64,000 nt of DNA from Mesaphorura yosii. Lineage: Eukaryota; Arthropoda; Collembola; Poduromorpha; Tullbergiidae. Position numbers and translations under genes: made by a program. The notes under the pieces were generated by a model. The model saw nothing but the letters and a program-made list of their open reading frames with translations. It ran no database searches and was not told where the DNA came from. Where the stretch lies: NCBI GenBank assembly GCA_009869945.1, contig WIXG01000049.1, positions 1 to 64,000 of the forward strand, given 5' to 3'. This document shows positions 1 through 64,000 of the stretch, one piece after another (position 1 is the first letter of the stretch; each line of letters opens with the position of its first letter).

Positions 1-3000
1 CTCTCGGCCTTATCAGCTCGCAGAGAAGATGCTGAAGAGAGGAGTAAATACAACTTTAAAGGACTTCTTTGCCAGAACTGGACTGCAGTTCAGTAGCAGT
101 TGACGCAGGGGGCAGTTGACTAGGGGCAAATGACGGGGGCCAGTTGACAGGGGGGATTTGGGAGGGGGCAGTTGGAAAGGGGATTTTGACGTGCTACGAC
201 AGAGAACACGGTCCCATCCACAAAGTCCTCGTCTCGCGGTTCGGTGCACTCTGTTTGCACAGAGTTTCTGCTGAACGCTGCTGAATGGGAAGCTCAATAT
301 GAGTATGATTTTGTATTCATGCTGTATCGTTTTGTACATATTTCAATTTTTGTGGGATCTGATTTTGTGCGTCGCACAAAAACATCGGAAACGGGCAACT
401 TTTCTTGTAGCACGTGCTGAAACTCCGAAATCATAAATCCTAATCGTTCGAAACTCAAAGCTCGAATCTTTGTGCATTGCATTCGCATGCGTTGAACCTA
501 CACAAATCACCGCACGTTTATTTTGTTTACCTTTTCTTCCAACGTCTCAATGAGCTTGGTTTATGGCTTGGCTTGACTTTGCTTCGCGTGCTGTGCGTGC
601 TTTACAGAAAGTGCAGATCATGGCTGACCGTAGTAGCCGTAATGAATGCAAATTGCCATTTTAGCCTTTGTGAATGCAAAATGTAAATAATGCAAATTCA
701 AATCTTTGCCACGAGGGGCGGCCATTAAAGAACACTCAAGCACGAGTACGAAATTTTTGCGGGGTAGCAATGCAAATTGCGAATATCAAATGCAAAATCG
801 TTGGGAGCTTTGCTTTGCTTTGCGCCTTTTCTTGTACCGTTCACACTCGTCTTCATGCTTTTGCGTTGTGTGTGGCATGACTTCGCCTTTGCGTTTGCCC
901 GCTGTGATCGCGGATGACGGACGATGATTAATAGCGGAAGCTCCGAGCTTGAATGCAGCGCAGTAGCGAGAAGCACCGTAATAATGGATTACAAGCGAAG
1001 CGGTAATCTCACGTGAGATCAAAATGATACATCACAAATCACGATGCGACGAGACATAATGACTTCACTCTACCAGATTGCTTTATTTGCATTTACCATT
1101 TACATTATTCAAATTGTAGTAGTAGTAATTTTAATTGCCAATTGCTCATTGTTGGTGACGTGCAGTGCAGATTGGTAGTCGAATCGATAACTCATTCATT
1201 TAATGCTTTCGTCTTTCTCACGTCCATAGAGGGTCTCCACGGTCTTTGGTGGGGTGATTTCAAGATCAGTTATCCTCAACATCTTGAATGTCATTGACTC
1301 GAACACAAACTCGACTCGTGGTCGTGTCTCATGGTTGCTGGATTTCTGGCTCATGGGCGAGTGACAACCGAATCGATGTCGTGCCATTCAAGCAATGAAA
1401 TATTTTCGACCAATTTTCCATGGTTCGTTTTACGGTTTACGAGCACATTAAGCGAACATGCAGTTTCATACGAGCTGGTCTTCTGATTGAACTGAACTGC
1501 ACTGCATTGCGGTGGTTCACTTTATTCTTGTGATATGTGGCCATCATTTTATTGATTTATTAATGTTCCTGTGGTCTCCTGTGATTTATTTCTGAATCGC
1601 ACGCTGCTTTAATGCGTGCGTGCTATGCTGTGGCTTCGGCCGTAGCTGTGGCGGTGCCGTACCACCATCGTCTTGAAATATGACACTCAAGACAAGGCAG
1701 TTTGCAGTATTGCAATGCGTAGAGGCTAGACTGAGATTTCTTTTCTTAATCTTGAGTCCAAGCCTGGCCTGGTCTGGGTTGAGTTACTGACTGAAAAACA
1801 TGAACGTGTGAGTGTGAATCGTTAATAGTGAATGCGTACGTACAAACGCTTACATGAGCACTGCTACTCATTGCCTGTTTCTTCGCTATTCTCGCGTTGG
1901 CACTCGTACTAGAGTGGTTGTGGACACAGTCAGTCAATTTTAACTTCAAATTTAATCGAGTGCAGTCGCAGTATAAAATTGTGCAACGCGGGCGTGGAAA
2001 TAATACTACGATAGTTGCAAGTTGCACCATTAAATATCTGAGCCAGTCTCATTTAGTTTGGCATTCGTACTCGTGTTCGTAAAATTCGTATTCTGTTTAA
2101 GCACAAGCCAAGTCGAGTCAAAGGAAGCAGCCGACCCGAAAGCCAGCACTGTGCTCTGCTAACCGCTGCACTGCACGCCGAATTTATTTTACAGCTTACG
2201 TTTACGACTACGACTGCGATTTCTTTGAATTTCGACATTTGTGCTCGTAAAACGTAAAACTGTAACTCAGTGTTTTATTAATTCATTAAACTTCAAAACA
2301 TCAAGCAAAGAGGGTTCTTGGGTTCAAAAACATTGTGCACGTGTTTAGTGTACAGTTACCCAGCAAAAACAAAAACTTAAACCGCTGCTACTTCCACATC
2401 ACATTTTTTCGTCTTGCGACGTGTTTTTGCGCTAGTTTCTCTTTACAGAATTTTTTCTGACACTTCGACTCGACTTGAAAAATAGGAAATGGATTCTTAT
2501 TCGCATATCCATTGTTTTTGTGCTGGGTGCTCGTGAATAACGTAGTATGCAGTCAAACCAAGCTTAAGTTTTGTCCTGAGGGAATCGCCTCTCGAAATTG
2601 CAAACGTGAACAAAATCTCCGACTTTGTGATTAGCGATTAATTCATAACTCCACACCGCACTACACTCCATCGCAGTCATCAGTGCTCATTGCTCTACGT
2701 TGGACAGATCACATTTCAGCGTACTGCATGGCTTTGTCTTTGTTCAGAGGAGGATACGCATCACGAGCGAATAGCGAGACAATCGCATGCAAACTTTCCA
2801 TCATCACAGTAGCAGCAGCACATCAGTGCTGGCAAAGATTTATTGAGCATTGAAAGTGAAACAGTGCAGAGTTTCTTCATTTCTTCACACTAGTGGCTGG
2901 TTTAACTGGTGCAGTGCAAGCATATTCACCTGTGCATTGTTTTAAATAATAGAAATCTTGGCTTGGCCTGGTGGCAAGATTATCTTTTTGTGTTCTGCGA

Positions 3001-3472
3001 GTGAATTCAGTCGAGTGAGACAAAGCTGAGTGCAGGGCAGGTGCAGTTGGTCTTGGTTGGCAGTCGAGATAACAATATTGACCTTAACTGACCATTTAAG
3101 AGCACGGCGCTCAGTTCAGAGTGGCTGAAGCTCAAGCTTCCGTTTTCATTTTGCATCGCATTGCATGCGTGCATGCGGTTTTGAATGCCTTAGTTCAGAA
3201 ACAGTTCGAAATTGCCCAAATTGCTTCATTGTGTGTTGTGACGCGTGTGTTTGAAAGAGCTTTCGAGCTGTTGCATTTTGCCTGCCGGTTTGGCCCTTGT
3301 CGTCGTCGTGTTCTGTTCTGGTTGTGGTCATTTGAGTGAGCAGTGAGAGTTTCTTGACACCAGCGACGTCGACATCGAATTGTAAATTATTGTGAAATTC
3401 GTGCATCGTATCAGAATCGGTGAAATTCGTTGCAAATTACAAAGTTCGAGAAAAACTGCAAACTGCCTCAAA
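1..3472. other. Upstream flank and 5' UTR region of RapGAP
   Basis: I see no convincing coding sequence on either strand. All open frames are short and show no family motif. The stretch just before 3473 is probably 5' UTR, because an in-frame TAA at 3383-3385 closes the reading frame upstream of the first ATG. A G-rich tandem repeat lies at the left edge (95-187). The transcription start cannot be fixed from the sequence. Confidence 0.6.
95..187 (+). repeat. G-rich imperfect minisatellite
   Basis: About five degenerate copies of a roughly 17-bp unit of the form CAGTTGAC followed by a run of four to six G. The G runs lie at 123-126, 135-139, 150-155, 160-162, 164-168 and 179-182. Their spacing (loops of 1-10 nt) would allow a G-quadruplex on the + strand. 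Seen directly; any function is unknown. Confidence 0.6.
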
Positions 3473-3567
3473 ATGTTGAAAATTCACATGCTGGAGCGCA
3501 TCATACACGAGGAGCAGGTTGAGCGCGAGGACATGCAGCTCATGGATCGGATGACGCTGCGCAGGAG
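3473..3567 (+). CDS. RapGAP1: RapGAP coding exon 1
   Basis: Encodes the N-terminal 31 residues (start [11 protein letters not shown]), a charged, helix-prone segment rich in Glu and Arg. Ends AG|gtcagt in phase 2 and joins the next exon as an Arg codon. Non-coding bases upstream belong to the same transcript at least back to the stop at 3383. Confidence 0.75.
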
Positions 3568-6500
3568 GTCAGTTTGTCAGTTGTTAGTCACCTCGGGCAT
3601 CATCCACAGGCAGCCATTAGTCATTTGCACATTTGTATCATCTTCGGCCGGAATTCTGACGCAAGACGCTCGCTCAATCCTTTAGCAAATGCGAAATGCT
3701 AATTATAGTAATGATTTACGATTACGAATTCGAAGTCGACTTCAGTGATCATTACTAAATTGCAATTACAGTGCAGACGATGCTGCCTGCCAAGTTTCTT
3801 GCTGTGAACTTAATTGAGCCATAATCATAGTCATGCGCACATGTTCTCTATTTTTGTATGGTTAAATGAGACGTTAGACATGGACGTAAGTTTGCGTTCG
3901 CAGTGCACAGCGCAGCCATTCATTCGCTCATTCTTTAATTGCCATATAATTAATGTAACTCATGGCCTACTTTCCGCGCGCACGGTGTAAAAGAATTTTC
4001 ACGCATTCTTCACCACTTCAAATATTTGAGTTTTGTATTTGAGTTTGGTTTGATGGATGATGAATACGGACTACGAGCAGTAAAGAAAAGAAGTGCAGCA
4101 TCATTTTTATTTATTGCCACGGTCTATCCACATTTGTGTCTAAATAAACCCAAACCGAAACCACGCATACCATGTGTGTGTACAAATTGCTTACAAATTC
4201 AAAGAAAGAAATAAAGTCATGGGATAGACATCCATCATTCATAATTCATTCATAATTGAATTAAATTAATAGCAGCACTGCACTGCACGATAGACGAGTA
4301 AGAGTACGAAAGTATTGCAAAATTTTCGCAGTGGTTTGTATGAGTTATGAATATTCATGACCCTGCTGCCTGCGTGCAGTGGCTACGGCTGTGGCTGTAA
4401 TTATGCTAATTCTAGTTCTCAGTGGCTAGGCATCAGGCATTTATCGGCTGAATTGAAAGTGTGGACAGATCGCAGACGCAGACGAAATTCCTGAATTCTT
4501 GTTGCAATGCGAACGGACGGATCTTGTCACGATAAGATTCGATGCGATTTTTTGTTGAGAGTCGGATGCTGGGCTTCCTTTGTCTGCACAGACACAGACG
4601 AAGATTGCAAAATTCTTGCAGGCAGGCCCATACTAATGCAAATGAGGCGCAGCGCATCAGAAAACAGGGAGAGGTCAAATATTCATACATGCAGCAATTC
4701 AGCGTAACAAAGCTTCCACATGTCACACGCCCATTCGTATTCATTCGATTCTTTGACATGTTCACAATGTAGCCATTTACGAGCAGTAAATTGCTCTTTG
4801 TATTTTGTGTGCTCTGCAACTTACGAGTGCATGCGTAATAGCAACGTATTCGTATTCATAAGCGTAAGTAATGCGTATCATGTCAAATGTTAAATGCGAA
4901 TAAATGCAAATGTCCCACATACGTTTCCTATTTCCATTTCCTTATTTTACTGCCAGCAGCTATGATGGCTTGACTTGGGCTTGGGCTGAGGCTTAAATGC
5001 CAATCCCACGACACGCCATTGCGTTGAGTGCGCGATAGCGACACGATTCCACACGATGTGAGGCGAAAGGTTGAGTTAATTTGCAGTTTGCAGTGCAGCA
5101 ATTGCAACAATGAACAAATAACAACATAAATAGACTTGTGTATAATTTATGACTTTGAACTTTGAACTTTGGCTCATATACACGTAATTACAGCAACATT
5201 AATTTTCTTTGACACGCATTTACTTTTACGTTTACAGCTTGCTAAATATGAAGGCTCGGAGCAGAAGTTTTTCTCCTTACTTATTAAAACTTTGAGAAAG
5301 CTTGTGCTTTTGCCTTCGCTGTTTTGTTGTTCTGTTCTTAATTTGTGATTTTCCGTCCTGGGAATTCATTGAACTCGTACTCAGACGTTATTCGGAAGTG
5401 GCACGGCACGGCGCGCTACTGCAATTTCCAACTTGCGATTTTGCTATTTACGGGTACGGATTTACAGTTTCGTCTCGGTTGAGTGATGCGAATGCGAATT
5501 GCGAGAAGATTCGGTAGAGAAATAATAAAGGTAATTACCTGCTCGAGGAACGAGCTTGTTTACTCAAGGATTGAATTACGTGCGATGTTTGTATTTTGCA
5601 CTGCATTCAAAGAAACTCTTCTGAGCCAATGCACGGCGCAGTTTTTCTTTTAAGAGGAAGGAAACGAGCGTTTAAAAATCGTATCCCATCTCATTTTGTT
5701 TCATTGCATTGCTTTCGCACTGAATCGCAATAGGAGTCGGTTCTTTCTCGCATTCTGAATGAGAATCATTTCAATTTCCGAATCCGACGAGGAAAACGCC
5801 AAAAAAATGCGACATGAGAAGAGAAGACGGCACGTCACGAATAAGTGTTTTGATGTAATGATCCTTTTATCTGCTTTGATTTCCTTCTTCTTTCTCCTTC
5901 TCCTGGAGAAAGAGAAAGCAGGACCTGGCGATGAGTTTTGGCAAGCGACGCATTCCAATGTGATGCGTACTGCGTACGTGTATTGATTTTTAAATGAGGG
6001 TTTCTCACCTTGACTCACCATCCTCGGCGTACTTGCCAGGGCCTTGTTCTTGAATTCCGGTTGGCAATCCGCGTTCCGCTTTCGTACGCGTACGTCGTAC
6101 CAAAAATGAATGTTTTTCTGCTCCACTTCCTGCTCTTTCTTCCTTTCGGCGGTTTGTAGTTGGTTTTGGCTAGGCTACGTTTTACGGCTTACGAGGGACG
6201 CGCCTCGGACAAGGACGAAGGTTATAAAAAGCTTGCGTACACAGAACGTTCTTTGACCCACATTTCCTGCTTGCTTTTGCTCTGTTGGACAATTTGCTGG
6301 TGAAAGCTCACTGCGCGGTTCATTGCGTGGACACGAACTACGAACACGAGTGTGACTGCGGATGCGGAATTTAATTGAGCAATTGACGTGACAGACGGTG
6401 ATTTGATTTTGAGTTGAACCTTGACTTAGTTTCTGCATCTGTGTTCTGTCTTCATTTCCATAACCTTGCCTTGCCAAACTTCAGTTGCCAGTTCCAGGTC

Positions 6501-9500
6501 ATTCATTCATTTATTTGCTGCGACTGCCACGTTATATCATCCGGACTTCGGACTTGTCTTGCCGTAAGCCCTAAAGTTCGTGATATTCGTGATTTTCTTG
6601 AATGCTGTGAATTTCGTCGAAGGTCAAACCTGAAATGAATATTATAATTCTACACGAGAAAGGTACGGGCACGAAAGCGATACAAATTGAAGCGAATGCA
6701 AATTAGGTTCATTCGAGAACTTGAATTCGACCATTGAACTGACTTAGCACAGCACTCATTGATCATTGATCGTGTTTGAAGGAGTTTCATCCTTATTTCT
6801 TCGATTCCCTTGAGCATGGCACGGCAAGGCGATGATTTGAATCGGAATCGGGAAGGAAGTGCGAATGCGAAGTTTTCATGCGCTGCGCTGCGGTGAAATA
6901 AAACAAGCCGTCTACACTAACAAATTGACTTTCACTTAAAAGGAGTGAGGATTTGGATAAAAGAAAACAGCATTACGTTTTTTGCGTTGCATTTCTCGTC
7001 TGAGCTGCGGTTAAGGTTGAGCAAGCCGCCGGAACCAATTTAAAATTCAAATGCGAGTGGGAGTTTAAATAAAAGAATTCAAACTCTCCACGCCTTTCAC
7101 CTCGTCGTCTTTCTGTGTGCGTGCATGCGGGGATCTTGAACCGTATCTTTGCGGCGGCGTTGGGTTTTATTACAAGGTGAAAGTCCTAATAAATTAGAAC
7201 TGACGGCTGGGCCACACAGTCATAGTGTGCCGTGCTGCGTTTATTTACTTTGCAAATTAGTACGGTGGTGAAAGTGATAAAGTGTCTGTTCTGTGTGTGC
7301 GTTCTGGTGTGTTGTCCACACTTGTACATTCATTATGCATGTAGTCCAAGGTGCTGTGTTGTACTGCACTGTGGCTGATTTGATTGATGATGATGGAGGG
7401 TCGAACGTGTTTACTTCATGCTTGGTTTTTGTTTCGCCTTGAATGTTGGATGGACGGACGACTCGCTACTGTTTTTACCCCAAACACAAATCCAGTAGTT
7501 TGTTGAAACTGCTTTATCACAAGACGCAAACCGAAAACTTAATTAACGCTGATGAGTTTTCCATGTATTTACGCAGCAGCATCCGCTAAAAATCTAATTG
7601 TGGCCTTGCCTTCCCGCGAGCACGACGTAGAGTCCCCGAGAATGAATGAATTAAGCCTGAGCCTACGCCAAGCGAGATGTGATTAAAATCAGGTCGGCTT
7701 AGGTTTCGTCCTAAGCATGGTCTAGATTTCAAAGGCTGAACGCTGAAACGGCTGAAAGGCAAGCCCTCAAATTCTAAAATTGGGGCTGACATTCAGGAAA
7801 AAAGCACGCAAAGACGGGTGGGCACGTTTTTGTAATCGCGCATTCAGCGTCGGAATCGATTTCCATAAACTGAATTGAACCACTGAACAGAATGTGACAC
7901 ATTGCCGAAAGTGTTTTATTTTCTCCTCCGCGACACGATGTGATTCATCGATTGCACGCGATTGTGTGACTGGCTGTGAGCGATACTTCGACGTCTGCGT
8001 CCGCGTCCGCGTCCGCGTCTGCGATTGAGATGAGATGTGACAATTTGTATCGCACTTCACGTTCACGCCTCTGAATTGACTGACTCCAGGCTTCGTATGA
8101 GATTAACCCACTTTCCTTATTTATCTTCCCACTTCGTCACCTTCTTCTGAGTGGCTACTGCAAAGCAAGTCAAGCAAAGAAGTGTAAATACAAACACAAA
8201 CACAGAAAAGGAGAAAGAAATTGTGAATGGGAAATGCGAAATGTGAACGTCAACGTGAACGGATAAACATTTCATTTGCAATTTGGATAATGGAATGTTT
8301 GCCTGCGGCCTGTGCATTCTTCGTAAAAGTATCTTCCGTTCACGGGTGCGTTGACACGCTCCAGGCATCCAGGCCCCAGTGTTTGGCATCGGCTTGCATG
8401 CCAGATGAAATGAGAAGGGATGAACGAACCGAATTACGCCATAGGCCATAATTGGACCAATGGATGGGTCCATTTCAGCAGATCATTGCTCTATTAAGCG
8501 TTGACATCTGACAAAATTGTCATTTCTTACATTTGCACTGCGTATCCTTTCAATAAACGTCAATGGGAATCGCTAATTTGCCTTCGCCCTGCGTGCATGC
8601 ATGCATTCACCATGCGCAATTTGTTGCTACTTCTTTACTTGATCTGCTCATTACTAATTACTACGTAAAGCCTGCATGGTTTAAAGTACGTCATTGCAGT
8701 GCAGTTGATCCGGAAAACAATTAGTCAGCCCTTTGAGTTGAGTAGTGCGCGCACTAATTAATGCAGGCCATTCTGAACTTTATCCTCCCACATGAGTTCA
8801 CAACCTCACGAGTAACGCGAGCCCAAACTATTTTAGTACGTACTTTATTTAAAAACCACGACACGCAATCGTGTACAGCATTACTACAGTACAGTAAATT
8901 GTTTCATTTCATTTAACATTTCCATTTCCATTCGGGGTTGTGGGCTAATACCATTGCTAATAATAATTGCTTCTATTTTTGGCCTGCCTGCATTGTGACT
9001 CATAAATACGTAATACTACGAATACGAGTACTGCGAGCACTGGATTAAGCATAAGCTAAGCTCGAGCTTGAGTTTAATTCCGATTCCTGCTGGACTGGTC
9101 TCCTAAGACACTGGAATTGACCAGAAAGCCAAAATAAACAACAGCATCGTCAGCATGCTGTGTTTTACGCTATGCCTGTGCCCAAGACCCAAGGTCCGAG
9201 ATACGGGCAACATGAACTGCGATATGAGTTCGAGTTGTGGGTTTTCGGACACGATACGATACCGGACTGGACTGCTGCATCCGCTGGTTCGTCGTTCGCC
9301 CATTTAGTCCATTAGTCGATGATGTAATGCATTGCAATGCACACGCACAAAATGAAACACATTTCATTTTTATTTTTATCGCTCTACATTGAAACGTAAA
9401 ATGTGAAATGTGATGCGATTGCGATGCCTTTTGGTCTTTGGTTTTATTGTTTCTGTTTCTGTTCTAGCAGTCTTACGGTTGTGCGTACCCGTTTCTTACG

Positions 9501-12500
9501 TAAGCTGAACTGGACTTTGTTCTGCTGCTGCCGTTGCTGGTGCTTGGTTAAGTTAAGAGATTAAGAATGCATACGCTATTATTAATATTTCATTCACTGC
9601 AAGGCTCCTGCCACAACTAACTGCAACTGCAAGCACATTTCCAGCGGCAGCAGAAACTCAGAGCGAACAAGGCGAACGCGAAGTTAAGTCAGTCAAGCTG
9701 CTAAGCTAAGCTAGAGTTTAGAGTCAAGTTGAGTCGCTTGAGAAACGGTTCAGTTTCAGTTGAGCTCTACTTCTACTTCTGTGCATCTGCGCTCCATAAA
9801 TACACTCTTTCACATTGTTTCTTTATCTCGTGCACCGATCAGCCAGCAGCGTGCCGTACTCTCCGCTTTCATCGTCCTGTAGTGAGTCGGGTCTTCATTT
9901 GGGTCATCCACTCGCACGCGTACTCCTTCGGTTACGCATCGCATTACGCTATCGCTGTACGCACGATATCTTCATCTCCAAGTGTTGTAATTGTTGTCCT
10001 TGTCCACTTAACGGAACACTCGGGCAAGATTAACACGATTTATTACTCCCGTGTCTTATCTGCAGCAAAAGTTGGTCTAGTCTCGTCTGATGAGTCTGGT
10101 CTTTGTGCTTTCATCGAGTTGGTTGACAGTTTACTTGTGATCTGTGCCCTGTACGTGCGGGCCTGTGCGTGTCGGTTTATCTTCTAAAGAAGTTGGAGCC
10201 AAAGTTTTGTCATTGTGCCAAGAATCACAATCACTGCGACTGCACGGAAAGATTCGAACAAGTTACAGACACGGACAAGTAAGTTGGAGCTGATCAGAAT
10301 TTATTGAGTTTATTGGCTCGTTTACACACAAACACAAATACTGACGACGGGGCATTGCATTGCGCTGCGTGTTGCGTCATAGTGGGACCCGAATCTGGAG
10401 CATGAGTACAATGGACCGACATAAATCTCGGCTCAGTTGTTTTTGTTTGTTGCACCTCGAAACTGTCGAAACTCGAAACTTGAGAATTGTCCGAACTGAA
10501 TCGAGTTTTGCGATTCGCGGAGAGTCCGAGCCTGGGTTCAAAGAATTCTGCAAAGTAACGGATTAGAATTCGTAGACTCTCAAGACAAAGGAAGTCGTTG
10601 CGGCAATTCAAGGTCTCGTAATCATAGTCGGAGTTACAGTATTCCAAACCAGGCTCGGGTATCATGTTTCTTTTCCTTTCTTGAGTCTCCTCTTAATTTT
10701 GTCTATTGTGTATTCGCAGTTGCAGTTGCAGTCAGTCACCACATTCTCATTGCTCAATGCAACTCATCAAAATGTAATTTTTGTCAAGCTGAGTCGGGCG
10801 GTCGGGCACGGCAAATGTGTACAGAAATGAATAACTGCCTCGTTAGCGCCTTATCAGCATGTTTAGTTCACAGATCATGAAAGCTCGGCTAATTACAGCA
10901 TTATGGCGATGGTGATGACCTGTCTTGGCACGGCGGTCGTTTAGGACGATGCAAGGTCAAAAGCCTCGCGTGTAGCTGTGACCGTAGCGGTTGTTTGACG
11001 CCGGCGTCGTCGTCGTCATCTTTGGCTTTGACTGGCCAGCGATATGAGGCGTGGAGCGGCGTCCTCGAACTTGCTTGAAATTTGCTTGTTATTGGAAAAT
11101 AAGATTAAATAAAGGATGGTAAATTCGAATTTTAATTAACTTTAAGTCGTTAATTATACGATTTAAACTGCCTTTGTGATTTGACCACGCTGAAGCCCGC
11201 CACACTCACAAATAAGGCATAATTCAATTTATATTTGTGTTTGCGTTTACTGGAAATTTAGCACTCTGAGTAAGCCGAGCATTGTGTACACAAATTGCAT
11301 AATGGCACAAGTGTTGGGCTACTGGTTTCATTGCCATATGCTATTAGCATTTGCTCGTAATGGGTTGACAGAAACTAGAAGCCAACTTGTTTCTTGTTTG
11401 TTCTTTGAAGAGACGTCATCGAGCAGTACAATGAATAATAAATTATCGTCGTCGTGGACGGTTTGTTCTGTTCGCGGAAAGTGCTTTACTTTAGTTTATA
11501 GTTTGCAATTTACGTTTGGAGCACAGCAGCACTTGGCTTAACAAGAACCAACAGCCAACTCAAAAATATTTAATTCAATTTTCGTGCCTGAAGCTTTACT
11601 CGTGCAGTGAGTAGCCTGCAACTGTGTCAACAGACCTACGACGACGATGATGAGAGTTGGGAAGAGAAGTCGTCGTTGTCGATGTACTTGTCATCTTTTA
11701 TTCAAGCCAGGCCCAGCCGCCAGGAGTCAACGGGAAATAAGCAAATAGGAAACTTTGCAGTCTGAGAGCTCTAATGTTCTAAAAATAATATCACATAGGC
11801 ACAAAGTAAAACGAACATTTTTAGCTGGCTTGGCTATATTTATGATGACATTTACAAGCATAAGCTTCTAATTTAATTAGCGAGCACATTTGTACACAAG
11901 CAGATGTGATTTACAGCATTCTCGGTGACGGTCTCGGCTACATTTCAAATTTCAAGAGGCTGATGCCATGTCGTTGCAGGGACAAGGACAAGGGCGCAGT
12001 CCATAAAAGAAAACTACAACGCAATATGAAAAGCGAAATGAGGGTTTTAAGCATTCAACTTCATAAAACAAGGATTATGCGCATTATTTATTTTATTAGT
12101 GCCATTGCCATTAAATATTTGTACTATACTACACTGTGCCATTAAAAGTTTTGAATGTAATTCATGTAAATAGTCCCAAAGTTTGGTACTCAAAGTCAAG
12201 TCGTGATGGCACATGGCACAAAGGGGCTAACTCTGATTGAAATGGCCTGACTGATTTTAGTTCGCGAGGTCGCATAAGTCAATATAATTAACACTGTTCT
12301 TGATTAACTTTAAAACGATACTCATAAACTGGTATGAGTTATATGTTGATATAAAGCGATTTCTTCAATTCTTTTAACGGCATCTGAGGTTTCTCAGACT
12401 GAGAATCTGTCGGATCCGAAATTCCTCTAAACATTAGCCATCTTTTCATGACAATGAAGACAATGAAGCGTCGCGTCGGTCGGAGGCCAGGGCGATGGCC

Positions 12501-15500
12501 AGATTATTAAATTATGATTTGGCACGACGATGATGAGATGTGAGAGTGAGAGGACATGAACTCGTCGCGTCGAAGATCTCATTCCGAGGTATCTGATCTT
12601 CGTGGTTGTGGCCCATACTGCTGGCATGGCAAGCGGCTCATCTCCATTCACAAAATTAATTTAATTTCACTCATCGCAACTCATAACTCTCGACATTGCA
12701 TTTCTTAAAACCTTGGCATGCGACGCCTCGAGCCGAGTACGCGTTATTGTGTAGGCAGGCGTAGGCGTTGTTCCTGTTCCGTTCTCATACACGTGCGTTC
12801 CGGGAATGGACGCATATTCCGCATATGATTATGAGAGTTGAATAATCAGTGTGCAGTATGACATAAACTAATCTGCAATTTCCTCGTGAATGACAAATTG
12901 GAATGGATTCTGCCGGTTCGTAGTTGCAGCCGGTTTGAACTCCGGCTGAGCCCAGGAAGTAATCACCGCTGTTGCAGATTTTCCGTTATCCGTTATCCCG
13001 TCTCCCTGCTCAGTGCAAAATTAATTGGATTGCATGCAAATCCGTGAAAGTCCCAGTTGAGCTGCTGCCCGCTATTTTTAGTATTTAATATCGTATTATG
13101 CATATTGCTTATTGCGGGTGGAGTGAGAGCTGTGGCGGTCGGGTAAATTAGAAGCGGAGAATTATGACATGGGTCGATTAAGTAATCAGAAGATACTGGA
13201 TACGAGATACGTACAAGCGACAAGAATGAGTTTGAGATTACATGCATCAAACGTGCTTGCTTGCCTCCGCCTGGAAATGCAAAGAAAACAGGATCATTTT
13301 TCAGTTTTCGCATGTATCAGAATTGCTAATGAGGGCCCCAGCACGCAGCAGCCTGCGTTTTCTCAGCAGCATGAGAAATAGCAAGAAAAGAAAGAACCAA
13401 AGGCGGTTGGGTCACTTATCTCTTGCCGGCTGACTGGCTGCTGTCTTGTTTGTCGGGAAACCGAAAGTACAAAGAAAGTGCTTTGCCTACTGCTTTGTTT
13501 ACATTATTTTATGTTTTACATCTTCGTCGCTCCGTGAAAGACATGGCAAAGGCAGAGAGACGTTGATGGAGAGGGGCAGGCAGATAAACATGTAGAGAAG
13601 AATAATAAAGTTGGCATTCTAAGAATAAATGAGTTTCGCACCGAAAACGAAGACACTGAGCCATTGCACACCTGAGCCTTTCCCTTGTCTTGCCCGGGCT
13701 TCGCTCCGATCTTTGTGCAATTTTAATTGATTTTTAAAATTTGCAAAAGAAAATGAAAATTTGCCGAAAGTTCCTAACCCCTGTCTTTGTTCATTGTTCA
13801 TGCGCATAGTTGGACAAGACAGAACATGAGCGGATAACGAAAACATACGCACAAAAGGCAAAAGTTTTTCCTCGTTACGACGCGACTCGAAGATAAAAAA
13901 GAAGATTGCACATTCCGCCCAAAGTTTTACTATTAAAAGTAAGTTAATTAAGTCTCAGTCGCATTCAAAATCTCGGCTCTCGCCTGGATTTTCACAAAAT
14001 GCAATAAAATGCGAAGCCGAATGTGAAACGCAAAATGCCAGATATGAGCTGCGCCGTCCCCGTGAGCCCGTGATTCCACTCTGGGATGGAATTTGAGGAA
14101 TTTTCCACAACAAAGGTTTCACATTTCCCGTGCAAGTACGGCGCAACGCTGAATTATTGCATGTCCTCTCCTGTTGAGTGGAAAATTTTTGTTGCTTGCC
14201 AAATTCATCATTTTTGTTCATGTGCACTGTTATTGCTGTCAAAGCCCAGCGACCAGCATGCAGGCGAGCACGGGACGCTTGATTAGATTACCGGAGTTAA
14301 TTTATGTCTTGCGGTATCTGTTAACATGAGCGAACTGCACTGCCCTGTATTGCACCAGAAATGGTCAAATACATGTATAGCGGCTGCGCATACTGGAAAT
14401 TATTTATTGCGAATTACCCGAGCGAGTCAAGTGATAAGCCATCTGCTCCCCAAAACTTTCCTCGACTTCGCGACTCGGCCGGCTCACTGTCAATGTCAGC
14501 CGCCCGTATGGCGTACTCGTCTGTGGCGCACATGACGCGTATGATGCTTGTTCCTCGTTCCCGCACCGCACATTAAATTCTCGTTGTTTGAAATTGGATT
14601 CTCCGACGTTATATTGATCTGGCAGGCAGCGATGATCGAGAGGATCCTTTGCTAAACCCTCGAAGGCGAAATGTGAGTCGTGAGCCATGATCCAGAGTTT
14701 AGACAAGTGCGCAATAAATTCTTTGCACATTTCCCATTTATTGCTTTACATTTAGAAATTTGAAATATGATAAATTCACTGTTCTTTATTTATGTGTTTA
14801 CATTACCTTTACTTTCTACGCGCTCGATCATGTTCCTGGCCCTGATCCCGTCCGCCGCGTCCCATTTCCAGCCGGCCTTAACTCTCGTGCGGTTTTGTTT
14901 CGCTGCGTCTTTGAGTTTCGAGTTTGGTTTTATTATTTTAAATTTCCAAAGGTTAAGATCATAAATATAAATTCCGCATTACTTTTTCATGTGTGTACTT
15001 TCCGAGTGGGAAAAGACGGTAACTCGGAACGGCAAAGCGGCCTTTCTCTTGTTCTTTTCCGTTCCCGTGCTTTGAAAATTCAAACCCCGAGACTCCACAC
15101 CGCCACGCGACGAGACGAGACGCTTAGTGTGCGCGAGCACGAACCTCGAATCACGCGCTATGAATAGAATCTTGCACATGTAGATATCTCCGCCTGTGGC
15201 CCGTCTTCGGAGCTCGGACAAGAGCCTCAGTCCGCACCCGCGCTGCACTCGAATCATTTATCATTGCGTAACTACGTTAAATTTCTCCAGTCACGTAATT
15301 TCTCGGCCGCTTAATTTATGCGTGTTTACTCGCATTTCGCCTTTCGCGTCTCTGTTCACTTTCACGTTTACGTTCCGGGCCGGGAACAAAGTGAATTAAT
15401 GATGTAAACACGACATGACGTACGACGTCCGCTTTCTGTGAAGAAGTGTGAGTGAATTTGAATAAATCATGCGAGTAGGCAAGAGCAGCAGCCACATTAA

Positions 15501-18500
15501 ATGCGAAATAATGCAAGCTCACCAGCTCTAGACTCATTTCATTTCATTTCTTCATTTGCATCCATCAATTTTGCATAATCAAATTGCGGTCGGACGGGAA
15601 ATTCCTAAATGATTACGAATTGCTGTAGAAGAGAAAGCATATGAAAATGAGAGTGAAAGCATACAAGCGGGCCTGGAATTAAATTAATTGTCGTGTTATG
15701 GGCTAAATTTAGTGCACGACAGGCCCGAGTAGAGTACATTAAGTACATTTACTATTTACACAGTACACAAAGTTTCAAGCACTGAATCAAAGAACAAAGG
15801 CAAAACGCAAAAGAACCCGAAAGCCCGAAATAGAAGCATTTTAGTCCTGTAATTAATTTAGTTTCACATTCTGCAATTAATGGTACGTTTGTACTCCACT
15901 TGAGACTAAAAATATGTCTTTGTTTACTTTGGTTTGCAGGAAGAGCAACACGATGAGCATGGACGGCGGCGCCTCTTCGTCACACCGCTCGTCCTTCGAC
16001 TCCAACTCCGTCTCCAATTCGCAGTCTGCGCAGACGAGTCGACGGGAGTCGGCAGAAAAAGTTTTGGTAAGTAGATCGGCCTTACTTGGCAATTGGCGTA
16101 GGGCGTATGATTTGATTTTCTGATGCTGACTGGATTGAAGAACCTCGAAATAATTCCAATTTCCTTAGAATTCGAACATTCGAGCATAGAAGTAAACTTT
16201 TGGGCAAATTAGATTTGAATTGATTGCGCAAGCAAAAGTGGGTCGGTCATATTCATGCTTCATACTTTTCACACGCGTGTGCATTGCGCACAACAATCGA
16301 GACGTTGATGATCCAATAAATATTAAATTTGATCTGATTTACGAGGTCGTAATAAGAGGCAGCATCACCGCTTGCTTTTGTCGAGGAGCAAAGTTTTCAT
16401 GTTCTCGAAAATAATTCGCAGTTCACTAGTGCTTTCTTTCTCTGCTTCTGTATTCTGCTTTGCTTGCTTCTTTCTTTCGTGTTGTGTGTCGTGTCAATAA
16501 TAAAAATGAAAAGTTTTCCCGTCTTGTAATCTAAATTGGTTCGTATGTGTTCTCGCGGCGGCCCGAAATTCGCGTGCTGAGTGCAGTTTTCGCTTTTTCG
16601 GGTTCGGTTAAACGAGATAAGAAACTGCGCTCGTGGGAGATTGCGTTTTTAAAATCCACTTGAAAAGAAATAAGGAAGTCGTCGCTCGTCTTGCACGACG
16701 ACACCGCGCAGAATGCAGAAAAAATTCGAGTAAAGGACAATGCGACGGAGAAAGCGAGGCAGTGAAAGTGTTGGTGGTGAGAGTCTTTTTGTGGCACTGC
16801 GTAGGCAAAAGCAATTCGCAAACTTTCGCAAAAGGTAAAAGTAAAAGTTGCCTGCCAACTTTGTCTTCGTCGTCGTTGCACAAAAGAAGTGTAGAGGAAA
16901 GTTTCAGGTTGAGTTCATTGTAACAATTTTGGCTTAACTCCCGCTGCTTGTGCAAACAGAAACAGTGCAGCCAAAACTGTACGTACACAGAATCCAAGTC
17001 TATTTTTAGCATAGCATAGCATGGCTTAACTGTCTTGGCAAGGCAAGGCTTTCTCGACTTTCTCCACGTGAGCCGTTACAATTACGTTACGGTACTGCGC
17101 GCGAGCTTGACTCTATAATTTAGTGCTCAGGACGAGACACGCAACCACGTAAGGCGTAGGATTTAATGAAGCTATTTAACCCAATTAATCCATGAACACG
17201 AGAAAGCAACCGCAAGGAACAGAACAATGCCTCCGTCTGCGTCTACGTGACTGTGGCCGGGTTGGCTGGAACTTGCTTCCTGCTGATGCCAACAAATAAC
17301 ACCTAGTAACTGTAATTACACCTTTCTCATCTGCGCTGCATTCTTTGGCCGCTTGGGCTCTTGAATCCGACACCCGGGTTCTAACTCGGGCAACTCTGCT
17401 CTGCTTTGAAGTCTCACATCAGTCTCACTTTGCCTCTCACGCATCGGACTTCTAAAATGCTTTCGCTTTTTCCAGAGTTCTAACTAATTTCTGCTTTTCT
17501 TCTTCTTTTGGTAAACACGACCTGATTCGCCATCGTACTTTGATGATTATGATTTCGATTTTTATTGCACAAAGCTCCCAGTCAGAAACAAATTCAAAGC
17601 CACGACCAACTTTTGTCAAAAATGTCGAACGTTTGGGCATTTACCATGTTTTTATCACGTTTTTGATTTTTTTTAGGTTGCCTTTAACGTATTTTGTAAT
17701 TTGTCACCGTCTGAGTAATGTGAACGCTTGTTCGTTTGATTGTTTGTTTCAGGGTGCTTCTCACGATTTGTTTGAGCTTTTGGAGAAACTTCAGAATAGT
17801 CGACTCGACGATCAGCGATGTGTGCTGCCATCGTACTTCACGCAGGTGAGTCACGCAGTTGCACCCTCCTTTGTTGCATACAAGCAGAGCCTCATGAGTT
17901 AAGCCGGAGCCAGTTCAGAGGGAGCCTCGCATTCTGTGGGCTAGCCGTATGGGCAGAGTTGTACACGAGTTGCGGTTGGCTGGCGCTGTTGTTGGGTCTG
18001 GCCTTAGAGTCTACCTGATAAGGGATTAGCGATTAAACGATTAACGACGTCAGCCCAAAGTTTGGAGGACCAACGACCGAGATTTGACCGCAAGACGACA
18101 ATTTATGTCGGGAAGTCAAATCAAAACAGCAAAAGCAGCAGCCAATACAGAATATCCACATTCAGCCTTGAGATTATGGCACAGAAGAGCAGTAGTCAGT
18201 AGTTTGTAGACATGCGAAGGTCGGAGGTTGGTTTTTGGGTTTGTCAATGTGTCATGAGTGTCGAGTGTCTTTGAGAGATCAGACCGCATTCACATTCACA
18301 ACAAAATAGCAACTAGCAACAGAAAATGGTGAATGGAACCGTACGTCACAATTAAATGATTGGTGGTCTGCTTTTACTGTCTGTCACTGCTGTGACTGTG
18401 ATCTTGTTTGTCTTGACGTGACATTCGTGGATCTGGACCACACAGCCACAGCCACATCACAAAGGCGAATTTTTATGACAGTTCAAGGCCCAAGCCCAAC

Positions 18501-21500
18501 CAAGTCAGGTTTCCTGGCTACAAACAGTAAAGCAGTGTAATGTAACGAATCTTCACTTAATTACGCGTACAAGTTGCCGCACGTGTTATCAATTTCCTAT
18601 TACCATTTTTGATTCACGAGCTGCGATTCGTCATTCGTAAATTGGCTCTTCAGATTTTGTTACTTAACTTTTACATGATGAAGTAGTTCAGCTTCGGCTT
18701 TGGCGTACAATTTAATTAAGGCATTTTGCATTGCTACTTGAATTGCTTTACTTGCCTCGTTTGGGTGTAGTCATTTTCCTTAATGAGAATAAGAACTTGT
18801 TTACATCTCATCTCTCGATGGTAACGATAACAATCTTGCTTGCCTTTGCGTTGCGTCCTTGGGTATCTTCTTTCTTCCTTACCATTTCTCCACTTTCATT
18901 AAATTCTCAGGCGGGCGGGCGGACAAGGTCTTGATTGTTATTGTTACTGCCGCCACCGCTCTCATTGCTCTTACTTCTAAATTAGACAATGCGTTTTATA
19001 CACCGAGTTACAGGTTGGCAGTGGGCCTTGATTCCTATTTCAGTTCATTACTTTCGGTTTCCATCCACAAAATTCAAGGGTCAAATTGAATCAGGCATCA
19101 ATGACACGATCCACGACGAGCGAAGAGCATTCTTTATAAAAATAGCTTGATCATGAAATCATGAACTGCAAAAAAGAAAGGCGAGGCAAGGAAGTGGCTT
19201 TAATCGGAAATTCATTAAAACTCATCCGAATTTTGACGCGTTGGGAGTTTTGGCTTACTCTGACATTCACCGCTTAGCAACAAAGCTCGTATTTAAATTA
19301 CGTGGCTAATTAAGCAGTCATTTTAGGCGCCCATGCATGTTTAAATGCGACAGGGCCGTCGTTCATTACCTTGTTGGTGGTTTGATTTGGGGTTGGGCGT
19401 TGGTGTTTCGCGTTTCGTGTTCATATCTCGCAGACTGACAAATTTGATACCGTAAACTGTAAACTTTTGATTTATACGAGCAAATGCCATCTCATGCTAC
19501 TCATTCTTCATACGGAAACTCGATTTCCTCATTCATGTCGCACGCTCGCATTGCACATTACACGCACGACAAGACAAATGCGAAAGGTTCATTGTGAAAT
19601 GTGAATTGAGTTCAGAGCAGTCCGAATGCGAATTGTCAAAATGTATAACACGCAGCGACAACGACAAGTAAGCGTGTCTTTGATGTCTATGTTGTTGACA
19701 GAAAAAACTTCCTCAAACTCAGTCGTGCATTTTTATTCGGGCGCGGACGACCGGGCGAGTCGCTGAAAATGCAAATTCGGGCAAAAATTGAAATAAAAGT
19801 TGCCATAAAATGTCGGATTTGTCAACTCGGATGCACGGAGTTGAGAGCATTCAGCAACAGTAACAGCAAAAGCCCTGTCTGCATTGTTGTTGTTTTGCCC
19901 TAATTTCTATTTCTATTGGAATGATAAGCCAAGGAGTTTGAACCTTTGCTTTACTTGTGTTGTGACTTGGAAATGGCAAATGGTTTTATTATTTCTAGCC
20001 GGCGATTTATTTTATGCGAAGCGCTCGGCGCAGAGGAAACTGGAGCCAACACCGCAAGACCAGACCAAAAATGAGCCTCAGCAACTGCAGCCAGCGACGT
20101 GCACATTGTCTCTTGCGGATGCATGCTCTGAATTGTTAATGAGGGACTTCGTCCTGGTCTGACCTGGTCTGGCCTCGTCTCGGTCCGCCTCTCCTGCGTT
20201 ACTGAAATGAAATACACAAATAATTATGTAAATGTAAAAATAAAGTCATGAAATATGCTCATTGCGAATGCCGCAGAGATTTCCGTTCGTTCCTTTTCTG
20301 ACTTCTTAACATTTCACTTTTCCATTACATTTTACTTTTACCTGCTGCACAATCAAATTACGAGCAAGAGCAATTTCTTTGATATTGAATTTGAATCCAA
20401 ACCACAACGCAGTGATTGAATTTTGTTTTTCTGCGGTTTGTTTTTCTCGGCGTCATCATCGACGACTCGGCATTGAGACAGAGGCAAAGATTTCTCTTTC
20501 ATTTCTCATAAAGAAGCGAGGCCCGATTGCTTTGCTTTTAAGCAGAAACAGGACTCGATAGTCACGTATTTGGGCTGGCCAGACCCGTCACTTTTTGTGT
20601 CGCGGTGTATTGTTTTCGCCTGGCGGTTGACGCTAACGCAAGCGCTTGTGCTGCTGTAAATTGTATGCAAAAAGAAAAGGTCATAATTCGTAATTGCAAT
20701 TGCAATTGTGGTGACCAGCCAAGCCATCCCAAGCTAAGCCATAAAGATTAGCAAGATGATCATAATCCTAATGTCTAATGCAAGATCAAGTTGATGCTGA
20801 ATGATGATTGCGTGATCCGGTTTCCACTTTCCTGCTCTTAGCTCTTTGCTTGTTATTGCCATTATGATCTTGAGTGCCCCGGCTTACCATGCCATGGTCA
20901 TGATTAATGCGATTGCAAGTAAGAAGCGAATTTGAATTAGAATTCTAAATTCAAATTATAAAGCCATTCACTTCTCGTTCTCGCAATTCACAATCACAAT
21001 AATGGAATTCTTTTGTGGCCGGCTCTTGAAAAATGAAGCTGATTATGATGGGCACTACAACGCCGCAAAACAACAGATCAAAGTAATCCACTTTGATTGG
21101 GATCATCTTGTCAATAAAATTATGCGCTGCGCGTTGTTATTGTTGGGCATCGCACTCAACGTCGGTTCAAATTGATAATTGCCTATCTGTTTGAGCCTCA
21201 GCTCAAATTCGAATTCCTTTTCATCATCGCTCGTAAACAAAAGTCAAGAGAAGGGTAATAGGCAGAAAGTGATCTGCATTTATTTGCTTTTGCATTTTTC
21301 TACGCCACATTGCGATGTTGTTGAAGATGACAAGTGTGACAGGAAGGCTTTCAGGCATTTTCCCTGAACTGTTGCTCATCTCCGCTGAATGCCGAAAGCA
21401 TTTGCATTATTTTGTACACGCTTTCCTCTCCATTCTCTTCTCCATTGTGCTGTCGCTGTCTTCTTCCCCTCCTGCCTGCCTCGGCCCTTGCTTTTCATTT

Positions 21501-24500
21501 TATGGAAACGCCAGGTCTCATTTCTGTCTTGTGGATTTTTCCCACGGACGAATGGTTCGACTTCCGTTCTCATCACAACAACCGGCAACCACGAACACAA
21601 CAAATGCATTCAACTGCGAGTAGAAGTAGAAGTTTGAACTTGAAATTTTTGAATTCTTGAATTTATTCAACGCTCAACTTTCATTGCACGGACGTCTTGC
21701 GAGGTGAAAAATGCGCGTAATCCGCAAGATTTATCGCATCCTCAATTAAACTCGAATTTATACACATTTTGGGCTTAAAAGCCGAGGCCGCGGCCCAGCA
21801 TTTGAGACTAATGCGATTACTTTATTTGAAGAATTCACGAGCAGGAGCAGCAGCAGGGCGCAGATGAGATATTTCCATTTATACGATTACTTTGCTTCAC
21901 TCGGAACTCCTAAAAAGTAAATTTGATTACAACTTTTATAATGCCGACGTGCGACGTTTCTTGACCTAAAAAGCAAACGAAGATGTAAAGGCAGACGAAT
22001 GCGAGTGCGAGTAGAAGTCATGTCGTAAAAGAGTTCATCTTTTTATGTCGTCGTTAACTTGTTGCCTTCTTCCTTCAGCGCGAACGGGTTGAGAGCAAGT
22101 GCAAAAAATGGTACACTTTTCCGCTCGCGTAAACGAGCGAACGGATAAAAAAAATCCAAAGCCGCCAGTTCACTCGTTCACTGCAAATGTCCGTCTTCAA
22201 TTTCTTGTAAATAAAGTCATACTTGGACTAAAAGGGTTTTGAGTTACGATGATAATGAAGTCGCCTGAGCAGATCGTTGTCATATTTTTGTCGCCAGCAG
22301 CTTCGAGCACGACGCAGCAATGTGAGATTGCTATTCCTCATTGCCTGGCAACCTTACGCCCATGCAACCCTAACTGCTCAATTCCCAGAAGTCAGACGTT
22401 AACAATTATGATTGGAAATCGAATTGAGGACAACCAGATTAAAAGCGCGCGCTTCGCGATTTTCCATTTTCTATTATTGAGAATCACACGAGCAAGAAGC
22501 AGGCAGCAGACAACAGGTAATGAACCTAAAAATCCAGAAAAGTGCTTACAATTTCTTGAACCGAAAAAAGGCGAGACGGAAAATCGGTAATTGGGTTCAA
22601 AAGGCAGTGAGGTATTAGGCGGGCAGGCAAAGTCGTCAACGTCAATAGCCCTTCCTCGGCGCGGCATGGCAGGTAAGATGACATGTCACGTAAAACATGT
22701 GAATGGTGAATACCTGGAAGTCTGGAAAAAACACAATCAGCAGGGCTCTCTGAAGTTGAGAAGCAAGCATGCAAGCATAAAATTAAATTGGCATTGGCGA
22801 GCCTTCCAGTAAAACACGTGTATAGCGCAGCGCAAAACGCAGCACGGAAATTAACCAGTGTGTATTTGACAGAAGTAGGAAACGTCGCGAACTTCGTGAA
22901 CGCTTGGCTTTGATTTGTTAAATAATTAAAAAGAAAACGCTCATTTCATTCGTAGTACAGGCGCATTTCTTCTTGGAAATTTCCGGTCCAAAATTTCTTT
23001 ACCTGGAGTCGCAGTTAGCGTTGGCCTAAATCCTGGAAGAAAGTTGTTAGAAGTGGTACCTTTCCATTCTCACACGAGAGTGACAACAAATAACAGCAAC
23101 TGCGCGACGCAAGTACACTGCTCAACCTGATGGTGAAATAATTATGGCATTACGGGTTTTTGAAAGGAAAAGTGGGATTAAGCGCGAAGCAAATGCGTCG
23201 CACGTAAAAATGCGAAGTGTGAAAGAGTAAAGATCGAAGGCACGATCACGATCGACCTGCCTTGTGAACTTGGTGTGAATTGTAACAAGGCAAGGCAAGG
23301 GAAATGTGAGGTACACAAAAGATGACACAATTATGGAAATGGTGTCAGAAACAGCGAAGGCAGCATGCGAGAAGTGAAGAGAGCAACAACCAGCAGGCAG
23401 CAGCATCTCAGATTACAAACACGAGCAGCACTGTGTATAAATACAAATCTTGTGAATCTTGTCGGAGGAGAAACGGAGTTACAGTTTATGGCAATGGCAA
23501 CTGAACCTGCTTCTTTGTGAAAACATCTGTGTACTTATGCAGCATGTCTTAGACACTTTTGAGCCCAGCACAGCACAAAGCAGGAGCTGATTGAATAAAA
23601 GTTGGTCCACATTTTTACTGCCTTGATGAAAAGAAGTCGGGCGGACGGGAGTCGGAAAAGGAAATTGAGGATTTCCAAACTGCTCAACTTTACTCAACCT
23701 CATTTCCTAAATGGCATCCGTTGCAGGCAGTGTAAAATGAAGTTCCAGAGGCAATGGAGATGACAAGGTGCTAAATGCATTTTGAACCGTGCTTGTGCCT
23801 GCGCTTTGCTTTGCTCTGCCGACCCGGCCCCAATTAAAAAGTTTGCACAAATATTTACTACATTTACAGGACTTGATTTCAATTTCATTTCAGTTAATTA
23901 CAACCTCATTTCCAGTTTCTCGGTACATCGTCGTTGCAAAGTTTCGCGTAGAATTTTAATTAGTACGAAGTGTACAGGTTAATTAATAGTTATTAACTCG
24001 AAGTTTGACAGTTTACGGCTCAAGAAACCTGCCAAATGCATTAAATTACTCATAATGACTGTGTAAGTGTATTAAATTACAGCACAGAACAGCACTCGCA
24101 ATTTTCGTTTCGTAATACACGTAGATAGGCCATTTCTCAATCAGTACATCAATGATCAATATCAGTGCAAAAGATGTGATGTGAAGATGAACCAGTGCGA
24201 GTGTGAGCATTATGCAAATAACACATATGTAAATGTAAACAGGCGACATGTGTAATTAATAATTACAAAGATCACATTGCACATTCTCGAGTCTTGTGAA
24301 CTTGTTTGTTTTTCTCGTCTCGCTTTTCGCGAATCACGAATAATTGAAGTTTGCATTGCACTTTGAGAACTGCACGTAGTCCTTCGTTTTCGCATTCACA
24401 TACGCATTGAGTTAATTGAATTAATTAATTCAGACTTTAATTAGCAGATAACAGTCCTCCGGGTTCTGTAAACTGAATTCGCATTTCGCATTTGCTCTGC

Positions 24501-27500
24501 TCGTTCGCGAGGCCCATTTTTAGCTGCCACTGGCACTCGTCGCTGAGCAACTCGCTTGTCATATGTTTCTTGTTCTCAACTCCCCGGCCTTTAAACCTAT
24601 TGAAAGATTGAATTCGAGCCATTTCGTTCATGTTTGGTTCCTTTTTAAATAACTACCGAATACACATGCAATGTGCAACGAAAACCGAACAGAAAAGTGC
24701 ATCTGCTTGCAATAACAACGAGGACGGCGACAACTTCGAATTCGTGTTCAGAGTGCATTTAAAATTCAACGGATGGAAAGATGAGTTGTTCTCCCTTCCT
24801 CTTCGCTTCGGTCGGTCGTATTCACATTCACCCTGCGAACATGAAAACTTGCACACAAAAGCTATTCAAAACCGTACAGCATGTGTTCACTCACTTCCAC
24901 GATCCACGACACGGTGAATGTGAATTGCTAAGCTGAGTGAATTGAATGGCCTGTTGAGGTGCTTTATTCAGTTGCTTAGAACTAAGAGTCAGCAGACGCA
25001 CGCCAAGCCAAGCCAGGCCGAAGTCTCATAGTCTCAAGTTTCTCATTCGCCTCGACAGTTGTCGAGTAGTCGTTGAATTGTGCAGACTGCTGTGCGTGCT
25101 TCTCTCGCAGTCGTCTCGCGTTTAATCGCGTGTCGTTAACCAAAACGGTTTTCAACTGATTTGCTATTGTTACTGCACGATAACGGACCTCTCCGTCTCA
25201 TTACTAATTATCTAAAAATACGTGGACGACGACGCCGGACTTGAACGGACTCCGTTACGCATCCTTTTGTTTTGGTGATCAACAATTCCGACAAGTGTAA
25301 TTACTCAAGAGCAGCGGTTCTGAAGTTTTTAATTAGTGGGATAATAAATTGGCGTTTGCAAAACGTGACGGCGTCCATTTGCGAATTTGAGACTTGAATT
25401 GAGCCTGTAATATGAGACGAAGCATGAGTGCGAGGAGTCTTTAGCAGAACGCCGGGACAAAAGACTTGAAATTGGATTTCTACCGAATCGAATGGGTGTC
25501 ATGAGACTCCGGCTAGAAAGTAGGGTAAGTAGCCTGCTGAATTAATTCCGAATCTCCGAATGTCAAGCTGCTGACGGAAAGTCAGTCCAGGTGCAAATGT
25601 ATTCTGAATTTCGAAAGCCGTCGAAATCTAGAACCAAGTTTCGTTGAGACGTGGCTTAGAGAAAGTTTCTTCCGACTCCGACGCTCGCCTGCCTGTTACA
25701 AATACAAACAAATGATTTTGCATCTCAATTCATTCAATTCAACTCAATCAATGCGTTAAATTCGCGTGCACTGTGCACAATACGCGTGCAGGATCGCAAT
25801 TGGTGATTACGCAGCGAATTTAGCGTCCAGCTGCGAGAGAGAAGCGAGGAGAGAGTTTAAGTTTAGTAAATCATCTCGCTGATTACGCACAACACAGCGC
25901 TTCTTCGACTCGACGCACCGCAATTGCATCTCAGAAGTCAAGTCATGCACGTAAATTATCTCACAACCACGGCGTACGGCCGCTGTTGATTTTTCAAGCA
26001 CGAATTTCTCTGCATCTTTCGCCTGCATTTGCATTGATATTATTAGCGCACTAATTAGCTCGATGATCAATCATCTCAAGGCAGCAATGCAATGCAGGGA
26101 ATTGGGCCGAAATGAGCTTGAATGAAGTTTGAATAGAAAAATAGAAATTTGCTTTACATGAGAAGATGCGTACGCGCACGTGAATGCTGCGACTGCGATT
26201 GTGGACTTTGTGAAGCCAAAGCCAAGTTGTTGAATTCCAAATGACTGCAAATTAAGTAGATTTCTGACCTTCTTTTTCCTTTTATAACCAAAACTCATTC
26301 ATTCAACAGTCGAGTCGAATTGCAGGAGCTCAGAGCTTCTTTCTTCTGTACAAAATGTAAGTGCATAAGTGGCTACGGCTCGGTTGTGGTTTGGCTGCAA
26401 TTACAAATCATTAGGAATCTGTATTCATTAATCTCTGCCTGAAGATCTTGGACTTGGACGGACGGGAATTGGAATTAGCTGGCGTATAAAGTATAAATTA
26501 ATATTGAAGATGAAGATGAATTTGTTACTGTCAGCCGTTTATGTATATTAAGATTAAGAGCCACTTTACTTGGCACTGGCACGTAGCGAATCCAAATTCG
26601 ACTTTGACCAGACCAGAGAGAAATTCAAGGCTGTATTCTGTTCTTAAACAATGCGTGAAGGAATTTACCTTACGACTTTACGCTTTATGCGGAATTCGGA
26701 AAATCTTGCAGTCACCTGCAAACTACAGTAAATTAAGACGATTTTATGCGGTGCGTGTTTCGAAACGTCAAGCATTCAATTAGCACAGCACCGCCACCGT
26801 CTCAATTCAATTTCATGCTTCGCGTGAATTGAATTACACTCACGCAGCATCAGAATCAGCTTGCCAAGCGAAAAACGTCATGCCTGGCCATAAAATGATA
26901 AAATGCTTATCGCGTTCGCTAATTCGGCTGTCATAAAATCAATGATCACGAGCGACGTACGATTACGATCATTGCTCATTGCGCTATCTTCATCATTATC
27001 TTAATCCGTATCTGATGAGCGAGCAATTCGTCGTACTCGCGCATGTGTGGCATCACTGTATCGCGTACATGTATATTTAGACTTTACAATGCACACGGGA
27101 TGAAAGAGAATGATGAAGTGGGAATTTAGGCCAATGTACAGTTTCTGTCATTCAAGACGAATATGAATGCATTTACACAAGCATCAAGCAATTTACAATT
27201 CACAGAGCCTAAGTGCAGTGTACGCGCAGGTAACAAACATAAAATGAAATGAATTCTTTGCTTACGCAAATGCATCGCAATTCGAAGCATCTCGCATCCT
27301 GCAAGGTACGTAAAATGCATCTCGTTCGCATCCCTGCATTGCATTGAAATGAATTCTTTATGAGTCGGCTTCGGTTCTGACGGCTCTGACTCTCATCTTC
27401 GTGCTAATAAAAAGAGTAAACTCTGCTCACAATTCACAATTCTTTTATCTCTCCCAACACAAGAATTCCACACATTTCATCGTTCAGTCGTTCAATGTTC

Positions 27501-30500
27501 TGTTCATAAATGCGTACTTCGTGACGGCACACTAAAGTCGTATCTTTTCCGGAATTTCCTTTGTTTTGGTGTTCTTGGCCCTGTTCTTCGCTTAGACTTC
27601 TTCTTATTGAAGCGATGAAATTGTGACGGAATCGAATAAAGAACGCTGACTGGTCCGACTAATTACTAATTACAAGGACAGGCATCAAACGCCAGCTTTG
27701 TTGTTAGCGTTTTTTGCTCTTGTTTACAAACTGCTGCCATTCAATTCATGTTCATGTGTTTTTAAACTTTAAACTCTGATTCTCTGCTTCGCTGTACTGG
27801 AAACTTTTTCGGGTAATTAATTAGGACAAATATTATGATCCAACAACTTTCAACTTTTTTCAAGGCTTTCGCCGCTAACAATAGATATGAAACCACAAGC
27901 ATGCACAGATTGACGGATTTACGCATTTTGTACTCTGGATATTCCGACAGGGCACGCGGCACAGCGATTATTAATTTTCGAAAACACGGCCTTGGAGCCC
28001 TGACTGCTCGGTTGGTGGGCCCGAGTTCTAAGCTCCTTCGCTTTTGAGCTTCTTTGCAACCTACTTTTTATTTAACGTTGGCCCTGCTGTTTGCGAATTT
28101 CCGTCTACGTCTCCGTCTTGTGATGGTTTGTAAATATAATTAAATGAGCAGCACAGATAATAATAAGAGTCGCAGTCGGCCCATAGAGTAACTTAATACG
28201 TCATACTTATTCTTGTACGTTTGGTGTGCATTGCGAACAGGAAAAGACACCCATGGGGATGGAGATGGCGATGACAATCCTGGTGCCTGCCCGCCATAAT
28301 GAGGAATGGCTAATAACAAGTTGGTGGTGTAAAAGCCAACGCAAAGCAGTCATTAAATTTGCAATATGTTGGCCATTATCGTCATTGTCATGTCTCATGT
28401 ATTATTTACTTGGTATTCGCATTCGCATTCGTATTCGTATTCGCAAACTACAAACCACAAAACACAAAGTTTGCTCAACAAGTGGCTCGAATTCGTGTAC
28501 GAATAGGAATACAAATTAGTTTGACTTTAACTGGTGCAAGCGCATAATTCGTGTACGAGTATAAGCACAGGCCCCCTTTCATTTTTGCAATGATATAATG
28601 CAGGCAACCAAAGCAAATCGTGTTGGTGTTGGTGTAAATGTTAATCGCATTTAATAGCCACTGACAAATGGCAAACTGGCTCCTGGCATCTTATCGCATT
28701 TTAAATTGTAATTAAGCGTAATAGCAATAGAGTAATAGCGTAAGTTACAAATTGTACTGATTACTTGCTGTTGGTAGAAAGTCTCGCATTTGCCTCACCT
28801 TCTGACCTCTTGCCTTCTTGCATGGCCCTGATTTAATGGATTTCTTCTCTTGTTGCTCGTTTTTCAGACAAGCCGCGAGGACGGCGGGAGCAAGTCGCCG
28901 GGCGCCTCCAACTCCACATCTTCGTCAAACTCCGTCTCTCCTCCGCCGTCAAAGGTAAGTTTTGACCAGCCACAGCCACTTTCACATTTGCATACCCCAC
29001 AGAAATATAAACATAAACATGCCGTACGATTTATGATGATGACTGCCTCTGAATTAATCACATGGCAAAAATTGTTATCTTTTTCGCAACGCCATCGGCC
29101 ACCGTCGCGTCGCCGCATTTTTATGGCCTTGCTCGTTCGGCCTCTGTGTGAAATGAATTATTATCGTGATGCGCGACTGCGATTTGCGATTCCGATTCGC
29201 TAATCTCCTGCAAAGCAAGCACACTGAACTGAGCTCCTGTGGGTTGATGTTTATGATAATCGCTTCGACTCGGAGGTTCGGCTCCTTTTGACGTCCGCAC
29301 CCGAGCAGTTCATTACAGTGACAATTTAGCCCTCTTCCTGTAACCAATTCCATTCAAGTCACCATTCACCGGATTCCACCATTAAAATAATTGCATAATT
29401 AAACCCGCAATTCGCAGTTTGCAATTCGAAGTGGAGGCGCAATCGCAGCGGGTGATTTGAAATTGCCTGAAATTAGTGAAACTTGTGAGTGACAAAAACG
29501 TAACTAACGCAAATACGAATACGCATGCGTGTAGCGTGTGAGAATCCCATTCATTCCCACGTAGAAATTAACATCTCATGGCAACCGCGCCGCAGTTTAA
29601 TGATCTGAATCGAGACTTCAACGATAATCGTTGTCGATTGCAACTGCGTCTACGATTGCTATTGCGCAATGAAATCGGCGCTGCACTGATGTAAAAGTTA
29701 AGAAATTATTGAATTGGTGTAGCAGCAACAGAGTAATTACGCATTCTACTCGAGAGGGGTTGAATTTAATTTAAAACAATAACAACAACAATAGGCGGTT
29801 GTAATGAGTCCGCAACAATGCACATTCCTGCTTCACCGTTCATGGCTCATGGTCTAGCAGACGCTTGGCTAAGCTGCTTAGTGTTTAGCGTTCAGGTTAG
29901 AAGGGGTACATAAAAATAAGAGGCAATTACTCGCAGGACTCACAGCAAAGGCGAGGCTGAGAGAGAAAGAGAAAAGAATTTGGAAACAACGTAGAATCAA
30001 GTCAAGTCAGAGTCTGTAATTTGTAGCATTGAAGTACGTACTCTGTAATTACCTGTATTAATAATCCCTTAAATTGTGTGTGTTTGATTGCTGCGTGCAG
30101 GAACTGCTGGAAGAAGTCCTGAACGGTCCACAGCCCTTCCCAATGGTCGTGCTCCCTCGCCGCGGTGGTTACTGGGTTGAAGGTGCTGGCTCCGAGAGCC
30201 CCACCGGTGAGTTCTCGTCCCTGTCCAGTGCTGGAGGATGCTGCACCACGGGTGCCATGCCCAAACCAAAGATTGACCAAGACGAGACGGCTCTGGCGTA
30301 CAGAAAATACTTCCTCGGCAAGGTAAGACTGCATTTGACATTTTTGCACATCTTTTGTCCGATGACAGACATGTCAAACATTTTTGCACTACACATGGCA
30401 AAAAATGTAACAAAATAACGCGAAAATAGCAACGTCTTCTTTTGTCCGTTGAATTCCAACTCCTCGTCACATCACACGTGCAACAACGCAAACAAACGAA

Positions 30501-33500
30501 ATCCAACCACGATCGAGTTTCTCTCCTGAGATTCGCAAAAATGCGCAGCGAAAGAGAAATTCCACACTGAAGCTGATGCTTTGAGTTTGTAAGAGCCTAA
30601 ATGATGTGTAAATCCGTCTCAAAACGGTAACACGCCTCACGCGCGATTGAAAACATATTTTCGGTTTCAATTTCAGGCTCATTTCGTTTCTATCTGAAGT
30701 TATGATCCCTCTTTCTTTTCTTGTGGTTTTCTTTACTTTTGCGTTTTCAAACTTCCCTTCTCATCGTTGAGCTGAGTTCATGTCAAACACAAACTCATTT
30801 TCGAAGTAAATCCTTCCTTTCTTAGCGAGATGATGTTTGTAATTTAATTTGTTTATCATCTTGGCCTGGCCCATTATTCATGTCCACGTTTCACGCCTGA
30901 TCTCTTTATAGCCTCTGCCTCTGCACAATATTTTATGATTAATCTTCAGTCTGGCAGTGGATCGCGTCTTCGCATCTCGCATGATCTGCATTGCATTTGT
31001 GCCCATTGCCCATGACTGTGACTATGACTCAGTTTTCCATTGTTGCATCACTCGCAATGCTCTTCTGACTGAATTTCTTGGTCTTGCGGCCAGCAACAAG
31101 CAGCAGGAGTGGTTTCATAATAAAGACATGTGTTGTGTTATAAATACATTAAGATTATTGCTCCAAGCAGCGTAAAAAGTGAGAATCATCTCGCGAGGGT
31201 GATTTATCGATTGTTGTGTTGTGTAATAATTCGAGTCAAGATTCGAGAAGGTGTGCTCTGCTGCTGCTTTAAATCTGTCTGTTAAGAATAATATGAATTT
31301 CATAACAATGGACGGCTAAACTACTGCACTTGGTACGCAATGTAGGATTATTATTGTTATTGTTATCGATGGGCTGGCTCGTGAGATTTGAAATTTGAGA
31401 ACAAACGCGAACGTGAATGCGAATGTGAACGCGAACTCGGCCTTGATTCTCTTCTTAGAATAACTGCCTTGCCTTCTTGCGTTTACTGGCAGGCGCAAGG
31501 CAGAGATTATGGAAAATCAAAACCAATTATGAGCAACGCCAGAAGAATAGAGTAATCGTGTTTAAAATTTAAAGCAGTAAAGTGACGGCAACAGCAACAG
31601 TGAAGCAGCTTTCATCTCGAATTACAAATCGCATTTTCGATTTGCCATTTCTGTAGGCAGAAGCAGAGGCGAGAAGTCAAACGTTTTCCAAAATGAAACC
31701 CCACGTACACGTGGAGTCAATTAGCACCGAGTCAGGAGGTCAGGAAGCTCAAGGCAACCCGATTCCAAACTTTCTAGTGCTGCAAACGTTTAACGCATTT
31801 ATGAAATGCTAAGATTACGAAATGGTAGTATAAAATTAGCGTCCAAATCAAATAAAGAATTCGCAGTAAAGTTATTTGAGCCTTTTCATGCTTCATGCAA
31901 TTCGAAGTTCATGGTCATCGCTGCCGGCAACTCCTTCGCTATCACATCGCTTTTGTCTTGCCGTCCCAAAATTAGACGAATATTTTAAGGTTTCTTGCTT
32001 CTCGTTAAATAATAATATAACTTGTGTATTTAAGTTTAAGTGTTTATTGTATCGCGAGAACAATGCACAACTTCCCACGAATACAATGGGCAATTCTGGC
32101 AACTTGTAACTGGTAGCTGGTGAAAGAGAGCGATGCGAACCAACCTGGCACGAAGTACGAAGTTTATCCAGAAGACTTCCAAGCGCAGTGTTTTCAATAG
32201 TAATTCATTGGAACAGTAATTACAATTACACTTCACAAAGGAACTCCAGATAGATGACAAATCCTTGGACTTCGAGCCCCATACTTTGCCTTGCTTTACC
32301 ATTCCATACATTTCTTTGTTATCATTACTCATTTGACGACAGAGTGACATACTTCTGTCGAGCCGAGCTGAGCCGTGTAACGCGTACAGTGCAAAACGGG
32401 ATACAGTAATGGGAGTTTAATGGGCAATTGGAGTGTCAGTGCGAGTACTGTACGAGTCTCAAGGCGATTGCGATTGTGAGCAGGCTGTGATTTATTGCGT
32501 GTATTGACAGCCAGCGCCAGCATTCACTTTCGTGCTCAACGCTTGGCTCTGCTGCTCAACTCATAATTGATCATCATAAATTCTCTTCTCAAGTCGATAA
32601 ATTCCATTTCAATCGACAAAACAGCCCACAACTGTCATTAACTCGGTCGAGTACCATTTTGTTATGTTCATGAGTACGGCGGCCGGTCTTATTTTGGCAA
32701 TGTGAACGTCTCGAGTTGCAAGGTTAAGCAATAGCAGTGGCCGACCATTGTTCTTCTGCATTATAGCACTGTTTATGTCCACCTGAGATTAAGATTGTGC
32801 AAGACACATTGTCATACAAGAGGTTAATGATGATGATGATAAATGGAAGTCTCGGGGCATATTTAAATGAATTATTCAATTGTGAGCGAAAGAATCGCTG
32901 CCTTGCGATTCTCCTTGCGAGTAGTGCCGTGTTTTGTCATTCACAAGTGCAGCATTGACAGAAATTCCTCGCAAGTTATTAACTTTAAATATTTATTGCA
33001 TATTGCATTGGCACTGAAATGAGATGGAATGGCTTTGGCCTGGCATGGCATGCAATACTGTAATCCTTCACTGACAGGATTCGACTAAATGCAGGATGCA
33101 CGTGCACTTCTTTGGCAGCTGCACAAAATTCGCCGTACGTATAGTATTTGCCTTTGCCTTTTTCGACCTTTTCTTGGAAAACAACCCACATCTGCTCACG
33201 TCAAATTCTGCTGAGTTCTGAGGTTTTAAGCGTGTCTGTCTGAGAGTCTGGAGGTTAATCGTTAATGCAAATGTCAAGCGGTTCTCATTGCCGACTGCTG
33301 GATGCCGCTTCGACGACCCGCAATTAAGACCCGGTGGCGTGGGGTGGCGAGGCGGGCCCGAGAGGTCAGTCTAGATTTCCAGACTCACGGGCCGAGACCA
33401 CTCTATTTTATTGTAATGCATTTTATACGGCTCTTCGTCCCCAAAATTGGACGCTTGGTCATAAAAATTTCGGGCGTGCAAGCAAAAGTGCAGCCCAGTA

Positions 33501-36500
33501 AGTCAAGCGAAAGTCGAGGGAGAGTGCGTATTGATTTTCAGGGTGAGGTTCCTCGACTCCGCATGCACCGCATTGTAGTTTATGACTTTCCTATTTTATG
33601 GCGCTGTCTGTTGTCAGGAGCAACCCCCAATGACTGAGCTAGACGTGACGCGCGTTGCCCGCCACGTCACCCCACGGCTAACCGAACCATAAATTCGGAG
33701 CTTGGCACAAAGATCAAGGCGACCGCGACGAATATTCGCATTCAGCGAATTTGAGCCCAATCCGCTCAACTTAGCACGTCAGCAGCCTGAATACGAAAGA
33801 GATGATAATTGCTGATTAGTCTTTAATTTGCCCGTTTGTTTAATTTATGCTTGCCTGCCCTGCGTGAACGAACGGACGCTTTATTGATTCAAGCTTCATG
33901 TCATTCGTCATTGCCTGCCCTGCTTCAGTGCGTCGGTTAAAATGTTTAGTTTGGTGTTCCACGCATGCATTTGCGTTGCTATTTTTATCACCACCACGCC
34001 AGGCCAGGCGAAGCCATAAGTGCGTGTGTTTTAAAAATAAGCTCGGCTGCACCGCGCACTGCACTGCACATAAAGAAACGCGACACGTAACCGAAACAGT
34101 TAAAAAACCGACGAACGTAATCGCAATCGTTATTTCGTAATAGTGCGTGGATGGGAAGGAGAATGCGTGCTGTAAATTCGTGGAAATGGATTTCCCATTG
34201 ATCTTTTTATCAGCACGATGACTGCTGAACTGCTAAAGCACACGCACGATGGTAAAGAGCAGATCACGGCGTACGGATGTATTTTAATTGTATTTGTATA
34301 CACACACTCTCTTACGCACACGCGGATTCGTACCACCTTGTTCCATATTCTCGTCTTACACGAGACACGACAGACACAAAGGAGCAAAGCAAAAGCTAAA
34401 CATCTGCTCGGTCGCCCATTTCCAGCAGATCACAAGCATCTGCATTTGCGTTTGTATTTGCACTCTGCATTCATTTCATTGTATTTGTAAGGCAAGACAA
34501 GCAATAATGCCAGCATTATTCGAGGCTCGTGCTCGTTGGTTCTTCGTACAATTAATTAATTAATGACGGGCCACGCACGATTCGGAAATTAAGAAATAAT
34601 CCACGACTCGACCAACGCTTGCCTGGCTTGCTTGGCTTGGCTTCGGTTCTCTCGAGTCTTTTGAGTAAAGTTTATTATTTTATTGCGTGAGTTACGTGCA
34701 TTTTAAATGCCCGTCCATTGCATTGTATCGTGCATTGCATTGCATTGTGTTTGTTCGTGACAATGAATAACTACGGACAAACTGGCTGCATTTTTTCTTA
34801 GCGCCATCGCCGTCACCGTCCATGCCATTCCATTTTCATTTCCCCTTCTCCACTCACATCGACTGCGTGCCCAACGAGCATTTTAAATTGTTATTATCTC
34901 CGCATGCATGAAAATTGAGTAGGAAGCATTTGGACAGCATAAAAATCACAAACGCTCGTTCAAAATGAGGAACAACTTTCGATTATGGCGATTATGGCTA
35001 GTAATAACATTGAAACCGTTGGCAGTGTCCACTTTAGGTCATTTACGAGGTGCGAATGCCCAAAAAGAGAAGCAAATATGGGTTAATAATTGCAGGCGAA
35101 TTAAGTGACAGATTTGTACAGTTTTCTCTTTTGTGCCCTGCTGTGCTGCAGACGCAAAGACAAAGCAGCCGAGTTTTTGTCTTCTGATTTAGGGTCAACG
35201 AGTGCGAGCGCATGCGAATTCGACCACGAGCGAGCACGACAAATTGCACTACACTCCACTTTTGACACTATGCATAAATTACGAGAATGGCAAGGCAAGA
35301 CGAATTCACAACGCAGCGGCGGCGGCAGTGATAAAATGCAAGGTTATGTTTTCGTGCAATTGTGTGGGATAAAAACTCAAAACTGGTTTCCTAAATCCTT
35401 CTTTACAAATGAGATTAAAAGCCATGTCACTTGTAAATGTCATCTGACTGCATCTTGGCAACTGCAGCGTACTTCGTATGGTTCGATTGTGATTAAAAGT
35501 CATCAGACTGCGAAGTAGGTGAGTGAAATCGCCAGTGTGGATGCAGAATTCCAAATTGCAGTGTCGAGAACCGAGTCGAAGTCGATTCATTGTCCAATGA
35601 TTTGAAAAGCTGTTGACAGATTCTCAGACGTGATACGCGAACGAATGAATCGCAATTCGCTATCGCATTGTTTATTCAGTGCGATGCGAGCTCGAGCTGC
35701 TCTGTTGTGACAGATGAAGTGTTTACTGCTTAATGTACCTGCGCCTAATGATCAGTGGGAAGCTGAAGCTAGTCATCAGGTAGCCAAGACGTGATCTGAA
35801 TTGTAGAGCGAAAGTGAATGCGAACTGCCGGAAGACTTTAAATTATGATTCAAGACTTACGATAAGCAAGAAGCAAAAATCTTAATTGTAATTACTGCTT
35901 AATCGCCCGCATTTTACACCAGAAAACGGCAATTTTATGGCAACTAAGTAATTATTTGGTTTTAATTGTCATGATTTGGTACATTTAAAATTCGAATTTG
36001 AGATAATGGCTCGAAAGCCATTGATAAATTGAATGAACCGAACAGGAACCAAGTAAGCTACTTATTAAAGTTTCAGCATCGTTTCTCTCTCGAGGCGTTT
36101 AGGGTGCTGATGCATTCGACAGGTGTAGATGTTCTCTTTCCTTAACCACGCTCAGCAACCAACCACGTTCGTGGTCGCTTCCCCTTCTCACTTCTCCATC
36201 GCACTTCCGGTCGGGTTCATCCTTTCTTGTAATTCCAGTCAGTAGTCAGCCGGTCGGTTGTCAGTTGGCAAACGCTCGCCTGCTTGCGTTCGCGTTTGCG
36301 AGGAAGTTCAGGCCAGGCTTGGGTTCAGGCAGCAATGAATGGACGGAAATGACGATGGGCCACGCAGAACGCAGGAGATGAGATGGAAGATGAGACAAGA
36401 ATCCTTAAACCTTAAACTGCGTAAACCTGAATTGTATTTAACGCTAACGCGAATGCGTTCTCGTTCGCGGTGGTATTCAAGACCAAGCCCAACGCCTTCC

Positions 36501-39500
36501 TGTTGCCGGCTGCCGGTGATGGGCTTGAGGCTCGTACTCGCGGTGCATGTCCAACGACAGCTCCAAACTTCTTATGTTCTTGCCCTTCTTGCCTTTATTT
36601 TACTACTTCCTTTCCTTGGAAATGCCTTGCATTTCATTTCACAAGCCACTGATTTCGATTTCGCGGCTTCTCGTCGTCTGCATCTTGAGATTCGTGTCGT
36701 ATTCGTTACTTCTAATCTCCAGTGATTTGCTTCCAAGTGAGTAAATAACATTGAACTTTCCATGAACCTGCGCATTGCGTGCATGCAATGCACTGGCGAG
36801 TCTGGCCTTCGCCTCTGCCGCTGCTGCTTTGTATTAATGTCACAGTAAATGCTTGCAGCGTCTTTAATTATAATTTATGATAATGCTCACGAATAATGAG
36901 TATAAGAATATGATCTTGTAAAGTACGAGACGCTTGTCAATCCTAATTCACTTCAAGAAACTCTTTTCAATGCGGGTAGATAAATAATAACGATGCGTTT
37001 CCATTCTCATTCTGCTCGCTGGTTCCAAAATACTCAACGTTCACTTTTCCACGTTCGCGTTCATGCTTCTTTGACTCTGACGACTCCTCCAAGTCAAATT
37101 TTAAAAAAGTGGAACCACATCGCATTCATCTTCCCATCGCAGCAACGCAGTGCATTGAGCGTGGGTCTATTCAGGACGCAGCGAAGCAAAACAAACGCAA
37201 CGCAACGCATAAATTCTGAATATTTTTATAATCTTATGTTGGTAATTCTTAACTTGAGCATTTTGTTATTTTGTACAGTACACAAATCAAGCGCCATAAT
37301 TTACAGGCACAAGTAAAAGACTTGTGGACGTGTAAGCAGTAAGCATTCAACCACAAAACGCAAAACAGCACCGACAGAAAATCCAAATTTTAAATTTCAT
37401 TGCGATGCGTTGCATTTTCAGCAGTTTGGCTTAACTGTTGCCTTAAATGACTGTTCACTGTGTTGTGTTATGACAAGTCTTCATTTTAACGTAAACACTG
37501 CCTGACTGAGCTGACTGCCTGCACATTTCGGAATTAAATTCGAGAATGATGATGACAGACAAGAAGCTCACTGCATTGGCCTGGCCCGGACATTGTTGCC
37601 TGCTTCTGCTAACCACCAGGGTCCAGCTCAAGCGCAGGATTAGGCCAATTTTATTATGGAAACTGGCGTGTGACCGTATTTCACTAGCTGCATTGCACTG
37701 CATTTCATTATAATATTCATAAGCCAGTCTCGCCCACCACTGGATTGGATTGCCATTATTGAGATGACATATGGGGTTATTCAACCTGCAGAGTTTTGTC
37801 TCCATTCCGTATTTCATCTTTTACCTGCATGTCGCAGGTAATTTAAATATCATCTTCCAGGTCGGCGCTCGGTCTGGCTTGGCTTGGCTCGGCTTGGCTG
37901 AGGACGTAACTCAGGAATATTATTAAAGTAGCGCAGCATATATTCTATAAATATTGCCGTAACCGTAGCCGTACTCATTTTATTTATGTTCACATTTTTA
38001 TTTTAGTAATTCTGCTATTCTGCATTGCTCCTGCTGTCATATTTCATGCCATGGCGTTGTCGTCATTTCCCTTCTCGCCCGCAAAAGGAAAAACTGAGCC
38101 AACTACGAACCGAATCCACTTAATGCATGAATATGAATTCGTTTAACAAAGGAAGTTGGTAACAAAAGCGCCGACCGTACGTGTGTGCAGCAGGGCAGGA
38201 TGTTTGCAGTTTGCGAACTGCGAAGCCACAATTCCACATTTAGGTACGGTGTCAGTGCCCTGCGCCTCGGCGCCCGGCACCCTGACCCGTTCTTTAATTT
38301 CGTGTCGAGTCGTAGGCGACGTCAAATGTAAAAAGTTGGTGAACTCATACAACCGAACTTTTTCTGGTCTCCGTCTCTGTAATGGAAATCAACTGGATGA
38401 AAAAGTATTTTAATGAGAAATCATGGAAATGAATCAGTCAGTCTCCAGTTTTTAATTCTGCTGCACGTTAACCTACTTTCTGGGTCGGGCGACCAAAAGT
38501 TTTTAAAATTTGACAACATTTTTACTTTGTGTTTGGGTACTTTTAAGGATGCGACGGCTGCGGTCGTTTACTTTTTGCGAAAAGAGGAGCATAATGTGGA
38601 GAGAAATAATAGAGAACGATTTGCTTTCGTATTATTTATGAGGACATTTACTCAAGATGCGTTTTGTCCCTCGCGCGTGCCACACCACTACGCGTAGCAG
38701 CAGAGGAAATTGTCCTTCGACTGATCTAAAAGGCATTTATTTACAAAATCATGACAACAAACTTGAAATAGCGACAGCAATAAAAGTAGAACAGAACACG
38801 TCTTTAAACTTGCCGTGTTTGTTGAGTACGTCCTCGTCGAGAGAAATTCCATCGTGAATAATTTAGTGTTGTTTTCAAAATCGGAGACGGAGGCTTCGAA
38901 TTCCGAATTCAAAGCGAAGCCGGAATCGCGTGCGGGTTTTTTCCTGAATGAATTCAAAGCGGCAAGAGTACAAGTATGTGTTGTACAAGGCTCACGGTCC
39001 AGAGAGTCAAGAATCTAACCATGAAGACTCTGAAAAGCTGAAAAGCTTCTGTAGGCATGCTGCTGGCGCTGAAAGCATGTAACGTAATCAATTAACTTCC
39101 GACTACAACTACGACTACGGACGCTTTGAGACGGGAATTTTAAATTCCTGTTTCTGCCTGCCTGCTCTTGCTCTGTCTTTCCTTTTGCACAGATTTTGCT
39201 CCCAACGATGGCGACAGCTCTGAAGCATAATAATTAAGGCATACATCAAAAGCGATTGCTTTGATGATTAATTATTTATTTTCGTGTCCGTGTTATTGAA
39301 CTTGCGAATTAAAATTGATTTGCATATTTTCACTTGTCTGCCTTTTTTCGTAATCCTCGGCCTCTGGCGCGGTCTGGAGTCTGGAGGAGCTTAAAAGCAT
39401 GAATTTGCTCATTTTGTGGCTGTACTAAGTGCAGTGCCTTCCTCGTGCTTTATGCATGAATGAGATTTATCGCTTTGATCTCGACACGATAAAAATTGGC

Positions 39501-42500
39501 AATCATCATGCAATCATTACCGCGAGACGCGTCTCAGCCTGTGAAAATATTTATGTACCATTGAATTCGTGCCTGCAGAGCTGAAAACCGGATTTAAGGC
39601 AATGATGCATGCTTGCAAATATCAGGAGATTATCATTATTATTTATTTACGTACGAAAAGATGTGCGAGCGAGAGATTTGTACTTGGCTGCAATTTGCAA
39701 GCTGTGATGGCTTTTGACATCAAAGCGAATAGCGAAGAAATGATAGAAATTATAATGATAAGAGTCGGCAAGGAATTCGCAGGTCGCAGATGGCAATTCG
39801 CATCGCCTAGCCATATCTCGAACTCGAACTCGAATTCGGGGTCGCGGGTCAATGGCGATTGTTAAATCATCGTTTTGTCACGCTACACCACAATTCAATT
39901 ATGTGAGGCTAATCTCGCCTCCTCTCGCGATGCGATCGAGTCCCGTTTTGAGCTCGATAATGATAATAACACTTGCATTCACATTCGCACGTGTACTCCG
40001 ACCTCCGTAGATGGAATCGCGAAATACGCCCTTAAAAGGAGTTGGAATTTAGTAACGGTGATATGTTGACGACTGCAAGGCTCAGCGCAGGTGTAACGCA
40101 GTTTTGTGCAAATGTGCGAAATAATGCAAAAGTGGGCTCGCGGGTCGAGTGGAATGCCCTGCCTTAATTATTTTGATTGTTTCCGCAATTATCTAATTTC
40201 CTGTTACATTTCTTTATTTGCCTCTTTCAGGAGCACTACAATTTCTCAGCGATCGATGACAAACTGGGTCCAATTCTCCTGTCTGCCAAATCAGAGACCG
40301 TCGCGAGCCACGAGCACTGGAGACTTATTCTGAGGCTGAGCACTGGCACGAGCCATGAACTGGTTCCGGCGTCCTGTCTCAACCTGGTGGCTGGTGGTAG
40401 CAGCGGCAGCGCAGCGAATGGATCGCCCAGCGGACCCGCAGCGCCCTGTCCGGCGCGTATGGCAAAGGTAAGCCACGCCAAACCAAACTAATCCATTCAA
40501 ATTACTAAAATTACACAGAAGTAATTAACGGCAATAATAACAAGAAGGTCATTCGAAGAAAGGAAATTGCATTGGGCACACTTTAATAAATTAATCGCTA
40601 ATTGCCAAGCACTTCCTTGATCACGAATAATCAGAATCACATTCGCACTTAGAATCTGGTCCACTTTGCGCAGCCAACTCGGCACAGCACTAACTGTATA
40701 GTAATGACAGTCATTTGTTCTTTCTAGCACGTTGTAAACCTACAATTACCAACTAGCAAGCAAGCAATGCAAACTCGTGAGTATGTGAATTGTGACTTGT
40801 GATAAAGAATACATTTAAGAAACTGGTTCACGTTCACGCAAGTAAATAATAATACGCAGTGTTGTAATCATTTTATTATTTAAATAATCACATAAATTAC
40901 GAATCAGACAAAGGTCACGAGCTTTTGAGGTCAGCATAAATGCAATGCAGGGCAATGGCAAGGCAAGCGCATAAGCATAAATGTAAACAAGTTCAATATC
41001 TCAGAGATTCATTATCTGGAGACATATCATCAGCGCAGGAGCAGCAACTTGGAGCACTGAACCACGACCGACCGAGATAATAACAGAAAATTAAGTCGAT
41101 TACTCGTACCCGATTTTCATGGGAAAACGCAAATGTACAACCAAAATCAAAGCCCATCCTTTGTGCGAGGATAATTTTTATTGTTGCTCGGCTCAAAAGG
41201 CTCGGTTTAATGCTTTTTGGAAATGGGGTTCGTGGGAACTCTAATTTATTGCGAATTTGCAGCCCAGCAGCAACGGAAATGGCTTGTACGCTGCGCGGTG
41301 GTTCGTGGTCAGACGGGCAACGACTTACTTGCCCGGCTTACGGCTTACTTTGACTCACCTGAGTCAGTGACTCACCTGCTGCTTGCTGCTCCTTAAACGT
41401 GATTCATGTTCGTATGGGCAGAGAAAATACACGAGACCAAGAACGAAGGACGAAACGACGAAGCGTAGGCAGGCAGGAGTTTAAGAATAACTTTGTAGCG
41501 TATTTTCACTGCCCTTGCCTGATTGCCCATGTATTTTTTTACCTGAGCCTCACCTCGCCATGAACGTAAACTGTAAACTGGCCCGTCCGATTACCTTGCC
41601 TTGCGCTGTGTCTGAGGTTACGAAATACCACCCAAGAGGTTACTCTCTCATCATCTTCATTAGCCAGACAATAACAGCCACAACCACTGCCAGGGCACAG
41701 CGAACAATAAGAAAAATCATTAAACATTCCTGCACACAATGCAGGTAGGCCAGGCGGATGGCTGGCTGGCTGGTAGGGTCGATCTATGGTCCGATCGTCG
41801 GCGTCTCTACATACGTAATTGTAATCACAATCACCGCGAAGCGCGGTGCAAGACGGCCAAAGCAAGGCGAATCCGAGCCCTTCAACTTCTCAGTCTTGGT
41901 CTGCGTCTGGTGTAAAGGCACGGCTTGGCCAGACAACTAAAAATACACCTGACCATTTAATTCCATCAATTAAGAGCCCAAGACCCCAGAGATGAGGTCT
42001 ACAAGATTTAAAGATACGGACCTTGAAACTTCCCTTCCAAGATTTGTGGTATTTTAATAACGTCACGAACTCGAGCCGCTTGCGCTTGACTCAACTCGAG
42101 CTTGAAGCCTCGAACGCCAATAAAATCATGCATGAAGATTCATGCAACACACTTTTGTAAATTCAGATCGTTGACATTTCGCCCCCTTAGCACGCGACGA
42201 GCATTGGCATTTCAGTTTTCGTGACGCAAGGCTTACGAATTTCTTTATTCTTAGGCGCACTTTATGCCTATTCAGAAAATTCAAAATAATGTAACCCTTT
42301 ATCGTGCTGGTGCTGTATACAATTGTGGTTAGTAATTATTCCTTCAAAACTGTGCCTTTTCTTTTCTGGCCAGGTTTCTGTTTCAGGATTCTGGCCCTGT
42401 ACCTCATGCTGGCTTATTACATCTCCCCGCATCCTTTTCTAATTTAATCTCTGTTCTAATATCGTACCTGTACGCGTTCCGTGGCATGGCACGTCATGTC

Positions 42501-45500
42501 GGGATAATCGCGTCTGCATTTACATAAACAGTGCGTGTACGCGTACGGGTTCGTAAAATATGGGTTATGGAACAGAAAGCGAGCGGATAACTTATTAAGG
42601 GTGTCAATTACAACTGACCCCGAGAAAGCCAGCCGAGCCAGAACCAGAACCACTTCGTAATATCGTAATAATAACTGTGGACTGTGGTCCAGAGCCAGCT
42701 GGACCGAGATTTATGTTATGGGAGCCTTTCAGCGTCAAATTTTTTATCAATATATCAAAAGGACGAAGGTTCAACCTCCGTCTGGTCTGTCTTGGCTTTT
42801 AGCTTTTGAAGAAGATGCTCGGTTGATCATGATCACTGCTTGCTTGTGTACATTGTCTTACAAGCTGCATTACAAGTTTACAAGCCACTTTTTCAGAGTT
42901 CAGCCTCTTTTCAGAAATGCTGACAATTATTTTATTATTTCAGCTCCAAGATTACGAGTGCAGTGCTTTAAAATTGAAATGTGCGTCTCGCTCTTATCTA
43001 CAGTGTTGATGATTGTGAGACTTTGAGATCTGTAAAGATGCAGTAATTCTAGTTGTAATTGTAATGATTGGGTAATTTTTCAGGCCACATCAGAGTCTCA
43101 CTCTGAATAGCACCAGACTGGCCTTCGTTTTAATAGCTTTACTCCAAGGTTTATGTTGCCCAAATAAAATGATATTTACTTGACATTTTAACAAGCATGC
43201 AGCTGAATCGTATGATATCGAACAAATTCACGAATTTGACAGCATAAACAGGTGTGAAATGCCTATTTACGCAAGCTGCACTCGATTTCTAGCAAAAGCT
43301 AGAGTTTACATTGCAAAACTCGCGTGCAAAAAAGTGCAAAAAAAACTCAGGTTCTACCGAGACTTGAACTCGGATCGTTGGATTCAGAGTCCAAAGTGCT
43401 AACCATTACACCATAGAACCACTCGTTGAGAGAGGCTCTCGTTTCAACTCTACTTGAAACAAGTTGGCTATTGCTTGCTTGCGAGTAGTGAGTCGCTTAC
43501 TACATACGATATGTTAACACTGAACTTAACTACATTCAGATAGCACAGTGTCACTAAAGATCGATGGCCGTAGCACGCGTAGCAGCAGTGCTTTAGATTA
43601 ATTGAATTTAAGTATAATTTGTTTGTCTTTTGTCTAGTTGCTGAATGAAGACGTGACCACCGACAAATTCACTCCGATCGTGTGTCCCCGTGCTTCGGAG
43701 CTGGTGCTTGGCTATGACGAACACGTCCTCGTGTCCACCTACAAGTTTGGGGTCGTGTGCCAGAAGGAGGGGCAGACGACGGAAGAGGAGCTCTTCAGCA
43801 ACCTGGAATCCCTCTCGCTGGACACCTTTCTGGAGATTCTTGGAGAACGCATTCAATTAAAAGGACATCAAGGGTAAGTCATGCACGTCGACTTCTCATT
43901 CTTAATTGCGACTTGCATTATTGATCTCGAAGACGCGATGGTCGTCGTGTAGTGAGTAAGCGATTACGTTGAATACGTTGCCTGCCGGCTGTCGTCCGTC
44001 TTTCGGTTGAGCGACTCACAGCCGCAACCGGTGTAAGATTTCGATTCTCTTGAGATTGGCATACCGTGCCGACAATTTTAACGCCCGAATAAACATTGAG
44101 AATGACAGAGTGACAATAACGAGACAAATGATAAAAATACAACAGTTTTGATCTTGAACATTGAACTCCATTGTCGTTTGACGTTCATGCCGTGCCGTGC
44201 TGTGAACGGAATTGTTTTTCCGTTATGTCATGGAACTGGGTACAAGCAGGGTGGCTAGTGTGCAGAGTACAGGGTGCCATTGGCCATTGCCTTTGCTGTC
44301 AGCTCCAGTGAAGCGAGAGCAGAACAATCATTTTTAGACGGGACAGTGAAGAACGGAAGCGTTTCAAGCATAGTGGTAAAGTGAAGATCAAAAACTAGTT
44401 AGTTACAAATTACAAAAGTAAAGTTAAAAGAGTTGCAAATTACTTGAGAATGAGAATAGAACGGAAGCTGAGTTCTATTCACGTCAGTTTACCTGTCGAT
44501 GCTGGCGAAGTGAAAGACACGAGCCTGGAGCCCAATAAAGTAATGACTCGCGAATCGTTGAATGCTTTTTCCCTTCTCCGTCGTGCATTGTCCTCTTCCA
44601 GTTTGTTCACTTTCGTTTATGTTCATATGCATGTGGAATCGTGGAACTTGAGCAGTGCGAAGGAATTGGCGAATTCAACTCAGTGCATTTAATCTAAAAA
44701 CTTTTCCTTTGAGCCTTTGAAATTTGAACGATTCTCGTGTGTCGTGTCTCGTGGAAAGGTGACTGGCCTGGCCTGCACCTGCGGAGTACAAAGTAATCCT
44801 TACTCTGTTCGCCATTCATCTACACGAGGCGTGAATTTGTGATGAATTTCTTAATTTCCAGAGATCTGTGCCGTACCACAAAAGGCATTGTGTAAAAGTT
44901 TTCGCATTCACATAATCGCGTACGAGTTCATGAACTCTACTCTGCCGCTATGCTCTGCAGATGCAAATCTTTTCTTATTCCAATTTCCAGAAATGTGGTT
45001 ATGTCTAATGAATTGAGTGACTTACTAGCAATATCATGCTTCATCTAATTTTTACAGGTACCGTGGTGGGCTGGACACGCAACACGGGCAGACGGGCGAT
45101 GAGTCAGTGTACAACACGTACCAAGACCGTGAGATCATGTTCCATGTCTCGACGCTCCTGCCCTTCACCGAAGGAGACACGCAGCAGTTGCAGAGAAAGA
45201 GGCATATCGGTGAGTCAGTTGTCAGTCTACCCCAGATTTACAGAGGCAGAAATTGGCGATTACTCATGACTTTTGTTGTGCCCGCAGGTAATGACATCGT
45301 GGCCGTTGTGTTCCAGGAGGCCAACACTCCATTCTCGCCCGACATGATCGCGTCACATTTCCTCCACGCTTTCGTCGTCGTCGAAGTGATTGATCTGCAT
45401 GGTCCAAACACAAAGTACGCAGTTTTCTTATTCCTTGTACATGATTCTCCATCTCCTGACAATTCTGTGTGGGCTTGTTTTGTAATTTAATCAAGGCAGG

Positions 45501-48425
45501 CAGGCGTTTACAAAGAAGTCGTAGTCCTGGTCGTAATGCAGTAGACAATAGGAAATTGTGTCTTCAAAAAGTAAACAATTCCGAAGATTACAAAACAAAA
45601 GGGCAGAATTTCTGAGAAAGTAATAAACGAGCCAGAGGCGCGAGCGGCTGCTCGTCCCCTCAGACCATTTTAGTAGGTTGTTAAATGGGATCATTTTAAT
45701 TCTATAATGTAAAAAGTACAGTTGGGAGATTTGGTGTGGTCTCATAAATGTAAGGAAAACAATGCTCGACTCGACACTGACAACGACAACAGCTAGTGAC
45801 AGTTTTAAAGATCTCTCTTAAAATATCGAATCCTGGTCTCACCCAGTCTCGGTCTGGTCTGGGCTTCGTTTGTTGGCTCTTAAGGCCTTGAGCTCTTTTG
45901 GGAGTCGATGGACTTGGACTTGACTTGACTCGCACTTACTCTGCTCTGCTCTGGAAGAAGATTAATGATCTCGAACAATGAAAATCTCCGAAACTGAAAC
46001 ACAAACTGAAACAATAACAGCCAACTTGCCAACTAATCCACTAATCCCACTTCCTCTGCTGTGCCCTCTCGTTAACAGATACAAGGTGAACGTGACTGCA
46101 CGCGACGACGTCCCATTCTTCGGCCCACCGCTCCCGAACCCGCCCATCTTCTCTGACGGACCCACGTTCCGCGACTTTCTGCTGACAAAACTTATCAATG
46201 CAGAGACGGCGTGCTACAAAGCGGATAAATTCTCCAAATTGGAGGTAAGTTGAATGATTACCCAACCGCGAATTCGAAGTAAATGACAAAAGGCCAGTGC
46301 CATAGGGATAATGTTGGAAGTTGTGAATTGAAATCCAAAGTTTGGCGTAGACGAGTTGAATAAATTGTTGAGAGCGCACAGTGAATTTGTCTTGTCAAGT
46401 TGTGATCAGAATTACAAAGAATTAGGATAAAGTCAACTTGGATGACCATGGATGAGTTCAGTCACTTTCTGGTGTATTTTTCCACGAGTCTGGTGGCAAA
46501 TTCAGAATTCCAGAATTGGAGCGAGTCAGAATGTAGTTCATGTGCACGGTTCTATTATCTCTGCTTGATATGCTCTGAAGATGAGGTATGATGCGGAGAT
46601 ATCTCTCATCTCATTTCTGACAAGCCTGGACGAACTCTTGAGGGATTTTGTGTCTGTCATGAATAATAAATGAATGCAGTGCAGCAGCAGTGCAGGCAGT
46701 GAAAGCCTGGCTCGCAGATGATTAAACAATGAAAAATGACTTCCACTTCACGTTATTATTTTGCACAAACACAAAACGTGACGTAGATATGCCACAACAC
46801 AATAGAAAGATCCAGAAACTAAAGCTACAAAGTAGCACGAAAGAAACATGGTGAAAGAAGGCAAGCCACTCAAGAGACTTTCTTCACATTTTTATTCATT
46901 ATCGTAATAGAAATTTATCGCTGGCTTGTTTTCTCCGTCGGGCGCGTGTCAACAACGACCACTTGTTGGTGTCGGTACGACTCGTTCGAGTGACTGAACA
47001 CTTTCCACGTGGCCTTGAGTCGTTTGCCCTTCTCAGAGTTCATCCTGCGGATTAATTAATTAAGATCTTGATCCAATTAACGAGATTTGTTACAAGTACT
47101 TTTGTTCATGGTCGCAGATGCGGACACGCGCTTCACTCCTCAGCAGCCTCGTCGACGAGGCTCGGAGAAAGTCGCAAGACTTTCTTGGCGCCGCGATTCT
47201 CCCTGAACTGAACGGCTCGACGACTAACGGAGGCGAGAAGAACGGGAGTCTGAACGGAAGCGCCGGGAGCCGATTTATCGAAAGTGTGCGCAAGGCGCTG
47301 AGCTCCACAAAGGCCAAGAGCAGCTCGAGTCAAAGTCACACGAATGGCGACTCGCACCATCACAACGGCACGGCCAGCTACCCATCAAGCACTCACAATT
47401 CCATGAAATTAAAGCATCACAACAGTCATCACGGCTACAGCTCCGGAACTCCCGCGACTGCAGTCCGAACGCACAGCGGAGACAGCGCCAGTGGGTCGCC
47501 GGGTGTGGACAACAGCAGCTCCTCAACAATCCACCGGGGATCCACAGAGTCCACGGGTACAGGCTTGGCCGTCGCCGCCAACGGTCACAAAACCGGCGCA
47601 AGTCCTCTCTCCAGTCCAGAAGTTGACATAATTCCACAGAACCACGGTTCGGCCAGTATTCGCGTGTCGGAGAGTGATGACTCATCCCTCAACAGCGAAG
47701 AGCTTGAGGGGTCCGCCGCGTCTCACCACCATTTCCACAATCACCACCTCCATCATCGTGGTAGTTTTAATGGAAGCATCAACAATCAAAATAACAACAA
47801 CAATAACGCCAATGCGGTCGCTCATCACCACCACTCGAGTCATGGCGCCATCAGCATCAGCAGCAACGGCAAAATCATCCTCCAGAAGATGAACTCTTCC
47901 TCCTCTGCTGCGAATGCGAATGGAGGATCCGGGCCGACCTCCGCGATGACCATCGGCGGAGGCGCAGTGACCATGGTCGGGGTGAACGGAGTCATCACGA
48001 CGGCGGCGACGACGACGGGCACCGCAAACGAGGACTCGGACACCGGGCTCGAGTCTATGTCCAGCGCAGGGACTCCAAACAAGCGCACGTGCTCGCTTTG
48101 CATCGAGGAAGAGACGTCACGACTCCAGAATGACGGACTGAGACAGGAAGTGAACAAACTCAAATGTGACAAGCTGGACCTCCTCAGGCAGAACGTGGTA
48201 AGACAAGAATCTTCTTCTGGTACTCGTAATGATGAGTAATGAATAATGAAGCAAGCAATTAATTCCTTGCATTGTGTTTTTCATTGTTAGACTTGTCAAC
48301 GTGACATAAAGAAACTCAAAGAACGCGAGCTCCAGCTGCAGACAGACCTGTCAATCGCGTCGAAGGAGATTCTGCGACTCCGCAGTCTGCTGAAGGAGTA
48401 TGGCTCGGAAGGATCCATCGTGTAA
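3473..48425 (+). CDS. RapGAP1: Rap1 GTPase-activating protein (GoLoco + Rap-GAP domain)
   Basis: Stimulates GTP hydrolysis on Rap1, turning off Rap signalling at membranes. Coding exons: 3473-3567, 15940-16066, 17753-17845, 28868-28954, 30101-30322, 40231-40467, 43638-43873, 45058-45209, 45288-45414, 46079-46244, 47118-48197, 48291-48425. They join in frame to 918 aa and every junction is GT-AG. Domains in order: a GoLoco motif (residues about 77-102, G-alpha-i/o binding); the Rap-GAP domain (about 135-514) with the family signatures [26 protein letters not shown] and [14 protein letters not shown]; and the catalytic 'Asn thumb' GNDIV with N418. After these come a Ser/His/Asn-rich linker, the conserved [16 protein letters not shown] box (about 822-837) and a C-terminal coiled coil. 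The start is fixed by an upstream in-frame stop at 3383 and the context CAAAATG. Alternative first exons further upstream cannot be excluded. The identity is very secure; the exact N-terminus is less so. Confidence 0.95.
3568..15939 (+). other. RapGAP intron 1 (12.4 kb)
   Basis: No gene seen. Both strands carry only short, compositionally random open frames, the longest being about 150 codons at 9729-10187 with no motif. It contains a hexamer microsatellite at 7993-8023. Donor is gtcagt, acceptor is tttgcag. A large first intron is a usual place for enhancers, but no specific site can be named here. Confidence 0.7.
7993..8023 (+). repeat. Hexamer microsatellite GTCYGC
   Basis: Five tandem copies of GTCCGC/GTCTGC plus one base, the two outer copies carrying T in place of C. 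It is a simple repeat within RapGAP intron 1. Confidence 0.85.
15940..16066 (+). CDS. RapGAP1: RapGAP coding exon 2
   Basis: Encodes residues 32-74, a Ser-rich linker with many SSS, SNS and RRES motifs suited to phosphorylation. It follows acceptor tttgcag and ends TTG|gtaagt in phase 0. Confidence 0.85.
16067..17752 (+). other. RapGAP intron 2 (1.7 kb)
   Basis: Nothing supported beyond the splice sites. Antisense open frames at 16531-17012 are low-complexity and lack motifs. Confidence 0.65.
17753..17845 (+). CDS. RapGAP1: RapGAP coding exon 3: GoLoco motif
   Basis: A 31-codon, phase 0-0 exon (residues 75-105) that is almost exactly one GoLoco/GPR motif. It has the family pattern of [10 protein letters not shown] followed by SRLDDQR, where the terminal Gln-Arg pair is the part that reaches into the nucleotide pocket of G-alpha-i. 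As a symmetrical exon it could be skipped without shifting the frame, giving a GoLoco-less isoform as known for mammalian Rap1GAP. Confidence 0.93.
20929..20957. repeat. AT-rich palindrome
   Basis: A 29-bp near-perfect palindrome centred on GAATTC. The arms AATTTGAATT and its complement differ by a single-base bulge. It could form a cruciform or hairpin; no function is evident. Confidence 0.5.
28414..28444 (+). repeat. Hexamer repeat ATTCGY
   Basis: Five tandem copies of ATTCGC/ATTCGT within RapGAP intron 3, just upstream of exon 4. Confidence 0.75.
28868..28954 (+). CDS. RapGAP1: RapGAP coding exon 4 (Ser-rich cassette)
   Basis: A 29-codon, phase 0-0 exon (residues 106-134) made almost entirely of Ser, Gly, Pro and Asn. 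It inserts a flexible linker between the GoLoco motif and the GAP domain. The open frame continues past the donor AAAG|gtaagt, but the intron reading lacks conservation signals. It is likely to be alternatively spliced because it is symmetrical and low-complexity. Confidence 0.75.
28955..30100 (+). other. RapGAP intron 4 (1.1 kb)
   Basis: Nothing supported beyond splice sites (donor gtaagt, acceptor gcgtgcag). Confidence 0.65.
30101..30322 (+). CDS. RapGAP1: RapGAP coding exon 5: start of GAP domain
   Basis: Residues 135-208. Begins ELLEEVLN and carries the diagnostic [15 protein letters not shown], then a variable Gly/Ser stretch and [14 protein letters not shown]. Both conserved blocks match the N-terminal part of the Rap1GAP catalytic fold. 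Phase 0-0. Confidence 0.93.
31404..31437 (+). repeat. Degenerate hexamer repeat (CGAAYG-like)
   Basis: Imperfect tandem hexamers alternating CGAACG, TGAATG and CGAATG within RapGAP intron 5. Confidence 0.55.
39817..39838 (+). repeat. Short CTCGAA tandem repeat
   Basis: Three copies of CTCGAA followed by a partial copy, within RapGAP intron 5. Confidence 0.6.
40231..40467 (+). CDS. RapGAP1: RapGAP coding exon 6
   Basis: Residues 209-287. Begins [18 protein letters not shown], matching the EHFNYYSLD block of Rap1GAP, then EHWRLILR. It contains a Gly/Ser/Ala-rich insert (about residues 261-281) where vertebrate proteins are shorter. Phase 0-0. Confidence 0.9.
43338..43345 (-). terminator. Pol III terminator of tRNA-Gln
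   Basis: Eight consecutive A on the + strand (T8 on the transcribed strand), beginning 4 bp after the 3' end of the tRNA. A second run of six A lies at 43328-43333. This is the usual RNA polymerase III stop. Confidence 0.85.
43349..43420 (-). tRNA. trnQ-CTG: tRNA-Gln (anticodon CTG)
   Basis: A 72-nt minus-strand gene. The acceptor arms GGTTCTA and TAGAACC pair perfectly and the discriminator base is T. The D arm carries the A-box-like TGGTGTAATGG. The anticodon stem TTGGA/TCCAA encloses loop CTCTGAA (anticodon CTG, reads CAG), and the T arm contains the B-box GTTCAAGTC. There is no intron and no encoded CCA. It is very close to the standard animal tRNA-Gln sequence and is followed by a T8 terminator. 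It sits antisense inside RapGAP intron 6. Confidence 0.97.
43638..43873 (+). CDS. RapGAP1: RapGAP coding exon 7
   Basis: Residues 288-366. Matches the Rap1GAP core: [41 protein letters not shown] and TEEELFSN. Ends in phase 2 (GG|gtaagt) and forms a Gly codon with exon 8. Confidence 0.95.
43874..45057 (+). other. RapGAP intron 7 (1.2 kb)
   Basis: Nothing supported beyond splice sites. Confidence 0.65.
45058..45209 (+). CDS. RapGAP1: RapGAP coding exon 8
   Basis: Residues 366-416. Contains [30 protein letters not shown] and QLQRKRHI, the strongly conserved stretch leading into the catalytic loop. Ends in phase 1 (CG|gtgagt). Confidence 0.96.
45210..45287 (+). other. RapGAP intron 8, 78 bp, stop-free and in frame
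   Basis: A short intron (donor gtgagt, acceptor cccgcag) whose length is a multiple of three and which has no stop in the reading frame. If retained it would insert 26 residues directly before the catalytic Asn. Confidence 0.85.
45288..45414 (+). CDS. RapGAP1: RapGAP coding exon 9: catalytic Asn thumb
   Basis: Residues 417-458. Starts inside [11 protein letters not shown]418 is the equivalent of the catalytic asparagine of Rap1GAP that replaces the arginine finger. It also holds [18 protein letters not shown]. Ends in phase 2 (AAA|gtacgc). Confidence 0.96.
45415..46078 (+). other. RapGAP intron 9 (664 bp)
   Basis: Nothing supported beyond splice sites (acceptor gttaacag). Confidence 0.65.
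46079..46244 (+). CDS. RapGAP1: RapGAP coding exon 10: end of GAP domain
   Basis: Residues 459-514. Has [19 protein letters not shown] and [19 protein letters not shown], the C-terminal blocks of the Rap-GAP domain. Phase 0 end (GAG|gtaagt). Confidence 0.96.
46245..47117 (+). other. RapGAP intron 10 (873 bp)
   Basis: Nothing supported beyond splice sites. Confidence 0.65.
47118..48197 (+). CDS. RapGAP1: RapGAP coding exon 11 (low-complexity tail)
   Basis: 360 codons (residues 515-874), 0-0 phase. Begins [15 protein letters not shown], matching the RTRA-LL helix after the GAP domain. It continues as a Ser, His, Asn and Gly-rich disordered region with HHHH and NNNN runs. It ends with the conserved [16 protein letters not shown] box and the start of a coiled coil ([15 protein letters not shown]). 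It could be mistaken for a separate gene because it begins with ATG, but the acceptor gtcgcag and the phase show it is an internal exon. Confidence 0.93.
48198..48290 (+). other. RapGAP intron 11 (93 bp)
   Basis: Donor gtaaga, acceptor attgttag. The frame stays open for 13 codons into the intron before a TAA, so retention would give an alternative C-terminus without the final coiled coil. Confidence 0.8.
48291..48425 (+). CDS. RapGAP1: RapGAP coding exon 12 (C-terminal coiled coil)
   Basis: Final 44 residues (875-918) and TAA. The segment [12 protein letters not shown] through [10 protein letters not shown] is heptad-like and completes the coiled coil begun in exon 11. Confidence 0.9.
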   Translation, partial: TCQRDIKKLKERELQLQTDLSIASKEILRLRSLLKEYGSEGSIV

Positions 48426-49735
48426 ACTCCGCTCGACGTTTGACATTTGGATTCAATACCAAGTTACCTGAATTGTGCACAGCTGAAGCGAAAGCATGAT
48501 AATTATGATTATGCTCCAGCCCAAATCCTGTCCAAGTATCGTGTATCAAAGAGGACAAGAAAAAAAGAGCAATCTTCGACTTTGTCGTTTCAAAGTAAAA
48601 TAGAATTCCGAAGCACAGCACAGCACGGCATTGTCATTATGGTTTCTATTACGATTATGCATTAAGGCTATGTTCTTTAAGTTCGTTCTCAATGTACAAT
48701 TATTTTCTTGTACTTTTTTTGTACTAAGTTGTCGTCTAGTCATCTTCAGTGTAGGATTCAGTGTCTAGCTCTAAGATTAAGATTGAATTCCTAATTATAC
48801 ACGTACTCGTACTATTTGCATTGTCTTTGTTTTATTTAAAGAAAGCGCACGCATGCACGCATGAATTTCATTCTTGGTAATTTGTAAAATTAGATTTGTG
48901 AGATGTAAATACCCAGCACGAGAAAAGATAAGCTTTATGACGTCATTCGTGTAATGTACTATTTGTGTAACTGTAACTAGGTTAATGAGGACGAAAGCTT
49001 TGACACCAAAGGATGTTTAAATTGTTCCATAGTTCTAGGTTCTAGAACGTACGTCGGATTACACGTAACGCGTATTTAAATTGAATCAAGACGGAATGAC
49101 TTGAGGCAAATTGGGAACAAGAACAAGAAGTCGAGCCCTTGCTTACTAAAATTATGCAATTGGCAATTCGAGATTGCAATTGCAAACTCAATTCGCTGTT
49201 TGACTGTTTTGTATTTTCTCAATTCTTTCATTGTCGTCGTCTCGTCAAAATGTGACGTCCTCGTCGAGTTGACGAATTGACGATGGCTGAGATGGTAGGA
49301 GGAATGAAAGTACCTGCGCTGCGGAGTGAATTCTGTAACCGTAACGTAACTGTAATCTGACTGTTGCCTACTGCACGCATGTACACTGCTACCAATTACC
49401 AATTAGCACCTGAACTACTAAATGACTAATGTTAATGTTAAATGCTAACTACACTAATCAGACACAGACTTCTATTTCTATTTCTACAATCATCAAATTG
49501 TACTGCTCGAAAGCTATTCTATTCTATTCCTGACCCTTACCTTGATACGATATTTAAGCACGTACCGTAACTGACTTTTGTGTTAAGAAATAATGAAATG
49601 ATAAAGAGTGACATCGTGTATCGTGTTTGTACAACAGAACTTTAACTAACTAACCGTCGTCGTCTTGTTCCTTTTGAGTTCTCAATGGTGAAATGTTGGA
49701 AATTGTATTAATAAATTATTGGAAAGTGAGCCAGT
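48426..49735 (+). other. RapGAP 3' UTR (inferred)
   Basis: About 1.3 kb without coding potential after the stop, ending at the first strong AATAAA (49710-49715). AT-rich with many short poly(T/A) tracts. The exact cleavage site is an inference. Confidence 0.5.
49710..49715 (+). promoter_or_regulatory. AATAAA poly(A) signal of RapGAP
   Basis: A canonical hexamer on the + strand. It lies only about 43 bp before an AATAAA on the opposite strand, so the two transcripts would end tail-to-tail. Confidence 0.55.
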
Positions 49736-49757
49736 CTTGCAGTCTTACAATCTTGCA

Positions 49758-49763
49758 TTTATT
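49758..49763 (-). promoter_or_regulatory. AATAAA poly(A) signal, minus-strand gene
   Basis: TTTATT on the + strand, lying 166 bp past the stop of the unrecognised minus-strand gene at 49929. Supports that gene being real. Confidence 0.5.
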
Positions 49764-49928
49764 CTAATGCCAATTTGCAAATGTCAATCAAGGCAAGGGC
49801 AGGAATAGTTTCACATTTTAAAAAGCACAGAATCTGGGCAGATTTCTTTCCATACAATTCAATGGAACTAGCAGCATCCGTCAGTATTCGACGTATTCTA
49901 GGCCACAGCACCAGAAACCAATTAACAA

Positions 49929-50546
49929 TCAGCCAATGCTTAAAGCAGAAAGGCGCTGGCGCAGCTTACCGTAAGGAGTGTATGTCTTCAGACGTCGTTT
50001 GGCGAATGTGGTTGCTGTTGGCAGATTTCGGCTGTGGATGTACTGCTCTCCAGGAATGTGGCCGGCGAAGGAGAGGCAGAGATACTCGCCATTTCGGTAG
50101 ATGCGAGTGTCGATCCGCGGCTTCTTCTTTAATGGAGGTCGAAAATTGCGTTTCGGACGTTTGGGACGACCATCCTGGCCTTGGGCACCATAACCTGACT
50201 TGGTCGGTTTCGGTGAGACGAGAGTTGGACAGATCATGATGGGCTATAAATAGAACAATGATTATCTTTCATCGGTGCGTCGCGTCGTAGGCTGTACGTC
50301 GTATTGTCTCAAGCAGTTCAAGGTAAATCACAAATCAGGTTACTCGCATTAGTGCTCAGTACAGCTACGGCTACAGCGTACCTCAAGACAGTCAGGACAA
50401 GGGCCGCATGTATCCGCTGGACGACGTCGTGTAGCTCGAATTGACAAGGGAGGCGGGCATCGAGGAGCGGAGCCAGACTTCCCAGATGCACGGCTGGTCC
50501 GGCTGAGTGCGGGCGCAGGACCCAGTTTGGGAACGCACTGAGGCAT
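49929..50546 (-). CDS. Unrecognised basic protein, two coding exons
   Basis: Proposed exons 50546-50382 and 50243-49929 (minus), 159 aa. Evidence: donor GAG|gtacgc and acceptor tttatag join in phase 0, the second exon is open for 105 codons, and an AATAAA follows. Exon 1 begins at ATG (MPQCVPKLG), 9 nt after a plausible acceptor taattttag, so a 5' non-coding exon probably lies upstream near 50.67-50.78 kb. The join creates a Cys cluster (CGPCPDCLEPIMIC). Exon 2 has a Lys/Arg/Pro-rich block (about residues 80-100) and then RIYRNGEYLCLSFAGHIPGE. No signal peptide, membrane segment or family motif is seen. A donor-like GTAAGC in exon 2 (49970) could give a different C-terminus. No function is proposed. 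Confidence 0.45.
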
Positions 50547-50782
50547 GATGAGAGTCTAAAATTAATTACTACCAATTTTGTGATCGGCCTCAAGTTAAAT
50601 GCAAGTTCATAATTAACGCTAATGCTATTAAATAATGTTAAAGTTAGGCATGCAAAGCGCCTTACTTCGCCACTCCCCCCCCCAAACCACGCAGAATCCG
50701 ACGTCTAAGCTCGTTTTCGGTGTGGAAGGTTGATCTCGGCTGTCGACTCGTCCTCGTTCTCGTCCTCTGTCATGGAAACAAA
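50547..50782. other. Intergenic / probable 5' region of the minus-strand gene
   Basis: A minus-strand short frame at about 50775-50707 reads MTEDENEDESTAEINLP and ends at TAG, so it would be an upstream ORF if it lies in the 5' leader. A run of nine C occupies 50675-50683. A donor-like GTAAGG sits at 50667 on the minus strand. Confidence 0.35.
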
Positions 50783-50877
50783 GGTCATTCCAAAGAGAGT
50801 TCAGTTTCGTAGTTGATTCATAATCAACAACAACTTATAGCAATCAACTATGAAACTGAAGACTCTTTGGGTCATTC
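50783..50877. mobile_element. 79-bp foldback element with 8-bp direct repeats (MITE-like or miRNA hairpin)
   Basis: The direct repeat GGTCATTC lies at 50783-50790 and 50870-50877. Between them, 50791-50869 consists of two 28-bp inverted repeats (50791-50818 and 50842-50869) starting CAAAGAG, with 25 of 28 positions matching, around a 23-nt loop. The 8-bp duplication and the YARNG-like terminus (CAAAG) fit hAT-family MITEs, although the duplication does not match the hAT preference nTnnnnAn. The folded RNA would also have a 29-bp stem with one A-A/G-G internal loop and one G-U pair, the size of a pre-miRNA. The structure is certain; its class is inferred. Confidence 0.65.
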
Positions 50878-51673
50878 GTTCTCCATCGACATCAGCGTTC
50901 AGCGAATCACCGCCGAGTGCAGCGTTGCGCTACTGCGCTGCGACCTCCGACGCTGCTGCTGACGTTGTCAGTGCTAAGCAACGAAGGAGATTCGTTCTAT
51001 TTTCGTAATGTTCTTGTGTCGTTGTCTCCTCGTCAAAGCCAACGCAACTCCCTCAGCCAAGTTAACAAAGCAACAAAATTACCAAATCCTTTCGTGTGTC
51101 TTGGGTATGAATTTTTGTATTTCATTTTCTACTTCGTCATCTAGCAAGTCCAAAGCCAAGTTGCGAGCAGTCGGTCGAGTGGAGTTCGTGCATTCGAGAG
51201 TTGTGAAAGTTCATTCATCTGCGAAAGATTCAATGGCACTCGCACTTGTTCAAGTAATAATGGATTAGTAAACTGTTTTACAGGTTGGTAGGCGTTGCGT
51301 TAATGAGTTAATCAGTAGTTAACAATATTAATTAGTACTCAGTAATATTAAGTCTGATTCTTAGACTGTGGTGATCGTGATATTAAGCAGCAGGAAGCAA
51401 AAGGAAGCAGAACAGCAGCCGAGCCGTGGTCTTAATTAAAGTCAAGTCCAAATCCTGAATCCCTGCCCTGTCAGCCAAGTTTAAAGGTCAGTTAAGCAGT
51501 TAAGTCAGTCAGTACTGCCCTTATTCCCTATTTATAGAATTGTGCTGGCTATCTCAGCAGGTACCAGGCTGGCCTCAGGAATTAATTTTAAAACCCTGCT
51601 GTAATTTTACTTAACTGAATTCATCCATCTGTGTCTAGGAACAGCATAATTACAGTGAAATACAAAGTTGGCA
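50878..51673. other. Intergenic region upstream of Ube4B
   Basis: About 800 bp with no convincing coding sequence. It may hold the promoter and 5' leader exon(s) of Ube4B. A splice-acceptor-like gtgtctag ends at 51638, and there is an in-frame TGA shortly before the Ube4B ATG. Confidence 0.5.
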
Positions 51674-54600
51674 ATGGCGATGGAGTCACAACTCTCCAAG
51701 AACCTACGTCTGGTTTGTTCCGTATTTGACATCGAATTTGGAACCACTGATGGCGGTGATGGTGCTAATGAAACAGGAGGTGACGGAAACGACAAGGTCT
51801 TTAGCCTAAATCAATTCCTATCACCCAATCAAGATGGAGTTGAGAGGATGGATCAAGATGACCAAGCGCCAGTTACTAGTGAACCCATCGATTACGAAGA
51901 GCTGATTGCCACCGTTTGCTTGGAAATCGTCTCTCGCCACTTGTCAGGCAAAATGAAAGACAAGAAGTATACTCCAAAGGCACCAGCTGCTACTGGCGGC
52001 TCTGATTCTGGTTCCGAAGCGTCGTCGTCAACGTCAACACCACCGCCTTCTGCGTCGTCGGCTTCAGGCTCCGCGGAGAAGAAGGCTAAGCGTTCTCCAC
52101 GGCGAGACCGAGACCACAGTCCCAGTAAGACAATGGCTGAGTTAATGGAAACGAATGACACTGGGTCACTCATATGCTATTGGTTCTTGGACTCAGTTGA
52201 AAGAGCTTTTAATACTGAACGAAATCAATCAAGGGTAGGTATAATTCGATGTCCTACTTCAGTTTTGTTTCAGTGGGACAAATTCGTTATTAATGAATTT
52301 GTCTTTTCAGCGGTCCAGTTCAGCTGATTCTCAGGCAATTCTGCGCATAATTCGACAACAATGTATCCAATACATTGGACTTACTTTACAAGGTTTGGAT
52401 TTTAGAATTTAGGCATATTAATAATGCAAGCATAAGCAGCAGTCAATTAGTGTTGGCGATTCGGTTGCAGGTGCTTTCTGTTCAATGCCGGAACATACAT
52501 CACCAATACTTTATCCACTTTTGTTTCAACTCTTGCCAACGGAACTCATCCCTGAAGTGACCGACAAATGTTTCGGCGACTACGATACTTTCGCCCGCGT
52601 ATTTCAGCCACTTCTTCGCGGCTTGTGGTTCCGGATGAGGAGCAGTACGATGCTCAACAACGATCATCGAGCTCCACTCACGGTGCTTCAGCAACTCTGT
52701 GAAGTCAAGCATCAAGGATCAAATATGCGTCCGTTCGCCAAGCTCGTGGCAGACATGGACAACTTTCTGCCAATACCATGTACCAAGGCTGCCGGGTTGG
52801 AAATTGGTACCATCTCTTACTTGGCACCATTTTTCAAATTTTCGTTGATGTACGAAGATGATACAAAGTTGGCGAGTCGATTTTTCAACCCCGAAATTCC
52901 TGCCGAAGGCCTTGTGATCAAGACACTGCAAGACGAACTCCAGAATAGCAGAGTACGTCAAACGCGAAGAATTCTTGCCTAACACAGTTACAATTGTTCA
53001 TGTTTCTCTTTTCTTTTCAGGGATTTCTTCATAAGATCGTCCACTCAATTTTGTCAAACCAATCGTCTCGTGACTTGTGTATTCGGTTCTTGAGTCAAGT
53101 ATTGATGAAGAATTCCAGTCGGGCAAAGATTCAGAGCGACAGACGCGAGAATCTCACCGATGGACCAATGCTGAATTACTTATCTGTGCTGCAGCTACTG
53201 TGTCTCAAAGTTAAACTGGACAAGGTTGACCCATACCACCCATTTCACCCGGAATCGGTGGTGGACTTCAAGAATGACACGAGAATTCGTGGAGAGTCAA
53301 CCGAAGTTGATGCATGGATCAAGGGCTTAGGTAATCAATAATCAATCCATATCTGTGAAAAAGTACTTTAATTAATTCATTTTTCTAAATTTTAGTTGAG
53401 AAGAACCACGTTTGGCAAGAACCAAAGTTTCCAACTCAGTGCTGGTTCCTGACAATGCAGGCTCATCACATTTGTATGCTGCCTGCCATCAACAACTTCA
53501 CGCGCACCATGCGCCACATCAAAGAGTTGCAGCGGATGTTGAACAGTTTGGAAGGGTCGGAACAGGCACGAACTGGACCACAAGCCCGTCACAACCAGAA
53601 GTTGATCAAGCGATGGAAACATGAATTGAAGATCCTACAGCATTCCAGAGCCAGCGCAGAGGCCGTGGTGCTTGACGAGGAATTGATGAAGCGCTGTCTA
53701 AGTTTCTACACAACTGTCGCCGAGTATTTGAATTCCTTACTGATGCCAGGACTAGAGCCAGGACATATTCCTGAATTGCCACTCCAGAACGACTTTCCTC
53801 CAATTTTCACTTACCTGCCAGAATGGTACATGGAAGACATCACAGATTTCATTCATTTTGCGCTAAAGTAAGTCGAACTATCTATTCTACGTTTGCTACT
53901 ATTGCGACTGTGAAACTGATCACGATGATTAATCAATTCAAACTGTTTCCACAGTACGAATTCCGTTGGAATGGCTGACTTTGTGAGCAACTCTCTGATT
54001 CTCTGGTTGTTGGTCATTATTTGCTCAACGCAGTACTTGCGTAATCCATTCCTGATCGCAAAATTAGTAAGAACTATTTCTTCCACTTCTACCCGATTGG
54101 TCAGCCTTTCAGTAACACCTGCCCCTTTGATTGCAGGTGGAAGTCTTGTTCTTGATTAATCCTCACCTGCAAGGAAGGCGCACGGAGGCTCTCCACGCTC
54201 GCATTATGGCGCATCCGATTGCTGAGCAGCACTTGCCCTCGGCCTTGATGAAATTCTACACGGACGTCGAAACGACGGGTGCAAACACCGAGTTTTATGA
54301 CAAGTTTACCATTCGGTACAACATCAGCATCATTCTTAAGACGATGTGGGAGAGCCAAGTTCACAAGTACGTTCACTTCGTTCAATTAACTTAAAAACGA
54401 ACATTGGAAAAGTGAATCTGAATCTGTTTACAAACAGTTTCCTTATTTGTATTACAGAGAAGCTATTATAAAGGAGTCCAAGTCAGGCAAGCAGTTTGTC
54501 AGGTTCATCAACATGCTGATGAATGACACAACGTATTTGCTGGATGAAAGCCTGGATATTTTGAAAAAAATTCGTGAAGTTCAGGATTTGCAAGCGGACA

Positions 54601-55487
54601 CTGCCCGCTGGGCCGCGTTAACTCAAGAACAGCAGCAGGCGAAGGTTCGCCTCCTCCAAGACTCTGAGCGCCAGTGCAGCAGCTACTTGCTTTTGGCCCG
54701 AGAAACTGTCAACATGTTCCATTACTTGACAGAACGAATCCGCGATCCGTTCCTACGACCAGAATTGGGCGTTCGTCTCGCGTCCATGTTAAATTACAAC
54801 CTCTCGCAGCTTTGCGGACCAAAGTGCAAGAATTTGAAGGTGCGGAACCCTGATAAGTACGGCTGGGATCCGAGAAAGTTGCTGTCTAGTTTGGTGGATA
54901 TTTATCTTCACTTGGACTGTGATGAATTTGCCACTGCACTGGCAAATGATGAGGTACGGCAAAAGAAGACCCCGGAACTTCATCATTTAATTGCCAGCCA
55001 ACATTGCACTGATATTGTCTGATTTATTTTACAGCGATCATTCAGTGTCGAATTGTTTAATGACGCGGCTAGCCGAATGGAGCGAAACAACATTGTATTT
55101 GAAGCAAAAATAGCACAGTTTCGAGCGCTGGGCGCACGTGCGGAGCAGGTTCGAATTCAGCTTCAGAGACAGGAAACTGATTACAGCGATGCGCCGGAGG
55201 AATTCAGAGGTAAGCTTTATCTTTCCATGAAAACAATAATTGCCCTGAAATGGAGTAACGCAAGTGATTTCGATTATTTAGATCCACTCATGGACACGCT
55301 GATGGATGATCCTGTCATCCTCCCAAGTGGCAAGATAATGGACCGTTCCATCATCGTTCGGCATCTCCTCAACTCCAACACGGACCCCTTCAACCGTCAG
55401 CCGCTTTCGGAGGACATGCTGAAGGAAGCAACGGAGTTGAAGCAGCGGATCATCGACTGGAAGCACCGAAAGGATATTTCTCAGTAA
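51674..55487 (+). CDS. Ube4b: Ubiquitin conjugation factor E4 B (Ufd2-type U-box ligase)
   Basis: Extends ubiquitin chains on substrates, working with p97/VCP in degradation. Coding exons: 51674-52234, 52311-52392, 52471-52952, 53021-53330, 53396-53867, 53955-54066, 54137-54366, 54458-54953, 55035-55209, 55282-55487. They join in frame to 1041 aa with GT-AG sites throughout. Residues 1-215 form a variable N-terminus with a Ser-rich and basic stretch. From about 216 the Ufd2 core runs with [31 protein letters not shown] and [13 protein letters not shown]. The U-box is residues 974-1035 ([39 protein letters not shown]). Introns are 65-91 bp. The start is the first of two close ATGs and an in-frame TGA lies just upstream. 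The vertebrate N-terminal RRRRLARL-type helix is absent. Identity is very secure. Confidence 0.96.
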
Positions 55488-55820
55488 TGACGATGACAAA
55501 ACCGATACGCTTGGTACTTTGTTCTTTATTGTATTGGCGCAAATGAATTAATTTAATTGAAATTGAAGCCAAACGTGATTAATAGTCTTGCAGTAGCCCA
55601 CCACTGCAGTGGTGCGGTGGCGTGCTTAGTTAATTCTAATTGTAACCCTTCTGAGTATCTTGTGTGTAAACTTTAATTATTGACGATAATCGCTCTGAAC
55701 GTGACCGTAATTCTTATTCGTCAGTACAAAATAGGTTCTAAATTACAGCCGCTGCTGTTGCTGTCGCTGTTGCTGTCAATGTCGCTACTCTGCGCTCTGC
55801 ATTTTTGACGACGAAGTACG

Positions 55821-55826
55821 AATAAA
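55821..55826 (+). promoter_or_regulatory. AATAAA poly(A) signal of Ube4B
   Basis: A canonical hexamer 334 bp after the Ube4B stop, followed by a T/G-rich stretch (TGTTGTATTTGTGT). Confidence 0.6.
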
Positions 55827-56142
55827 CTGTTGTATTTGTGTCGCATATTCAATTTACTCATTGTTTATTTCGTCCTCCGGCTTCTACTTCTTGACCGACC
55901 TCGTGATGGACGTGCTGCGACGCAGCTGAATCAGTAATCAGTAGGGTTATTGCACAAGAATGGCTTCCAGTTCAAGAAATTTCGCTACGTGTCAATTTCG
56001 TAATTGAGTACACTTGACCTTTGCCCTCTCGCCTTGCCTCTTGCGAAGCGATGAAAGGCGACGCTGCAGATGTGTCGTTTATCGCCTGTCGGTTTGATAC
56101 TAGTACTGATAGCTGAGATGAGGCAGCAGAAGGACGCACGAT

Positions 56143-56150
56143 TTATATAC
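56143..56150 (+). promoter_or_regulatory. Possible TATA box of cytidine deaminase
   Basis: TTATATAC lies 277 bp before the ATG in an otherwise mixed-composition spacer. Spacing to a start site cannot be tested here. Confidence 0.25.
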
Positions 56151-56426
56151 TTGCTTATTATAACGCTTGCAGTTCACTAGTTCATACAATTCCACTTTAC
56201 ATCAGCATGAAATGACCCATAAATCCTCAGCTTGAAGGAAAACAGATGACCACAGCCACAGCGTCAGCACTTAGCACGAGTGTCAAATCAGAAGATTGAG
56301 GATAAATATCAGTTACAAATCGAGAAACAAGGTTTGTCAGTTCAGCAGCTCAAAGCTTCACTGACTAGCTCCAAGCATCTTCACTTCATTAGCCAGCGCT
56401 TGGAACTGCGACTGGAAACATTGACG

Positions 56427-57010
56427 ATGGCACCAATCGCCGTTGCTACGAATGGAATCGTCAAATTCTCGACTAAGGAAATTGGTAAGTATATTCTTGT
56501 TAATTGTGCGTTAATTTATTGAGCTAATTCGTCAGGAGCGGGAAGAAGCCTAACCTTGCTGATGAATTTTGGTTCCTTCAAGCAGATCCAGCAATAAAGA
56601 ACCTCGTCGAGGAAAGCATCGCCGCCCGCAAGAAGTCATACTGCCCATACAGCCGATTCTCCGTTGGAGCCGCGGTCCTGTGCAAAGATGGCACAATTTT
56701 CCAAGGCTGCAATGTGGAAAACGTCTCTTTCGGGCTCACAATCTGCGCCGAGCGTACCGCCGTCGTGAAAGCCATTTCTGAAGGGAAGAAAGATGAGTAC
56801 GAAGCCGTCGCTGTCACAGCAGAGATGAAGGACATCTTCACTACGCCATGCGGAGCATGTCGCCAATTCCTGGCCGAGTTCAACCCCAGAATGAAAGTGT
56901 ACATGTACAATCCGGCAACGGACAAAGTAGCCCTCACGACGCTAGAGCACCTCCTGCCTGGAGCCTTTTCACCGGAAGTGGCCACATTTGATATTAATTT
57001 TCCAGTGTGA
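56427..57010 (+). CDS. Cda: Cytidine deaminase (pyrimidine salvage)
   Basis: Hydrolytic deamination of cytidine and deoxycytidine to uridine forms; zinc enzyme, cytosolic, normally a homotetramer. Exons 56427-56484 and 56586-57010 join in phase 1 (ATT G|AT) to 160 aa. Motifs: SVGAAV and GCNVEN (residues 45-65), CAERTA (73-78) with zinc ligand C73 and catalytic E75, and PCGACRQ (107-113) with zinc ligands C108 and C111. The motifs are followed by the LLPGAFSPE tail. Length is typical of the short tetrameric family. The frame is open upstream of the ATG but carries no earlier ATG. The protein looks like an ordinary animal CDA. It lies head-to-tail with the murC-like gene, 240 bp upstream of it. 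Confidence 0.96.
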
Positions 57011-57018
57011 AATGTAGC

Positions 57019-57024
57019 AATAAA
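57019..57024 (+). promoter_or_regulatory. AATAAA poly(A) signal of cytidine deaminase
   Basis: A canonical hexamer 8 bp after the stop codon, giving a very short 3' UTR. It separates this transcript from the murC-like gene. Confidence 0.7.
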
Positions 57025-57250
57025 GAATTTTAACAGTAATTCATTCATTACTTTGAGTTTGACGATGCGATGCTTCTGACCTTTGCCGTTTGCTCAAATG
57101 GGATTTAGATAAGAGAGGAACTTGCTTTCTGCTTGAACTTCTTTTCTTGATCTTCCTTGCCCAGTTACCTCGTTACTAAACCACAGCTCCAGTTGACGCT
57201 CACTTGTCATTTTAATTTTCCGGATCGGGCATAGCTAAGAGTTAATTAAA

Positions 57251-59004
57251 ATGGATTCCAACAATTCTGAGTTCAAGCAGGCAGTCGACAATCCAAATAC
57301 AACAGCATCTAAATTGGTGCACTTAGTAGGAATCGGTGGAATTGGGATGAGTGCACTCGCCCAGGTTCTCCACGCCAAGAAATACATCGTGCAAGGGAGT
57401 GACAGGCAACAAAATTCGCTGACGGCCCTCCTCTCCAGCTTGGGAGTGAAAATATTCCAGGGACACGACGCAGCACACGTCACATCGACTGACATTCACA
57501 TGGTCGTCGTTTCCTCATCGATCCGTAACACTAATCCGGAGCTGCGTCGAGCGAAAGAGTTGAACATTCCGGTGCTGACGCGGGGAGAAATGCTGGCTCG
57601 GCTGATGGAAGGTAGTCAAAGCATCGTTATCACAGGTATTGCGTCAAATAAATTGCAGGTATCAGGCTTGCTGATCGTGATTAGCAACCTGTTTACTTGT
57701 AATTTTCAGGCACGCACGGCAAGACGACGGTCACTTCCCTCATTGGCCACATTCTGAACTGCATGACACCCAAACAGAATCTGACAATCATTAACGGCGG
57801 CATCATGCGCAATTGTGGGAGCAACGTCTTGATTCAATCCGCATTCACTGCTGATCCGATAGAAACAGAATACTGGAACAATTCCAGGGCTCAGAAGCAG
57901 AAGTACCGACTGAAGGAGTGGTTTGTGGTCGAAGGAGACGAGTCTGACGGCACAATGCTGCTGCTCCCCAGGCGGATCGCAGTGATCGTAAATATTGACT
58001 TGGATCACATGAATTATTACAAGACGGAGGAGAATCTGATGCGGGCATTCCAGCAATTTGTGGAAGATACATTGGAGGGCGGCGGTTCCGTTGTTTTATG
58101 CACGGATTGTCCACGCGCACGCCAAATTTATGAGAAATTACTGGAAGCTGGTCGGTCTGGACGTCTGCATCAAGTACAAGGACAAAACAGGGACTCGCAA
58201 GTGATCACTTACGGACTACACGAGGGGCCGGCAGGACAACTTGCCTTCACTCATGTTCAAGGATGGAATTCCAGTCAAGACGTCCACGGAATGCATGTTG
58301 ACATCCGAATACTTGGCGTTGGAAGTTCCCACTTCCGATGGGAAAATGTCTTCGTCCCACTGTATGGAAGCCACAACATACAGAATGCTCTCGCCGCCGC
58401 TGCAGTGGCCACGCATTTCGAAGTCACCGAAGACGATTTTCGAAAGGCGATGGTCTCATTTCTTGGCACAAAACGGCGATTCACAGTCACCGGCGAAGTG
58501 CAGGGCATTATGATAATCGACGACTACGCGCACCATCCAGCAGAAATCGCGGCCACCCTGATTGCAGCCAGAAACTTAATCTCTAGTCGCCAAACCGATG
58601 GGCGATTGGTGGTAGTTCATCAGGTTCACCAGTACTACAGGCTCCAGCAATCGTATGAAGAGTTTGTGCGCTGTTTTGAAGCTGCCGACCTCGCAATTTT
58701 GCCACCCGTTTATGCCCTCGGTGAAGAGCCGATTCCTGGCGTGAGCTTGGACACCCTTGCACGTGACGTCAATATCAATGCCAAGTCATTCTATCAGACA
58801 CCCAAGGTCTCAGACTCAGACTCCAGCGGTGGACCATTTGCCAGGGCCGTGAGCTCCTTCGACGAGGTGAACAGGGTCCTGCTAGAATACTGCAAGTCGG
58901 GTGACATTATTGTTTGCTGTGGGGCGGGCAGCATTACTGAATTGGCGCACCAGCTTCCAAATGCCCTACGTCTAAAGTTAAATAATACTTACTTGACTTG
59001 TTAA
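57251..59004 (+). CDS. murC: MurC-type UDP-N-acetylmuramate--L-alanine ligase (bacterial origin)
   Basis: In bacteria this ATP-dependent Mur ligase adds L-Ala to UDP-MurNAc in peptidoglycan synthesis. Exons 57251-57635 and 57710-59004 join in phase 1 to 559 aa; the 74-bp intron splits the first Gly codon of the P-loop. Domains: an N-terminal Rossmann domain with VGIGGIGMSALAQ (26-38) and GSD; a central ATPase domain with GTHGKTT (129-135), EGDESDGT (203-210), DLDHM (225-229) and SHNIQNALAA (349-358); and a C-terminal domain with KRRF (383-386), DDYAHHPAE (399-407), YALGEEPIPGVS (463-474) and GAGSIT (533-538). All key motifs are intact. It is longer than the usual 450-490 aa because of a 20-residue N-terminal extension and insertions near 171-197 and 485-510. 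DDYAHHP with 'IPGVS' marks MurC rather than MurD/E/F or Mpl. No peptidoglycan partner is seen nearby. Its role in the host is unknown. Confidence 0.95.
57636..57709 (+). other. Spliceosomal intron inside the murC P-loop
   Basis: 74 bp, donor ACAG|gtatt and acceptor attttcag|G, with a pyrimidine-rich 3' end. Removal restores an exact ITGTHGKTT motif, which is strong evidence that the junction is correct. The length is not a multiple of three, so unspliced RNA would be frameshifted. Confidence 0.9.
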
Positions 59005-59515
59005 TTATTAATATGCAGCAGAACACTAATAATGTCGTAATTCAGTGACTGCAACTGATTATTAAGGAATTCAAAATATACAATGACAGACTGCAAGGAC
59101 ACCTTGGACTTAATATGGATTTAAAATGAAATTACTTCATTCGTTTGGCGAGTCTCCTCTGAGTATGCCACCAAGCAAGCTAGCCGGCGTTCCAAACAGC
59201 ACAAGAATGGGGAAATAAAAGCATTATACTTAGGACTTAAGTTAGGTGTGTGACTTTGTGAAGGGACTGAACCAGCGAATGACGCAAAGTTGGTCAAGGA
59301 GGTGACGAACGTAATTCAGTAACTGTGCTTATAATTTATGCAAAGAATCAATACAAAATTTGGAACAGTAAATAAGACAGATAATAAGTAAAGAGAGTAA
59401 AATTTTTTAGAAGTGTTTAACTTAAGAAGGCCAGTTATTTTCGATCTTTTCTCCAGTGAAGAAGCCAGGCAAAACCGAAGCCCAAATCCGTCTGAAGCTC
59501 CATGAATCAGCGTAT
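59005..59515. other. Tail-to-tail spacer between murC and Swiprosin
   Basis: Holds the 3' UTR of murC up to its AATAAA at 59214-59219 and the 3' UTR of the minus-strand Swiprosin gene. No coding sequence seen. Confidence 0.6.
59214..59219 (+). promoter_or_regulatory. AATAAA poly(A) signal of murC
   Basis: A canonical eukaryotic hexamer 210 bp after the murC stop. A bacterial gene would not need it, so it supports host transcription of this gene. Confidence 0.65.
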
Positions 59516-61466
59516 TCACTGCGTCAAGGTCACTTGTTCGAAGAATGCGTGTTTCTGTGCGAATTCTTGGCGCTTTTGCTTCTTCTCTAGCTCCTGCTTG
59601 CGTTTTTCCTCCTGTTCCTTCTTCACTTCCATCTCAAACTTGCTTTGAACCTTCAATTGCTCAATCTGTAGGATAAGAAAGGCAAAGAGAATGAGTAAAA
59701 ATTCTTGTAATGCTCTTATCATTGACACTTGGCACTTCTCACATGTGCTATCGCTTACTTTGGCTTCGAAGAAGTTCTTAGCACCATCGACGCCCACTTC
59801 TTTGATGTCCACTTCAGTCAGCTTTGTGAGTGCGGAGAGTCCAGAGTCAGATTCCAGTTGTCCAGCCTTGGCTTTGTGGTAAATCAGCAGAAACTGTCAA
59901 AAATAAATCAAAACAATAAGCCATTAGCACAGCAGCTGCATTAAAGTGCATTTATGCGTAAGGGCGCTAAATCTTTACGAAAGTGCTCGTTCGTCCCTCA
60001 TTACTCGAATCTCGAATGTATGTCACACAGTCACACTTCATTGTGTGTATAAATTCACATCTCGCATGTATCACGTATCAAGACACATGAGTCATGAATT
60101 ATGAAAGTTATACTCCCATAATAATAATCCATTTCTCAATCCTCAACCGTGGTTAAGTTTAATCTCGAAATGCAGTTTTCAGCATACATTACATTCCATT
60201 TCGGCTACACTGCAATGCGACTGAAGTCGGTCGAGAGTCGAGTAAGTGAAACTGATTCATTTCTGCCTCTGCCTTGCGCCTTGTCCCATTTAGCTTTTGT
60301 TCCTCGATTTCGATTTCCCAATGAAAGGGTCGACAGTCGACAACAATGAAATGCCACAGCCTGCCAGCTTGCTTGCCCGTCGCCATCGCCGCGACCGCGA
60401 TTAAACGGATACAGAAAGAACCGCGATTGCGATTGGCGATTGAATTGAGGGTATTCAAATGTCCATTAGCACTTTAACGATAAATGAATGGATGAATCAG
60501 CACCAGCGGCAGCAGGAAAAGAATTAAACGCTGCACAAGGCAGTCTGACTCACGCGACTGGCGATGCCTTTTATAGTCAAAAGTGAACTAGTCAAGTTGA
60601 AGTTGGACTTAACTTACTTCATTGAAGCTGATTTTGGAGTCGCCGTCCGTGTCCACCTCCTGAATCATGCGCTTCAGACTTAAATGCGTTTGCGGCGCGC
60701 CCAGAGTCTCCATCATCAGCTTCATGTCCTCCAGATCCAGGTAGCCGTCCTTATCGCGATCAAATCTGAAAGGCAAGACAAACGCATTACGCATGGAAAT
60801 GGCATTAATGCAATGCGCCAACCAACAAGCCACTTAACTGCCGCATTATAAGCATTAAGCACGCGTACAGGAGTGCATTAAGAACGCATTTTGCTCATTT
60901 CCGGTCTGATTCTATGCAAGAGCACGTACAAGACAGCAATATAAACATTCGAGCGTCGAACTTCATTCGAGTTGAGAGGCTGCTGACTGTTTTGTCGCTG
61001 CGCTGACTCGACTCGAAAAACATTTACATTATCACTGACGAAAATAGAAAAGGGACAACATGCAACGTGTTACAAACAAGAGGATGTCGAGTTGTGAGTT
61101 TTTTGAGCGAGCTGTCGAAAGATATTACACTAAACACGGTCAAAGGAGTCTGATTTTAACAGGAGGCTGTGAACTCGCATTCGCATTGAGCTGGAAATTC
61201 CTTATTCGTAAATGCAGGAGGAAAACCGAAGCGAGACCCAAAAAGGCTATGCAAAGCAGCAAAAGTGGTCTTATTTACAACTATTTCTTGAGAATTGTGA
61301 CATACCTCTGAAATATTGTCCGATACTCTCTTATCTCCTTGCGGCTGAGCATTTTGGTGAGGTCAATTTTGTCCTGATTCTGTTGTATGATGTGGGCAGC
61401 CTCTTCTTCGCTCAGCTCGCAGCGCTGCTGACGCTTTTCGAGCTTCTGAGTCAGATCTGAGTCCAT
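59516..61466 (-). CDS. Swip-1: Swiprosin / EF-hand domain-containing protein (EFHD1/2 family)
   Basis: A calcium-binding actin regulator. Minus-strand exons 61466-61306, 60765-60618, 59893-59759 and 59665-59516 join in frame to 197 aa with GT-AG sites. N-terminal residues 1-50 are polar and helix-prone. EF-hand loops lie at 56-67 (DRDKDGYLDLED) and 92-103 (DTDGDSKISFNE). They are separated by the family signature KLMMETLGAPQTHLSLK, which EFHD1/2 share closely. Next comes EVGVDGAKNFFEAK, and a charged C-terminal coiled coil runs from about 149 to 190. Start: the first ATG (MDSDLTQKLE) after acceptor ggtttcag at 61506. A further 5' non-coding exon with donor GTG|gtaagt at 61914 is likely. The family usually has 200-240 aa, so the N-terminus is slightly short. 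Confidence 0.95.
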
Positions 61467-61506
61467 CACGGCTGCAGCTGGCTTATGAGTTATGATCCGT
61501 CGACGC

Positions 61507-63552
61507 CTGAAACCAAACCAGTTAAATTAACAATTAAATCAAAGCACTATTGGCTAGTGTTAAATTAATGCTGCTCAACGAATCGAATACAATAGAAAAG
61601 AAAGCCTTAATTGCTGCAATTGACGAATCTCATTGATTTCCACCCCAAAATTGCTCGTTGCCTGTCTACTGCTTGCTGCATTTAGCACTTTTTACGATCT
61701 TCCCAAACCATTAACCACTAACCAAGATTAAACGAGTTTGATGAGTTTTCCTTAACAATTGACTTGTTGACTGGCTTGAGCTAGGCTGGGATCCGACCCA
61801 ATAAACAAGACACAAGGCAGAAGGATCTGCCAGCTATTATCGCAGCTTCGAAGTGGAACCCACAGCAATTAAGGCGATGAGACAGGTGATAAAAGGAGGT
61901 GCGTACAACTTACCACAGGAGCAGAACAGTGAGTGATTAGTGATACAGCTCGGCTATCAGCTGCGAGTTTGCGAGAAGATTCTTGGCGATCTTGCCTGCT
62001 TGGTGTTGGCCTTGAAGAGATGAAAACTGACCCAAACTCGAACGAACCACTCAACTTGACTACTTGAACAGTTGACTCCTGACTGACTGCACGAACTGAG
62101 AACGAAGATTGAAACTGACTCAACCTTTAACTTACAACTCAACTGACTGAGCCTGACTCTGGTACTGACTTGACTGCTTTTTCTGCGTATGCGTACGCGG
62201 ACTGCTTTTACGAGATTATTACTACGTGCATCTGACTCAGAGAACTGTTTACTGTGTCGTCGTTTATCATACAAACAAAGCAATAAGCAACACGAGGGTG
62301 AGGGTTGGCGCTCTTGTGAGTCAGAATCTCAGAATTCTTGTATCACGATCTTGGTCTTGTTGGCGTTATTGGTCAAGTGCAATTATTTGCACTTAACTTA
62401 ATTTTTTACTCACGCTCGGCTACAGCTACGGCATGCCACGCACGCTGTTGCTGTTGTTTCACGTTCTTGTACTTGTATTGTTGTACTTGGTCGGACGGAC
62501 GCTTGGACGGTGTTATTATCCTAATCACTTTCCTTTCAGTTGATTTAACTTTCGATTTCTCGTTCGCCTCGTATTCCGCTGCATTGCTGCGCACAAGCTG
62601 TAGAATGGATAGAAACACCTCAATTAAGGCAAAAGATTTTGATGGCCATTAGTGCGTGCGTGCGTGACCGAGATTGAAACCTCTCTTGACTATGATCCAA
62701 ATACTTAAAACGCCAATGCCAATGCAGAAGAATGCAAAATTGAGATACAATGCAATCCTGGAAGAATGCGTCAACGGTATGGATATCAACTATGTAGTGG
62801 ATTGTAAATATTTTAATTCAAAAGGTATGTATTAGCTTCAAACCAAATAGTAAGTACAGATTAAGATGATTTTTCCTGTAATGCGTTGCTGGGCTGGGAA
62901 ACTGCATTTGCTTCTGCCTTGCGTGGTTTGCGATCTGAAGAATACGAAGAATAAAATTAGAATGAACCCGAAAGCAAGCAGCAGCAGCTGAAGATTTCAT
63001 AACTAGGAATGCAGCAGCAAGCAAAATGTGACGATGTGGAAAACGAAATACGAAGGGGTAGATGAAGAATGTGGTGCGGGATCTCATAATTTATGCAAGA
63101 ATGTCACACGCGGCTCAGAGTGCATTTCAGCGTCGATAAACACTCGAGTTCGAGGAGTTCAATGCGTTATGCGTGTGAATAGTGTGAACCGAAGAAGGTA
63201 ATGCTCTTTGGCACGGCACGGATTCACGGGTTATTTAATCCGTAATCCGAAGCGATGGTGAGGTACGAGTACGAGGTTCATCATCCCCTTGCTTGCTTCT
63301 CAATTCGGCTTTCGACTTGGACGACGCACTGCATCTGAATTTATAAAGAGCAAGAATGAAGACGAAGCGAAATGAGAAAAAATTCCTGCCAACCGGCAGA
63401 TGCAAACGAAGAACTAAGAACTCGATTTTATTGATGGCTTAAATCAACAACTAGCAATAAATACAAATTGAAGGAACGTACTCGCAATTTGTAGTACAAT
63501 TTTCTATTTACAATTTGCACTTTCTCCCCTCAAGCACAGCCAAGAACAAGGT
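61507..63552. other. Swiprosin 5' region and intergenic spacer
   Basis: Includes a probable 5' leader exon of Swiprosin ending at 61914 (minus strand) and its promoter somewhere near 62.0-62.3 kb. The open frame at 62406-62618 (minus) has no motif and is not called. Nothing else is supported. Confidence 0.5.
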
Positions 63553-63558
63553 TTTATT
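63553..63558 (-). promoter_or_regulatory. AATAAA poly(A) signal of the right-edge gene
   Basis: TTTATT on the + strand, 85 bp beyond the stop codon of the minus-strand exon at 63643. Another TTTATT occurs near 63427. Confidence 0.5.
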
Positions 63559-63642
63559 GACTTGACTTGACTTCAAGGTACGAGCCGTAGCCGTGGGCAC
63601 GATTCGATTCAATCTCGATTCTCATACTTGTAATTAGCGTAA

Positions 63643-63952
63643 TTAATCAAGCACCAAGCGCCCCTGCGTTCGGACGCGAAGCCACGTCCACCGCCCCACT
63701 GCCAAACCAGACGCGAACCCCGAGACTGCACAAATACCATAAATGCTGCTGCCACCGTCACTGTGCTCGGAAGAGGCAAGTCCCACTGCCATGAGCACGA
63801 GTAGAGTCTGTAGGAAGAATCTGCCAATCAGGCCGGGCCCGTCTTCCAAAGTATGCTCGCGATAAAACTGGCGCACTTGGGCAAATTTCGAGAGTGTGGT
63901 GGCGTCCGACTTCTCGGTGTAGGCGCGGGCCGTTTTGTAGTGCATCCCGGTC
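63643..63952 (-). CDS. Last exon of an unrecognised membrane protein (partial)
   Basis: The minus-strand exon starts after acceptor tttactccag (63953-63962). Its first base completes a codon, so the gene continues off the right edge. The visible 102 residues start TGMHYKTARAYTEKSD and contain two hydrophobic stretches, one around GRFFLQTLLVLMAVGLASS and one around YGICAVSGFASGLAVG, each long enough for a membrane helix. They end GRLVLD and TAA. A poly(A) signal follows. I do not recognise the family. The internal Met could be a start, but the acceptor just upstream argues for an internal reading. Confidence 0.55.
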
Positions 63953-64000
63953 CTGGAGTAAAAGAAATCCCAAAGCTAAATTTTTACAGGAAATCGTGAA

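Follow-up and report, generated by a model that had tools for sequence, protein, structure and literature searches.

Does a bacterial MurC gene found on an animal contig belong to the animal, and what might it be doing there? The window, by which we mean the whole stretch of 64,000 nucleotides that was analysed, sits in a contig of 318,952 bp and contains no N. Its MurC gene (57251-59004, + strand) consists of two exons and yields, after splicing, a protein of 559 aa with no internal stops. Exon 1 (57251-57635) encodes the N-terminal Rossmann domain, with VGIGGIGMS, up to the ITG of the P-loop, and exon 2 (57710-59004) encodes the ATP-binding and C-terminal domains up to the stop, including GDESDGT, DDYAHHP, GEEPIPGV, and GAGSIT. 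The intron between them (57636-57709, 74 bp, GT-AG, phase 1, GTATTGCG...TGTAATTTTCAG) lies within a Gly codon of the P-loop, the two parts of which, ITG and THGKTT, are rejoined exactly on splicing; read without splicing, the frame meets a stop at codon 169. Around this site, 12 GT..AG pairs would give an intron of at least 40 bp without closing the frame, and only 57636-57709 restored the contiguous SQSIVITGTHGKTT expected of MurC. About 210 bp 3' of the stop, an AATAAA (59214-59219, + strand) is a possible polyadenylation signal, judged by sequence match only. The first-pass annotation had described a 559-residue MurC as one frame; all six motifs that it quoted are present in the spliced protein, but the gene has two exons and is not a single open frame.

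By its family model the protein is a MurC, scoring 382.1 bits against NCBIfam TIGR01082 (murC), above the curated equivalog cut-off of 335.1. The best PDB comparison reached 217.8 bits, with residues ~170-197 and 273-341 of the animal protein left unaligned to the PDB MurC. The P-loop GTHGKTT, ESD, and DDY.HHP are present and aligned, and K133 matches all 100 bacterial rows. Likeness to bacterial MurC extends to 45 of 47 conserved columns (100 bacterial rows; A90S and P434V differ), whereas the split of the gene by an intron and the change P434V, at a position almost or fully invariant among the bacterial rows, set the animal version apart.

On both sides MurC is flanked by animal genes on the same DNA, just as had been claimed. 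Upstream lie several open-frame pieces of a UBE4-type ubiquitin ligase (53389-55484, + strand) with Ufd2P_core and U-box domains, closer to UBE4B in the PDB (94.6 bits) than to yeast Ufd2 (~55.6 bits), and a cytidine deaminase frame (56528-57007, + strand; PF00383, 67.2 bits); downstream lies a frame that holds an exon of an EFHD1/2 (swiprosin) gene (59519-59896, - strand; 51.9 bits). With a G+C content of 0.51, and 0.565 at third positions, against about 0.44 for the window, the base composition of MurC, together with its intron and its neighbour genes, fits an animal chromosome. Elsewhere in the window, a tRNA-Gln (CTG) at 43349-43420 (- strand) was the sole Rfam match at gathering score, and an open frame of 391 aa with many Ser, Asn, Gly, and His residues (47064-48236, + strand) had no Pfam match. 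Because of the intron, the animal neighbours, a long branch in the tree, and bacterial wall-polymerising genes not being found in the assembly, the evidence supports the proposal that a bacterial MurC entered an animal chromosome by horizontal transfer.

MurC is not alone. A search of the assembly (93,006,257 bases in 1127 contigs) with the central Mur ligase domain pointed to four places, namely MurC in the window, MurF on contig C439, MurE on C1, and MurD on C331, and further searches of the same assembly located MurA on C87 as well as MurB and Ddl on C2. These six genes, one clear copy each, are thus spread over five contigs besides that of MurC. The search for further mur and ddl genes that had been suggested at first has therefore found MurA, MurB, MurD, MurE, MurF, and Ddl, and a lone MurC is ruled out. 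MurC, MurD, and MurE exceed their TIGRFAM cut-offs, and MurF stays slightly under its own (276.7 vs 288.6); the names of MurA, MurB, and Ddl come from their Pfam domains, their translations over the full length, and alignments with bacterial rows, with no equivalog model, the bacterial MurA rows being taken from TIGR01072 hits. All but MurC are single intronless open frames. The seven proteins are between 367 and 559 residues long, and their reading frames contain no stop in about 3,370 codons altogether.

Within 1.5 kb of MurA there are two chitin deacetylase exons (73.7 and 105 bits to PDB 5zns, which we take to be Bombyx CDA1). At similarly short range, also under 1.5 kb, MurD is accompanied by exon 1 of V-ATPase subunit a (57.6 bits to the 116-kDa isoform 1 type, yeast ~25) and Ddl by an exon of MED25 (61.2 bits, Pfam). 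The likeness of the deacetylase to 5zns points to an arthropod or something closely related; no COX1 was found in the assembly. MurB shares its contig with Ddl at a distance of 86 kb, and both are richer in G+C (0.56 and 0.58) than the window. For MurB, MurE (on a contig of 970 kb), and MurF (56 kb), no gene was recognised in the single flanking frame tested for each. The complete series of seven soluble reactions that leads from UDP-GlcNAc to UDP-MurNAc-pentapeptide is accordingly encoded in the animal nucleus, with MurB, MurE, and MurF having no named neighbour in their own flanks.

Two other loci came up in these searches. An EPSP synthase on contig C146 (G000:C146:160070-161408; L006/L007) with a probable 70-bp intron was distinguished from MurA by a PGSKS motif in its sequence, which we take to be AroA-like, and not by a model; it appears AroA/AROM-like, a shikimate-pathway gene in an animal genome, and is followed by a 989-aa open frame. 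Contig C551 carries a gene for a Ddl-like ATP-grasp protein and, after it, a frame resembling a methyltransferase (L009:1144-3022, + strand), with an MFS-like frame nearby; the ATP-grasp gene is possibly another transferred biosynthetic gene.

Besides the seven soluble steps, the screen covered the transpeptidase, glutamate racemase, MurG, MraY, and 16S. Neither the penicillin-binding transpeptidase domain (PF00905) nor the racemase domain that includes glutamate racemase (PF01177) had any match in the 93-Mb assembly, each search with 10 of 14 controls positive. No MurG was recognised among at least 36 PF04101 matches in the assembly, the top one being an ALG13-like protein; another falls within an ALG14-type frame, and the rest, at least 34, resemble C-domains of UDP-glycosyltransferases by their match positions. 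These last are distributed over many contigs and represent a sizeable family for a 93-Mb genome. On contig C144 of the same genome (G000), a single long frame (L013:679-3441, + strand) shows an unusual fusion of ALG14, an ALG13-type glycosyltransferase domain, and DUF6492. Nor was MraY recognised in the assembly, its two PF00953 matches being adjacent exons on C226 that we read as DPAGT1. Bacterial 16S was not found either, a weak negative in which 5 candidates out of 1030 received a score and the bacterial controls failed in 4 of 10 cases. A self-contained peptidoglycan pathway, including MraY, MurG, a transpeptidase, and glutamate racemase, was hence not revealed by the searches made, and these results argue against both contaminating bacteria and a self-contained wall.

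What are these genes for? Seven intact genes of bacterial ancestry, four of them with animal neighbours, keep their conserved residues, and the downstream genes were not found by the searches made. The reading that we favour, and hold to be somewhat better than an even bet, is that the host makes the wall precursor, or the enzymes for it, for an intracellular bacterium; here we infer the existence of the symbiont as well as delivery, expression, and activity. UDP-GlcNAc is abundant in chitin-making animals. From it, the seven host enzymes would produce UDP-MurNAc-L-Ala-D-Glu-mDAP-D-Ala-D-Ala, and this precursor, or the enzymes themselves, would be delivered to the bacterium. The latter would contribute D-Glu and DAP and retain the membrane steps, on the pattern of the mealybug Planococcus citri. 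Two results suggest this reading: the failure to find MraY, MurG, the transpeptidase, and glutamate racemase makes an intracellular bacterium the most likely destination of precursor or enzymes, and the gene set ends where the mealybug host set is reported to end. A symbiont wall had been one of several options offered at the outset, and the six further precursor genes in the same genome favour it over the idea of a single enzyme put to some new use.

The searches made of the assembly, the weak 16S one included, brought no symbiont sequence to light. This result, like the lack of any bacterial downstream enzyme and of glutamate racemase among the matches, would suit an animal with a use of its own, and no symbiont, for UDP-MurNAc-pentapeptide or for a muropeptide nucleotide that is shorter; the compound might serve as a metabolite, a signal, or a regulator of immunity, and eaten bacteria would provide its D-Glu and DAP. 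In its bolder form, the animal may use the muropeptide nucleotide with no bacterium involved at all. However, a symbiont was possibly left out of the assembly, given how many 16S controls were missed, and the gene set stops at the very step reported for the mealybug host. We regard such own use as unlikely.

A changed product must also be weighed, and for this the columns that are at least 95% conserved among the bacterial homologue rows were checked in the animal proteins. Together, the seven proteins keep 285 of 301 such columns: besides MurC, these are 57 of 64 in MurA (22 bacterial rows), 32 of 32 in MurB (70), 43 of 43 in MurD (66), 49 of 51 in MurE (50), 25 of 28 in MurF (52), and 34 of 36 in Ddl (52; P370S and A373M differ). 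MurF has lost D61 and R63 of the near-invariant DSR motif (D61Y, R63F) and also E431 (E431G), all of them positions that vary little or not at all among the bacterial rows. With MurC P434 lost as well, activity or substrate may therefore differ, and the drift of MurF and Ddl at conserved sites could mean that the last step adds something other than D-Ala-D-Ala. The end branches of the animal proteins in the quick trees, 1.29 to 1.86 changes per site, point the same way, but no conserved column is lost from MurB or MurD, and just two are lost from MurE; we consider a changed product quite improbable.

MurA retains its loop cysteine and lysine, which we take to be residues with known roles, and MurE retains TDDNPR, the DNPR motif presumably being the mark of a DAP-adding MurE. 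MurB shows a Cys at a column with Ser in 65 and Cys in 5 of 70 bacterial rows. The same protein (L010:718-1821, + strand) has a strongly hydrophobic, signal-anchor-like N-terminal segment (residues 20-38; Kyte-Doolittle 2.83 over 19 residues), and so may be membrane-bound, to judge by its residues. No comparable hydrophobic N-terminus was seen in the other six proteins; the next highest value, 1.87, falls upstream of the first MurD ATG, and 5' exons are possible.

That the genes are unused, decaying relics of an old transfer is very improbable: a few near-invariant residues are lost, as decay would predict, but the frames have stayed free of stops despite more than one change per site, and all but 16 of the conserved columns were retained. 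Contamination or misassembly, with bacterial sequence joined to animal contigs, was the first reading considered and is scarcely credible, for although six genes are intronless, MurB, MurE, and MurF lack a named neighbour, and MurB and Ddl exceed the window in G+C, it would require separate misjoins on six contigs and is at odds with the GT-AG intron of MurC, the animal genes close to MurC, MurA, MurD, and Ddl on the same contigs, and the failure to find a PBP transpeptidase in 93 Mb.

Where did the genes come from? A MurC scan of bacterial genomes gave 52 loci with a best identity of 36%, and a comparison with 385 alphaproteobacterial genomes matched 376, the 18 best, long segments showing 38-44% identity; the mur region was retrieved from 40 of the matched genomes. 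Since the bacteria were partly picked by likeness to the animal MurC, with non-alphaproteobacterial groups thinly sampled, the sample is biased toward Alphaproteobacteria, for MurC itself above all. By phmmer, the best alphaproteobacterial protein outscored the best other one for MurB (278 vs 162 bits), MurC (317 vs 255), MurD (305 vs 169), MurE (265 vs 198), MurF (269 vs 144), and Ddl (225 vs 133), whereas the top score for MurA belonged to a non-alphaproteobacterium (305.0 vs 293.2 bits). In the quick MurC tree (101 rows), the animal was grouped with 46 alphaproteobacteria at a starred support of 99, and in the quick trees of the other six genes it stood among or beside Alphaproteobacteria. 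The grouping of the animal with 31 alphaproteobacteria in the MurF tree, at 98, was the sole starred set among those six; MurD, MurB, MurE, and Ddl gave none, and support for MurA was 80.

A more careful MurC tree used 74 rows, 27 of the 101 having been removed (18 as near copies, 9 as long or odd). It separated Alphaproteobacteria plus the animal from 30 others at 99/96 (starred), and a tree of six genes joined, based on 57 rows with at least four of the six and with L119 dropped, united the same set at a starred 100. The AU test for MurC did not reject a tree of Alphaproteobacteria without the animal (p 0.549), which had the higher likelihood, and those for the six-gene set did not reject the animal outside the sampled Alphaproteobacteria (p 0.567 and 0.782, two values for a single split), again at higher likelihood. 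Given supported branches but no rejection, alphaproteobacterial kinship is likely, and positions inside or beside the sampled Alphaproteobacteria are both compatible with the AU tests. The resemblance of MurC to alphaproteobacterial enzymes, suspected from its motifs, is consequently borne out by scores and branch support, but the AU test does not place the animal inside rather than beside the group.

Regarding a single donor, six genes are alphaproteobacterial by score, with branch support for MurC, MurF, and the joined set, and MurA is undecided. The order murE-murF-murD-murC-murB-ddl was found in 30 of 53 alphaproteobacterial loci, and murB and ddl adjoin in 42 of the 44 that hold both; the contig that MurB and Ddl share may preserve what is left of a single inserted cluster. 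We infer one donor event for the genes. A wider proposal, which we put forward tentatively and think has a less than even chance of being right, is that an animal other than a mealybug took over all of the soluble half of peptidoglycan synthesis from a single alphaproteobacterial symbiont, the genes now lying in its own chromosomes, and that a present intracellular bacterium uses the host precursor, making this a second, independent, single-donor step toward an organelle. If this is true, a second animal lineage, with an apparently uniform alphaproteobacterial source, would mean that host takeover of wall-precursor synthesis is repeatable, and host control over a symbiont wall could be tested by known inhibitors (fosfomycin, D-cycloserine) and RNAi.

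The closest known system is the mealybug P. citri, for which an identical set of seven genes has been reported (PMC5664097), with MurF located inside the symbiont and reported to have a signal peptide (PMC12176269); according to these papers, the same seven soluble steps are nuclear, as here, and the symbiont performs the final three steps of precursor synthesis (PMC5664097, PMC12176269). In contrast, the 22 transferred genes of the mealybug are of mixed source, with six bacterial genera listed for the 22 together (PMC5664097), whereas here six of seven genes point to Alphaproteobacteria, and it is MurB that has a hydrophobic N-terminus. The assembly studied here amounts to 93 Mb, and the window has about 44% G+C. 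In the open-access literature, preprints excluded, the mealybug was the only animal met with the whole set, and others may be in print; in its main text, the Folsomia candida genome paper mentions neither peptidoglycan nor acetylmuram, alanine ligase, or Mur ligase.

The plastids of mosses and glaucophytes are of cyanobacterial origin and have polymerisation enzymes, unlike the present case, in which the searches made found none. Their peptidoglycan pathway resembles the one described here in that Mur enzymes belong to a eukaryote (PMC9434261). Bacterial wall genes have also moved to animal nuclei and been kept in ants (ddl2, murA, murQ) and aphids (ldcA, amiD, rlpA), as reported in PMC13320244, PMC9116674, and PMC8689515; those are single or recycling genes, whereas the animal described here holds a whole synthetic route.
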